Below, in pieces: positions 1 through 43,586 of a stretch of 43,586 bases of DNA. Source of the stretch: Candidatus Nealsonbacteria bacterium (GTDB taxonomy: Bacteria; Patescibacteriota; Minisyncoccia; Minisyncoccales; JAGGXC01). The notes under the pieces are model-generated. The model did not search any database. It was not told the DNA's origin and saw only the letters and a program-made list of their open reading frames with translations. Position 1 is the stretch's first letter. Each line of letters begins with the position of its first letter. The position numbers and the translations under genes were made by a program. The stretch spans positions 1 to 43,586 of the forward strand of contig JAPLXH010000009.1 in assembly GCA_026396195.1 (NCBI GenBank). Reading direction: 5' to 3'.

Positions 1-1056
1 ATTTCCGCCGTTTTTGCGATAATAATAGATCTAATTGTCGCCTTATTTACCAAGTTGAAAAAAGGAGCTTTTTTTGAAGGATTTTTTATAGAAAAAATTT
101 TGCATATTTATAGTTCCGAGCTTGCTCAAAGAGCCATTAAGAGAGGAGTTCCTTCTCTATATGTTAATTTTACGGCTTTTGACAGAAGGTCCCACCGTTT
201 GGGTAAAAAAAATATTTTAACCAAACTGGCAATAAAAAACATAGACAGGGAGATTAAAAAAATTTACAATTTGGCGAATAAAAATAATTTGATAAATTAC
301 GATTTTTTTATTATTACCGACCACGGCCAAATAGAATCCCTGCCCTTTAAAGATTATTTCAAAAAAACCATTAAAGAAACAATAAAAAGCAATTTAAAAA
401 CAGAAGTTATAGACGGTAGCGACGCTGAAAAGGGAATAATTATCCATCAAGTTGAGGATCTTTTAAACGAAATTCGTTGGCTGAAAAGGATAAGCTGGTT
501 TTTAAGATTTGTTGCCAGAAGATATTATCACAGATATTGTCTTTCTTTTTTGCCGGGTCGCATTATTTTGATTTCTCACGGAGACGTAGTTCATCTTTAC
601 TTTAATATAAAAAAGAGTAGAATTTTCGGTGAAGAAATAGAGAAAATATATCCCGGGTTTCTGAAATTTCTTTTGGAACACAAGGGGATAGGATTGTTAG
701 TTTTTATTTCCAGAAGAGGAATTAAAATTTTAGGAAAAAGAGGGGAAATTTTAATAAAAGGAAATAAAGAGAAGCTGAGAGGAGAGGATCCCTTGTTCGG
801 AGTTTTTAACCGAAAACTTGTTTTAGAATCAATTAGAGAAGCGGCGGGAATGAAAAACGCAGGAGATTTGATAATTTTCAGCTCAAAAATAGAAAATAAT
901 CTTTTGAATTTCGTTCCTTACTTCAGTTGTCATGCTGGGATCGAGAAGGACGAGCAGGAAATTTTTATAATTTCGCCAAATTCATTTAAAATGAGTTCGA
1001 AAAACATTGAAAGTCCTAAAAAACTTTATCAGTTTTTCAGAAAATATTCAAAATAA
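1..1056 (+). CDS. Alkaline-phosphatase-superfamily membrane protein (5' truncated)
   Basis: The reading frame is open from base 1, so the N-terminus lies outside the window. The first ~20 residues are hydrophobic and end in a basic KLKKG stretch, which reads as the end of a membrane segment. The motif FTAFDRRSHRLG followed ~35 residues later by FFIITDHGQ fits the metal-binding Asp/His and Asp-His pairs of type I phosphodiesterase/nucleotide pyrophosphatase-like enzymes of the alkaline phosphatase superfamily. The catalytic Ser/Thr region is not in the window. The substrate cannot be told; an extracytoplasmic or membrane-associated hydrolase is inferred. The C-terminal half (after ~residue 180) I recognise only as part of this family's long tail. 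Confidence 0.6.
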   Translation: MSAVFAIIIDLIVALFTKLKKGAFFEGFFIEKILHIYSSELAQRAIKRGVPSLYVNFTAFDRRSHRLGKKNILTKLAIKNIDREIKKIYNLANKNNLINYDFFIITDHGQIESLPFKDYFKKTIKETIKSNLKTEVIDGSDAEKGIIIHQVEDLLNEIRWLKRISWFLRFVARRYYHRYCLSFLPGRIILISHGDVVHLYFNIKKSRIFGEEIEKIYPGFLKFLLEHKGIGLLVFISRRGIKILGKRGEILIKGNKEKLRGEDPLFGVFNRKLVLESIREAAGMKNAGDLIIFSSKIENNLLNFVPYFSCHAGIEKDEQEIFIISPNSFKMSSKNIESPKKLYQFFRKYSK

Positions 1057-1112
1057 AAAAATGAATCATTGCGGGGTCGCCTGCTCAGTCGCCTTAGAAT
1101 AAACAATTTCAT

Positions 1113-1183
1113 TGCGGGGTCGTCTAATGGTAGGACAACAGCCTTTGGAGCTGTCTATCTTGGTTCGAGTCCAAGCCCCGCAG
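1113..1183 (+). tRNA. tRNA-Gln (anticodon TTG)
   Basis: All four stems fold: acceptor 1113-1119 with 1176-1182, D-stem 1122-1125 with 1133-1136, anticodon stem 1138-1142 with 1150-1154, T-stem 1159-1163 with 1171-1175. The loop CTTTGGA gives anticodon TTG, reading CAA/CAG. The T-loop is TTCGAGT. The discriminator is G1183 and CCA is not encoded. It is the only tRNA I find in the window and it borders the accessory-looking stretch downstream. Confidence 0.95.
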
Positions 1184-1273
1184 CAGTCTAGTGTTCAATA
1201 TCGAGAGACCGAGACGTCTTGAGGTCGTGAATGCTTGTACCAGAGATAAGTTATAAATTAAAAAGTAAAATGT

Positions 1274-1864
1274 ATGTTATTTTGGCACCAATCTAGTCAA
1301 TTACCTTCTAAAAGTTTTACATGTGGTCATTGCGGAAATCCACTCGCTTCAAATGTGGGTTATTACAGAGGTCAGTATGAAGATGGTAGCGGGGGCATGA
1401 TTGAACACATATACATATGTCATCATTGTCATAAACCAACTTATTTTGGGAGTGGAAAACAAATACCAGGGATTCGTCCAGGTTCAGACGTTAATGGCAT
1501 AGATGATGCGGGAGTAGCTTCATTATATAACGAAGCAAGAGATTGTTTTTCAAAGAATGCCTTTACTGCTACTGTATTAAGTTGCCGTAAATTACTTATG
1601 CATATCGCTGTTGCTAAAGGTGACGCCCCTGGTAAAAATTTTATAGACTATGTTGAATATTTATCTTCAAAAGGTTATGTCCCTCCCGATGCGAAAACAT
1701 GGGTAGATCATATTCGCACTAAAGGCAATGAGGCTAATCATGAAATTGTTATTATGTCAGAAGAAGAAGCAAAAGATCTTATTGCTTTTTGCGAAATGCT
1801 TTTAAAGCTTGTCTACGAGTTTCCTTCTGTATCAAAAAAATATATAAAAAGTCCTATTACTTAA
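1274..1864 (+). CDS. DUF4145 domain protein with zinc ribbon
   Basis: The 196-residue product has two CxxC-type knuckles (CGHC near residue 18 and CHHC near residue 50), a likely zinc ribbon, followed by a helical region with ALYNEARDCF-like and KGNEANHE-like motifs typical of DUF4145. DUF4145 is found alone or attached to nuclease and defence proteins; its own activity is unknown. No strong Shine-Dalgarno precedes the ATG. The gene stands alone between tRNA-Gln and the first copy of a structured repeat, and its codon choice (fewer AAA/TTT runs) differs from the neighbouring housekeeping genes, so recent acquisition is plausible but unproven. Confidence 0.7.
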   Translation: MLFWHQSSQLPSKSFTCGHCGNPLASNVGYYRGQYEDGSGGMIEHIYICHHCHKPTYFGSGKQIPGIRPGSDVNGIDDAGVASLYNEARDCFSKNAFTATVLSCRKLLMHIAVAKGDAPGKNFIDYVEYLSSKGYVPPDAKTWVDHIRTKGNEANHEIVIMSEEEAKDLIAFCEMLLKLVYEFPSVSKKYIKSPIT

Positions 1865-1878
1865 TCATGCGAGAAGCC

Positions 1879-1987
1879 TGACTGAGAGGCATCAACGGGG
1901 AAGCCCGAAAATCGTTGAAATTCCCTTTAAAACCTTGGTTCTCTCGGCCGTAGCCTACGAGCGAGGCTAGACCGAGGATGCCAGCAG
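1879..1987 (+). repeat. Structured repeat, copy 1 (covarying stem/pseudoknot candidate)
   Basis: It matches 5397-5475 closely. Stem 1892-1897 (TCAACG) pairs with 1913-1918 (CGTTGA). The loop run GGGAA at 1898-1902 can pair with TTCCC at 1921-1925, giving a pseudoknot-like topology, or CGGG-GAAG-CCCG can form a local hairpin. It is followed by a second hairpin around 1941-1976 built from CTCGG/CCGAG and TAGCCT/AGGCTA. In the other copy the first stem is changed on both sides. Confidence 0.7.
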
Positions 1988-2017
1988 TTGACTTATGGTT
2001 TGTTTTTGTAATAAAAT
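1988..2017 (+). promoter_or_regulatory. Promoter of the cobalamin riboswitch operon
   Basis: TTGACT (1988-1993) and TAAAAT (2012-2017) are separated by 18 bp, directly after the structured repeat and about 25 bp before the riboswitch P1 stem. Confidence 0.55.
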
Positions 2018-2040
2018 TACAATAGATTTAAAAATAAATT

Positions 2041-2206
2041 ATTGCCATCGTCGCTTTTTTAAGCGATCCCTATTTATGGGGCAGAAAGTGGGGTCAGATT
2101 CCCCGGCTGTGCCGCAACGGTAATGTCCGCATTTTTGTCGGAATAAGCCCGAATATTGTTTGGCAATAAGCGTCCCGAGCAGGACAAATTGCGGATTTTT
2201 ATCTGT
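2041..2206 (+). promoter_or_regulatory. Cobalamin (B12) riboswitch
   Basis: A closing stem ATTGCCA (2041-2047)/TGGCAAT (2161-2167) encloses the diagnostic core: a GGGGTCAGATTCCCC-like arm, CGGCTGTGCCG, then GCAACGGTAA (2114-2123) and AAGCCCGAATA (2145-2155), close to the B12-box consensus. A short hairpin GTCC-CGAGCA-GGAC (2172-2185) after the aptamer is placed like the regulatory hairpin whose loop kisses L5 in this class. An intrinsic terminator follows at 2207-2235. Ligand class is from family knowledge. Transcription termination when cobalamin is bound is inferred from the layout. Confidence 0.85.
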
Positions 2207-2235
2207 AATCTTTCCTGTTTCGGGAAAGATTTTTT
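2207..2235 (+). terminator. Riboswitch expression-platform terminator
   Basis: AATCTTTCC (2207-2215) pairs with GGAAAGATT (2223-2231) across a 7-nt loop and is followed by a T run, ending 5 nt before the first ATG of the operon. It fits an OFF-switch terminator of the cobalamin riboswitch. Confidence 0.8.
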
Positions 2236-2239
2236 GTTT

Positions 2240-2788
2240 ATGAATAATTTTATAAGCGAAAATAAGAAATTATTAATTATTTTTTTTATTTTTTTAAATC
2301 TTGCAATTGCAAGTTATATTTACATAAATCAAAGTGCAGTAATTAAAAATCCGAATTATTCGCAAAGGCAAATACTAGATGGTCAGAATCAACTAAATAT
2401 AAGACAGGTTCAACAAGGAAGTGCGGTTTCAGAAGAAAATCTTAAAATATCCAAATCCACATCAACTTCATCCGAAACCGAATTATCAAGCGAGCGACAT
2501 ATCATATATGTCGGTGAAAAAAAATATGAAATTTCAGTTCCGGAAAAAAGCACAGTTTATGAATTGATGGACTTGCTTAAAGCGAGAGGTGATTTTAGTT
2601 TTCAAGGGAAAGATTTTTCAGGACTAGGTTTCTTTGTCGAGGAAATTAATGGAATAAAAAACAATCCCAGTGGAAAGACTTACTGGATCTACTACGTAAA
2701 TGATAAATCGGCTCAGGTCGGAATTTCTAATTATACTTTAAAACCAAACGATGTAATAAATTGGAAATATGAAAAACCTCAATTCTAA
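2240..2788 (+). CDS. Membrane-anchored DUF4430 (transcobalamin C-terminal-like) protein
   Basis: I start it at the ATG after the riboswitch terminator; longer frames would begin inside the aptamer. The 182-residue product has an N-terminal membrane anchor (about residues 10-28), a Ser/Thr-rich linker, and a C-terminal ~85-residue domain with YELMDLLKA, GLGFFVEEINGI and TYWIYYVND motifs. These are hallmarks of DUF4430, the beta domain of transcobalamin/intrinsic factor. It overlaps the next gene by 20 bp, so the two are co-transcribed and probably co-translated. Its position under a B12 riboswitch supports a role in cobalamin or corrinoid capture at the cell surface (inference); binding itself is not shown. 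Confidence 0.8.
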   Translation: MNNFISENKKLLIIFFIFLNLAIASYIYINQSAVIKNPNYSQRQILDGQNQLNIRQVQQGSAVSEENLKISKSTSTSSETELSSERHIIYVGEKKYEISVPEKSTVYELMDLLKARGDFSFQGKDFSGLGFFVEEINGIKNNPSGKTYWIYYVNDKSAQVGISNYTLKPNDVINWKYEKPQF

Positions 2789-5387
2789 AATTTTACTTTT
2801 TTTAATTTGTTTTGGTTTGTTCATGTTTGTCTCGCAAACCAAAGCTGAAGGAACAACTACAGTTCAATTAAAAGTTGTCGCCTTTGACCAAGTTTTGTTT
2901 AATAACGATTTTATAGTGAATTCTTGTCCTGACCAAGCAAGTAGCACAAATTACTCTTTAAACGCCTGGTGCGCCGTTGAGCAATTAATTTCCAGTCAGG
3001 GCTGGACCGCGACTTCAACTTGGTATCCATACGGCGTAATGCTAAACACTATAAATCAATACGAAGGAGGCTACAACAATTACTGGCTTTGGTTTAGCAA
3101 TTCTGAACCGGGCGAAACCGCGTTAAATCAACACCTACTTTCCGATGGCGAAAAACTACTGCTTTCTTTTGGAACAAGTCCGCTTAAGATAATAGCTTCC
3201 GCAACCTCGTCATATATTAATTCTACAACAACCTTAAATGTTTTATATTTTGACACTTCTTTCTGGCGATGGCAGCCGGCAACGGACAGCACTTTTTCAA
3301 TTAATGGCCAGGAAATTTCCAGCACAAGCGGGGCTTATGAATTATGGACTAATACCACCACGGCTTATGAAATTTTTGCAAAAGAAACAGGGTTTATTGA
3401 CAGCGAATTAATAACAATTAATCCTCAATTGCCGTCAGCAAATATTAATTTGCGGATTGAAACTGCAAGCTCGACTATATTCAACCAGAATCTTGCCGTT
3501 TTAGCTTGTGAAGAAAATGTCGGTAGCGGCACCTATAGTCTGAATGGCAGATGCGCCGTGTTACAATCTGGGCTTGCAAACCAATGGACGAGCTGGGGGA
3601 GTGATTTATTTTTAGATTCGATTGCAGATTATATAAATAATCAAAATAATAACGGAATTTATTGGAGCTGGTTTAAAAATCTTGATTACGGCCAAACGGC
3701 GCTAAACAAGTATATTTTAAGCGAAAATGAAGATTTGCTTCTTATTTACGGCATAAATCCTTTAAGGATTACAACCTCCACCACAACTCCGCTTTTAAAT
3801 AGCACAACTACTTTATATTTGGAGCAATTTGGCTATGACTCTGGCTGGAATCCTGTTTGGCAACCGTCCGCCAGTAGTACATTTTTAATCAATGGTCAGG
3901 AATTTTATTCTCAAGAGGGTATTGTACAACTACCCATTGCGACAACTAGCCCGTATTTGGTTTTAGGACGCAAGGCTGGATATTTAGACAGCTCGACTTT
4001 AACTCTGACTGGAATTTTTCAGAATGAAACCTCGAGCCAGCCGACTACTCCGGACAATCCAGTCGGCGGTTCTGGTAGTCCAAGTTTTAATACGAGCGAT
4101 GCGCCGACACACCATACCGTAGATATAAATAAAGCTATAAATTTTCTGATTTTAAATCAAAATAACGATGGTTCAATCGGTTCTTCGATTATTTATTCCG
4201 ATTGGGCTGCAATTGCTCTCTCTGCTTTTGGCAGCGGTGATGCACAAAATAAATTAAAAAATTATTTATCAGGAGCTGGGTATAATACCAATGGGAGTGT
4301 TACAGACCTCGAAAGAAGGGCGATGGCTCTGATGGCGCTTTCGGTTGATCCATACAGTGAAACCGCGACCGATTATATTTCAAAAATTGTTTTGGCTTTT
4401 GACGGAACACAAATTGGCGATTCCAGTCTTTTCAATGATGATATCTTTGCGTTATTTCCCTTATTAAAAGCCGGATATTCTGGTTCAGATCCGATTATTA
4501 GCGCAACCGTAAGATTTATCATTTCAAAACAAAGCGTAAACGGTTCGTGGGGCAATATTGATTTGATGGCAGCCGCCATACAAGCGCTTTCTCTTGCAAA
4601 AAAGACCGGAAATTTAGATACAGATATTGTAAATTCAATTAACCAATCCCTGCAGTCTGCGAAGAATTTCTTAAAAAATTTTCAAGGGGCAAATGGTGGT
4701 TTTAACAACGATACAATATCAACCTCATGGGCAGTTCAGGCGATCTTAGCTTTAGGCGAACAGGTTTTGGATTGGGAAAACAATGGAAACAACCCTTTTG
4801 ATTTTTTAACTTCTCGCCAAAATGGCGATGGTGGGTTTGAAGATACATCTGTTGCCGTAGATACCAGGATTTGGACTACTGCTTATGTTATTCCGGCCGC
4901 GCTGGGTAAAACCTGGGATGAAATAATGGGAAGTTTTCAAAAAAAAGTTCAAAATTCTCAAAGTCAAGATGACGATGTAAACAATTTATCTATCAGCACC
5001 AGTTCTGTTTCTGATTTATCCGCCTCCACCAGCTTAACTTTTGCTAATACCTCAATAAATGAAAATATATTGACAATTAAAAATGCGACCTCAGCGGAGT
5101 TAATTCTTGGAACATCAACGGCTCCCAATAAAATCCTACCGCAAATTACTGCTGAGCAAAATTTATCAGTCGGAGAATCAGTAAATTCTATACAACAAAA
5201 TGAGCCGAATAAAGAGAATGATTTAAAAAATCTTACTGCCCAAATAAGCAACAGTATTAACATTGACTATTCCTTAAGCGAAAAAACGATAAAAATAATA
5301 TTTTATTTCTCGGCTGGCGCCTCTTTCTTATTAGGGTTATATTTGACTATAAAATTTATAATGTCTCGTTTTATGTTAAAATCGTAA
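2769..5387 (+). CDS. Large surface protein: DUF4430-like repeats plus transcobalamin-type alpha/alpha barrel
   Basis: The 872-residue product has a signal peptide (residues ~5-26, ending QTKAEG) and two tandem ~200-residue units. Each unit holds a DUF4430-like module (YSLNAWCAVEQLI... and YSLNGRCAVLQSG..., then YWLWFSN/YWSWFKN and GETALNQ/GQTALNK) followed by a beta-rich STTTL module with an INGQE motif. From ~residue 450 comes an alpha/alpha-barrel region with prenyltransferase-like repeats (INFLILNQNNDGSIG, AKNFLKNFQGANGGF, FDFLTSRQNGDGGF). A Ser/Asn-rich linker and a C-terminal TM helix (~845-865) follow. Barrel plus DUF4430 is the architecture of animal transcobalamin, here in reversed order and membrane-anchored. 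B12 binding is inferred from fold and riboswitch control. No ABC or ECF B12 transporter is adjacent. Confidence 0.75.
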   Translation: MKNLNSKILLFLICFGLFMFVSQTKAEGTTTVQLKVVAFDQVLFNNDFIVNSCPDQASSTNYSLNAWCAVEQLISSQGWTATSTWYPYGVMLNTINQYEGGYNNYWLWFSNSEPGETALNQHLLSDGEKLLLSFGTSPLKIIASATSSYINSTTTLNVLYFDTSFWRWQPATDSTFSINGQEISSTSGAYELWTNTTTAYEIFAKETGFIDSELITINPQLPSANINLRIETASSTIFNQNLAVLACEENVGSGTYSLNGRCAVLQSGLANQWTSWGSDLFLDSIADYINNQNNNGIYWSWFKNLDYGQTALNKYILSENEDLLLIYGINPLRITTSTTTPLLNSTTTLYLEQFGYDSGWNPVWQPSASSTFLINGQEFYSQEGIVQLPIATTSPYLVLGRKAGYLDSSTLTLTGIFQNETSSQPTTPDNPVGGSGSPSFNTSDAPTHHTVDINKAINFLILNQNNDGSIGSSIIYSDWAAIALSAFGSGDAQNKLKNYLSGAGYNTNGSVTDLERRAMALMALSVDPYSETATDYISKIVLAFDGTQIGDSSLFNDDIFALFPLLKAGYSGSDPIISATVRFIISKQSVNGSWGNIDLMAAAIQALSLAKKTGNLDTDIVNSINQSLQSAKNFLKNFQGANGGFNNDTISTSWAVQAILALGEQVLDWENNGNNPFDFLTSRQNGDGGFEDTSVAVDTRIWTTAYVIPAALGKTWDEIMGSFQKKVQNSQSQDDDVNNLSISTSSVSDLSASTSLTFANTSINENILTIKNATSAELILGTSTAPNKILPQITAEQNLSVGESVNSIQQNEPNKENDLKNLTAQISNSINIDYSLSEKTIKIIFYFSAGASFLLGLYLTIKFIMSRFMLKS

Positions 5388-5396
5388 TATAGGCCT

Positions 5397-5475
5397 AGAC
5401 CGAGAGGCGTCAGTGGGGAAGTCCGAAAATCACTGAAATTCCCTTTAAAATCTCGGTACTAGACCGAGAATTCCA
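5397..5475 (+). repeat. Structured repeat, copy 2
   Basis: It is the second copy of the element at 1879-1987. Stem 5410-5415 (TCAGTG) pairs with 5431-5436 (CACTGA). GGGAA at 5416-5420 and TTCCC at 5439-5443 are unchanged. The second hairpin TCTCGGT-ACTAG-ACCGAGA is a perfect 7-bp stem. CTAGACCGAGA occurs at both ends of this copy. Confidence 0.7.
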
Positions 5476-5720
5476 GCACGAACAAAGTGAGTGATGCGGG
5501 TATGCGCCCGTCCGAAGCCCAAGGGGCGTAGGAGGGCCCCGCAGCTTTTTTCGCTCGTTTGTAAAATATATAAAAAAGAAAAAAGTACTGAGGAGCGAAG
5601 CGACGAATGTACCGCATTTTGCCCCGAGCGAGGCGTAGGCCGACGAGAGGCCATACTCGCGAGGAGGTACTGAGCGCAGCAGCGCGAACGTGCACTTCGA
5701 CTCGTAGTATCTAAAAATAA
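5476..5720. other. GC-rich non-coding patch with palindromic motifs
   Basis: This patch is far more GC-rich than its surroundings and made of short, partly self-complementary units (GAGCGAAGCGACGAA, CGAGCGAGGCGTAGGCCGACGAG, GCGCAGCAGCGCG). Open frames on both strands are short, overlapping and low-complexity in composition, so I see no gene here. It looks like a cluster of REP-like palindromes. Confidence 0.5.
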
Positions 5721-5783
5721 AAAATCGCCAATCAGACCTCGCCCTTAAGCGGGCTATGGCCGAGGGCGATTTTTTGATAGAAT
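5721..5783 (+). terminator. 63-bp terminator module, copy 1
   Basis: AAAATCGCC pairs with GGCGATTTT as the outer stem, with an inner CTCG-GCCC...GGGC-CGAG fold, then a T run and TTGATAGAAT, which resembles an extended -10 (TGn-TAGAAT). It is identical over 63 bp to 7365-7427. Confidence 0.7.
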
Positions 5784-5827
5784 AAAGAAGGTCAAAAATA
5801 TATATATAAAAAATTTAAATCTTAATT

Positions 5828-6067
5828 ATGAATCAACTTGATATTTTTAATGTTCTAAATGCATTAATAAGTATGCCTATGCGCGCTTTAAGAGGTGATC
5901 CTCTTGGCATTTTATTTGTCTTTTTTGCATGTTTATTAATATTTCTTATTTTTCGCGCTTTTTTACTTTGGTATTGGAAAATCAGTAGAATCGAAAAATT
6001 ATTAGAAGAAATAGCAGCTAATACAAAAAAAGAATCAAAATCGAAAGAAGAATTTCCTGGATTATAA
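5828..6067 (+). CDS. Small one-TM protein of unknown function
   Basis: The 79-residue product has a strongly hydrophobic segment (about residues 26-50, GILFVFFACLLIFLIFRAFL) followed by a charged, probably helical tail (KISRIEKLLEEIAANTKKESK). I do not recognise the family. It is a membrane-anchored coiled-coil-like miniprotein of a kind common in reduced genomes. No clear Shine-Dalgarno precedes it. It follows the 63-bp terminator module, whose TGATAGAAT may serve as its promoter. Confidence 0.55.
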   Translation: MNQLDIFNVLNALISMPMRALRGDPLGILFVFFACLLIFLIFRAFLLWYWKISRIEKLLEEIAANTKKESKSKEEFPGL

Positions 6068-6092
6068 AATAATTTATGTTAGATTTTAATTA

Positions 6093-6123
6093 AATAGGTT
6101 ATAACTTCATCCAAGCCTCGCAG
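6093..6123 (+). repeat. Degenerate tRNA-Gln 3'-end-like motif, copy a
   Basis: AATAGGTT followed by TCCAAGCCTCGCAG (6110-6123), which matches the T-stem/acceptor end of tRNA-Gln (1170-1183) at 13 of 14 positions. Confidence 0.45.
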
Positions 6124-6143
6124 TAAAAAATGAAATTTATATT

Positions 6144-6866
6144 ATGAAAAAATATTCGTCTGGCGGTGTTTTGCCCATATTAAAAACAGAGGACAATAAA
6201 CAATATATTGTTTTGGTAAAGAGATCAGATGACGCCAAAACTAATCCAGGATCTCATTCCGGATTTTTTGGATGGGCCGATAGCGATGAAGAAAGTTTAG
6301 ATCCTGAAGTGATCGCACATAGAGAACTTCTTGAAGAACTTTTTATTATTTCAAAAGATGGCAACAAGGCTTTCAATCTTATTTTCAAAAAAAACACAGA
6401 CTCGAAATATAAAATTAAAAAACCTAAAAACTATACGCAAAATTTAATAAAGGCATGGAGAAAAGAAAAAGGAATAGAAATAAAAGATGAAATAAAGATT
6501 CAATCAGTTATAAGAGAAGAAGACTTTAAGTCATTTGATTTTATAGATCTTAATGGCAAAACTAAAGTATACATTTTAAAATTTAATTTACCATTAGATA
6601 CCAATGATATATGTATATTCGACGGAGAAGCAAAAAAAGAGTTTACAGAGCCACCAGAAGATCTTTTAGATCGTGAAATCGACGTTTTTAATTTAGATGA
6701 ATTTAAAAATTGGTGGTGCGAAAATAGTAAAGGGTCTTTAAATGCTGAAATTTCTTTTAAGACAGGCAAACAAAAAATAATAAAAGGATTTATTGATAGA
6801 AAAAACAAAAACAAAATATCTCCAACTTTATTAATAATTCTTAATAAATGGTTAGGAGGTTGTTAG
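6144..6866 (+). CDS. Nudix-hydrolase-like protein
   Basis: The 240-residue product opens with SSGGVLPILK and KQYIVLVKR, typical of the first strands of a Nudix fold. It then has GWADSDEESLDPEVIAHRELLEELFII. The REL-x-EEL core of the Nudix box is intact, but the spacing between the Gly/Glu and REL elements is about three residues longer than the classical GX5EX7REUXEEXGU. The middle (residues 80-130) is lysine-rich. The C-terminal part has no motif I know. Hydrolysis of a nucleoside-diphosphate-linked substrate is the family expectation; the substrate cannot be assigned. It is a stand-alone gene in the accessory stretch after tRNA-Gln. Confidence 0.6.
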   Translation: MKKYSSGGVLPILKTEDNKQYIVLVKRSDDAKTNPGSHSGFFGWADSDEESLDPEVIAHRELLEELFIISKDGNKAFNLIFKKNTDSKYKIKKPKNYTQNLIKAWRKEKGIEIKDEIKIQSVIREEDFKSFDFIDLNGKTKVYILKFNLPLDTNDICIFDGEAKKEFTEPPEDLLDREIDVFNLDEFKNWWCENSKGSLNAEISFKTGKQKIIKGFIDRKNKNKISPTLLIILNKWLGGC

Positions 6867-6900
6867 ATTTTTAGTAAAAATATATTCGTTTGAATTTCCA

Positions 6901-6931
6901 AATAGGTTTTAATGTCGTCTAAGCCCAGCAG
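6901..6931 (+). repeat. Degenerate tRNA-Gln 3'-end-like motif, copy b
   Basis: AATAGGTT (6901-6908) followed by TCTAAGCCCAGCAG (6918-6931), matching the tRNA-Gln 3' end at 12 of 14 positions. A partial copy of the AAATCGCCAATCAG start of the 63-bp module follows at once. A third AATAGGTT is at 7329-7336, also just before the 63-bp module. Confidence 0.4.
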
Positions 6932-6965
6932 CAAAAATAAATCGCCAATCAGGCAGTTTTTTTGT

Positions 6966-6995
6966 TTGACAAATTAGGATTTAGTATGACATAAT
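6966..6995 (+). promoter_or_regulatory. Promoter for the small gene at 7065
   Basis: TTGACA (6966-6971), 18-bp spacer, CATAAT (6990-6995). Confidence 0.6.
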
Positions 6996-7064
6996 ATAAA
7001 AAAAGAAATAAGGAATTATTTTTTATAGTTTAGCAAATTAAAAAATTAAATATGGAGGTAAAAA

Positions 7065-7271
7065 ATGGTAGTAGTAGTTAGAGCTGATAAGGTTATGAAC
7101 ACGGTAGAAGCCATAAAAAATGATTTTAATGCAGAAGAAATATCGGAAATAATCAACGCCTTAATTCTAGATAAAAAAGTTCAAGAAGATATACATCAGG
7201 ATTTTATAGGAAAGGTCAGGTTGGTTGGGCTTTATAACTGGGTTAAAAATACAAAGATTAAATATTTTTAA
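7065..7271 (+). CDS. Small soluble protein of unknown function
   Basis: The 68-residue product begins after a clear Shine-Dalgarno GGAGG (7054-7058). It is rich in alternating hydrophobic and charged residues (AEEISEIINALILDKK) with no membrane segment, zinc knuckle or signal peptide. I do not recognise it. It is a monocistronic unit with its own promoter (6966-6995), a ~60-nt leader and its own terminator (7291-7313). The strong ribosome site suggests good expression. Confidence 0.65.
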   Translation: MVVVVRADKVMNTVEAIKNDFNAEEISEIINALILDKKVQEDIHQDFIGKVRLVGLYNWVKNTKIKYF

Positions 7272-7290
7272 AGAGGGAAAAAATAAAAAC

Positions 7291-7313
7291 GAGGTTAATT
7301 GACCTCTTTTTTG
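7291..7313 (+). terminator. Intrinsic terminator
   Basis: GAGGTT-AATT-GACCTC hairpin (last pair a wobble) followed by a T run. Confidence 0.75.
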
Positions 7314-7364
7314 TTTAATTCTTCATTGAATAGGTTCTAATAAAGCTCGGCAAGAGACCACTAT

Positions 7365-7427
7365 AAAATCGCCAATCAGACCTCGCCCTTAAGCGGGCTA
7401 TGGCCGAGGGCGATTTTTTGATAGAAT
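7365..7427 (+). terminator. 63-bp terminator module, copy 2
   Basis: Identical to 5721-5783. Its terminal TTGATAGAAT lies just upstream of the pyrD-pyrK fusion (ATG at 7440) and could provide its promoter -10. Confidence 0.65.
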
Positions 7428-7439
7428 TTATTAAAATCA

Positions 7440-9041
7440 ATGAAATATAAATTTTTTCACAAAGAGATTAGCGGAATTTTTACAATACCCTCTGGTATTA
7501 TTTCTGTAGAAGTACCAGTAATTGAGAAAATTGCCAAAGAAATTCCTGAAATCGGCATACTTACTACAAAAAGCATTGGATTGGAACCGAAAGAAGGAAA
7601 CAAGGAACCAATTATAGCTGAATATGCCCCTTTTTCTTTTATCAACGCTGTTGGGCTTTCTAATCCGGGAGTAAAAGAATTTGTAAATAAGTTATCAAAA
7701 ATAAAAATTCCCGATGACAAGTTTTTATTAATTTCAATTTTCGGAGATAGTGTTAATGAATTCAGAAAAATCGCAGAAGAATTATATAATTGGGCAGATG
7801 GTTTTGAACTAAACATTTCCTGCCCTCACTCTGAAAAATACGGTCAAGTTATAGGTCAGGATAAAAAATTAATGGGGGAGATAATAAAAAACGTTGTTTT
7901 TCTTGGAAAGCCGGTATTTGTAAAAATTTCACCAAACTTGAATATTAAAGAGACCATAGAGTGCATTGTAAAAAATGGTGCTTCAGGGATAACAGCGATA
8001 AACACTAAGGGTCCGGAATTATTTTTGCACAATAATTTTCCGGTTCTTTCCAATAGAGTAGGCGGAATTTCTGGAAAAGCAATTTTAGAGCTTGGTTTAA
8101 AAAGCGTAAAAGAGATAAGGGACATTACAGACTTGCCCGTGATAGCCTGTGGTGGCATTTCAACGGCTGAAGAGGTGAGAAGCTACAAACAAGTTGGAGC
8201 AGATTTTTTTGGAGTAGGTTCTGCATTAGCAGGGATGAGCACAGAGGAGATAAAACAATATTTTCATAAATTAGCTTTGGATTTAAAAGAAGGGACGAAT
8301 AATGCAGCCACTCTTTTAAAAGATGAGCTAAGAATGGAATATAAAGAATATAAAGTGATAGAGAATAAACGAATAGCTGAAGACTTATTTCTTTTGAAAT
8401 TAGACAGAGGAATAAAAACGGAAACAGGGCAATTCATTTTTACTTGTTTACCAGGGATAGGAGAAAAACCATTCTCTGTTTTAGATGATGACCCCCTAAC
8501 CTTACTTGTTCAAAAAAGGGGCTGTTTTACAAATGAATTGTCAAAATTAATTAGTGGAGATAATTTATTTATAAGAGGACCATACGGGGATACTCCGGCC
8601 GTAAAAGGTAGAGTTTTATTGGTGGGAGGAGGAACTGGCGTAGCAGCGCTTTATTTATTTGCTAAAAGAAATAAAAATGTAGTTGCGGTGTTGGGGGCGA
8701 AAGATAAAAATCACTTGTCTTATCTTGAAAAGTTTAAATTAACATGTAAAGAATTATTTTTAACCACGGAAAATGGCGAAATAGGTTATAAGGGTTTGGT
8801 GACAGATATGTTGGAAGAGATTATAGAAAAAACACAACCTGAATATTGCATTAATTGCGGTCCAGAACCCATGGTAAAAGAAGTCATAAAAAAGGAAATT
8901 AAACATATAAATCCAGAAAAAATTTATTCTTCAATGGATTTTTTAACGAAATGCGGAATTGGTTTATGTGGAAGCTGTGCCAGCTCTAAAGGATATAGAA
9001 GTTGTGTTGACGGGAATTTTTTAAAAAGTGAACAAATTTAA
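7440..9041 (+). CDS. pyrD: Dihydroorotate dehydrogenase PyrD fused to electron-transfer subunit PyrK
   Basis: The 533-residue product carries a class 1B dihydroorotate dehydrogenase TIM barrel in residues ~1-290 (LNISCPHSEKYGQ with the catalytic Cys, KISPN, INTKGP, CGGISTAEE). A ferredoxin-reductase-like PyrK module follows in ~300-533: FAD motif EKPFSV, NAD-binding VGGGTGVAALY, and a 2Fe-2S cluster CGIGLCGSC...RSC. PyrD and PyrK are normally separate subunits of an NAD-dependent heterotetramer oxidising dihydroorotate to orotate; here one chain covers both. The linker is only a few residues and the frame is continuous. No other pyrimidine gene is nearby. Start at the ATG 12 nt after the 63-bp terminator module. 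Confidence 0.9.
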   Translation: MKYKFFHKEISGIFTIPSGIISVEVPVIEKIAKEIPEIGILTTKSIGLEPKEGNKEPIIAEYAPFSFINAVGLSNPGVKEFVNKLSKIKIPDDKFLLISIFGDSVNEFRKIAEELYNWADGFELNISCPHSEKYGQVIGQDKKLMGEIIKNVVFLGKPVFVKISPNLNIKETIECIVKNGASGITAINTKGPELFLHNNFPVLSNRVGGISGKAILELGLKSVKEIRDITDLPVIACGGISTAEEVRSYKQVGADFFGVGSALAGMSTEEIKQYFHKLALDLKEGTNNAATLLKDELRMEYKEYKVIENKRIAEDLFLLKLDRGIKTETGQFIFTCLPGIGEKPFSVLDDDPLTLLVQKRGCFTNELSKLISGDNLFIRGPYGDTPAVKGRVLLVGGGTGVAALYLFAKRNKNVVAVLGAKDKNHLSYLEKFKLTCKELFLTTENGEIGYKGLVTDMLEEIIEKTQPEYCINCGPEPMVKEVIKKEIKHINPEKIYSSMDFLTKCGIGLCGSCASSKGYRSCVDGNFLKSEQI

Positions 9042-9091
9042 AGATAATTTTTATTAAACAGATTTTGCATCATCGCCTATTAGGAGCTCGT

Positions 9092-9126
9092 AAAAAATCG
9101 CCAAGAAGACGATTTTTTGTTATAAT
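9092..9126 (+). terminator. Terminator fused to a -10 promoter element
   Basis: AAAAAATCG (9092-9100) pairs with CGATTTTTT (9110-9118). The T run is followed directly by TGTTATAAT, an extended -10 (TATAAT 9121-9126), serving the VanY gene. It uses the same design as the 63-bp modules. Confidence 0.6.
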
Positions 9127-9161
9127 ATTTTTATTAATAAAAAATGTGGTATAGTTATTTA

Positions 9162-10079
9162 ATGAAGAAAAATGATAATAAATTAAATTTATTTTTGTTT
9201 GCGTTAGTGATAATAAACCTTGGGATAATAGGATATCTTGGATATCAGAATTATCAATTGAAAAAAGATAAATTAACTCTTGAGAGTGAAATTTCGCAAA
9301 CCAAAGAGAATTTTTTTTCAACAACAAAAAGTTTCCAAGAAGTCATTGATTCAGTTGAGTGGGAGCTTGCCAAAACAGAAACCGAAAGAGATGATTTTGA
9401 ATTGCAATATACCATGGAAAAAAATAGAATGGATTTTCTTGCTTCGCAAATAAGCGGTATTCAGGGCACGGTGGGGACTTTGGAAAAATTAAGCAAGACT
9501 GACCCCGAATTACTTAAGAAATATTCCAAAGTTTACTTTCTAAGCGAAAATTATATTCCCGAGACATTTATTAAAATAGAGACCGGATATACTTACGATT
9601 CTCAGGAGGATTATTTGATTTATGCGAAAATTTGGCAGTTTTTACAAGACCTATTGGTAACCGCAAAGAACGGCAACATTGACATTAAAGTTATTTCAGC
9701 TTATCGGTCGTTTGATGCGCAAAGTGATTTAAAATCATCATATAAAATAATTTACGGCTCGGGCGCCAATAAATTTAGCGCAGACCAGGGATACTCGGAG
9801 CATCAATTAGGCACAACCATTGATTTTACAACATCGGAAATAGGAGCTAGCTATTCGGATTTTGAGAAAACGTCGACTTACCAATGGCTTTTAGAAAATG
9901 CTTATAAATACGGTTTTGTTCTTTCGTATCCTGAAAATAATAAATATTATCAGTTTGAGCCTTGGCATTGGAGATTTGTAGGCAGGGCTTTGGCTGAAAA
10001 ATTACATCAAGACGGAAAAAATTTTTACGACCTCGACCAGCGCGAAATTGACCAATATTTAATATCATTTTTCGACTAG
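9162..10079 (+). CDS. VanY-type D,D-carboxypeptidase (peptidase M15B)
   Basis: The product has an N-terminal signal anchor (NLFLFALVIINLGIIGYLG), a coiled-coil spacer to ~residue 110, and a C-terminal M15 zinc peptidase domain. Visible motifs are SAYRSFDAQ, SEHQLGTTIDF (zinc His and Asp) and FEPWHWRF (catalytic Glu and zinc His). These enzymes trim D-Ala from peptidoglycan stem peptides outside the membrane. I prefer the ATG giving MKKNDNK; an ATG 18 bp upstream (9144) adds MWYSYL and lies only 18 nt from the -10. It is followed 15 bp later by a small membrane protein, probably co-transcribed. Confidence 0.88.
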   Translation: MKKNDNKLNLFLFALVIINLGIIGYLGYQNYQLKKDKLTLESEISQTKENFFSTTKSFQEVIDSVEWELAKTETERDDFELQYTMEKNRMDFLASQISGIQGTVGTLEKLSKTDPELLKKYSKVYFLSENYIPETFIKIETGYTYDSQEDYLIYAKIWQFLQDLLVTAKNGNIDIKVISAYRSFDAQSDLKSSYKIIYGSGANKFSADQGYSEHQLGTTIDFTTSEIGASYSDFEKTSTYQWLLENAYKYGFVLSYPENNKYYQFEPWHWRFVGRALAEKLHQDGKNFYDLDQREIDQYLISFFD

Positions 10080-10094
10080 AAGTTCATAAAAAAC

Positions 10095-10295
10095 ATGGAA
10101 GATAAAATTTTAAAAAAAATAGAAGCGCAGGACAGAAAACTTGAAGAGATTTACTCTTCTGTTGAAAAAATAAGAAAATATTTTCTCTGGGCGCTTATTA
10201 TAACGGTAGTTGCCATTGTTTTGCCGCTTATCGGGCTGATGTTTATCATCCCTCAATTTTTAAAAACTTTAAGCGGCAGCTATTTAGGTTTATAA
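10095..10295 (+). CDS. Small coiled-coil plus TM protein
   Basis: The 66-residue product has an N-terminal amphipathic coiled-coil (ILKKIEAQDRKLEEIYSSVEKI) followed by a TM segment (residues ~29-55, FLWALIITVVAIVLPLIGLMFII). No known domain. It lies 15 bp after the VanY gene and is probably in the same transcript, so a supporting role at the membrane is possible but unproven. Confidence 0.65.
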   Translation: MEDKILKKIEAQDRKLEEIYSSVEKIRKYFLWALIITVVAIVLPLIGLMFIIPQFLKTLSGSYLGL

Positions 10296-10343
10296 GGTTT
10301 TTATTAAAGAGCTCAAAGTTACAGCGAAAATCAGATTTAAAAT

Positions 10344-10850
10344 ATGAAGAAAATAATATTCTTTGTAATTATTGTTTTTATCATTGTTGTTAATTTTTAT
10401 ATTTTCTTTTTGCAAAAAGAAAAAAAAGAAGAAGAAAATATTATTCCTGTCGAAAAAAGTATTTTACTTTATTATTACAATGCCAGCCTAGACAAGGACG
10501 AATCGGGAAACGTTCTTTGCAGTCGAGCGGGTCTCGTTCAAGTAGAACGTAAAATTCCGATTACCCAAACCCCAATCCAAGATACCATTCGTCTTTTATT
10601 GAAAGGAGAGCTTACCGATAAAGAGCGGAATCAGGGAATTTTCACCGAATATCCCTTGGAAGGTTTTTCTTTAAAGGGAGCTTCTTTAAAAGATGGAATT
10701 TTAACTCTGGAATTTGAAGACCTGAATAACAAAACCGTTGGCGGTTCCTGTCGGGTGGGGATATTATGGTTTCATATTGAATCCACTGCCAGGCAGTTTC
10801 CGGAAATCAGGGAAGTGCGATTTTTACCGGAAGAACTTTTCCAGCCTTGA
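10344..10850 (+). CDS. GerMN-domain membrane-anchored protein
   Basis: The 168-residue product has an N-terminal membrane anchor (residues 2-24) and a GerMN-like domain: LLYYYNASLDKD, IQDTIRLLLKGEL, LTLEFEDLNNKTVGGSCRVGILWFHIESTARQFPEIREVRFLP. GerMN domains occur in spore germination protein GerM but also in many non-sporulating bacteria, where they are extracytoplasmic and of unknown function. Nothing here suggests sporulation. A terminator follows at 10886. Confidence 0.75.
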   Translation: MKKIIFFVIIVFIIVVNFYIFFLQKEKKEEENIIPVEKSILLYYYNASLDKDESGNVLCSRAGLVQVERKIPITQTPIQDTIRLLLKGELTDKERNQGIFTEYPLEGFSLKGASLKDGILTLEFEDLNNKTVGGSCRVGILWFHIESTARQFPEIREVRFLPEELFQP

Positions 10851-10885
10851 TTTTTACATTAAAAAAAGAATATAAAAAATCAATC

Positions 10886-10914
10886 AGCGGTCTTGATTTC
10901 AAGGCTGCTTTTTT
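10886..10914 (+). terminator. Intrinsic terminator
   Basis: AGCGGTCTTG (10886-10895) pairs with CAAGGCTGCT (10900-10909) using two wobbles, then a T run. The next promoter starts two bases later. Confidence 0.75.
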
Positions 10915-10915
10915 C

Positions 10916-10945
10916 TTGACAAAATATAAATTATCGTGGTATAAT
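10916..10945 (+). promoter_or_regulatory. Promoter of small-gene array I
   Basis: TTGACA (10916-10921), 18-bp spacer, TATAAT (10940-10945). The predicted start falls at about 10951, right at the AGTTCTTT box (10953-10960). Confidence 0.8.
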
Positions 10946-10977
10946 ATAAAATAGTTCTTTTTATAGAAGAAGGAAAA

Positions 10978-11027
10978 TTCACTTTTGCAGAGAGGAATTA
11001 ATAATAATTTTTGTCTGCAGAGGTGAA
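10978..11027 (+). promoter_or_regulatory. Leader hairpin covering the Shine-Dalgarno of the 11032 gene
   Basis: Bases 10978-10991 pair with 11014-11027 over 14 positions (two G-U wobbles), leaving a 22-nt loop. The 3' arm contains AGAGGTGA, the Shine-Dalgarno of the ATG at 11032. A direct-repeat copy of the ribosome-site sequence (AGAGAGGAATTA) starts at the end of the 5' arm and runs into the loop. Translational control is inferred. Confidence 0.6.
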
Positions 11028-11031
11028 TTAT

Positions 11032-11418
11032 ATGGGTTATATAGCAAAACATACTCGGTCGAGGAAAATTTTGTTAGAAAATCACGCAAGAAAACAATTA
11101 AAATTAAGTGGAGAAAAAAAACTCATAAACGCTGAAAATTTGAAAAATCCGCATCCTGATCTCTATGGAGACGCAAAATTTGCGCATGGTGAAGCTTCTA
11201 ATATTTGGGGCGATATCACTGGCATCGAAGGAGATGTTTCGAAGCTTCAAGAGTGTGTTTCCGGTGTTTATGGATTTGTTTCGGATAATTCTGGTATAGT
11301 TTCTCATTTAAGAGGTAATTTGACTAGAATTTCCGGGCCATTAGAGGGTCTTTTTGGGGACGTAGAAGATATCATAGAGATATTGGAAAAACATTGCCGT
11401 ACAAAAAATAAAAAATAA
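11032..11418 (+). CDS. Heptapeptide-repeat protein of unknown function
   Basis: I use the ATG after AGAGGTGA (spacing ~6) rather than a TTG 21 bp upstream inside the leader stem. After a basic N-terminus (residues 1-43), residues 44-113 are ten uninterrupted heptads with consensus [LI]-x-G-[DNx]-[VIA]-[ST]-x: LYGDAKF, AHGEASN, IWGDITG, IEGDVSK, LQECVSG, VYGFVSD, NSGIVSH, LRGNLTR, ISGPLEG, LFGDVED. The regular Gly-Asp turns suggest a beta-solenoid or beta-roll. There is no signal peptide. It is the first gene of a two-gene array with 11520 and has a long AGTTCTTT-type leader. Confidence 0.75.
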   Translation: MGYIAKHTRSRKILLENHARKQLKLSGEKKLINAENLKNPHPDLYGDAKFAHGEASNIWGDITGIEGDVSKLQECVSGVYGFVSDNSGIVSHLRGNLTRISGPLEGLFGDVEDIIEILEKHCRTKNKK

Positions 11419-11438
11419 AACCTTCTTCTTTCTTTTTT

Positions 11439-11485
11439 TGAAACCGCAAGTTAATTGTGGATTCAGAAAAGGAAAATAGTTCCTT
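11439..11485 (+). promoter_or_regulatory. Intercistronic hairpin plus AGTTC box
   Basis: After a pyrimidine-rich tract, TGAA-CCGCAA (11439-11449) pairs with TTGTGG-TTCA (11455-11465) over a small loop. A purine tract and AGTTCCTTT (11478-11485) follow. The same order recurs after the other small genes of this type. Confidence 0.5.
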
Positions 11486-11519
11486 TAAAAAAATATAGAC
11501 AGAAATGGAGGTATATGAA

Positions 11520-11915
11520 ATGCCAATTGTGAAAGTTTATGGATTAGTCAATGAAATGACCGAAGAAATGTTGGTAGAATTGTATGATACAATTCTAAAG
11601 GCTGTTGTAGCAGTAAAGGAGCTTAAATTGGAAGAAAAGGATGTAACTGTTTTTTTCCCAAAAGATTTAATGCAAAAAGGACTGGGCGACGAAGTGATTA
11701 TTTTTGTCGATGGTCTTTTTGAAAGACCAGAAAGAACAAAAGAAGTCAAAAAACTTCTTGCAGATATTTTAGTAATGTCAACGGCAATTTTTTTCAGCAA
11801 GATTGCAGAAAAAAACGTAATTATAAAAAAACCAAAACTGATAGAGTGTTTTGTGAGAAGCTTTGATCCTGAAAGTCCAAATTGTGCCTTCTTCTCATTT
11901 AAAGACAATGCATGA
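11520..11915 (+). CDS. Tautomerase (MIF/4-OT superfamily)-like protein
   Basis: The ATG at 11520 is chosen because it follows GGAGG (11507-11511) at 8 nt and gives a protein starting Met-Pro, which would expose Pro1 after Met removal, the catalytic base of tautomerases. The 131-residue product shows the beta-alpha-beta pattern: PIVKVYGLV, helix, VTVFFPKDL, then DEVIIFVDGLFERPERTKEVKKLLADIL. Fold membership is fairly convincing; catalytic activity and substrate are unknown. It is the second gene of small-gene array I, followed by a strong terminator. Confidence 0.6.
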   Translation: MPIVKVYGLVNEMTEEMLVELYDTILKAVVAVKELKLEEKDVTVFFPKDLMQKGLGDEVIIFVDGLFERPERTKEVKKLLADILVMSTAIFFSKIAEKNVIIKKPKLIECFVRSFDPESPNCAFFSFKDNA

Positions 11916-11944
11916 TCTTTCAAAACAGCGCCAACAGTAATTAA

Positions 11945-11988
11945 GGGAGCGAGAAATTATAATAAATATTTCTTTCTCCCGATTTTTT
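11945..11988 (+). terminator. Intrinsic terminator of small-gene array I
   Basis: GGGAG/CTCCC and AGAAAT/ATTTCT arms, loop AT-rich, then GATTTTTT. Confidence 0.75.
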
Positions 11989-12033
11989 ATTTTTGCTGGA
12001 AAATTAGGGAGAAGGGGAGTAAAATAAAGAAAC

Positions 12034-12537
12034 ATGAAAACTCTGATAATTTATAATTCTTATCATCATCAAAATACCAAAAAAGTAGCTGAAAGGATGG
12101 CATTAATTCTTGAGGCGAACTTGACCGGACCTGAAATAATTAATCCCGATGACGTAGGGGCGATAAACGAGCTCAATATTTATGATTTAATTGGTTTTGG
12201 CTCGGGTATCTATCTTGGAAAACATCATAAAAACTTAATTAGTCTGGTTGAAAAACTTCCCCAATTTATTGGCAAAAAAGCGTTTATTTTTTCTACCTGC
12301 GGCGGAGATGAAAAAGAAATTGAAACCAATCACGATAGATTGAGGAAAAAATTACAAGAGAAAGAATTTGATATAATGGGAGAATTCAGCTGTAAGGGCT
12401 GGGATAGTTTCGGCCCTTTGAAGCTGATGGGCGGGATAAACAAAGACCGGCCAAATGAAGAGGATTTGAAAAACGCGGAAAATTTCGCCAAGGAAATAAG
12501 AGAAAAGCATCCTGAGTTTATCAATGGACACATATAA
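12034..12537 (+). CDS. Flavodoxin-family protein
   Basis: The 167-residue product begins KTLIIYNSYHHQNTKKVAERMA, the FMN phosphate-binding loop of flavodoxins with a Ser/Asn/Thr pattern. It continues with YDLIGFGSGIYLGKHHKNL and KKAFIFSTCGGDE, matching the second and third FMN-binding loops. Small flavodoxin-like proteins carry electrons or act as quinone or protoporphyrinogen reductases. Partner and substrate are unknown. It is followed by a run of TTGCAAAT-type repeats. Confidence 0.8.
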   Translation: MKTLIIYNSYHHQNTKKVAERMALILEANLTGPEIINPDDVGAINELNIYDLIGFGSGIYLGKHHKNLISLVEKLPQFIGKKAFIFSTCGGDEKEIETNHDRLRKKLQEKEFDIMGEFSCKGWDSFGPLKLMGGINKDRPNEEDLKNAENFAKEIREKHPEFINGHI

Positions 12538-12597
12538 ATTGTAAATTGCAAATGGTAAATGGTAAATTGGTTTGGCAAATTGTAAATTGAAGATAAA
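12536..12597. repeat. Tandem TTGCAAAT/TTGTAAAT-type repeat
   Basis: A run of imperfect units (AAATTGTAAATTGCAAATGG and variants) between the flavodoxin and tspO genes. Related units occur at 13205-13235, in frame in murC (42141-42174), and in frame in thiI (29521-29565). Confidence 0.6.
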
Positions 12598-12604
12598 AAA
12601 ACAC

Positions 12605-13150
12605 ATGAATAGTAAAAAAATTTTTAAATTTATAGTCAGTATAATAATTTGTCAAATGGCGGGTTTCGTGGGGGCCATTTTTACAATGCCGCAAATTGAA
12701 GGGTGGTATAAATATTTAAACAAGCCTTCATTCACTCCGCCTGGTTATTTTATTGGGTTGGTTTGGACGATTTTGTTTTTTTTAATGGGAATTTCTTTGT
12801 ATTTAGTTTGGTCAAAGAATTTTAAATGTCAGATTTCTGATAAGGATAAAAAAATTAAAGCCTGGAATCGTTTTTCTGAAAAATTATGGATAGGCGCTTG
12901 GCGTGAGGAAAACGCGGTTTTGATTTTTATTTTCCAGTTGATTTTAAATATTTTGTGGTCAATATTGTTTTTCGGCCTGCAGTCACCCGGTTTAGCTTTT
13001 ATTGAATTATTAATGCTTTGGTGGGCGATTTTATACACTATCGCTAATTTTTACCGAATTTCAAAACCTGCTGCTTACTTATTAATTCCTTATATTGCTT
13101 GGGTTTCTTTTGCCGGTGTTCTGAATTTCATCCTCTGGAGGATGAATTGA
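12605..13150 (+). CDS. tspO: TspO/MBR-family membrane protein
   Basis: The 181-residue product has five TM segments and the family motifs WYKYLNKPSFTPPGYFIGLVWT, ILFFLMGISLYLVW, NILWSILFFG and WWAILYTIANFY. TspO proteins bind porphyrins and are linked to stress and tetrapyrrole handling. I start at the ATG giving MNSKKIF; the upstream in-frame ATG lies within the intergenic repeat. Residues ~75-105 carry a charged stretch longer than in typical TspO. The gene is followed by a relic of a second tspO 3' end (13172-13201). Confidence 0.85.
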   Translation: MNSKKIFKFIVSIIICQMAGFVGAIFTMPQIEGWYKYLNKPSFTPPGYFIGLVWTILFFLMGISLYLVWSKNFKCQISDKDKKIKAWNRFSEKLWIGAWREENAVLIFIFQLILNILWSILFFGLQSPGLAFIELLMLWWAILYTIANFYRISKPAAYLLIPYIAWVSFAGVLNFILWRMN

Positions 13151-13171
13151 AGTCCTGAGTGCCCCGAAGGA

Positions 13172-13201
13172 CTAAATTTTATTTTATGGAGAATGAATTA
13201 G
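13172..13201 (+). pseudogene. Relic of a tspO 3' end
   Basis: These 30 bases read L-N-F-I-L-W-R-M-N-stop in one frame, exactly the last nine residues and stop of the intact tspO (13121-13150). They use different synonymous codons at six positions and a different stop (TAG versus TGA). A small palindrome (AGTCCT...AGGACT) sits between the two copies. Confidence 0.6.
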
Positions 13202-13270
13202 AGAAATTGCAAATTGTAAATTGCAAAATGTAGATTAAAAGAAAGGAAAAAAGTTTATAATAAATAAAAC

Positions 13271-13609
13271 ATGAATTTAAAATTAATTTCATTGATATTT
13301 GTTGCGGTTTTAAGCTTAGTCGGCGTTATCGGTGATTTTTTTATCAATCTTGCCGGCGAAGGGAAAAAATTCATTGAACTTAAGTGGTTTGTAATCGGTT
13401 TTATAATTTACGCTTCAACGGCTTTCGGTTGGTTTTTTTTAATGAAAAACATCAAACTTTCAACACTCGGCGTGTTTTATGCAGTTTCAACAATGATTTT
13501 TTTGACAATAATAAGCGTTTTTTATTTTAAAGAACCCATTAACAATTATGAAATTTTAGGCATTGTAACGGCTGTAATTGCGCTAGTTTTAATGGGGAAA
13601 TTCACTTAA
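13271..13609 (+). CDS. Small multidrug-resistance/EamA-like transporter
   Basis: The 112-residue product has four predicted TM helices, with the final YFKEPINNYEILGIVTAVIALVLMG segment characteristic of SMR/EamA proteins, where an E-P or E-x-[ILV]-N step precedes the last helix. Such single-domain proteins act as dimers. The substrate is unknown. The N-terminal Glu typical of EmrE (helix 1) is not evident, so drug export should not be assumed. It stands alone between tspO and a membrane-anchored unknown. Confidence 0.65.
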   Translation: MNLKLISLIFVAVLSLVGVIGDFFINLAGEGKKFIELKWFVIGFIIYASTAFGWFFLMKNIKLSTLGVFYAVSTMIFLTIISVFYFKEPINNYEILGIVTAVIALVLMGKFT

Positions 13610-13649
13610 ACTTAAAGTTTTATTAAAAAATAAATCGTATAAATATAAT

Positions 13650-14363
13650 ATGTTTAAAACCACAATACCGGCGCCATTGGCTTTTATTATTATTATTATT
13701 TTGGTTTTCGCGGTTACGGGGGCAATTTATTGGCAGTATTCTCAATTTTCAAAAGAAATAGAGACAAATAATTATTCAACGGATAGTTATTTGAAAGAGC
13801 AAAAAGAGACGGAAGAAATTGTAATTCAAGAGGAAGAAAGGAAAGCAGAGACAAGCACTATGGAAAATGGAGGCGAAACGGAAGAAAAATTAATCCATAA
13901 AGAATTTTCTTATCCTTATCCTCTTGCTTGGACGTGGAGAGAAGAGATTAGAAAAGCCGACTTTTCTCTTACCGGAGCATATTTTGGCGAAAGAGCAGTT
14001 CCTTCGTGGATATCAAAATGGAATCTCGATGCCTCGGGCTATAAAGCCGGAGAAAGGATTGATACCTTGACCCTTTATTTTAAAATTAAAACAAACTGGG
14101 AAGATGTCGGAGTGTGTCTCGCAACCGAATTAAGATTATTGCTTAGTGAGGAAGGGGATTTGGCTCCGCCAATTAATCCGAGGTTTAATACAGAATGTCT
14201 TTACGGAAACAGAACTTATTTTAACCAAGAAATTATTTTTGCTGTTCCTGAAAATAAAAAAGAGTTTACAATTACGACCGGCGGGAAAACTAAAATTTTC
14301 TTTACAGTTAAAATTTTGGACAACGGAGATATTACAATAGACAAACAAATTAATAAAGGATAA
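13650..14363 (+). CDS. Membrane-anchored extracytoplasmic protein of unknown function
   Basis: The 237-residue product has an N-terminal TM anchor (residues ~8-28, PLAFIIIIILVFAVTGAIYW), an acidic linker (~40-85) and a C-terminal domain (~90-237) rich in beta strands and aromatic residues with two Cys (VCLATE, TECLYG) that could form a disulphide. I do not recognise the domain. It is 12 bp upstream of an FKBP-type isomerase that is likewise anchored, so the two may be co-transcribed and act outside the membrane. Confidence 0.6.
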   Translation: MFKTTIPAPLAFIIIIILVFAVTGAIYWQYSQFSKEIETNNYSTDSYLKEQKETEEIVIQEEERKAETSTMENGGETEEKLIHKEFSYPYPLAWTWREEIRKADFSLTGAYFGERAVPSWISKWNLDASGYKAGERIDTLTLYFKIKTNWEDVGVCLATELRLLLSEEGDLAPPINPRFNTECLYGNRTYFNQEIIFAVPENKKEFTITTGGKTKIFFTVKILDNGDITIDKQINKG

Positions 14364-14375
14364 TATATTTTTAAC

Positions 14376-14840
14376 ATGAAAAAGATATTTTTAATTATTA
14401 TTTTAATAATCATAGGTTTAGGAATTTATTTTGTCTTTCGGAATCCAAAAACCAGTGAAGAACCGGGTTCTAATTCCAACGAAGAGCCAGAATCAAATTC
14501 TCAAAACCATGAAATTCAAGGCATGAAAGTAGAAATTTTAAAAAAGGGGACAGGCGAGGTTTCCAAAAATAGCGACAAGGTCACCGTTCATTATGTGGGA
14601 ACTTTTGAAAACGGCGAAAAGTTTGATTCGAGCGTTGACAGGGGAACTCCTTTTTCTTTTACTTTAGGGGCCGGGCAGGTGATTGAGGGCTGGGATTTGG
14701 GAGTTTTAGGAATGAAGGTAGGGGAGAAAAGAAAACTAACAATTCCTTATGATTTGGCTTACGGAGAATCAGGCTACGGTCCTATTCCCGCCAAAGCCAC
14801 GCTTATCTTTGAAGTTGAGCTTTTGGGGATTAATCAATAA
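14376..14840 (+). CDS. Membrane-anchored FKBP-type peptidyl-prolyl isomerase
   Basis: The 154-residue product has an N-terminal anchor (residues 2-21), a Ser/Asn/Glu linker, and an FKBP domain from ~residue 50: [73 protein letters not shown]. The active-site Tyr, Asp, Phe, Val-Ile and Trp positions are present. It catalyses proline isomerisation, here probably on the outer face of the membrane. A bidirectional terminator separates it from the convergent RRM gene. Confidence 0.92.
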
Positions 14841-14858
14841 TTTTATTTTAATCAAACT

Positions 14859-14887
14859 AAAAACAGGGCATAAGCCCTGTTTTTTGA
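14859..14887. terminator. Bidirectional intrinsic terminator
   Basis: AAAACAGGGC-ATAA-GCCCTGTTTT, with A and T runs on both sides, between the convergent FKBP and RRM genes. Confidence 0.85.
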
Positions 14888-14899
14888 TTACAATTGTTT

Positions 14900-15226
14900 T
14901 TACCAACTGTTTCTTCGTTGCCCGCCGAAACCTCCTCTTCCGCCTCCTCCGCGGTTGAAGTCTCTTTTCGGGCGATCTTCCATTGGTCGGGCCTCAGCTA
15001 CAGTCAAAGTTCGTCCTTCTACTTCTTTGCCATTCCATAACTCGATGCCTTTCTGGGCTTCTTCGTCTGTGGACATTTCCACAAACCCAAACCCTTTTGA
15101 ACGGCCGGACATTTTGTCCATAATGATTACTGCAGATTCAACTTTTCCAGCCTGAATAAACATTTCTTTCAAAGAATCTTCAGTTGTGCTGTAAGGTAAA
15201 CCGCCAACGTATAATTTTTTTGCCAT
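14900..15226 (-). CDS. RRM-domain RNA-binding protein with RGG tail
   Basis: The 108-residue product has one RNA recognition motif: RNP2 LYVGGL at residues 5-10 and RNP1 KGFGFVEM near residues 44-51, both with the aromatic RNA-stacking residues. A short Gly/Arg-rich tail (RGGGGRGGFGG) follows. Such proteins bind single-stranded RNA and in cyanobacteria are cold-induced. A strong minus-strand promoter (15438-15467) gives a ~200-nt leader that folds into a multi-stem structure (15248-15387), so post-transcriptional or autoregulatory control is likely (inference). Confidence 0.92.
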   Translation of the reverse strand: MAKKLYVGGLPYSTTEDSLKEMFIQAGKVESAVIIMDKMSGRSKGFGFVEMSTDEEAQKGIELWNGKEVEGRTLTVAEARPMEDRPKRDFNRGGGGRGGFGGQRRNSW

Positions 15227-15247
15227 GTTGATTTATTTTAATTAATT

Positions 15248-15387
15248 GTAAGTCGACTGACACTTTTCATCTAATAATTTTCCAAGACCTTAAAGATCTT
15301 TTGATACTTCGGCTAAAAGCCTCAGTATCAACCCTGAGATAGTAAACCTCGATGTTTATCATCGGAGCTACCGAAGGGTTGACTTAC
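15248..15387 (-). ncRNA. Structured leader RNA of the RRM gene
   Basis: Read on the minus strand, a closing stem GTAAGTC (15387-15381) with GACTTAC (15254-15248) encloses an AACCCT/AGGGTT stem with GGTAG/CTATC and CGATG-ATAAA-CATCG inside, then GATACT/AGTATC with GGCT/AGCC inside, and AAGATC/GGTCTT. Two pairs (in GGTAG/CTATC and AAGATC/GGTCTT) are G-U only on the minus strand and would be C-A mismatches on the plus strand, which fixes the transcribed strand. It matches no riboswitch class I know. Confidence 0.6.
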
Positions 15388-15437
15388 ACTTTTAAAAAAA
15401 GTAAAGCGAAAATTTATTGAGAAAACTTACAAAATAA

Positions 15438-15467
15438 ATTATAGCTTAAATCCAATAATAAAGTCAA
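15438..15467 (-). promoter_or_regulatory. Promoter of the RRM gene
   Basis: On the minus strand TTGACT (15467-15462), 18-bp spacer, TATAAT (15443-15438). Confidence 0.75.
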
Positions 15468-15483
15468 TGGGATAAATTGGAAG

Positions 15484-15513
15484 TTGTAATTTATTTTTTA
15501 TAGTATATATAAT
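15484..15513 (+). promoter_or_regulatory. Promoter of ychF
   Basis: TTGTAA (15484-15489), 18-bp spacer, TATAAT (15508-15513). A second ATATAAT lies closer to the start codon. Confidence 0.5.
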
Positions 15514-15540
15514 ATATGAAATATAATATATAAATAAAAA

Positions 15541-16608
15541 ATGCCTCTTTCAATCGGAATTGTCGGCTTGCCCAACGTGGGCAAATCAACGCTTTTCCAG
15601 ACAATAACTAAAAAACAGGTCAACATAGCTAATTATCCTTTTTGCACCATTGACCCGAATGTGGGTGTAGTTGCGGTTCCTGACGAAAGAGTTGATAAGC
15701 TGGCCGAGCTCACAAAATCGGAAAAAAAAATCAATACAACTATTGAATTTTTTGATATTGCGGGGTTGGTCAAAGGAGCCAACAAGGGAGAGGGGCTGGG
15801 AAACAAGTTTTTGGCCAATATCAGGGAAACAGATGCCACGGTTTACGTTTTAAGGGCTTTCTTAAAAAAAGATATTATTAATACGCAATCCGACATAGAT
15901 GTTTTAAAAGAAAAAGAAATCTTAGACACGGAGTTAATCTTAAAAGATTTGGAAACTGTGGACAAAAGAATTGATAGCCTTGAAGGGGAAGTAAGGGCCG
16001 GGAAAAAAGAATCTTTGAAAGAATTTAATGCTTTAAAAAAAATCAAAGAATTTTTAGAAAAAGGAAAAATTCTAAGCGAAGAGATTTTCAGTGAAGAAGA
16101 GTCAAAGATAATTAATCATTATCAGTTGTTGACCATGAAGCCGAGATTGTATTTGCTCAACGGCAAAGACGAAGAAGTGCCGAAAGATATTATAGAAAAA
16201 TTTAAGCAAAATAATTGGCCATTTTTGATAATTGACGTTTTAACGGAATTTGAAGCTGAAGGTTTAAACAAAGAAGAAAGAGTTTCTTTGGGATTGCCCT
16301 TGGAAGGGGAGCTGGATTTGTTAATTAAGAAAGCCTATGAGATATTGGGGCTTTTAACTTTTTTTACAACCGGTCCCGATGAAACTCGCGCCTGGACAAT
16401 TAAAAAGGGCCAAAAAGCGCCCCAAGCCGGAGGTGAAATCCACAGCGATTTTGAAACTCATTTCATAAAAGCCGAAGTTATAAACTGGCAGGATTTGTTA
16501 GACGCCGGCGGATTTGCCAGAGCCAGAGAAAAAGGTTTAATCAGAACCGAAGGCAAAGAATATGTCGTTCAAGACGGAGATGTTATTGAGATTAAGCATA
16601 ACGCCTAG
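15541..16608 (+). CDS. ychF: YchF/OLA1-family GTP/ATP-binding protein
   Basis: The 355-residue product begins with G1 GLPNVGKST, has the YchF-type G-domain (NYPFCTIDPNVG, G3 DIAGLVKGANKGEGLGNKFL), a coiled-coil insert (~125-200), and the C-terminal TGS domain (TFFTTGPDETRAWTIKKG, KAEVINWQDLLDAGGFARAREKG). The leucine/methionine replacement of the usual catalytic Gln fits the HAS-NTPases, which prefer ATP. It is ribosome-associated and conserved in nearly all bacteria. The next gene follows within 8 bp. Confidence 0.97.
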   Translation: MPLSIGIVGLPNVGKSTLFQTITKKQVNIANYPFCTIDPNVGVVAVPDERVDKLAELTKSEKKINTTIEFFDIAGLVKGANKGEGLGNKFLANIRETDATVYVLRAFLKKDIINTQSDIDVLKEKEILDTELILKDLETVDKRIDSLEGEVRAGKKESLKEFNALKKIKEFLEKGKILSEEIFSEEESKIINHYQLLTMKPRLYLLNGKDEEVPKDIIEKFKQNNWPFLIIDVLTEFEAEGLNKEERVSLGLPLEGELDLLIKKAYEILGLLTFFTTGPDETRAWTIKKGQKAPQAGGEIHSDFETHFIKAEVINWQDLLDAGGFARAREKGLIRTEGKEYVVQDGDVIEIKHNA

Positions 16609-16615
16609 TTTTTTT

Positions 16616-16831
16616 ATGAAAATTTTTGTCAGGACTAAACCTAAATCCAAAAAAGAATATATTAAAAAAATTGACGAAAATCATTTTGTGGTTGCGGTTA
16701 AGGCAATTCCGGAAAAAGGAAAAGCCAACGAGGCGATGATAAAAGCTATTTCCCTTTATTTCAAAAAAAACTGTTCAAGCGTTAAAATTATTTCCGGCCA
16801 AAAATCGAAGTTAAAAATAGTTGAATTTTAA
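16616..16831 (+). CDS. DUF167 (YggU/UPF0235) family protein
   Basis: The 71-residue product shows the family motifs VRTKPKSKK, VAVKAIPEKGKANEAMIKAIS and VKIISGQKSKLKIVEF. The start ATG lies 7 nt after the ychF stop; an overlapping longer frame from 16562 is less likely. The fold is an alpha/beta plait of unknown function. Co-transcribed with ychF; an intrinsic terminator follows. Confidence 0.85.
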   Translation: MKIFVRTKPKSKKEYIKKIDENHFVVAVKAIPEKGKANEAMIKAISLYFKKNCSSVKIISGQKSKLKIVEF

Positions 16832-16837
16832 AATAAA

Positions 16838-16868
16838 AAAGGACGATTTGATTCGCTCCTTTATTTTA
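16838..16868 (+). terminator. Intrinsic terminator
   Basis: AAAGGA-CGA (16838-16846) pairs with TCG-(C)-TCCTTT (16853-16862), then a T-rich tract. Confidence 0.6.
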
Positions 16869-16900
16869 TTGAAATAAAAATTGTACTATAATTTATTAAT

Positions 16901-17125
16901 ATGAAAAAAGAAATAATAGAAAAAATTTCCACTTTGGTTACTACGGCCTTCGGCTTGGTGGCGGCCTTGGCCTGGAACAGTGCCATTCAGGCTATTTTCC
17001 AGCAAGTTTTCGGCGACGCCAAGGGAATTTTGCCGATGTTGATTTATGCGGGAGTGGTAACGGTGATTGCGGTGGTAGCGACAATTTGGATAGGCAGGTT
17101 GGCTGAAAAAGCAAAGAATCTATAA
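16901..17125 (+). CDS. DUF5654-family small membrane protein
   Basis: The 74-residue product has an N-terminal helix (KKEIIEKISTLVTTAFGLVAALAWNSAIQAIF), an amphipathic centre and a second TM helix (LIYAGVVTVIAVVATIWIGRL). The ALAWNSAIQ motif is typical of DUF5654, a two-TM family found in archaea and candidate-phyla bacteria with no known function. A TATAAT at 16887-16892 lies just upstream of the ATG, implying a very short leader. Confidence 0.75.
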   Translation: MKKEIIEKISTLVTTAFGLVAALAWNSAIQAIFQQVFGDAKGILPMLIYAGVVTVIAVVATIWIGRLAEKAKNL

Positions 17126-17187
17126 TTATAATAAAATAGACACATACGTTCTGTTGGTCTTTTTTCATTTGTGATAAAATTTCATTT

Positions 17188-17976
17188 ATGAATACAATTG
17201 AAGTTAAAAATCTAACAAAAAAATTCGGTGATTTTATTGCAGTTGATAATATCTCTTTTTCTGTTGATAAGGGAGAGATTTTTGCATTTTTAGGACCTAA
17301 TGGCGCTGGAAAATCTACAACGATAAAAATGCTTACCACGCTTTTACGTCCGACCAGCGGAGAAATCAAGCTGAACGGATATAATCCGATTGAGGATCCG
17401 AACGCGGTTCGTTGTTCGTTCGGCATTGTATTTCAAGATCCAAGTTTAGATGAAGAACTTACGGCCTATGAAAACATGGAATTTCATGGTGTGCTTTATG
17501 GGGTTCCAAAAAAGGTGCGCAAAGAAAGAATTGAACAACTACTCAAGTTCGTTGAACTTTGGGACAGAAAGGACGAGCTGGTAAAAAAATTTTCTGGCGG
17601 GATGAAACGCAGGTTAGAGGCCGCAAGAGGTTTAATTCACCATCCTAAAATTCTTTTTCTGGATGAACCAACCTTAGGTTTAGATCCTCAAACAAGAACT
17701 CATATTTGGAACTATATTAAGATCCTAAATAAAGAAGAGCAAATGACAGTTTTCTTCACCACTCATTATATGGAAGAAGCGGAAAAAATTGCTCAAAAAA
17801 TTGCTATTATTGACCACGGAAAAATTGTTGCTCAAGGAACTATTCCAAAACTAAAAGAACAAACAAAAACTAATTCTTTAGAAGAAGTATTTTTATTATT
17901 AACGGGAAATACAATTCGCGAAGAAGAAGCCGGCAGTATTGATAGAATGAGAACAATTATGAAGATGCATAGATAA
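17188..17976 (+). CDS. ABC-2-type exporter ATP-binding protein (DrrA-like)
   Basis: The 262-residue product has Walker A GPNGAGKST (residues 36-44), Q-loop VFQDPSLDEELT, signature FSGGMKRRLEAARG, Walker B ILFLDEPTLGLDPQTR and the H-loop TTHYMEEAEK. All catalytic residues are present. It belongs to the DrrA/CcmA-like group that powers two-gene exporters. The permease follows after 8 bp. The exported substrate cannot be assigned from sequence. Confidence 0.95.
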   Translation: MNTIEVKNLTKKFGDFIAVDNISFSVDKGEIFAFLGPNGAGKSTTIKMLTTLLRPTSGEIKLNGYNPIEDPNAVRCSFGIVFQDPSLDEELTAYENMEFHGVLYGVPKKVRKERIEQLLKFVELWDRKDELVKKFSGGMKRRLEAARGLIHHPKILFLDEPTLGLDPQTRTHIWNYIKILNKEEQMTVFFTTHYMEEAEKIAQKIAIIDHGKIVAQGTIPKLKEQTKTNSLEEVFLLLTGNTIREEEAGSIDRMRTIMKMHR

Positions 17977-17984
17977 AAAAATTT

Positions 17985-18731
17985 ATGAATGTAATTTATA
18001 TTCTTTGGTTAAGACAATTGAAAAGATATTTTCGTTCCAAATCCAGAATGATAGGCTCTCTTGGCCAGCCACTGCTTCTTTTACTTGCCTTTGGTTTTGG
18101 TTTTGGACCAATATTTCAAAAAGCAGGAGGAGGAAATTATATACAATTTTTAGTTCCGGGCATAATTTCAATGGGGATTCTTTTTACAGCAGTATTCTCG
18201 GGCATTGAAATTATTTGGGATAGGCAGTTTGGTTTTCTGAAAGAAACTTTAGTGGCGCCGGTTTCTCGTCTTAAAATTATGATAGGAAGAACTTTAGGCG
18301 GAGGAACAGTAGCTATAATCCAAGGATTTATTGTTCTTGCCATCTCTTTTCTTATAGGGTTTAGGCCGACAGATTTGCATCTTTTATTGCTTTCTTTTGT
18401 TTTCATGGTCCTTATTGCTTTATTTTTTACTGCCTTAGGAACAGCCATTGCTTCGGTTTTACAAGACATGCAAGGATTTCAATTGATTATGAATTTTTTA
18501 TTAATGCCCTTATTTTTTCTTTCAGGCGCTTTGTTTCCACTTCAAGGACTGCCGAGGGCTTTTGTTATTATTGCGAGCATGAATCCTCTTTCGTACGGCG
18601 TAGATGGCTTAAGGGGTACACTCGTAAACGGTTCTAATTTTGGACTAGTAAATGATTTATTTGTTTTGGGATTTATAACCTTTATAGTGTTAGCCATCGG
18701 AAGCTATCTTTTTTCTAAAATGCAGGCTTAA
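17985..18731 (+). CDS. ABC-2-type transporter permease (DrrB-like)
   Basis: The 248-residue product has six predicted TM helices and ABC-2 motifs: FRSKSRMIGSLGQPLLLL near the N-terminus, FLVPGIISMGILFTAVFSG, and the C-terminal NPLSYGVDGLRGTLV. It pairs with the preceding ATPase to form an exporter of lipids, drugs or polymers (family expectation). A terminator follows at 18760. Confidence 0.93.
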   Translation: MNVIYILWLRQLKRYFRSKSRMIGSLGQPLLLLLAFGFGFGPIFQKAGGGNYIQFLVPGIISMGILFTAVFSGIEIIWDRQFGFLKETLVAPVSRLKIMIGRTLGGGTVAIIQGFIVLAISFLIGFRPTDLHLLLLSFVFMVLIALFFTALGTAIASVLQDMQGFQLIMNFLLMPLFFLSGALFPLQGLPRAFVIIASMNPLSYGVDGLRGTLVNGSNFGLVNDLFVLGFITFIVLAIGSYLFSKMQA

Positions 18732-18759
18732 TAATTTTAAAAAATAATTATTTAATTAG

Positions 18760-18782
18760 CTGAGGAAAACCTCGGTTTTTTT
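18760..18782 (+). terminator. Intrinsic terminator
   Basis: CTGAGG-AAAA-CCTCGG (one wobble) followed by TTTTTTT. Confidence 0.8.
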
Positions 18783-18813
18783 ATTTTTTAAAAAAAGTTA
18801 TAATAAATTTATT

Positions 18814-19791
18814 ATGCAGGACATCATTAAGAAAATAGAAAAATATAAACTCTTGGGCCGAAGCGGTTCTCGTTTTCCAACGGGATTAAAATGGGAAACA
18901 GTAAAAAAAACCAAAGCTGAAAAGAAATATATTATTTGCAACGCTTCAGAGGGGGAACCCGGAACTCTTAAAGACGGTTTTATTTTAAGAACCTCTCCCG
19001 AAAAAGTCATAGAAGGAATAAGAATTGCCTTAGAAACAATAGATAATAGTTCAGCTTTTATTTATTTAAAAAATGATTATTACCGGGAATTCGGGGGAAA
19101 ATTAAAAACATTATCCCAGGGCTTACCCATAACTCTTTTTGAAAAAAAAGGAGGATATTTGGCCGGCGAGGAAACCGTAATTTGCGAGGCCATAGAAGGC
19201 AAAGCTTTGGAGCCTCGAATAAAACCGCCTTTTCCGGCGGAAGCAGGTCTTTGGGGTTATCCGACTTTGGTTAACAATGTAGAAACTTTTTATGCAATAG
19301 CCCAAATAGACCAAGGCAGTTATCGCAATGAAAGGTTTTATTCAATAAGCGGAGACACGGCAAAGCCCGGAGTTTATGAGCTGCCCGAGGATTGGACTTT
19401 AAAAGAAGTTTTGGAGCAAACGGGAAATTTGCCTGATTTTGATTTTTTCGTTCAGGCGGGCGGGGGAGCGGTCGGTGAAATTTTATTGCCCAAAGAACTT
19501 AATAAAAAAATAGAGGGGATGGCGACAATTATTATTTTTGACAAAAAGAAAACCGATTTAAATATATTGATGAGAAAATGGATAAGTTTCTTTTTAAGAG
19601 AGAATTGCGATAAATGTACGCCCTGCCGGGAAGGAGCTTTAAGAATTGAGGAATTGTTAAACGAGAAGAATCTTAATCAGGTCATTTGGCAGGATTTATT
19701 TTTTGTTTTAGAAAATACCAGCTTTTGTCCTTTGGGAAAGAGCATGGCTTTGCCTTTTTCAAGTTTGATAAAAAAACTAATAGTGAAATGA
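18814..19791 (+). CDS. NuoF/HydB-type NADH-binding subunit of [FeFe]-hydrogenase
   Basis: The 325-residue product is a short NuoF homologue: GRSGSRFPTGLKW (FMN site), NASEGEPGTLKD, GGYLAGEETVICEAIEGK (NAD/FMN), and the C-terminal 4Fe-4S motif ENCDKCTPCREG...SFCPLG. It lacks the N-terminal thioredoxin-like ferredoxin domain and C-terminal ferredoxins that many HydB proteins carry. Its stop codon overlaps the HydA start (ATGA), implying translational coupling and a two-subunit complex. It probably passes electrons between NADH and hydrogenase; a HydC/NuoE partner is not visible. TATAAT (18799-18804) lies just upstream of the ATG. Confidence 0.9.
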   Translation: MQDIIKKIEKYKLLGRSGSRFPTGLKWETVKKTKAEKKYIICNASEGEPGTLKDGFILRTSPEKVIEGIRIALETIDNSSAFIYLKNDYYREFGGKLKTLSQGLPITLFEKKGGYLAGEETVICEAIEGKALEPRIKPPFPAEAGLWGYPTLVNNVETFYAIAQIDQGSYRNERFYSISGDTAKPGVYELPEDWTLKEVLEQTGNLPDFDFFVQAGGGAVGEILLPKELNKKIEGMATIIIFDKKKTDLNILMRKWISFFLRENCDKCTPCREGALRIEELLNEKNLNQVIWQDLFFVLENTSFCPLGKSMALPFSSLIKKLIVK

Positions 19792-21533
19792 AAAAACAAA
19801 TTCAAATTTTAATTAATGGGAAAAAAATAAAAGCCCAAGAAGGGGATACGATTTATGAGGTTGCGAAAAGAAATAATATTGAAATTCCCTTGCTTTGTTT
19901 TCATCCGGATTTGGAAATTAAAGCCAATTGCCGGATTTGCGCAGTGGAGCTGGCGGAAAAAAGGGATTTAGTGGCTTCCTGTTCAACCAGGGTCAAAGAA
20001 GGAATGGAGATTATCACCGATTCTCTTAAGGTTAAAAAAGCCAGGAAAATCAATTTGGAATTAATTTTCGCCCAGCACAAAGAGGAATGTGTTGACTGCG
20101 TTTGGCGGTTTAACTGCCAGCTTTTAAAATTAGCTAAAAAATATGATGTTATAATCAACCGTTTCAAAGATAGGAAGACCCGTTTTCCGATTTACCAGTT
20201 TAAAAACGCCATTATTTTTGACAGCGGGAAATGCATTGATTGCCGGAATTGCGTTGAGGTTTGCCATAAACAAGGAGTTGATTTTTTGGAATTGGAAGAA
20301 AAAAAGCATTTATTCCACATCGTTCCTTCCGAAAAACTGAACCGAGACTGCGTTTATTGCGGCCAGTGCATTGTTCATTGTCCGGTTGGCGCTTTTGAAG
20401 GAGTGGGCGAGTTTGAAGACATCGAAAAGCCTCTTAAAGAAAAAGATAAAATTGTGGTGGCGCAGTTTGCTCCTTCAATCAGAACAAGCTTGGGCGAAGA
20501 ATTCGGTTTGCCTTACGGAGAAGTCGTTACCGGCAAGATAACGGCCGCATTGAGGAAATTAGGGTTTAATAAAGTTTTTGATACTTCGGTCGGAGCGGAC
20601 TTTACGACCTCGGAGGAATCAAAAGAAGTGGTTGAAAGAATAAAAAACAACTCGCTTTTACCGGTTTTGACTTCCTGCTGTCCGGCTTGGGTGAAATTTA
20701 TTGAATTTTTTTATCCCGAATTCGTTCCCAATCTGACGACCGCCAAATCTCCCCAATCAATGCTGGGCGGACTCATTAAAACTTATTGGGCGAAAAAGGA
20801 AAATATTGACCCTAAAAAGATAATAGTGGTTTCAATAATGCCTTGCGTCGCGAAAAAATACGAAGTTGAAAGGGAAGAACAATTGTTTGACGGTTTAAAA
20901 CCGGTGGATTATATTTTAACGACAAGAGAGCTGGCGAGATTGATAATGAAAAATGAAATTGATTTTAAAAAATTAAAATCGGAAAATTTAGACAGCGCTT
21001 TCGGAGAACCATCGGGAGCCGGGGTTATTTACGGAGCCAGCGGCGGGGTAATGGAATCAGCTTTTAGGACCACTTATTTTAGATTGACCGGCAAGGAATT
21101 AAAAAAAGTTGATTTTGAAGAGGTGAGGGGAATACAAGGAATTAAAAAAGCTGAGGTTAAAATAGGGCCCAATTGCCATAAAATAGCCGTGGTTAACGGT
21201 CTCGGCAACGCTAAAAAGCTTTTGGAAGAAATAAAGGCCAATCCCAAGGAAAAATACACCTGTATTGAGGTTATGGCGTGTCCAGGAGGGTGTATCGGTG
21301 GCGGAGGGCAACCTATGCCCTGTTATCCTGAAATAAGGCAGAAACGGGCGGAAAGCCTTTATGATATTGACAGCAAGAAGAAGCTGAGAAAAGCCCATGA
21401 AAATCCGATTGTCAAAAAAATATACAGCGAATTTTTAGACAAAGACGAAAAACTGAGGCGTTCTATTTTACATACGTATTATCACAAAAAAGAAAAAGAA
21501 GGATTCACAATTTTAGATTTAAATAATAAATAA
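19788..21533 (+). CDS. hydA: [FeFe]-hydrogenase catalytic subunit HydA
   Basis: The 581-residue product has, in order: an N-terminal 2Fe-2S domain (Cys within LLCFHP...NCRICAVEL...SCSTRV), a His-Cys3 4Fe-4S segment (HKEECVDCVWRFNC), two 4Fe-4S ferredoxin motifs (CIDCRNCVEVCHKQG, CVYCGQCIVHCPVGA) and the H-cluster motifs L1 TSCCPAWVKF, L2 MPCVAKKYE and L3 EVMACPGGCIGGGGQP. It ends with a small-subunit-like tail (HENPIVKKIYSEFL). All H-cluster cysteines are present. With the coupled HydB this looks like an NADH-linked soluble hydrogenase for disposing of fermentative electrons. HydE, HydF and HydG maturases are not in the window. Confidence 0.95.
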   Translation: MKKQIQILINGKKIKAQEGDTIYEVAKRNNIEIPLLCFHPDLEIKANCRICAVELAEKRDLVASCSTRVKEGMEIITDSLKVKKARKINLELIFAQHKEECVDCVWRFNCQLLKLAKKYDVIINRFKDRKTRFPIYQFKNAIIFDSGKCIDCRNCVEVCHKQGVDFLELEEKKHLFHIVPSEKLNRDCVYCGQCIVHCPVGAFEGVGEFEDIEKPLKEKDKIVVAQFAPSIRTSLGEEFGLPYGEVVTGKITAALRKLGFNKVFDTSVGADFTTSEESKEVVERIKNNSLLPVLTSCCPAWVKFIEFFYPEFVPNLTTAKSPQSMLGGLIKTYWAKKENIDPKKIIVVSIMPCVAKKYEVEREEQLFDGLKPVDYILTTRELARLIMKNEIDFKKLKSENLDSAFGEPSGAGVIYGASGGVMESAFRTTYFRLTGKELKKVDFEEVRGIQGIKKAEVKIGPNCHKIAVVNGLGNAKKLLEEIKANPKEKYTCIEVMACPGGCIGGGGQPMPCYPEIRQKRAESLYDIDSKKKLRKAHENPIVKKIYSEFLDKDEKLRRSILHTYYHKKEKEGFTILDLNNK

Positions 21534-21558
21534 TATGTAAAAAACAAAAATTTTAAGT

Positions 21559-22089
21559 TTGTCCCTTTCTAAAATTTTATTTTGGAAAGCAGCTCTTTTT
21601 GCGAGTTTTGTCGGGATTGCTTCTTTAGCTCCTATTTTAAAACAGCAATTAATTACCGGCTCCATTGTTAATGCTCTGCTTTTAATTTCTTTAGTTTTAT
21701 TAGGGAGGGAAGCGGCAATTTTAATCGGTTTTTTGCCAAGCTTAATTTCCTTATCCTTGGGATTTTTACCCTTAGTTTTTGCCCCCTTTTTGCCGTTTAT
21801 TATTGTGGGAAACATTATTCTGGTTCTGGTTTTCGGGTTTTTAAGAAAAAAGAATTATTGGCTAGCCATGGTTTCGGCCGGTTTTTTAAAATTCGTTTTT
21901 TTAGCTGTCAGCAGTTCAATTGCAATTGATTTATTCATTAAAAGTCCGATAGCCAAGCAATTGACTTTTATGATGAGCTGGCCCCAGTTGTTTACCGCAA
22001 TTTGCGGTGGAATTTTAGCTTATTTATTATTGGCGGTTTTTTATTCCCCCGCCGCTAAAAGAACTTGCCCCGAAGGGGATACCTTTTAG
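21559..22089 (+). CDS. ECF S-component-like membrane protein (TTG start)
   Basis: The 176-residue product has five to six TM segments. The arrangement ASLAPILKQQLITGSIVNALLLISLVLLGREAAILIGFLPSLISL resembles S-components of energy-coupling-factor transporters, but no ligand can be named. No ATG is available: the ATG at 21535 is followed directly by TAA, and the frame opens at 21541. TTG at 21559 is the best start. The last ten residues (RTCPEGDTF region) are encoded by a palindromic repeat (22057-22083). It follows hydA by 25 bp and is probably co-transcribed. Confidence 0.55.
   Translation: MSLSKILFWKAALFASFVGIASLAPILKQQLITGSIVNALLLISLVLLGREAAILIGFLPSLISLSLGFLPLVFAPFLPFIIVGNIILVLVFGFLRKKNYWLAMVSAGFLKFVFLAVSSSIAIDLFIKSPIAKQLTFMMSWPQLFTAICGGILAYLLLAVFYSPAAKRTCPEGDTF
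22057..22083 (-). repeat. 27-bp palindromic repeat, copy 1
   Basis: It is an exact reverse complement of 30454-30480, with an internal CCCC-GAA-GGGG hairpin. It forms the 3' end of the preceding gene. AAAAGAACT here can also pair with AGTTCTTTT at 22098-22106 across a CCTTTT/AAAAGG stem. Confidence 0.7.
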
Positions 22090-22116
22090 AAAAGGGTAGT
22101 TCTTTTTAAAAAATTT

Positions 22117-22668
22117 ATGGCGATAAAAATTAAAAACAAATCCAAAACAAAACTAAAGCCCGTCAGTGCAGAAGTGACATTTTTTTTCTTGAGCAGCATT
22201 TTGCAGAAATCCGAGAATTTTGCCCGGCATATGGATAATCAAACCAGCATTTTAGTCGGCTTGAGCTCAGGTCTTTTCATTCTTTCCGTTTCCCAGATTA
22301 AAGCGGAAAATATAGCTTTTTTTCTTCCCTTGCTTATGCTGGCTCTTTTTTCTCTTTTTGCGGCTCTTGTTGCCGTGTTTGCTTTACTTCCGCCAAAATT
22401 TATGAGAAAAAAAGGTCAAAAAGAAAGTTTGCTTTATAATAAAAAAATTGCCAGTTATTTTTCCGAACAATACAGAAAAGAGCTTAAAAGCGTTTGCATG
22501 GATTTAAACAAGATAATAGATGAGTATTCTCTAGAAATTTATAATATTTGCCGTTATTATTACCGGCCCAAAAGACGACTTTTCAAGCTTTCCAGGCTCC
22601 TGCTTTGTTCGGGAATTTTTATAAGCCTTTTTGTATTATTGCTTCAAATTTTAATCAGCTTGTGGTGA
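22117..22668 (+). CDS. PycTM-like membrane protein
   Basis: The 183-residue product has a soluble N-terminus, two adjacent TM helices (~residues 45-60 and 66-90), a cytoplasmic helical stretch (~95-150) and a C-terminal TM helix (~158-182). The segment ILQKSENFARHMDNQTSILVGLSSGLFILSV resembles the N-terminal part of Pycsar effector (PycTM/DUF5706) proteins, in which a helix with D-N/D-K-x-[AS]-x-[IL]-L leads into the first TM. No nucleotide cyclase is adjacent, so a defence role is only a possibility. The stop codon lies in a palindromic repeat (AGCTTGTGGTGAGCTTGTCG). Confidence 0.4.
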   Translation: MAIKIKNKSKTKLKPVSAEVTFFFLSSILQKSENFARHMDNQTSILVGLSSGLFILSVSQIKAENIAFFLPLLMLALFSLFAALVAVFALLPPKFMRKKGQKESLLYNKKIASYFSEQYRKELKSVCMDLNKIIDEYSLEIYNICRYYYRPKRRLFKLSRLLLCSGIFISLFVLLLQILISLW

Positions 22669-22713
22669 GCTTGTCGAACCATATTTTCTGATAATTTATT
22701 TAATTTTTAAATC

Positions 22714-22747
22714 AAAAATGAGGAAGCTTGTTCTTTCTCATTTTTTT
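22714..22747 (+). terminator. Intrinsic terminator
   Basis: AAAAATGAG-GAA pairs with TTC-TTT-CTCATTTTT, followed by a T run. The promoter of small-gene array II starts ten bases later. Confidence 0.7.
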
Positions 22748-22756
22748 GTTTAGCTC

Positions 22757-22785
22757 TTGACAAATATAAAATAGTATGATATAAT
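22757..22785 (+). promoter_or_regulatory. Promoter of small-gene array II
   Basis: TTGACA (22757-22762), 17-bp spacer, TATAAT (22780-22785). The promoter and early leader are almost identical to 25145-25215. Confidence 0.85.
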
Positions 22786-22811
22786 TTAAGCAGAAGAAGA
22801 GAAAAATAGAC

Positions 22812-22901
22812 AGTTCTTTGAGTAAATAATAAAGAGAAAGAAAACTTGGATGGCATAACCTAATTATCAAAAAAAACGGTAATTAGATTAAGCCATCCAA
22901 G
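22812..22901 (+). ncRNA. CTTGGATGG leader RNA, copy A
   Basis: AGTTCTTTGAGTAAA (22812-22826) is followed by a long hairpin. CTTGGATGGC (22845-22854) pairs with GCCATCCAAG (22892-22901), and inside it TAACCTAATTATC pairs with GGTAATTAGATTA with one C-A mismatch and one wobble. A second copy at 25786-25873 keeps the structure with different inner pairs. Confidence 0.65.
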
Positions 22902-22988
22902 GGAAACGGTGTCTTCCGGAGGGATGGTGTCAATAGGAGCTTTGCTTCTGTTGTCAGATTATACTTCTTAATGAAGGAGGGCGAGAAA

Positions 22989-23288
22989 ATGAATTTCGCA
23001 AGATTATTTGGGAAAAAAGAAAAGCCAAAAGAACCTGCTCGATGTCCACATTGCAATGAACTAATGAACATAAAGAGTAGACATCATGTCTGTAAGAAGT
23101 TTGCAGAAACGGGCAACGCTAGGTTTCCTAAATCTAGTATTTGCTGCCACGCAGGACACATCTTCGTTGAAGTGGGAAAAATGGAAAGACTGGCACATCT
23201 TAAAGCCGAACTCGAATATCGTAAAATGTTTGAGTCAGAAGCTGGAGAAAGCCAGGTATTCTATATTTTCCCTGACAGTCTCTCTTAA
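22989..23288 (+). CDS. Small zinc-finger-like protein of unknown function
   Basis: The ATG at 22989 is chosen because GGAGGG (22976-22981) precedes it at 7 nt. The 99-residue product has CPHCNEL (residues ~18-24), HHVC (~31-34) and CCHAGH (~50-55), enough Cys/His for one or two zinc sites, in an otherwise basic N-terminus and acidic, helical C-terminus. I do not recognise the family. The ~200-nt leader contains the CTTGGATGG hairpin and a possible 15-codon upstream frame (22924-22971) that ends just before the Shine-Dalgarno. Confidence 0.6.
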   Translation: MNFARLFGKKEKPKEPARCPHCNELMNIKSRHHVCKKFAETGNARFPKSSICCHAGHIFVEVGKMERLAHLKAELEYRKMFESEAGESQVFYIFPDSLS

Positions 23289-23309
23289 TTCTTTCTCTTT
23301 TTTTCTTTC

Positions 23310-23335
23310 TAGGTCAGGATGAAAATCGTGATCTA
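23310..23335 (+). promoter_or_regulatory. Intercistronic hairpin with GAAA loop
   Basis: TAGGTCA...TGATCTA stem with GAT-GAAA-ATC at the tip, preceded by a long pyrimidine tract and followed by a purine tract and AGTTCTTT (23349-23356). Confidence 0.5.
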
Positions 23336-23377
23336 AAAAAAGAAAAACAGTTCTTTATAACTCATTAGGAAGGAAGA

Positions 23378-23453
23378 GATTTTACCTCCAGAGAGGAAAT
23401 CATGGTTCAGTATTATTATTTTAAATCATGGTTTCTTGCCTGGAGGTAAAATC
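23378..23453 (+). promoter_or_regulatory. Long hairpin sequestering the Shine-Dalgarno of the 23454 gene
   Basis: A perfect 14-bp stem pairs 23378-23391 with 23440-23453; the 3' arm holds GGAGG (23442-23446) and ends at the base before the ATG. A second stem pairs 23396-23407 with 23424-23435 (wobbles only). The upstream ORF at 23402-23449 runs through the second stem and into the first. Confidence 0.75.
23402..23449 (+). CDS. Putative aromatic-rich leader peptide
   Basis: A 15-codon frame reads MVQYYYFKSWFLAWR and stops at TAA 23447-23449. It has its own ribosome-site-like AGAGAGGAA (23390s) at suitable spacing. The stop lies inside the region between the Shine-Dalgarno (23442-23446) and ATG (23454) of the next gene. 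A ribosome reaching the stop would melt the stem that hides that Shine-Dalgarno. Seven of 15 residues are Tyr, Phe or Trp. Translation is not proven. Confidence 0.45.
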   Translation: MVQYYYFKSWFLAWR

Positions 23454-23717
23454 ATGAAACGATATGTTATTTTTATAACGGTTCGTATTTGGGAAAATGG
23501 AAAAAAGGATGTTTACTCTAAGGACGTTTGTCTTATGGAAAAGAGACTCAGCCAGTTCGTAAAAGAGCTAGACGAAGAGGAAGGAGAAATTTTAAATCTA
23601 GTTCAGAGTATGAATGATGATACTATCTGTATTATGATAGTATATCGGTGTAAGAAAAGCCTTTATATTCCACAAGGAACTTATATTCCGAACGAAGCTT
23701 ATGTTCCGAAAAATTAG
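23454..23717 (+). CDS. Small protein of unknown function
   Basis: The ATG at 23454 follows GGAGG at 7 nt; an in-frame TTG at 23436 lies in the hairpin arm. The 87-residue product begins MKRYVIFITVRIWENGKKDVY, then shows an acidic helix (KRLSQFVKELDEEEGEILNLVQ), a strand (DTICIMIVYRC) and a Tyr/Pro-rich tail (YIPQGTYIPNEAYVP) made of three near repeats of Y-[IV]-P. There is no TM or signal. I do not recognise it. Second gene of array II, behind an unusually stable hairpin and leader peptide. Confidence 0.6.
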   Translation: MKRYVIFITVRIWENGKKDVYSKDVCLMEKRLSQFVKELDEEEGEILNLVQSMNDDTICIMIVYRCKKSLYIPQGTYIPNEAYVPKN

Positions 23718-23747
23718 AAATTTTTTTTCTTCTTTCCTATTTTTTTT

Positions 23748-23775
23748 CTAGCCCATAATGAAAGTTACGGTTTAG
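23748..23775 (+). promoter_or_regulatory. Intercistronic hairpin with GAAA loop
   Basis: CTA-GCC...GGT-TTAG stem with TAAT-GAAA-GTTA at the tip, after a T-rich tract and before AAAAAGGAGG. Same design as 23310-23335. Confidence 0.5.
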
Positions 23776-23780
23776 AAAAA

Positions 23781-23863
23781 GGAGGAAACAAAAATGCAAT
23801 TTTAACAAAAAGAAGGGAGAGAAGGAAGCAATGCAAATAGTATTCACTCTCCCTTCTACATAA
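23781..23863 (+). other. Region with two minimal ORFs and a 10-bp hairpin
   Basis: A textbook AGGAGG (23780-23785) precedes ATG-CAA-TTT-TAA (23794-23805), a three-residue frame. Then GAAGGGAGAG (23812-23821) pairs with CTCTCCCTTC (23847-23856). The loop holds AAGGAAG and a ten-codon frame MQIVFTLPST (23831-23863). Another small hairpin of the intercistronic type follows at 23878-23905. No larger gene is present in 23718-24065. Confidence 0.4.
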
Positions 23864-23941
23864 TCTCATTTTTATTTTAGTTCAGAATAAAAATTGTGAA
23901 TTAAAACAAGGATGATAGAAAAAAATAATAATTAAATAAAC

Positions 23942-24033
23942 AAAAATCGCTTTCTTGCCCTTGCCATTTGCCTCCACTATCCGCCAACCGGCGGAGGCGG
24001 ACGACGAAGAGACAAGAGGCGGAGGCGATTTTT
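23942..24033 (+). terminator. Large palindromic terminator-like element
   Basis: AAAAATCGC (23942-23950) pairs with GCGATTTTT (24025-24033), with TCCGCC-AACC-GGCGGA and further GCCTCC/GGAGGC arms inside. The outer stem is the same AAATCGCC/GGCGATTT seen in the 63-bp modules. It ends array II. Confidence 0.6.
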
Positions 24034-24065
24034 GTTTTGAATATTATCTGTTATTATCTAATAAT

Positions 24066-24734
24066 ATGAAACTTCAAGTTTTATACGAAGACAACCATTT
24101 AATTGCGGTTTTTAAACCCGCCGGAGTTTTAACGCAAGGAGATAAAAGCGGGGATGTTAATTTATTAGACGAGGTTAAAAAATATCTCAAAGAAAAATAT
24201 AAAAAGCCGGGTAATGTTTTTTTAGGGCTTTTGCACCGCTTGGACAGAAACGTTTCGGGAATTGTTTTGTTTGCCAAGACCAGTAAGGGAGCCAGCCGGC
24301 TTTCAGAACAATTTCGTGAAAGAAGCGTTGAAAAAATATACCACGCCATAGTTTTGGGAAGGCCAAAACAAAAAAAAGCGAATCTGATAAATTATTTAAA
24401 TAAAGACGAATCAAAAAATAAGGTGGCGATTTCCAGGGAGAAAAAGTCAGGATTTGAATTAGTCGAACTTTCTTTTGAAACAATTTCTTCAAATAATAAA
24501 TACTCGCTTTTAAAAATTAAACTTGAAACCGGCAAACCCCACCAAATTAGAGCTCAATTATCTTTTTTGGGTTTTCCCATTTTGGGGGATAAAAAATATG
24601 GCGCTCCTTTTGCTTTGCCGGATAATCAACTTGGCCTTTGCGCGACTTCTATTGTTTTTAAATCAGTTGTTGGAAACGAAAGAAAATCAATTTCAATTCC
24701 TTTTCCCAAAGAGTGGAAGGAATATTTAAATTAA
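24066..24734 (+). CDS. RluA-family RNA pseudouridine synthase
   Basis: The 222-residue product has LYEDNHLIAVFKPAGVLTQ, the catalytic motif GLLHRLDRNVSGIVLFAKT with the active-site Asp, YHAIVLGRPK, and the C-terminal KLETGKPHQIRAQLSFLGFPILGDKKYG. It lacks an S4 domain, so it is a short RluA/RluD-type enzyme that isomerises uridine in rRNA or tRNA. The start at 24066 (MKLQVLYED) is preferred over frames that begin inside the upstream palindrome. Confidence 0.92.
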   Translation: MKLQVLYEDNHLIAVFKPAGVLTQGDKSGDVNLLDEVKKYLKEKYKKPGNVFLGLLHRLDRNVSGIVLFAKTSKGASRLSEQFRERSVEKIYHAIVLGRPKQKKANLINYLNKDESKNKVAISREKKSGFELVELSFETISSNNKYSLLKIKLETGKPHQIRAQLSFLGFPILGDKKYGAPFALPDNQLGLCATSIVFKSVVGNERKSISIPFPKEWKEYLN

Positions 24735-24752
24735 TTTATACACAGCTTAGTT

Positions 24753-24779
24753 TTGACAATATTTTTTTTGTGTTAAAAT
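24753..24779 (+). promoter_or_regulatory. Promoter of the 24787 gene
   Basis: TTGACA (24753-24758) with TGTTAAAAT (extended -10, TAAAAT 24774-24779) 15 bp away; the start codon is only 7 bp from the -10, so the transcript may be leaderless. Confidence 0.45.
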
Positions 24780-24786
24780 AAAAACA

Positions 24787-25062
24787 ATGAACAAAAAACA
24801 AAAAGAAAATAAGAATCAAGTTGAGGTAAGGGCAATTATTAAAGAAGTTTTTTTTGTATCTAAAATAAGATTTGCTCTGTTTTTAATTTCGATTGCTTTT
24901 CTGTCTTTTTTTCTGGCTTTAATTTCCGGCGCAATTTTCTTTAACTTCATTGCTTTGTTTTTGCTTTTTTGGATTTTATATTCAATAAGAAAATTCGACA
25001 GGAAATTAAGCTTGATTTTAAAAAAGATATATTCCGAAGAAATAGAATCTGACATTGAATAA
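24787..25062 (+). CDS. Small two-TM protein of unknown function
   Basis: The 91-residue product has a charged N-terminus, two adjacent TM helices (residues ~29-47 and 50-66) and a basic then acidic C-terminal helix (RKFDRKLSLILKKIYSEEIESDIE). No known family. It is a monocistronic unit with a close-in promoter and its own terminator. Confidence 0.6.
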   Translation: MNKKQKENKNQVEVRAIIKEVFFVSKIRFALFLISIAFLSFFLALISGAIFFNFIALFLLFWILYSIRKFDRKLSLILKKIYSEEIESDIE

Positions 25063-25107
25063 TCGTAAAAAAAATTTAAAATTGAAATAGAAATTTAATT
25101 AAAAGAG

Positions 25108-25129
25108 AGGAGCTAAAACGCTCCTTTTT
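25108..25129 (+). terminator. Intrinsic terminator
   Basis: AGGAGC-TAAAAC-GCTCCT followed by TTTT. Confidence 0.8.
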
Positions 25130-25144
25130 GGTTTATCTTCGCTA

Positions 25145-25173
25145 TTGACAAATATAAAATAGTATGATATAAT
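25145..25173 (+). promoter_or_regulatory. Promoter of small-gene array III
   Basis: TTGACA (25145-25150), 17-bp spacer, TATAAT (25168-25173). It duplicates the array II promoter and leader nearly base for base. Two AGTTCTTTGAGTAAA boxes follow (25201-25215 and 25229-25243), the second abutting the Shine-Dalgarno. Confidence 0.85.
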
Positions 25174-25254
25174 TAAAGCAGAAAGAAGAGAAAAATAGAT
25201 AGTTCTTTGAGTAAAATATAAGGAAAACAGTTCTTTGAGTAAAAGGTGACAGCA

Positions 25255-25707
25255 ATGTATGTAAAAAATATCTTAGATAAAATTAAGGAAGCAACTTATT
25301 TGGGTCTTCTCGATTGGAAACCCACGAGCGAAGCAATAGGAAAACCGAGAGGTTATAGCTGTGAAGACAAAGAATCGGGGATTACGCTTACTATAAGCGT
25401 TATAGAGACAGAGAAGGATGTTTCGACTTTAGCTTTTTGTATTAAAAAAAAGAATGAAACATTGACTTTAACTTCCAATCCCGAAATCGTTCCAGGATAT
25501 CTAATTACGAAACGATACTGGAACGGAAAAATAATAACAAATAATATTGTGTCTTACAATGCCTTGTCCGTTTTACTGTGGAAGATTGAAGATATCAAGG
25601 AAAAAAAGAAAAATCCTTCAAAGCTTCACGATGAATTTGTTGACATGATGATTCACGCAATTTCAGTAAAACAAATTCTTGAGAAAAGAGCTTCGCAAAA
25701 TCTATGA
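25255..25707 (+). CDS. Protein of unknown function (array III, first gene)
   Basis: The ATG at 25255 follows AAGGTGA at ~6 nt; a GTG at 25246 is part of that ribosome site. The 150-residue product is soluble, mixed alpha/beta, with a YSCEDKESGITLTISVIETEKDVSTLAFCIKKK strand region and a C-terminal helix (LHDEFVDMMIHAISVKQILEKR). I do not recognise the fold. It may belong to small effector-like proteins, but nothing in the sequence proves this. It shares its promoter and leader type with the genes of array II. Confidence 0.6.
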   Translation: MYVKNILDKIKEATYLGLLDWKPTSEAIGKPRGYSCEDKESGITLTISVIETEKDVSTLAFCIKKKNETLTLTSNPEIVPGYLITKRYWNGKIITNNIVSYNALSVLLWKIEDIKEKKKNPSKLHDEFVDMMIHAISVKQILEKRASQNL

Positions 25708-25747
25708 GAGGTTAAATTTTTAAAATTTAATTCTCTCTCTTTCTTCA

Positions 25748-25771
25748 ATCTCGTAAGTAAGCTTGCGGGAT
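25748..25771 (+). promoter_or_regulatory. Intercistronic hairpin
   Basis: ATCTCGTAAG pairs with CTTGCGGGAT (wobbles) over a TAAG loop, between a pyrimidine tract and AGAAAAAGGAAAACAGTTC. Confidence 0.5.
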
Positions 25772-25785
25772 AGAAAAAGGAAAAC

Positions 25786-25873
25786 AGTTCTTTGAGTAAA
25801 TAATATAGAGAGAGGAAAAACTTGGATGGTGTAATCTGATTACTAAAATAGTAGTTAGATTAAGCCATCCAAG
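25786..25873 (+). ncRNA. CTTGGATGG leader RNA, copy B
   Basis: AGTTCTTTGAGTAAA (25786-25800) is followed by CTTGGATGGT (25821-25830) pairing with GCCATCCAAG (25864-25873), the last pair being U-G. The inner arm TAATCTGATTACT pairs with AGTAGTTAGATTA along its full length with two wobbles. Compared with copy A the inner bases differ on both sides while pairing is kept. Confidence 0.65.
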
Positions 25874-25911
25874 AATCGGTGATTCAGAGATGGCCAAGGA
25901 GAATGAAAAAA

Positions 25912-26184
25912 ATGGAATTAACGACTATTTCGGTTATATTAAGTTTTGTTGCCATTTTCACAAGTGGTTATGGCATTGGAAAAGATTCGCTAAAGATTAA
26001 AACATTTGCTATTTTTATAGCTATTTCATCCTTTATAATTACTGGGTGTAGTATACCGAATCTTCCAACGATTAATGAAATAATAATTATAATTATTTTT
26101 GTCGTAACCGCCCTTGCCACTGGTTATTTTGCTTCAGGTATAACTTACGTGGAAAAGGGTTGTGTGAAAATTATAACATATTAA
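25912..26184 (+). CDS. Small three-TM protein of unknown function (array III, second gene)
   Basis: The ATG at 25912 is chosen because AAGGAG (25896-25901) precedes it at 10 nt; the ATG at 25903 is too close. The 90-residue product has three hydrophobic segments (residues ~3-18, 29-45 and 52-73). No family recognised. It sits downstream of the second CTTGGATGG leader RNA. Confidence 0.6.
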   Translation: MELTTISVILSFVAIFTSGYGIGKDSLKIKTFAIFIAISSFIITGCSIPNLPTINEIIIIIIFVVTALATGYFASGITYVEKGCVKIITY

Positions 26185-26194
26185 TCCTCTCTCT

Positions 26195-26258
26195 TTCTTT
26201 TTCTAGCCCATCCTTCGACTTCGCTCAGGACAAGTCCAAGGGTAGTTTAGAAAAAGAA
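26195..26258 (+). promoter_or_regulatory. Intercistronic-type hairpin with palindromic repeat in the loop
   Basis: TTCTTTTTCTA (26195-26205) pairs perfectly with TAGAAAAAGAA (26248-26258). The loop holds the CCTTCGACTTCGCTCAGGAC-type palindrome common in this genome. Confidence 0.55.
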
Positions 26259-26269
26259 GAAATCTCAGG

Positions 26270-26295
26270 AACGCCCATTATTATGAGCGTTTTTG
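26270..26295 (+). terminator. Intrinsic terminator of small-gene array III
   Basis: AACGC-C-CAT pairs with ATG-A-GCGTT, then a T run. Confidence 0.75.
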
Positions 26296-26301
26296 AGTTT
26301 A

Positions 26302-26330
26302 TTGATTAAAGAAAAACCTTGATATATAAT
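26302..26330 (+). promoter_or_regulatory. Promoter of the iscS-iscU-mnmA-thiI operon
   Basis: TTGATT (26302-26307), 17-bp spacer, TATAAT (26325-26330). The transcript would start at about 26337, at the first of two AGTTCG boxes (26336 and 26366) that form a ~30-bp tandem repeat before the ATG. Confidence 0.75.
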
Positions 26331-26385
26331 AAAATAGTTCGAGAAACTCATTATTATCAAAAAATAGTTCGGAAATCTCAATATT

Positions 26386-27567
26386 ATGAGTAAACAAAGT
26401 ATCTATTTAGATTATGCGGCTACCACTCCGATTGACCCAAAAGTTTTGAAGGAAATGATGCCTTATTTGAAAAAAGATTTTGGCAACCCTTCTTCAATCC
26501 ATAGTTTTGGTCTAAAGGGACAAGAAGCGATTGATAATGCCAGAGCTGAGGTGGCTAAATTTTTGAATTGTTTGGAAAGCGAAATTATTTTTACCGGTTC
26601 AGCTACTGAAGCCAATAATTTGGCGATTTTTGGAACAGTTAAGGCGTTAAAATCAAAAGTGGAGACGCCCCACATTATTACCACTAAAATTGAACATCCG
26701 GCGGTTTTAGAACCATTCCGGTTTTTGGAAAAAAGAGGAGTAGAAGTAACTTATTTGCCAGTCAGCAAAGAGGGTATTGTTAATTTTTTTGAAATTGAGA
26801 AATCAATCAAAAAAAATACAATTTTAGTTTCAATAATTTACGCTAACAACGAAATAGGAACAATTCAGCCCATTAAAGAAATAAGCAAGATAATTTCAAA
26901 TTACAGGGTTCAAAATGACGCTTCCAAGATTGTTTTTCATACCGATGCGGTCCAGGCAATAAATTATCTTAATTGCGATGTTAAAGAGCTGGGAGTGGAT
27001 TTGTTAACTCTTTCCGCCCATAAAATTTACGGTCCCAAGGGAGTGGGGTGCCTCTATGTTAAAGAAGGAACCGCTTTGGCGCCTTTGGTTTTTGGCGGGG
27101 GACAGGAAAACGGAAAAAGGTCCGGCACTGAAAACGTTGCCGGAATCGTGGGATTAGGGGCGGCTGTAAAATTAGTAAAAAAAGAAAAACCAAAAAATAA
27201 AAAAATAATAAAGTTAAGAGATAAAATAATCAAAGAAGTTTTAAAAACAATTTCCGGCTCTAAAATAAATGGTTCGTTGGAAAAAAGGCTTTGCAATAAT
27301 ATTAACTTTACCCTGCCCGGAGCTGAAGGCGAGAGCATTGTAATGGCCTTGGACAGAGAGGGAATTGCCGTTTCCACGGGCTCAGCTTGCTCTTCAAAGA
27401 GCTTGGAACCCTCTTTCGTGCTAATGGCTCTCGGGCTTTCCGAGAAGGACGCCCACTGCTCTTTAAGGGTGTCTTTGGGAAGATATACGAGCCCGAAAGA
27501 AATAGACCAATTTTTAAAAATTTTACCAAAAACTATTAAAAAATTAAGAATAATTTCCGGTTATTAA
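26386..27567 (+). CDS. iscS: Cysteine desulfurase (IscS/NifS family)
   Basis: The 393-residue product shows LDYAATTPID at the N-terminus, ATEANNLAI, the PLP-lysine motif SAHKIYGPKGVGCLYV and the catalytic cysteine in STGSACSSKSLEPS. It is a class V aminotransferase-fold enzyme that takes sulfur from cysteine as a persulfide. The short SACSS loop is of the group I (NifS/IscS) type. It leads an operon with a scaffold and two tRNA thiolases, so its sulfur probably serves both Fe-S clusters (hydrogenase, NrdG, AmmeMemoRadiSam) and tRNA thiolation. Confidence 0.95.
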   Translation: MSKQSIYLDYAATTPIDPKVLKEMMPYLKKDFGNPSSIHSFGLKGQEAIDNARAEVAKFLNCLESEIIFTGSATEANNLAIFGTVKALKSKVETPHIITTKIEHPAVLEPFRFLEKRGVEVTYLPVSKEGIVNFFEIEKSIKKNTILVSIIYANNEIGTIQPIKEISKIISNYRVQNDASKIVFHTDAVQAINYLNCDVKELGVDLLTLSAHKIYGPKGVGCLYVKEGTALAPLVFGGGQENGKRSGTENVAGIVGLGAAVKLVKKEKPKNKKIIKLRDKIIKEVLKTISGSKINGSLEKRLCNNINFTLPGAEGESIVMALDREGIAVSTGSACSSKSLEPSFVLMALGLSEKDAHCSLRVSLGRYTSPKEIDQFLKILPKTIKKLRIISGY

Positions 27568-27572
27568 ACAAA

Positions 27573-27962
27573 ATGAAATCTGGTTATTCAAAAAAAGTAA
27601 TGGACCATTTTTTACATCCGAGGCATCTGGGTAAAATTAAAAATCCGGACGGAGTAGGCGATACTGAAAATTTGCGTTGCGGGGATATAATGAGAATTTA
27701 TATTAAGGTTGGCAAGAAAAAAGACAAAGAGTTTATAAAGGATATTAAATTTGAAACTTTAGGGTGCGCGGCAGCCATTGCTTCTTCAGACATGATTTGC
27801 GAGCTGGCAAAAGGGAAAATATTAGAAGAGGCAAAAAAAGTTGGATTTAAGGATGTTGCGGATGAATTGGGTTTTCTGCCTTCGCTAAAGCTTCACTGCG
27901 CTAATTTAGCCGAATCAGCTTTAAAAATGGCGATAGAGAATTATGAAAAAAGAAAAAGCTAA
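27573..27962 (+). CDS. iscU: IscU/NifU-type Fe-S scaffold protein
   Basis: The 129-residue product has YSKKVMDHFLHPRHLGKIKNPDG and the three cluster-ligand cysteines in LRCGD (with the conserved Asp), LGCAAAIASSD and LHCANLAESAL. Length and motifs match IscU and the N-terminal domain of NifU. It lies 5 bp after iscS and its 3' end overlaps mnmA by 20 bp, so it is co-translated. Confidence 0.93.
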   Translation: MKSGYSKKVMDHFLHPRHLGKIKNPDGVGDTENLRCGDIMRIYIKVGKKKDKEFIKDIKFETLGCAAAIASSDMICELAKGKILEEAKKVGFKDVADELGFLPSLKLHCANLAESALKMAIENYEKRKS

Positions 27963-29121
27963 AAAAGTAATAGTTGCGCTTTCCGGCGGTGTTGATTCTT
28001 CGGTGACCGCAGCCCTTTTAAAAAGGGCTGGTTTTGATGTTGGGGGAGTTTTTTTTAAACTTTATGATTTGCCGTCTTTGAAAGAAGGAGAAAGGAGCGC
28101 AAAAGAGGTTGCCCGAATTTTAAAAATTCCAATTTCAGTTTTAGATTTAAGAAAACAATTTAAAGAAAAAATAATCAAATATTTTTTAAAAGAACAAAAA
28201 CAGGCCAAAACACCAAATCCCTGCGTTTTATGCAATAAAGAAATTAAATTTAATTTTCTCATCAGAGAAGCTCAAAAACAAAAAGCGGATTTTGTGGCAA
28301 CCGGACATTATGCCATAAAAAAAGAAGTTAAGGGTAAATTTAAAATGTTCGTTGCCAAAGATAAAGAAAAAGACCAATCCTATTTTTTATGGAAGCTTAA
28401 TCAAAAACAGTTAAAAAATATTTTGTTTCCAATCGGAGATTTATCCGACAAAAAAGAAACGAGAAAGATAGCCCAAACAATGAAACTCCCGACTTTTAAA
28501 AGAGCCGACTCTCAGGAAATTTGTTTTATTAAGGGCAGTATTAAAGATTTTTTAAAAACAAGTTTAAAAACAAAGCCCGGAGATATTTTAGATAAAAAGA
28601 GCAATTCAATCGGAAAACACCAAGGACTTCATTTTTATACAATAGGACAGAGAAAGGGAATTAATATTTGTGCGGGCCCCGCCTTCGCTAAAGCTTCCGC
28701 CCACACTAAAGCTTCGGCGGACAAGTCGGCGGGCAAGCCCTGGTATGTTTTAGAAAAAGATTTAAAAAACAATAATTTAATTGTTACTAATGAAGAAAAA
28801 GATTTAGATAAAAAAGAATTGATTGCAAAAAATATAAATTGGTTATCAGGAGAAAAACCTAAATTACCTTTGAAGATAAAGGCAAAAATAAGGTCAAGAG
28901 CTCCCTTGGTTTCGGCAAAAATAATTAAGGGGGAGGGGAACAGTTTAAAAGTTATATTTGATAAGCCCCAAAAAGCAATAACTCCCGGTCAATCAATAGT
29001 TTTCTATTTACCCGCCTTCGCCAAGGCTGCCTCCTTCGCCGAAGTAGATTCGGCTACGAAGGCCGAGTCGGCGGGCGAAGGAGAAGAGCTTATCGGCGGA
29101 GGAATAATCAGTGAGAAGTAA
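27943..29121 (+). CDS. mnmA: tRNA-specific 2-thiouridylase MnmA with in-frame repeat insertions
   Basis: The 392-residue product has the PP-loop SGGVDSS, catalytic NPCVLCNKEIKF, ATGHYA, KDQSYFLW, and the second catalytic cysteine in DSQEICFI. It makes 2-thiouridine at the wobble position of Lys, Glu and Gln tRNAs. Two insertions interrupt the family alignment: ~18 residues after residue 245 (PAFAKASAHTKASADKSA) and ~23 residues after 355 (LPAFAKAASFAEV...). Both are encoded by palindromic repeats and keep the frame. Both lie away from the catalytic motifs, so the enzyme is probably active. Confidence 0.95.
   Translation: MKKEKAKKVIVALSGGVDSSVTAALLKRAGFDVGGVFFKLYDLPSLKEGERSAKEVARILKIPISVLDLRKQFKEKIIKYFLKEQKQAKTPNPCVLCNKEIKFNFLIREAQKQKADFVATGHYAIKKEVKGKFKMFVAKDKEKDQSYFLWKLNQKQLKNILFPIGDLSDKKETRKIAQTMKLPTFKRADSQEICFIKGSIKDFLKTSLKTKPGDILDKKSNSIGKHQGLHFYTIGQRKGINICAGPAFAKASAHTKASADKSAGKPWYVLEKDLKNNNLIVTNEEKDLDKKELIAKNINWLSGEKPKLPLKIKAKIRSRAPLVSAKIIKGEGNSLKVIFDKPQKAITPGQSIVFYLPAFAKAASFAEVDSATKAESAGEGEELIGGGIISEK
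28678..28731 (+). repeat. In-frame palindromic repeat in mnmA (1)
   Basis: It encodes PAFAKASAHTKASADKSA between conserved CAG and GKPWYVL. The DNA is GC-rich and built of CTTCGC/GCGAAG-like and GCCGAC/GTCGGC-like arms, unlike the surrounding AT-rich gene. Confidence 0.7.
29008..29076 (+). repeat. In-frame palindromic repeat in mnmA (2)
   Basis: It encodes LPAFAKAASFAEVDSATK and five more residues between SIVFY and EGEELIGGG. Same family as the first insertion. Confidence 0.7.
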
Positions 29122-29127
29122 AATTTT

Positions 29128-30450
29128 ATGAATTTTCAATTTATTATTTGCCATTATTCGGAAATCGCTTTAAAAGGCAGAAATCGGAAACTTTTTGAAG
29201 ACAAGCTGGTGGAAAACATAAAAAAAGCCATAAACCCTTCTTTTTGCAAAAAAATAAAAAGAATAGAGGGTAGAGTTCTGGTTGAGTTGAAAGATAAATA
29301 TAAAGAAAAGGAAATCGAAGAATCCTTAAAAAATGTTTTCGGATTATCTTCTTTTAGTTTTGCTTTTTTGTGCGAGCAAAAAATTGAAGCCATGCAAAAT
29401 AAAATTCTGGAAACAATAAAAAAAGAGAAGCCCAAAAGTTTCAAAATTTTTGCAAAGAGGTCAAAAAAGGATTTCTTTTTAACTTCACCGGAAATTAATG
29501 AAAAAATAGGAGCTTTTATATTGCAAATGGTAAATGGCAAATTGAAAATTGATAAAGATAAAGAAAAGCAAATGGTACCCTTCGACAGGCTCAGGGCGAC
29601 GCTGAGTAAAGGCGAAGCGTCGAATGGCAAATTGAAAAATGGAAAACGCGCCCTTCGACGGGCTCGGGGCAATACTTCGGCTGCGCTTAGTACCGAATTA
29701 AAAGTTGATTTGGAAAATCCGGAATTAACTTGTTTTATTGAAATCGTGCAAAATTACGCTTTTTTATATTTTAAAAAAATAAAAGCAATGGGTGGTTTGC
29801 CGGTTGGAATTTCCGGAAAAGCGGTCAGCTTGATTTCCGGCGGAATCGACTCGCCGGTAGCGAGTTTCTTGGCTCAAAAAAGGGGAATTGAAATAATCTT
29901 TATCCATTTTCATGCTTATCCTTTTGCCAGCAAAGCCTCTCTGGAAAAAGTGAGAAAGATTATCAAGGTTCTGAATAAATACCAATTTTGTTCAAAGCTT
30001 TATTTGGTTCCCTTTGCCGAAATCCAGAAAGAAATTTTATTGAAAACAAAATCAAGTTTAAGGGTTTTATTTTACCGGAGGTTTATGTTTAAAATTTCCG
30101 AAACAATAGCTCAAAAGGAAAAAGCCAAAGTTTTAATTACCGGAGAGAATATCGGGCAAGTGGCCTCCCAAACATTGGAAAATATCGGCGTAATTGAGGA
30201 AGCGATTGAGCTGCCCGTCTTAAGGCCTTTGATTTGTTATGATAAAGAGGAGATAATAAACAAAGCCAAGGAAATAGGAACTTTTGAAATTTCAATTTTG
30301 CCCCATCAGGATTGCTGCGCCAGATTTTTGCCGCAAAATCCCGAGACCAGAGCTAACTTAAAAGAAATAAAGGCTGAGGAAGAAAAATTAAACTCAAAAA
30401 AAATAATAAAAGAAGCAATTTTAAAAATGAACTACCTCGTCCTAAGGTGA
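29128..30450 (+). CDS. thiI: tRNA 4-thiouridine synthetase ThiI with in-frame repeat insertion
   Basis: The 440-residue product has an N-terminal ferredoxin-like/THUMP region (YSEIALKGRNRKLFEDKL, IGAFIL, VDLENPELTCFIEI) and a PP-loop domain (SLISGGIDSPVASFLAQKRG, FHAYPFAS, TGENIGQVASQTLENI, ILPHQDCCARFLP). It sulfurates uridine 8 of tRNAs using persulfide from IscS, the first gene of this operon. There is no C-terminal rhodanese domain. Residues ~133-190 within the THUMP region are an insertion made of two repeat families. The last codons (NYLVLR) fall in another palindrome. Confidence 0.93.
   Translation: MNFQFIICHYSEIALKGRNRKLFEDKLVENIKKAINPSFCKKIKRIEGRVLVELKDKYKEKEIEESLKNVFGLSSFSFAFLCEQKIEAMQNKILETIKKEKPKSFKIFAKRSKKDFFLTSPEINEKIGAFILQMVNGKLKIDKDKEKQMVPFDRLRATLSKGEASNGKLKNGKRALRRARGNTSAALSTELKVDLENPELTCFIEIVQNYAFLYFKKIKAMGGLPVGISGKAVSLISGGIDSPVASFLAQKRGIEIIFIHFHAYPFASKASLEKVRKIIKVLNKYQFCSKLYLVPFAEIQKEILLKTKSSLRVLFYRRFMFKISETIAQKEKAKVLITGENIGQVASQTLENIGVIEEAIELPVLRPLICYDKEEIINKAKEIGTFEISILPHQDCCARFLPQNPETRANLKEIKAEEEKLNSKKIIKEAILKMNYLVLR
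29521..29700 (+). repeat. In-frame repeat cluster in thiI
   Basis: TTGCAAATGG-type units (29521-29550) are followed by a CCCTTCGACAGGCTCAGGGC-type palindrome and a second, related one. They encode FDRLRATLSKGEAS and ALRRARGNTSAALS between conserved THUMP strands. Confidence 0.7.
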
Positions 30451-30453
30451 CGA

Positions 30454-30503
30454 GGTATCCCCTTCGGGGCAAGTTCTTTTGTCCTCGAAGATTCGGGACA
30501 AAA
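30454..30503 (+). repeat. 27-bp palindromic repeat, copy 2, with adjacent hairpin
   Basis: 30454-30480 is an exact reverse complement of 22057-22083. It is followed by TTTTGTCC (30477-30484) pairing with GGACAAAA (30496-30503), which could end the iscS operon transcript. Confidence 0.65.
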
Positions 30504-30524
30504 CAAAATTAGAAATTATTTAAT

Positions 30525-30758
30525 ATGCCTAAAAAAAATACCCAAAATTTCAAAAAAATCACCAAAGAGACGACTTTGGCCGAGGTTTTAAAGCAAAAGG
30601 GAACTGAAATTATTTTACAAAAATACAATTTTCCCTGTTTGACCTGTCCGATGGCTAAATTTGAGATTGAAAACCTGAAAATCGGCCAAGTTTGCGAGAT
30701 GTACGCTATCCCTTTGGAAAAAGTTCTTGAAGAGCTGAATAAAAAAATTAAATTTTAG
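30525..30758 (+). CDS. DUF1858 domain protein
   Basis: The 77-residue product has ITKETTLAEVLKQKGTEIILQKYNFPCLTCPMAKFEIENL, the DUF1858 pattern with a redox-type CxxC (PCLTCP). DUF1858 occurs alone or with hybrid-cluster and cysteine-rich redox proteins in anaerobes. Its function is not established. It stands just upstream of nrdD but is separated from it by an apparent promoter. Confidence 0.85.
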   Translation: MPKKNTQNFKKITKETTLAEVLKQKGTEIILQKYNFPCLTCPMAKFEIENLKIGQVCEMYAIPLEKVLEELNKKIKF

Positions 30759-30789
30759 TTTTTGAAATCAAAAACTAGTTTTCCACAGT

Positions 30790-30818
30790 TTGACTACTTA
30801 AAATCTTAAAACTAAAAT
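30790..30818 (+). promoter_or_regulatory. Promoter of nrdD-nrdG
   Basis: TTGACT (30790-30795), 17-bp spacer, TAAAAT (30813-30818). Confidence 0.5.
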
Positions 30819-30843
30819 ACAATAATAGTTTTTTTTCTTTAGA

Positions 30844-32967
30844 ATGGCGCAAAAAATTACAAATAAAATTTTAAAAGTTAAGAAAAGAACAGGCGAGGTG
30901 GTTGATTTTGACGCGAAAAAAATTGAAGATGCTATTTTTAAGGCGATTACCGCCACCGGACAGCGGGATGGAAAGGTTTCCAAGAGGTTATCCCAGAGAG
31001 CGGTCAATATTTTGAACCGGAGATTTAAAAAAGACGAGGTTCCGACAGTGGAACAGATCCAGGACATTGTTGAAGAAATTTTAATTCTAGAAGGATTGGT
31101 GGACACGGCCAAGGCTTATATTCTTTACCGGGAACAAAGGAGAAGAATAAGGGAAGCCAACGTAATAACAGAAGAAACAGTGGAGATGCTTGACCAGTAT
31201 ATCGGAGAATTGGATTGGCAGGTGCACGAAAACGCCAACATGGCTTATTCCTTGCAGGGATTAAATCATTATGCCGTCTCAATGCTGATTAAAAAATACT
31301 GGTTGAATAAAGTTTATCCCAATGAAGTCAGGGAAGCGGTGAAAAACGGCGATTTTCATCTTCATAATTTGGATACCCTGGCCACTTACTGCAATGGATG
31401 GGATTTATACGATTTGCTTTTAAGGGGTTTTGGAGGGGTGCCGACAAAAATTGAAGCTCGACCTCCGAAACATTTAAGAACAGCTCTCGGGCAATTGGTT
31501 AATTTTTTCTATACCTTGCAGGGAGAGTCGGCGGGAGCTCAAGCAGTAGGCGAATTTTCAACATTATTAGCTCCCTTTGTCAGATACGACGGATTAAATT
31601 TTCATCAAACAAAACAGGCCATGCAGGAGTTTTTATACAATTGCGCAATTCCCACCAGAGTGGGATTTCAGTGTCCCTTTACCAATATCACGGTTGATAT
31701 CGTGCCTTCGCCAAATTTCGCCAAACAACCGGTAATTATCGGCGGAAAACCGCAAAAAGAAACTTACGGCGAATTCCAGGAAGAAATAAATATGATAAAT
31801 CAGGCGCTTTACGAGTGTATGATGGAGGGAGACGCCAAGGGAAGGCCTTTTCATTTTCCAATTCCAACCGTAAACATTACAAAAGATTTTGACTGGAATA
31901 ATGCTACGTTAGCCCCGATGTGGGAAGCGTCGGCTAAATACGGAATAAATTATTTCGCCAACTACATAAATTCCGATATCAATCCCGAAGATGCAAGGTC
32001 AATGTGCTGCAGGCTGAGATTAGACAAAAGACAACTATACAGCAGAGGCGGGGGAGGGTTGTTCGGCAGTGGTGCTTTGACCGGTTCCATAGGAGTGGTC
32101 ACAATTAATTTGCCAAGAATCGGATATTTATCTAAAACAAAAAAAGAATTTTTTGAAAAATTAGCTGGCGTGATGGATGTTGCCAAAGAAAGCCTTGAGA
32201 TTAAAAGAAAAGCCTTGGAAAGTTTTATGCTCAAAGGCCTGTATCCTTATTCAAAGTATTATTTGGCCGGAATTAAAAAAATGAGAAATAACTATTACGG
32301 AAATCATTTTTCAACCATCGGTTTGTCGGGAATGAACGAGGCCCTGCTTAATTTTATCGGAGAGGATATCGGCAGCCGGCGGGGAATAAGGTTTGCCTTA
32401 GAGGTGATGGATTTTATGAGAGACAGACTTATTAAATACCAAACCGAAACCGGTAATTTTTATAATTTGGAAGCCACTCCGGCGGAAAGCACTTCTTACA
32501 GACTGGCTTTAAAAGATAAAGAAAAATATCCCGACATTATTACAATGGGAACGAAAGACGTGCCTTATTACACCAACAGTTCCCAGTTGCCGGTCAATTA
32601 TACCGGAGATGTTTTTGAGGCATTTAAACTTCAAGATAAAATTCAGTGTAAGTATACCGGCGGAACGGTTTTGCATGTCTTTTTAGGAGAGCAAGTTTCC
32701 GACACAGAAATGATAAAAAGTTTTGTTAAAAAAGTTTTTGAAAACTTTCGTTTGCCTTATATTACAATAACCCCTACTTTTTCCATTTGTCCTGTTCACG
32801 GTTATTTATCCGGAGAGCATTTTAACTGTCCGAAATGCACGATAAAACAGCCTTGCGAGGTTTATTCCCGAATTGTCGGTTATCTACGCCCCGTCAGGCA
32901 GTGGAATAAGGGAAAACAAAGGGAATTTGATGACAGAAAATTATTTAAATTAGCCAAAGCCCGTTAA
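30844..32967 (+). CDS. nrdD: Anaerobic (class III) ribonucleoside-triphosphate reductase
   Basis: The 707-residue product starts with an ATP cone (residues ~8-100, KVKKRTGEVVDFDAKKIEDAIFKAI, YRERRRIREA-like end), then the glycyl-radical barrel. The C-terminus has the zinc site (CPVHGYLSGEHFNCPKC) and the glycyl-radical motif RIVGYL. It makes deoxyribonucleotides without oxygen. NrdG follows after 4 bp. With an [FeFe]-hydrogenase nearby, this marks a strictly or mainly anaerobic life. No class I or II reductase is in the window, so the B12 riboswitch is not explained by it. Confidence 0.96.
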   Translation: MAQKITNKILKVKKRTGEVVDFDAKKIEDAIFKAITATGQRDGKVSKRLSQRAVNILNRRFKKDEVPTVEQIQDIVEEILILEGLVDTAKAYILYREQRRRIREANVITEETVEMLDQYIGELDWQVHENANMAYSLQGLNHYAVSMLIKKYWLNKVYPNEVREAVKNGDFHLHNLDTLATYCNGWDLYDLLLRGFGGVPTKIEARPPKHLRTALGQLVNFFYTLQGESAGAQAVGEFSTLLAPFVRYDGLNFHQTKQAMQEFLYNCAIPTRVGFQCPFTNITVDIVPSPNFAKQPVIIGGKPQKETYGEFQEEINMINQALYECMMEGDAKGRPFHFPIPTVNITKDFDWNNATLAPMWEASAKYGINYFANYINSDINPEDARSMCCRLRLDKRQLYSRGGGGLFGSGALTGSIGVVTINLPRIGYLSKTKKEFFEKLAGVMDVAKESLEIKRKALESFMLKGLYPYSKYYLAGIKKMRNNYYGNHFSTIGLSGMNEALLNFIGEDIGSRRGIRFALEVMDFMRDRLIKYQTETGNFYNLEATPAESTSYRLALKDKEKYPDIITMGTKDVPYYTNSSQLPVNYTGDVFEAFKLQDKIQCKYTGGTVLHVFLGEQVSDTEMIKSFVKKVFENFRLPYITITPTFSICPVHGYLSGEHFNCPKCTIKQPCEVYSRIVGYLRPVRQWNKGKQREFDDRKLFKLAKAR

Positions 32968-32971
32968 ATTT

Positions 32972-33673
32972 ATGGAAATCGGCGGACTTCAAAAGTTAAC
33001 CCTAATAGATTATCCGAAAAAATTAGCCTGCACTGTGTTTACGACAGGCTGTAATTTTCGTTGTCCTTTTTGTTACGCTTCCGAATTAGTTTTACCAGAA
33101 AAAATTAAAAACCAGCCCAAAATTGCTCAATCTGTTTTTTTTAATTTTCTGAAAGAAAAAAAAGGATTAATAGAAGGCGTTGTAATTTGCGGAGGGGAGC
33201 CGACTATTCATAAAGACCTGCCCTCCTTTATAAAAAAAATAAAAAAAATGAACTATTCCGTAAAATTGGATACCAACGGTTCCAACCCCGCTGTTTTAAA
33301 AAAATTAATCGAAAATAATTTCATTGATTATGTGGCAATGGATATTAAGGGCCCCAAAGAGAGTTATCAAAAGTTAACCGTCAGGAAAATCAACGTGGCA
33401 AACGTAGAAAGGAGCGTTAAAATTTTGAAAGAGTCAAAAATAGATTTTGAATTCAGGACCACGATTGTTCCGGAAATTTTGGAGAAAAAAGATATCACGC
33501 AGATTGCCCGCTGGATAGGACCGGGCGGAAAATATTATTTACAGGGCTTCCGGCCGGAAAAAACCGTTGACCCGAGATTTGAAAAAGTAAAACCATATCC
33601 TGGCGAATATATGGTGGAAATAAAAAACGCCGTCGCTCCTTTGTTTGACGTTTGTGAAATAAGAGGAATTTAA
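32972..33673 (+). CDS. nrdG: Anaerobic ribonucleotide reductase activating protein (radical SAM)
   Basis: The 233-residue product has the radical SAM cluster motif CNFRCPFC (CxxxCxxC) at residues ~27-34, preceded by LIDYPKKLACTVFTTG, and VICGGEPTIHKDLP, the GGE motif. It generates the glycyl radical on NrdD. It resembles the longer NrdG form (about 230 residues, PflA-like) rather than the short E. coli form. Co-transcribed with nrdD. Confidence 0.93.
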   Translation: MEIGGLQKLTLIDYPKKLACTVFTTGCNFRCPFCYASELVLPEKIKNQPKIAQSVFFNFLKEKKGLIEGVVICGGEPTIHKDLPSFIKKIKKMNYSVKLDTNGSNPAVLKKLIENNFIDYVAMDIKGPKESYQKLTVRKINVANVERSVKILKESKIDFEFRTTIVPEILEKKDITQIARWIGPGGKYYLQGFRPEKTVDPRFEKVKPYPGEYMVEIKNAVAPLFDVCEIRGI

Positions 33674-33690
33674 AATTTTTAACCAAAAAT

Positions 33691-33730
33691 AAAAAAAGCC
33701 GAGATTTTTAAAGATTTAGTCGGCTTTTTA
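33691..33730. terminator. Bidirectional intrinsic terminator
   Basis: AAAAGCCGA pairs with TCGGCTTTT across a ~17-nt loop, between convergent nrdG and the coiled-coil gene. Confidence 0.75.
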
Positions 33731-34009
33731 TTTATTTTTATTTAATTCTTTTATTTTTTTTGTAAGAAGCGGCAAGTTGGTTCCCGATTGATTTTCAATG
33801 GTTTGGCAGATTTCAAGAAGAATTTCAGGTATTTCTTTAAAATTTCCTTCTAAATCGTCGATTCTGTCTTCAAATTCTTTAATTTCATTTTCTTTTTTAT
33901 TGTTTTCATTGTCTTTAGTTTCTGCCATCTTTTCTAATATATTTTTGGCTTCTTCCAACTTTCCTATTCCATCTTCCATTTTTTCTACAGCATCTTTTAA
34001 TGTTGTCAA
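33728..34009 (-). CDS. Small coiled-coil protein (TTG start)
   Basis: The 93-residue product is almost entirely helical and charged, with heptad-like spacing (LKDAVEKMEDGIGKLEEAKNILEKMAE, NEIKEFEDRIDDLEGNFKEIPEILLEICQ). The start codon is TTG, supported by a strong AAGGAGG 8 nt upstream on the minus strand. No known family. It may be a structural or adaptor miniprotein. The stop lies at the edge of a bidirectional terminator. Confidence 0.65.
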   Translation of the reverse strand: MTTLKDAVEKMEDGIGKLEEAKNILEKMAETKDNENNKKENEIKEFEDRIDDLEGNFKEIPEILLEICQTIENQSGTNLPLLTKKIKELNKNK

Positions 34010-34074
34010 AAAAATACCTCCTTATTTTCTAAATTTACTTATTTTTAAAATTTTGTAAAGAAAATTAGTTTATT

Positions 34075-34872
34075 TTACCACTCAATTTGAGTTCCAAGAA
34101 GCTCTCCTAAAAGAGCTCTTTTTAAATAGTCGGGTTTATTTCCGTTTATAATTAAAACCTTGCTGCCGGTTTTTGCCAATTCAAGGCTTTTTTCCACTTT
34201 GTGAAGCATTCCGCCGGTAACATCAATTCCATCAGAACCTTTTAAATATTTTTTAATTTTATTCCAATTTTTTCGGTTTATTTTAGGAATAAATTGGGCT
34301 TCTTTGTTTTTTAAAGGGTCATCGGTGAAAACTCCATCAACCTTATCAGCAATAATAACTTCTTTCGGTTTTAATTTTTTTGCCAAATATAATAAAATTT
34401 TTTCTGTAGATAAGATACAACAACCCTTTTTTAGGTCAACGACAGCATCTCCATAAAAAACAGGAACAATATTATAGTCCAGTAATTTTTTTGTAGTTTT
34501 CAAATAAGAATCTGAAATTTCTGAATTACTTGAAAGAAAACAAGAAGAAGGCGGGATTGAGAAAACTTTCTCGCCAGCCTCGATTAAGAACTTAATAACT
34601 ATTTGATTTAATTCCGCGGCATCGCTCCGAACTTTACAAAATCCGTACTTGCTTTCTTGGTTTAAAAAGCCTTCGTGAGTTTTGTATTTTTTAGCTGAGG
34701 TATGAGGAAACGAGCCTCCGCCATGGCCTAATAATAAATTAAAATTTTTTTCTTTTCTCGCTTCAATAATTTCTTGAGCAAGCCTGCCAATAACGTCTAA
34801 TTTTGGAGTGTAAGGAGTGGTTTTATCGGTAATTAATCCGCCGCCCAGTTTAACGAAGATTAGATTTTTCAT
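34075..34872 (-). CDS. Isopentenyl phosphate kinase
   Basis: The 265-residue product is an amino-acid-kinase-fold protein: KLGGGLITDK at the N-terminus, GHGGGSFPHTSAKKY with the His that IPKs use in catalysis (GGGSF-x-H), PVFYGDAVVD, IIADKVDGVFTDDP and DVTGGMLHKVEKSLELA, ending RALLGELLGT. These match archaeal isopentenyl phosphate kinase better than fosfomycin or glutamate kinases. IPK phosphorylates isopentenyl phosphate to the diphosphate in modified mevalonate routes. No other isoprenoid gene is visible here. Confidence 0.82.
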   Translation of the reverse strand: MKNLIFVKLGGGLITDKTTPYTPKLDVIGRLAQEIIEARKEKNFNLLLGHGGGSFPHTSAKKYKTHEGFLNQESKYGFCKVRSDAAELNQIVIKFLIEAGEKVFSIPPSSCFLSSNSEISDSYLKTTKKLLDYNIVPVFYGDAVVDLKKGCCILSTEKILLYLAKKLKPKEVIIADKVDGVFTDDPLKNKEAQFIPKINRKNWNKIKKYLKGSDGIDVTGGMLHKVEKSLELAKTGSKVLIINGNKPDYLKRALLGELLGTQIEW

Positions 34873-34938
34873 ATATTATGAATATAATAGATAATACATA
34901 ATAGAACAGGCAAAATAAAAATCAATATTAATTTTTTT

Positions 34939-35853
34939 ATGTTTCAAGTTTTTTCAGACGCCATAACAGATACGGTAAAAATGATTCCCTTGCTTCTGGT
35001 AATCTATATTGCGATAGAGTTAATCGAATATAAATTCGGAAACAAGATTAGAGAAAAGATACAGAAAGCCGGAGCATTGGGTCCTGCGGTAGGGTCTACG
35101 GTCGGCAGTTTTCCTCAGTGCGGCTTTTCCGTTGTGGTTACAGCTTTATATACCCAAAGATTAGTCACAATAGGAACGTTATTGGCCGTTTATCTTTCTA
35201 CTTCCGACGAAGCGATACCAATAATTCTTTCCCAACCGGACAGGGCCAATATTATTTTACCTCTTATTTTAACAAAAATTTTTATTGCTTTAATTGCCGG
35301 TTATGCCGTTGATTTTGCATTCAGGAAAACCAACAAAGAAACGTTGACGCACATTAAAGCTTTCGCCAAGGGTCTAGACGATGGAAGCCATCACCATGAA
35401 TCAATTATGGAAGAAAAGGCTTGTTGCGGGCACAGCGCCAGCCCGTCGGCTAAAAAATTCAATCCTAAGGAAATTTTTTTTCATCCCATAATTCACACCG
35501 CAAAGATTTTTGTTTTTATTTTTATCATTTCATTATCGATAAACGTTATTATTTTTGAAATAGGGGAGGAAGCGTTGGGTAAGTTTTTTTTAACTCATAG
35601 TATTTTACAGCCGTTTATATCGGCGCTGGCCGGGCTTATTCCGAATTGCGCGGCTTCGGTTGTTATAACGGAGCTGTATCTTAAGGGAGCAATTACCTAT
35701 GGTTCCGTTATCTCCGGGCTTTGCGCAAGCGGTGGATTGGGAATTTTAGTTTTATTTAAAGAGGAAAAAGATAAAAAAAATATATTTAAAGTTTTATTTT
35801 TGCTTTTCGGAATAAGCGTTACTGCGGGATTAATAATTCAATATTTTTTCTGA
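34939..35853 (+). CDS. Putative 10-TM heavy-metal/manganese exporter (ArsP_2-like)
   Basis: The 304-residue product has two related halves with eight to ten TM helices. Each half has a G/P/C-rich motif: GSTVGSFPQCGFSVVVTALYTQRLVTIGTLLAVYLSTSDEAIP in the first and AGLIPNCAASVVITELYLKGAITYGSVISGL in the second, typical of the ArsP_2/putative manganese transporter family. A cytoplasmic loop (~residues 150-180) carries HHHE and CCGH, a possible metal-sensing or binding patch. The metal is not known. Start ATG at 34939; divergent from the kinase gene. Confidence 0.75.
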   Translation: MFQVFSDAITDTVKMIPLLLVIYIAIELIEYKFGNKIREKIQKAGALGPAVGSTVGSFPQCGFSVVVTALYTQRLVTIGTLLAVYLSTSDEAIPIILSQPDRANIILPLILTKIFIALIAGYAVDFAFRKTNKETLTHIKAFAKGLDDGSHHHESIMEEKACCGHSASPSAKKFNPKEIFFHPIIHTAKIFVFIFIISLSINVIIFEIGEEALGKFFLTHSILQPFISALAGLIPNCAASVVITELYLKGAITYGSVISGLCASGGLGILVLFKEEKDKKNIFKVLFLLFGISVTAGLIIQYFF

Positions 35854-35881
35854 ATTTAACAATTCTGATTTAAGCCTAAAA

Positions 35882-35919
35882 CAAAAGAAAGCGTTTTTTT
35901 TCGCTTTCTTTTTTTTGAT
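35882..35919. terminator. Bidirectional intrinsic terminator
   Basis: AAAAGAAAGCG pairs with CGCTTTCTTTT across a T-rich loop, between the convergent exporter and efp genes. Confidence 0.85.
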
Positions 35920-35924
35920 AATTT

Positions 35925-36494
35925 TTATTCTTTATCTATTCTTCTGATGTATTCGCCATTTTGGGTATTTACTTCAATGGTGTCTCCTTGTTCTACAAAT
36001 AAAGGGACGTTTATCGGAGTTTTAGTCTCCAGTATAGCTATTTTAGTGCCGGCTTGGGCCCTTTCTCCTTTAACTCCGGGCGGGGCTTCCGTGATTTTTA
36101 AAAAGATTTTTATCGGCAGCAAAACGTTAACCACTTTATTTTCAAAAACAAGGCCTTCTAATATTTGATTTGATTTAAAAAATTTGGCTTGGCTGCCTAT
36201 CTGCTGGCCGGTCAAGCTGAATCTTTTTGAAGGGTCGTTTTTTTCGCAAAAGAAAAATTGGTCCTTATGGAAATATAAAAACTTGACGTCTATTTTTGTC
36301 ATCTCGGCTTCTTCGGCGGTGTCTCCCTGGTGGAAATTTTTATCTAAAACGTTTCCGGTAATTAAATTTTTAATCCGGGCCTGAATCACAACTCTTCTTT
36401 GGGCTTTTTTCATCGGCTGGGACTCTAAAATTTCATAGGGCTCTCCGTCAATAATAATTTTTGCTCCTCCTCTGAAATCAGTATGTGTTAGCAT
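35925..36494 (-). CDS. efp: Elongation factor P
   Basis: The 189-residue product has the three EF-P domains: KOW-like N-terminus (DFRGGAKIIIDGEPYEILES), OB domains (VKFLYFHKDQFFFCEKND, GEYIRRIDKE at the C-terminus) and PGVKGERAQAGTKIAILETKTPINVPLFVEQGDTIEVNT. It relieves ribosome stalling at polyproline. The tip loop that usually reads PGKGxA reads PMKKAQRR here, so the modified lysine sits in an unusual context. It heads a minus-strand group, and fmt lies 7 bp upstream of it. Confidence 0.93.
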   Translation of the reverse strand: MLTHTDFRGGAKIIIDGEPYEILESQPMKKAQRRVVIQARIKNLITGNVLDKNFHQGDTAEEAEMTKIDVKFLYFHKDQFFFCEKNDPSKRFSLTGQQIGSQAKFFKSNQILEGLVFENKVVNVLLPIKIFLKITEAPPGVKGERAQAGTKIAILETKTPINVPLFVEQGDTIEVNTQNGEYIRRIDKE

Positions 36495-36501
36495 GGTTTT
36501 T

Positions 36502-37437
36502 TTATTTTAATATTTTACCGATGAAATTCATGTTTCCTTTTAAGAAATCCTTGGCCGTCATTTTTTTCTTTCCCTCAAACTGCAATTCTTCTATTATCAG
36601 ATAATCTTTTTTGCATTGAACGGCAATTTGTTCGTTAGTTGCCAAATAAGTCTTTCCAATGGGACCCTGAGGGCCCACTTTTGTTTGTTCTAATGCGGAT
36701 GCTTTTAAAACTTTCATGATTTTATCATCAATTTTGCAAAAGCTGCCCGGCCAAGGATGAAAAGCTCTTATTTGTTTTTCAAGATATTCGGCCGGTTTTG
36801 ACCAGTCAATCTTGCCGTCTTCTTTTTTGATGATTTTGGTATAAGTTGCCTCTTTTTCGTTTTGTTTTTGAGGTTTTATTTTATTTTTTATCCATTTCGG
36901 GATTATTTTAACCGCCAAATCAGCTCCCAATTCCGCCAGTTTTTTTTCCAGTTCTTCCGGAAAGATTTTTTGATTTTCAATTTTAATTTTTAATTGGTCC
37001 AAAATCGGACCTTCGTCCATTTTTTCCGTCATTAAAATTAAAGTAACCCCGGTTTCCTTGTCTCCGTTTAAAACCGTAAATTGAAGAGGGGAAGCTCCCC
37101 GATGTTTGGGTAAAAGAGAGGGATGAACGTTTAAACAGCCGTGTTTTGGTATTTGCAGTATTTTTTTAGGGATTATTTTGCCGTAAGCCGCTACTAAAAT
37201 CAAGTCGGGATTTATTTTTTCTAATTCTCTCTGAATATTTTCAATTTTATCCGGCTGTAAAAACGGAATTTTATATTTTTTAGCTAAAATTTTAACCGGC
37301 GGGGGAGTGATTACTTTTTTTCTGCCTATGGGTTTGTCGGGCTTGGTGACAACCAAAACCGGTTCCATTTTATTTTTTAACAGTTTTTCTAAAACAATCG
37401 CCCCGAAATTCGGGGTGCCAATGAATATTATTTTCAT
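36502..37437 (-). CDS. fmt: Methionyl-tRNA formyltransferase
   Basis: The 311-residue product begins with IIFIGTPNFGAIVLEKLL, has VAAYGKIIPKKIL, the formyl-transfer motif LNVHPSLLPKHRGASPLQ with catalytic Asn/His, ILMTEKMDEGPIL, and a C-terminal tRNA-binding domain (WSKPAEYLEKQIRAFHPWPGSF). It formylates initiator Met-tRNA. It is followed by efp on the same strand (8-bp gap), a translation-linked pair. Confidence 0.95.
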   Translation of the reverse strand: MKIIFIGTPNFGAIVLEKLLKNKMEPVLVVTKPDKPIGRKKVITPPPVKILAKKYKIPFLQPDKIENIQRELEKINPDLILVAAYGKIIPKKILQIPKHGCLNVHPSLLPKHRGASPLQFTVLNGDKETGVTLILMTEKMDEGPILDQLKIKIENQKIFPEELEKKLAELGADLAVKIIPKWIKNKIKPQKQNEKEATYTKIIKKEDGKIDWSKPAEYLEKQIRAFHPWPGSFCKIDDKIMKVLKASALEQTKVGPQGPIGKTYLATNEQIAVQCKKDYLIIEELQFEGKKKMTAKDFLKGNMNFIGKILK

Positions 37438-37444
37438 AATTTTT

Positions 37445-38113
37445 TTATTTGATAATTCTCCATTCTATTTTCTCTTCTTTATCGGCGAATTCCAGCCAGC
37501 TGCCGCCGTCGTCAATTACGTACCATTTTTTTTTGGCTTCCGACCAAACCATTGGCCGGCCATCGTAAAAAGGTTTCTTAACAAGGTCTTTTGGTTTTAA
37601 TCTATCTAATTCTAACCATTTTTTAAAAACCGTTTCAATGGCGTAGTCCAGATTGCGGGAATTAGCCCAGTTAGCCACAGTATTAATTGCTTCCTCAGCT
37701 TTTTTTACGGAACCCGCCAATTCTAAAAGTTGTTTTGCGGGTTTGGTAAATCTGGAATATATTATTTTCTTTTTTTTGGCGTTTTTTTTAAGTTCGTCCA
37801 GAGCAACGCCTTTTGTTTTGAAATAATGGGTAACTATCTGGCGGATAGCGGTTTCTTCTTTCAGCTCTTCGTAATATTTTATTTTCCCTGTTTTCAGATG
37901 CTCTTCAATTTTTTGGGCGATGCTTTTTCCCACGCCCGGGAGCTCTTGTATTCCCTTAAGGCCGGATGTTTTGTAAATAATGGAAACATCTTCCTTTAAA
38001 TTTTCCAGGGATTTAGCGGCTTTTTCATAAGCCCTGGGCTTGAAAGGAACGCTTTTTATTTTAAGAAGTTCGGATATTTCGTAAAGTATTTTAGCAAGCT
38101 TATTATTCGCCAT
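37445..38113 (-). CDS. PolX-type helix-hairpin-helix protein lacking the polymerase
   Basis: The 222-residue product has an N-terminal ~95-residue domain matching the 8-kDa/HhH part of family X DNA polymerases (LAKILYEISELLKIKSVPFKPRAYEKAAKSLENL, GLKGIQELPGVGKSIAQKIEEHLKTGKIKYYEELK). The nucleotidyltransferase palm with its Asp residues is absent. Residues ~100-150 are basic, and the C-terminal ~70 residues (YDGRPMVWSEAKKKWYVIDDGGSWLEF) form an unrecognised Trp-rich module. DNA binding is likely; catalysis is not. Its 5' start overlaps the end of the AMMECR1 gene by ~11 bp. Confidence 0.65.
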   Translation of the reverse strand: MANNKLAKILYEISELLKIKSVPFKPRAYEKAAKSLENLKEDVSIIYKTSGLKGIQELPGVGKSIAQKIEEHLKTGKIKYYEELKEETAIRQIVTHYFKTKGVALDELKKNAKKKKIIYSRFTKPAKQLLELAGSVKKAEEAINTVANWANSRNLDYAIETVFKKWLELDRLKPKDLVKKPFYDGRPMVWSEAKKKWYVIDDGGSWLEFADKEEKIEWRIIK

Positions 38114-38669
38114 ATTTTTCTGCTGAAAATTTATAAATCGTTATTCCTTCTCTTTCCGGGTCAATTCCCGCTTTTTGGCAGGCAATATCAATTTGTTCTT
38201 CTGAATTATCTATTCCTTCCAAATCAGGCAATAAAAGTCCGGATTTGGCTCTCGGCCAGTCATCAAATATCGCATCTTTTTTTTCAGAAAGAAGAGAGGG
38301 AATATTTTTTATAATAATACCATATTTTTTGGGATTTAACTCCTTTAAATCCGTAATAATTTCCGGTGTTCCCAAAATATAAACAACATAAGAAAGTAAG
38401 AGCAGTTCTTCTTTTTTGATTTTTCCGAATCTGTGATCTTGGGTAGCGGCAGTAATCGCATTTTCTATAACCTCTTCGGCAATATTTTCTTTGGTTGCTA
38501 AATAAGTGCCGATACAGCCTCTTAATTTTTTCTGTTTCATTATTGTGACAAAAACACCGGCCTTTCTTTTCAGATATTCTTTTGGAAAGTCGGAGGGAAT
38601 TGAAATAATTTTATTGTTTTCAATGTAGTTTTCAATAGCTGACTTTGCAAGTAAAACCAAGGGATGCAT
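38103..38669 (-). CDS. AmmeMemoRadiSam system protein A (AMMECR1 domain)
   Basis: The 188-residue product has the AMMECR1 fold motifs GVFVTIMKQKKLRGCIGTY (with the strictly conserved LRGCIG), AITAATQDHRFGKIKKEELL and EGITIYKFSAE. It is one of three adjacent genes (A, B, radical SAM) that form the AmmeMemoRadiSam system, co-conserved in archaea and anaerobic bacteria with unproven biochemical role. The three genes are tightly packed on the minus strand. Confidence 0.92.
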   Translation of the reverse strand: MHPLVLLAKSAIENYIENNKIISIPSDFPKEYLKRKAGVFVTIMKQKKLRGCIGTYLATKENIAEEVIENAITAATQDHRFGKIKKEELLLLSYVVYILGTPEIITDLKELNPKKYGIIIKNIPSLLSEKKDAIFDDWPRAKSGLLLPDLEGIDNSEEQIDIACQKAGIDPEREGITIYKFSAEKYGE

Positions 38670-38683
38670 ATTTTAATTATTTT

Positions 38684-39340
38684 TTATTTTAATTTAAAAT
38701 TAACCACTAAATATCCCACGCCAAAAGGTCCTTCATAGGATAAAATTTCAGGTTCCCATTTTAACCCTGAGCTTGCCTGCACTGAGTTTATTGAATGTGT
38801 CGAATGGGCTTCTAAAATTCCCAAAGTAAAACAAAAAGAACGAAGACCGCATTCTCCGGCTTCCGGAAAATCATCGTTTAACTTTAAAATTGCGCTTATA
38901 TCTTTTCTTTTCAAAGATTCAATCAAAGCTTTATCAAATTTTGGACCTTGGGGATTGAAACCGTATGGCCCGTCTTTTTTTAAACAATGGGAAAGGTCGC
39001 CGGAAGCTATTAAACCAATTTTCATTTTACAATTTAAAATTTGCGTTTGATAAAACTCTTTTCCTTTTTTAAAATAAAAATCAGGGGGTTCTAAGCCCAC
39101 AAGATAGGGCTTAACTTCGCTTTTAAATTCATTTGCCAAAAAAAACAAAGGAACGTTAAATCCCCAATCAGGATGAGGAGAGGAAATTATAATCAAATCA
39201 GGGTTTATTTTTTTAAACTTTTTGCCCAAACTTTCCAGAGACTGGATTGTTTTTTTGACTTTATTCCTGTCTTTTTGAGAGCCGATTGACGGAAGCAGAA
39301 TCGGCGGGTGAGGAGAGAAAACGGAGAAAACAATGTCCAT
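38684..39340 (-). CDS. AmmeMemoRadiSam system protein B (Memo/LigB-like)
   Basis: The 218-residue product belongs to the class III extradiol dioxygenase/Memo fold: SPHPPILLPSIG at the N-terminus, IIISSPHPDWG, IASGDLSH and GECGLRSFCFTLGIL. The His and Asp positions that bind metal in LigB enzymes are present. Residues ~179-195 (AHSTHSINSVQASSGLK) are encoded by a palindromic repeat (38761-38810) inserted in frame. The gene is part of the A-B-radical SAM cluster. Confidence 0.88.
   Translation of the reverse strand: MDIVFSVFSPHPPILLPSIGSQKDRNKVKKTIQSLESLGKKFKKINPDLIIISSPHPDWGFNVPLFFLANEFKSEVKPYLVGLEPPDFYFKKGKEFYQTQILNCKMKIGLIASGDLSHCLKKDGPYGFNPQGPKFDKALIESLKRKDISAILKLNDDFPEAGECGLRSFCFTLGILEAHSTHSINSVQASSGLKWEPEILSYEGPFGVGYLVVNFKLK
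38761..38810 (-). repeat. In-frame palindromic repeat in the AmmeMemoRadiSam B gene
   Basis: It contains the CCCTGAGCTTGC...TCGAATGGG unit related to the repeats in thiI (29577) and at 26210 and 22661. The frame is kept. Confidence 0.65.
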
Positions 39341-39341
39341 G

Positions 39342-40361
39342 TTAATTTAAAATTAAGTTTAAATTTTCTTTGCACTTGGCGCACTTTCCTTTTTTATCAA
39401 AACGTTGGATGTCATATCCTGTTCTTTTAATCATTAAAGAGTCACATTTCGGGCAAAAAGTATTTTCACTTTCCAGTCCTTGAACGTTGCCGTTGTAAAC
39501 ATATTTTAAACCGGCGTCCTTTCCGATTTGCCAAGCTCTTTTAAGAGTTTCAACCGGAGTATCGGGTAGTTTTTTTAATTTCCAGGAAATTTTACTGTAA
39601 AACTGGGTTAGATGCCAGGGAGTTTCCGCTCCCAATTCTTTTTTAATAAACTTGGCGATTTTTTCAAACATTTCCAATTGATCGCTTAACCCGGGAATTA
39701 CCAAGGTTGTAATTTCAAGCCAGATTTTTTTATTTTTTATTCTAACCAGGTTATCTAAAACCGGCTGCAGTTTTCCACCGCAATTTTTTCGGTAAAAATC
39801 ATCAGAAAATCCTTTCAAGTCTATGTTGGCGCCATCCAAATAAGGGGAAATTAATTTTAAAGATTCTTTGGACAGAAACCCGTTGGAAACCCAAATATTT
39901 TTTATGCCTCCTTTTTTAGCAAGCCGCATGGTATCTAGGGCGTATTCCAAGAAAATAACCGGTTCCGTATAAGTATAAGAAATACTGGGAGTATTGTTTT
40001 TAAGGGCTAATTTGACTATCTTTTCCGATTCTATTTTTTCCCCGGGAACCTCATCTTTATTTTTAGAAAATTGGGAAATATTGTAATTCTGGCAGTTTAA
40101 GCAACGGAAATTACAGCCCATTGTGGCAATAGAAAGAGAGGAGCTTCCCGGCAGAAAATGGAAAAGAGGTTTTTTTTCAATCGGGTCAACATTGCAAGCG
40201 ATTAGCTTTTCATAATTTAAAGCGAAAAGCTTGCCTTTTATATTTTTTCTGACTTGGCAAATTCCTTTTTGATTTTCTAAAATAAAGCAATAATGAGCGC
40301 AGTTTTTACACTGAACCTTGTTTTTCGGAAGTTTTTCGTAAAGATAAGCTTCTTTAATCAT
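39342..40361 (-). CDS. AmmeMemoRadiSam system radical SAM enzyme
   Basis: The 339-residue product has an N-terminal Cys-rich segment (CKNCAHYCFI...GICQVR), the radical SAM motif CNFRCLNC at ~residue 83, SISYTYTEPVIFLEYALDTM typical of this subgroup, and a C-terminal zinc-ribbon-like pair (CPKCDSL, CAKCKEN). Together with proteins A and B it forms the AmmeMemoRadiSam trio. It probably activates or modifies a protein partner in an oxygen-sensitive step; the substrate is unknown. The B gene starts 2 bp after this gene's stop, indicating one transcript in the order radical SAM-B-A-PolXN. Confidence 0.93.
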   Translation of the reverse strand: MIKEAYLYEKLPKNKVQCKNCAHYCFILENQKGICQVRKNIKGKLFALNYEKLIACNVDPIEKKPLFHFLPGSSSLSIATMGCNFRCLNCQNYNISQFSKNKDEVPGEKIESEKIVKLALKNNTPSISYTYTEPVIFLEYALDTMRLAKKGGIKNIWVSNGFLSKESLKLISPYLDGANIDLKGFSDDFYRKNCGGKLQPVLDNLVRIKNKKIWLEITTLVIPGLSDQLEMFEKIAKFIKKELGAETPWHLTQFYSKISWKLKKLPDTPVETLKRAWQIGKDAGLKYVYNGNVQGLESENTFCPKCDSLMIKRTGYDIQRFDKKGKCAKCKENLNLILN

Positions 40362-40389
40362 TTTTTTATTTTATCATTTTTTTGAGATG

Positions 40390-40420
40390 AAAAAAAAGAG
40401 CGATATTAAATTTCGCTCTA
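40390..40420 (-). terminator. Intrinsic terminator of the minus-strand small-gene pair
   Basis: On the minus strand AGAGCGA pairs with TCGCTCT across a ~9-nt loop, then a long T run. Confidence 0.75.
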
Positions 40421-40429
40421 TCAATGGTT

Positions 40430-40531
40430 TTACTTGTTTAATTTTTTGAAAACAAACTTGTAAAGACTTATTACTATCATTACGAGAAGTCCAGCAAGAA
40501 ATCCTATCATACCGAAAGCTAAAACGCTAAT
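40430..40531 (-). CDS. Very small one-TM protein, possible ATT start
   Basis: On the minus strand, AAAGGAGGG (40538-40546) is followed by ATA-ATA-ATT and an open frame. The product is 33 residues: SVLAFGMIGFLAGLLVMIVI as a TM segment followed by a basic tail (SLYKFVFKKLNK). No ATG, GTG or TTG stands at ribosome-site spacing; ATT at 40531 is 6 nt away. The next ATG (40510) would remove part of the TM helix. It lies between the 40781 gene and a terminator, so it is the second gene of a small operon. Confidence 0.5.
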   Translation of the reverse strand: MSVLAFGMIGFLAGLLVMIVISLYKFVFKKLNK

Positions 40532-40586
40532 TATTATCCCTCCTTTAAAAATTTGAGGGGGTGAATTTCACCCCGTCGTTCAATGT

Positions 40587-40781
40587 CTAGGGCGTTGAGA
40601 AAAGAGCTGTTTCCAGTTTTGTTTGCATTTTTTTCAAATCTCGGAAGTCACTTTCCAAAGTTTCCAGAGATATATTTCTTCCGTTGTCTATATCCCTAAG
40701 ATCTGTTTGGAAGTCTCTCAGAGCCTCTTCCCAATCATGGCGTTTCTCTCCTACTTTTTTATCCAACGTTATAACATCCAT
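40587..40781 (-). CDS. Small coiled-coil protein of unknown function
   Basis: The ATG at 40781 is chosen because AGGAGG precedes it at 7 nt on the minus strand; a longer frame from 40820 has no ribosome site. The 64-residue product is charged and helical (KRHDWEEALRDFQTDLRDIDNG, LETLESDFRDLKKMQTKLETAL). No known family. A hairpin GGGGTGAAATTCACCCC separates it from the very small TM gene downstream, and a shared promoter lies at 40811-40839. Confidence 0.6.
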   Translation of the reverse strand: MDVITLDKKVGEKRHDWEEALRDFQTDLRDIDNGRNISLETLESDFRDLKKMQTKLETALFSTP

Positions 40782-40810
40782 TTTTTTCCTCCTAACGTAA
40801 GGTATATTAG

Positions 40811-40839
40811 AGATTAACAAGTATTTAAATTTTTGTCAA
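40811..40839 (-). promoter_or_regulatory. Promoter of the minus-strand small-gene pair
   Basis: On the minus strand TTGACA (40839-40834), 17-bp spacer, TAATCT (40816-40811). Confidence 0.5.
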
Positions 40840-40888
40840 ATTAAAATAGAAAGTGTAATATGAATTAAAATTATTATAATAAAATAAA

Positions 40889-41458
40889 ATGAAACACAGG
40901 GTTTTTATAGCTATTAATCTTCCGGAAAAGATAAAGAAAACGCTAATGGATTACCAGGAAAGATGGCGGGATTTGCCCGTCCGCTGGGTAAGGGCGAACA
41001 GCCTTCATTTAACTTTGGCTTTTTTGGGGGATATCGGAGACCAAGGCCTGGGCCTGGTTTGTCAGGGACTAAAAGATATCGTTAAAAAATATTCTCCTTT
41101 TTTTATTAATTTAACTCAAATTGATTATGATTTAAAAGAAGAAAAAATGCCTCGTTTGGTTTGGATAATTGGAGAAAAATCGGAGAATCTTTCTCTGTTA
41201 AAAAAAGATTTGGATGATTTTTTAAACAAAACTGTCGGATTTTTACCCGAAAGTCGAGATTTTTTGCCTCATATTACTTTGGGAAGAATTAATAAATGGC
41301 AATGGAATAAAATTGAACCTGACGAAAGGCCGGAAATTAAAGAAGATTTTTTTTATGATTTTGAAGTCAACTCAATTGAAGTAATGGAAAGTCATCTTAA
41401 AAGAACAGGAGCTGAATACATAACTTTACAATCAGAATTATTGAAAAATTATGAATAA
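40889..41458 (+). CDS. thpR: RNA 2',3'-cyclic phosphodiesterase (ThpR/LigT)
   Basis: The 189-residue product has the two HxT motifs of 2H phosphoesterases: HLTLAFLGD near residue 45 and HITLGRI near residue 130, plus RVFIAINLPE at the N-terminus and VRWVRANSLH. It opens 2',3'-cyclic phosphates at RNA ends. TATAAT (40875-40880) is only 9 nt from the ATG. Its stop overlaps the murC start by 8 bp. Confidence 0.92.
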   Translation: MKHRVFIAINLPEKIKKTLMDYQERWRDLPVRWVRANSLHLTLAFLGDIGDQGLGLVCQGLKDIVKKYSPFFINLTQIDYDLKEEKMPRLVWIIGEKSENLSLLKKDLDDFLNKTVGFLPESRDFLPHITLGRINKWQWNKIEPDERPEIKEDFFYDFEVNSIEVMESHLKRTGAEYITLQSELLKNYE

Positions 41459-42821
41459 AAAAATTCATTTTATAGGCATCGGGGGCATAGGAGTTTCTGC
41501 GTTAGCTAGATATTATTTAGAAAAGGGTTTTTCGGTTTCCGGGTCTGATTTGGTTGATTCTGAAATAACAAAAGCCATTAAGGAAAAAGGGGCAGTTGTT
41601 TTTATCGGCAAACACAAAGCGGAAAGTTTGCCCAAAGGAACTGATCTTGTGGTTTTTAGCCCGGCTGTTCGTTTTGATAACCCGGAATTAATGGAAGCTA
41701 AAAAATTAAAAATAAAAACTCAAAGTTATCCGGAAGCTCTGGGAGAGTTAACTAAAAATCATTTTACCATAGCGATTTCCGGCGCCCACGGAAAAAGCAC
41801 CACTACGGCGATGATAGGGCTCTTATTAATTAAAGCCGGCCTTGACCCGACGGTTATTGTCGGAACTAAAGTAGGAGAATTCGGGGATTCTGCCCTGAGC
41901 AACGCCGAAGGGTCCAATTGCCGAGTGGGCAAATCTAAATACTTGATTATTGAGGCCTGCGAGCACGAAGAATCTTTTTTAAATTATTGGCCAAAAATTG
42001 CGGTAATAACCAATATTGAAAGAGAACACCTGGATTATTACAAAAATTTAAATAATATTTTAAAAGCTTTTAAAAAATTTATTTTACATCTGCCGAAGGA
42101 CGGATTTTTGGTGGCAAACAAGGAAGATAAAAATATTAAAAAATTGCAGATTGCAAATTGTAAATTTCAAATTAAGGGATACTCTTTGAGACAGAAAGAG
42201 GCCAAGAAAATTAAAAAAATACTTCAAATCCCGGGCAATCATAATATTTACAATGCCCTGGCCGCCCTTTCCGTAGCTAGAATTTTAAATATTCCGGATA
42301 AAGTCAGTTTTAATTCGATATCCCAATATCAAGGCGCCTGGAGAAGATTTGATATTAAAAAAGGCAAAGTTTTTGGTTCAAAAGAAATTATTCTTTTAAA
42401 CGATTACGCCCATCATCCCACGGAAATTAAAGCGCTTTTTTCGGCGATTCAAGAAAAATTTAAAAATAAAAAAATTTGGGTGATTTTCCAGCCCCATCAA
42501 TACCAAAGAACTTTTTATTTGTTTAAAGATTTTGTTAAGGTGCTTTCCGGATTTAAAGGAGAGCGGCTCATCCTTACCGATATTTACGACGTTGCCGGCA
42601 GAGAAGAAGAGTCCATTAAAAAATCGGTTTCTTCGGAAAAATTAGTTAAAGAAATCAAAAGTAAAAAAAAGAAAGAAGGTTTTGTAATTTATCTTCCTGG
42701 TTTTAAAGAAATATTAAAGTTCTTGGAGAAAAACTTAAAAGGCGGAGAGGTTTTGGTGATCATGGGAGCGGGGGATATCTATAATTTAAATAATTTTATC
42801 CACTTGACAGAAAGCATATAA
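41451..42821 (+). CDS. murC: UDP-N-acetylmuramate-L-alanine ligase
   Basis: The 456-residue product has HFIGIGGIGVSALARYYLEKGFSVSGSD (N-terminal Rossmann), the ATP loop SGAHGKSTTTAMIG, ITNIEREHLDYY, PGNHNIYNALAALSVARIL and the C-terminal domain LLNDYAHHPTEIKALFSA and VIFQPHQYQRT. It adds L-Ala to UDP-MurNAc in peptidoglycan synthesis, consistent with the VanY peptidase elsewhere in the window. A TTGCAAAT-type repeat at 42141-42174 inserts KLQIANCKFQIK in the central domain. Confidence 0.96.
   Translation: MNKKIHFIGIGGIGVSALARYYLEKGFSVSGSDLVDSEITKAIKEKGAVVFIGKHKAESLPKGTDLVVFSPAVRFDNPELMEAKKLKIKTQSYPEALGELTKNHFTIAISGAHGKSTTTAMIGLLLIKAGLDPTVIVGTKVGEFGDSALSNAEGSNCRVGKSKYLIIEACEHEESFLNYWPKIAVITNIEREHLDYYKNLNNILKAFKKFILHLPKDGFLVANKEDKNIKKLQIANCKFQIKGYSLRQKEAKKIKKILQIPGNHNIYNALAALSVARILNIPDKVSFNSISQYQGAWRRFDIKKGKVFGSKEIILLNDYAHHPTEIKALFSAIQEKFKNKKIWVIFQPHQYQRTFYLFKDFVKVLSGFKGERLILTDIYDVAGREEESIKKSVSSEKLVKEIKSKKKKEGFVIYLPGFKEILKFLEKNLKGGEVLVIMGAGDIYNLNNFIHLTESI
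42141..42174 (+). repeat. In-frame TTGCAAAT-type repeat in murC
   Basis: AAATTGCAGATTGCAAATTG-type units encode KLQIANCKFQIK. The same repeat lies around tspO (12536-12597, 13205-13235). Confidence 0.6.
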
Positions 42822-42865
42822 AAAAGAGAATGGATTAAGATTAAGAAATAATTTTAAATAAAAAT

Positions 42866-43144
42866 ATGTATTTATTAGGCGTAATTGTTGCCACAATAAT
42901 TACAGTTTTAATAGCTGTTTATGTTGGCGTAAAGAAAAAAGAAGAACCTATTGTTTCAAAAAGTTTTTTAAAAAAGGAAAAAATTTTCGAGGTCGAAGAA
43001 CCGGAAATTAAGAAGCCCGAGAGGATTATTGAGCAAAATCAACCGCAAAACCGGGTATTAGAAAGGCAAGAATCAGAATCCAAAGAGTCAGGGCCAGACT
43101 CAGAACAGCCGTTTCAACCGCCTTCAGAGCCCGAAGTTTTATGA
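42866..43144 (+). CDS. Small membrane-anchored protein with disordered tail
   Basis: The 92-residue product has one N-terminal TM helix (residues 2-21) and a Glu/Pro/Gln/Ser-rich, probably disordered cytoplasmic or exterior tail. No domain recognised. It lies 44 bp after murC and before a terminator, so it may be the end of the thpR-murC transcript. Confidence 0.6.
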   Translation: MYLLGVIVATIITVLIAVYVGVKKKEEPIVSKSFLKKEKIFEVEEPEIKKPERIIEQNQPQNRVLERQESESKESGPDSEQPFQPPSEPEVL

Positions 43145-43162
43145 AATTTAAATTCTAAAAAG

Positions 43163-43186
43163 AAAGCCCGAAAAAATCGGGTTTTT
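43163..43186 (+). terminator. Intrinsic terminator
   Basis: AAAGCCCGA-AAAAA-TCGGGTTTTT. Confidence 0.8.
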
Positions 43187-43243
43187 CTTTTGCTTTTTTA
43201 AAATATTTGTTATAATAAATCAGAATAAAATTAAGGTTAAAAT

Positions 43244-43586
43244 ATGAAAATTTTACTCATAGAAGATGAAAAAATTTTGTCGGAAATGTATAAAGACAAA
43301 TTTTCCAATGCTGGCCATAAGGTAATTTCCGTAATGACGGCTGAAGAGGGATTGGTGGAAGCAAAAAAGCAAAAACCAGTCTTGATTATTTTAGACATAT
43401 TACTGTTAAAAGAAAACGGCATTTTTTTCTTGAAAGAAAGAGCTAAAATTCCCGAAATTGTTTCAATCCCGGTGATTGTTTTCAGTAATTTTGACGACTC
43501 TGAAACGAAAAATCAAGCATATAAGTATGGAATCAAAGATTATTTAATAAAGTCAAACTACACGCCGAAAGAATTTTTAGCCAAAG
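43244..43586 (+). CDS. Response regulator receiver domain (3' truncated)
   Basis: The frame opens MKILLIEDEKILSEMYKDKF and runs off the window after 114 codons. It has the acidic pair ED (residues 8-9), the phosphoacceptor Asp in LIILDILLLKENG (~residue 52), the Ser in VIVFSNF (~83) and the Lys in DYLIKSN (~105), so all receiver-domain key residues are present. TATAAT lies at 43211-43216. Any output domain and cognate kinase are outside the window. Confidence 0.9.
   Translation, partial: MKILLIEDEKILSEMYKDKFSNAGHKVISVMTAEEGLVEAKKQKPVLIILDILLLKENGIFFLKERAKIPEIVSIPVIVFSNFDDSETKNQAYKYGIKDYLIKSNYTPKEFLAK

Follow-up and report, generated by a model that had tools for sequence, protein, structure and literature searches.

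A cobalamin riboswitch and a transcobalamin-like gene pair in a Patescibacteria genome: a predicted surface system for B12 scavenging

The window, i.e., the whole stretch of 43,586 nucleotides that was analyzed, carries a cobalamin riboswitch followed by a terminator-like hairpin and two genes, here called P1 and P2. The initial annotation had described two overlapping genes behind the riboswitch, and the open reading frame coordinates agree with this, as P1 and P2 share 20 bases. The source genome is a 792 kb draft (about 98.7% complete) from a class of Patescibacteria/Parcubacteria, and the bacterium is tiny and probably host-dependent. The features of the locus are:

2066-2144, + strand: match to the Rfam AdoCbl-II core (RF01689), 25.9 bits, E 9e-4 (cmscan of 1861-2400)
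2077..2184, + strand: cobalamin (B12) riboswitch aptamer, 63.2 bits, E 4.4e-13, by R1, a model of relatives only
2207..2236, + strand: expression platform, an intrinsic terminator-like hairpin and then a T-run, just 5' of the P1 start
2240..2788, + strand: P1, 182 aa, N-terminal hydrophobic anchor and one DUF4430 domain (PF14478; transcobalamin beta-domain-like, SLBB)
2769..5387, + strand: P2, predicted surface protein of 872 aa (AlphaFold2 model m307b50b34131, mean pLDDT 80)
2769..2843, + strand: P2 signal peptide, about aa 1-25 (helix 2-21 in the model; sequence ...SQTKAEG)
2850..3197, + strand: P2 beta-grasp (DUF4430-like) unit 1, aa 28-143 (model and profile matches)
3198..3434, + strand: P2 beta domain 1, about aa 144-222, all-beta with pLDDT about 90 or more, probably Ig-like
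3435..3779, + strand: P2 beta-grasp (DUF4430-like) unit 2, about aa 223-337 (model, profiles and Foldseek)
3780..4013, + strand: P2 beta domain 2, about aa 338-415 (model), probably Ig-like
4122..4928, + strand: P2 12-helix alpha6/alpha6 barrel (toroid), aa 452-720 (model and Foldseek)
5286..5372, + strand: P2 C-terminal transmembrane helix, about aa 840-868 (model)

A cobalamin aptamer had been proposed for positions 2030-2240. A significant riboswitch does lie there according to the relatives' model, and its core begins nearer 2066-2077. The Rfam covariance search proposed as a check does find RF01689, but at 25.9 bits against a gathering score of 36.5 bits, so the window copy does not reach the threshold for Rfam membership. 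This low score counts against the scavenging interpretation discussed below. RF00174 had no match when the genome was searched, and a gathering-level Rfam search of the whole window missed the riboswitch; a lineage-specific model was therefore needed. Model R1 was built from 11 relatives with the window copy excluded, several of which pass Rfam themselves, and the aptamer at 2077-2184 is its sole match in the genome. Many relatives' aptamers reach the Rfam gathering score, unlike the divergent window copy. In an alignment of 45 aptamers, pairing holds in 90.1% of cells, two-sided changes occur in 113 cells (37.6 when shuffled), and covariation is 0.383 compared with at most 0.105 when slid. 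The window RNA has a conserved core and covarying stems that are homologous to those of bona fide members of clan CL00101 (RF00174, RF01482, RF01689), and, together with its expression platform, it precedes a gene related to B12. It thus resembles the clan in core sequence, stems, position and terminator, while it differs in being divergent and below the Rfam cut-off.

The terminator platform described after the aptamer is present as a stem (AATCTTTCCTG/CGGGAAAGATT) with a T-run. Such a hairpin follows the aptamer on its 3' side at a distance of no more than 110 nt at 34 of 43 loci (window included), compared with 49 of 860 shuffles. Complementarity of the terminator loop to the conserved 3' part of the aptamer was also considered, but it is inconsistent across loci and pairing of the two is not claimed.

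The likeliest start of P1 is ATG 2240, because the longer frame from TTG-2156 begins within the aptamer. That one gene has a single DUF4430 domain is borne out by the Pfam search (PF14478, E 6e-18). P1 is conserved in A6, and the top PDB matches of its profile are to gastric intrinsic factor at a marginal E of 0.05; phmmer with P1 alone against the PDB gave no useful match.

In the AlphaFold2 model, P2 runs from signal peptide through beta-grasp, Ig-like, beta-grasp and Ig-like domains to the barrel, a disordered linker (aa 729-839) and the transmembrane helix. The two beta-grasp units, the barrel and the hydrophobic helices at both termini had been recognized from the sequence, while the two Ig-like domains had gone unmentioned. 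The only Pfam match of P2 is PF01122 (Cobalamin_bind), which is sub-threshold with 18.3 bits against a cut-off of 25. In profile comparisons, units 1 and 2 match each other with E 5e-37, and match P1 with E 4e-6 (unit 1) and 1.3e-6 (unit 2). When unit 2 was modeled separately, its best PDB list in Foldseek was nearly all transcobalamin or intrinsic factor at weak E-values of 0.1-2, which count against the scavenging interpretation. For the barrel, Foldseek returned transcobalamin and haptocorrin (E 4e-6 to 2e-5, TMt up to 0.52). The predicted structure thus contains a transcobalamin-type beta domain and barrel, as anticipated. The barrel is also similar to terpene cyclases and TED domains, and its fold is shared with other toroid families. 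This shared likeness, with a sequence that is nearer to squalene-hopene cyclase, is a further point against scavenging. A complement TED reading of the barrel was set aside on the basis of its location, the fused DUF4430 and the riboswitch.

The survey of related genomes showed that the riboswitch-gene pair recurs. A 5-sequence alignment was used for the collection scan, as a broad one of 22 sequences was nowhere sufficiently conserved for this purpose. Among 52 named relatives of P2, the riboswitch lies upstream on the coding strand in 40 (E <= 2e-8), none has a strong match on the opposite strand, and P1 adjoins P2 in 43. The riboswitch, its conserved position and the operon partners are thus observed features, while the domain folds are predicted. 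Both domain orders are present within the class, with the barrel preceding DUF4430 in group-B relatives. The PduO adenosyltransferase (PF01923) occurs in 14 of 25 barrel-positive genomes compared with 41 of 261 others (Fisher p 1.8e-5, phylogeny ignored), and in two cases its gene lies beside the riboswitch gene.

A gene for a DUF6580 membrane protein lies downstream of P2 in ten of the 52 relatives. In the source genome, the DUF6580 gene is found on another contig, where it adjoins a second DUF4430 gene. The DUF6580 profile matches only CbrT in the PDB (6FNP chain A, E 6e-4, a value subject to membrane-protein compositional bias), aligning over residues 10-130. CbrT is the B12-specific S-component of an ECF transporter which also has cobinamide as a substrate, and solitary CbrT did not support growth (PMC5997447). 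Compared with ECF-CbrT, the source genome differs in that the EcfT/CbiQ family (PF02361) has no match, and transport by DUF6580, alone or partnered, is putative. The missing EcfT counts against scavenging with respect to how uptake would be energized. Our literature search found no paper on DUF6580, and none on Patescibacteria with cobalamin riboswitches or with transcobalamin.

Genome content was examined by targeted family searches. CbiC (PF02570) is absent from the genome while control genomes were positive, which agrees with the earlier proposal that the cell makes no cobalamin, as judged from this single marker. Searches for both types of adenosyltransferase and for NrdJ, as markers of cofactor use, gave no match in the source genome, and three B12-binding radical-SAM proteins are therefore the only candidate cobalamin users found, which also counts against scavenging.

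Bacterial proteins that fuse a toroid to an SLBB domain of the transcobalamin-like clade, with either domain first, were reported by Burroughs et al. (2007). They are secreted or anchored at the surface, their operons often encode a further extracellular SLBB protein, and their genomes lack B12 synthesis; they were predicted to be B12 scavengers (PMC1796856). P2 is alike in fusing SLBB beta-grasp domains to an alpha/alpha toroid in a predicted extracellular protein, P1 corresponds to the second, paralogous extracellular SLBB protein, and the gap in B12 synthesis is shared as far as the CbiC marker tells. The window differs in its phylum, in the cobalamin riboswitch, and in having duplicated beta units split by Ig-like domains. 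Additionally, CbiO/CbiQ neighbors are listed as a general, not defining, feature of the reported systems (PMC1796856), whereas here EcfT/CbiQ was not found and the membrane partner that recurs is DUF6580. Animal transcobalamin, intrinsic factor and haptocorrin also combine an alpha6/alpha6 barrel with a DUF4430 beta domain. P2 differs from them by its reversed order (their barrel-then-beta order is shared by the group-B relatives), its two beta units and its C-terminal transmembrane anchor; PF01122 is sub-threshold, and cobalamin binding by P2 is predicted. The initial annotation had regarded the reversed order and the anchoring as unusual, which is less well supported, since either order and surface anchors were already reported in 2007 and both orders exist in the class. 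What is new here are the phylum, the riboswitch control, the domain make-up and the link to DUF6580.

Collectively, we consider it probable that P1 and P2 form a B12-repressed surface system that scavenges cobalamin, with the ligand predicted. We infer an OFF-switch, in which high intracellular cobalamin would be bound by the aptamer (2077-2184) and the terminator (about 2207-2236) would halt transcription, while P1 and P2 would be produced when cobalamin is low. P1, with its beta domain and N-terminal anchor, and P2, with its C-terminal transmembrane helix, would sit outside the membrane. In transcobalamin, B12 is sandwiched between the toroid and beta-grasp domains (PMC1796856), and cobalamin or related corrinoids might be trapped likewise, with a beta-grasp domain on one side and the barrel on the other. 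The trapped cobalamin would then be passed to a small permease in the membrane, for which the DUF6580 protein is the probable candidate. Put more specifically, this would be a riboswitch-controlled, membrane-tethered bacterial transcobalamin whose beta domains are modular and partly carried by a second protein, handing B12 to a CbrT-like DUF6580 permease that works without a canonical ECF module. Such a system would represent a distinct route of B12 uptake in reduced, dependent bacteria, a version that we put forward only tentatively.

It is unlikely, though conceivable, that the pair binds another ligand or surface (cobinamide or other corrinoids only, a haem-like tetrapyrrole, or a host cell wall as an adhesin) and is merely co-regulated with cobalamin status. 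The ligands of SLBB beta-grasp domains are diverse (PMC1796856), the related CbrT has cobinamide among its substrates (PMC5997447), and Ig-like domains in a multidomain surface architecture would suit adhesion. However, direct riboswitch control is conserved in 40 of 52 relatives, and the CbrT-like neighbor in ten relatives, the adenosyltransferase association of barrel-positive genomes and the presence of both transcobalamin-type domains together argue for cobalamin.

That the window RNA is a degenerate, non-functional remnant is very improbable. Its 63 bits are below most relatives, which reach up to 96, and its Rfam score is sub-gathering, but it preserves the conserved core and an intact terminator, and L071, a close relative, has nearly the same score (60.7 bits) and retains its terminator. 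Hardly credible is a catalytic role for the barrel, as a member of the terpene cyclase/prenyltransferase superfamily, in place of a carrier function, even though the barrel is by sequence profile nearer to squalene-hopene cyclases (best PDB matches, E 2e-30) and SQHop_cyclase_C matches 20 of 22 relatives, as P2 is predicted to be extracellular and under riboswitch control, all 25 barrel-positive genomes have a DUF4430 match, and DxDD, the acid motif of these cyclases, is not conserved in the alignment (IDLM/IDLT in the window and L034).

Cobalamin scavenging by P1 and P2 would give Patescibacteria a concrete, testable means of acquiring B12, in a group where dependence on outside nutrients is mostly deduced from missing pathways. 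The conserved riboswitch ties DUF4430, the bacterial toroid fusions and DUF6580, which are uncharacterized or only predicted, to cobalamin, and the different arrangements may serve as natural experiments on rearranging the barrel and beta domain of the human B12 carriers.

The cobalamin aptamer that the initial annotation had placed within 2041-5387 is real, and so is the terminator that follows it. On the forward strand, the unit consists of:

2077-2184, cobalamin riboswitch aptamer
directly 5' of the P1 start, terminator-like hairpin and T-run, AATCTTTCCTG TTT CGGGAAAGATT TTTTG
2240-2788, P1, DUF4430 protein
2769-5387, P2, surface protein, overlapping P1

A scan of the window at Rfam gathering level returned tRNA only, and a search of the whole genome with RF00174 gave no match. 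At permissive settings RF01689 (AdoCbl-II) reached 25.9 bits (E 9e-4) at 2066-2144, which is below its cut-off of 36.5 bits. A covariance model was therefore built from 11 riboswitches found 5' of P2 relatives in other genomes, with the window excluded. Its match at 2077-2184 (63.2 bits, E 4.4e-13) is the sole one in the entire genome. Among 45 aligned aptamers, covariation is 0.383, compared with 0.137 after shuffling and at most 0.105 with partners slid, and 90.1% of structure cells are paired, a figure biased towards the model to which the alignment was fitted. In several relatives, the riboswitch at this position does exceed the Rfam threshold of RF01482, RF01689 or RF00174. At 34 of 43 loci, the 110 nt that follow the aptamer contain a hairpin and T-run, compared with 49 of 860 shuffles. 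The layout matches a transcriptional OFF switch, from which we infer the direction of switching. Variants occur among the relatives: the riboswitch at L039:4710-4924 (76.6 bits) carries an insert of ~100 bases in one peripheral stem with the remaining core intact, and the minus strand of L050 has tandem cobalamin riboswitches, 5319-5439 and 6003-6102, one 5' of a small DUF4430-like gene and the other 5' of a barrel gene.

The two overlapping genes with transcobalamin-like domains were likewise confirmed, by PF14478 in P1 and by the AlphaFold2 folds in P2. The most likely start of P1 is ATG 2240, giving 182 aa, as the TTG start of a longer reading frame (2156) lies within the aptamer and the ATG aligns with the start in the close relative L071. 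It comprises a hydrophobic N-terminal segment and a single DUF4430 domain (E 6e-18). The top PDB match of a profile of P1 relatives is gastric intrinsic factor, at a marginal E of 0.05 and covering the correct domain. For P2 (872 aa), the sole family match is PF01122 (Cobalamin_bind), under its cut-off. The AlphaFold2 model (25-sequence alignment, mean pLDDT 80, 462 residues at 90 or more) shows:

aa 2-21, hydrophobic helix
aa 28-143, beta-grasp unit 1
aa 144-222, all-beta, Ig-like domain 1
aa 223-337, beta-grasp unit 2
aa 338-415, Ig-like domain 2
aa 453 to ~711, barrel of twelve helices
aa 729-839, disordered segment
aa 837-871, C-terminal helix

Profile comparison links the beta-grasp units with one another (E 5e-37) and each of them with P1 (E 1.3e-6 for unit 2, 4e-6 for unit 1). 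When unit 2 was modelled separately, its best PDB matches were nearly all transcobalamin or intrinsic factor, with probability up to 0.85 and TM ~0.5, yet E values of just 0.1-2. In structure comparison, the model of full-length P2 hits transcobalamin and haptocorrin (E 4e-6 to 2e-5) as well as terpene cyclases and complement/alpha-2-macroglobulin proteins. When sequence profiles are compared, squalene-hopene cyclases come closest to the barrel, as expected within one toroid superfamily. Window-type P2 proteins have a conserved cysteine pair in the beta units, and thioredoxin-like and DsbB-like genes follow P2 at L037:7491-8424 and L038:1601-2531, which together suggests dedicated disulfide formation.

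Of 286 genomes sampled from the class, 27 matched P2, two of them only in the DUF4430-like part; the other 25 encode P2-like proteins, and all 25 also have a DUF4430 match. Among 52 publicly named relatives, 40 have a coding-strand riboswitch 5' of P2 (E <= 2e-8). In 43, P1 and P2 are no more than 250 bases apart; several of the remainder are truncated by contig ends. The window and L034-L043 have beta units followed by the barrel, whereas L044-L056 have the barrel followed by DUF4430, the animal transcobalamin-type order. In L070, a 73%-identical relative, a riboswitch (3805-4001) stands directly 5' of P2 and P1 is absent there. Riboswitch, P1 and P2 are also present on a contig labelled Bacteroidetes bacterium Cfx2-01 (L120), probably a Patescibacteria contig within a mixed MAG. 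In the window, the unit is bracketed by two copies of a short palindromic element in the same orientation (1876-1942 and 5393-5460; 84% over 68 bp, E 1e-13), each just 3' of a stop codon. It was not found in the other compared loci and may be a REP/MITE-like or 3' UTR element.

The draft genome that includes the window as contig C9 (792,064 bases, 13 contigs, 98.7% complete) belongs to Patescibacteria, since the named relatives nearest to it are Candidatus Paceibacterota/Parcubacteria MAGs. Searches of this genome found no CbiC, NrdJ or EcfT and neither of two adenosyltransferase families, and they turned up no energised transporter; its candidate cobalamin users are three B12-binding radical-SAM proteins. 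A DUF6580 membrane protein is encoded 3' of P2 in ten named relatives and after a DUF4430 gene in others, and in the present genome it is on contig C1, where it adjoins both another DUF4430 gene and the gene of a B12-binding radical-SAM protein. Searched with a profile of 16 DUF6580 proteins, the PDB yielded a single match (6FNP chain A, E 6e-4): CbrT, the B12-specific S-component (PMC5997447). PduO-type adenosyltransferase is commoner in barrel-positive genomes (14/25 vs 41/261 others, a count that ignores phylogeny), and in both G241 and G249 its gene adjoins the one with the riboswitch. At L040 and L041 it is directly 5' of the riboswitch that precedes P1-P2; the protein in that position at L037 (4025-4546) is a borderline match to an ECF riboflavin S-component (26.6 bits against a cut-off of 26.7).

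Fusions of the transcobalamin beta-grasp (SLBB) and alpha/alpha toroid domains, in either order and surface anchored, have been described in bacteria that do not synthesise B12, often paired with a second extracellular SLBB protein, and scavenging was proposed (Burroughs et al., 2007, PMC1796856). This kind of system and the reversed order were thus already predicted; a partial literature search returned no paper reporting Patescibacteria, riboswitch linkage or DUF6580 for such systems. Fold, riboswitch and neighbours agree by independent routes. The best explanation is that P1-P2 is a cobalamin-repressed system for surface capture, predicted to bind B12 or related corrinoids. Cobalamin would repress its expression, and the captured B12 or corrinoids would be handed to a small permease.
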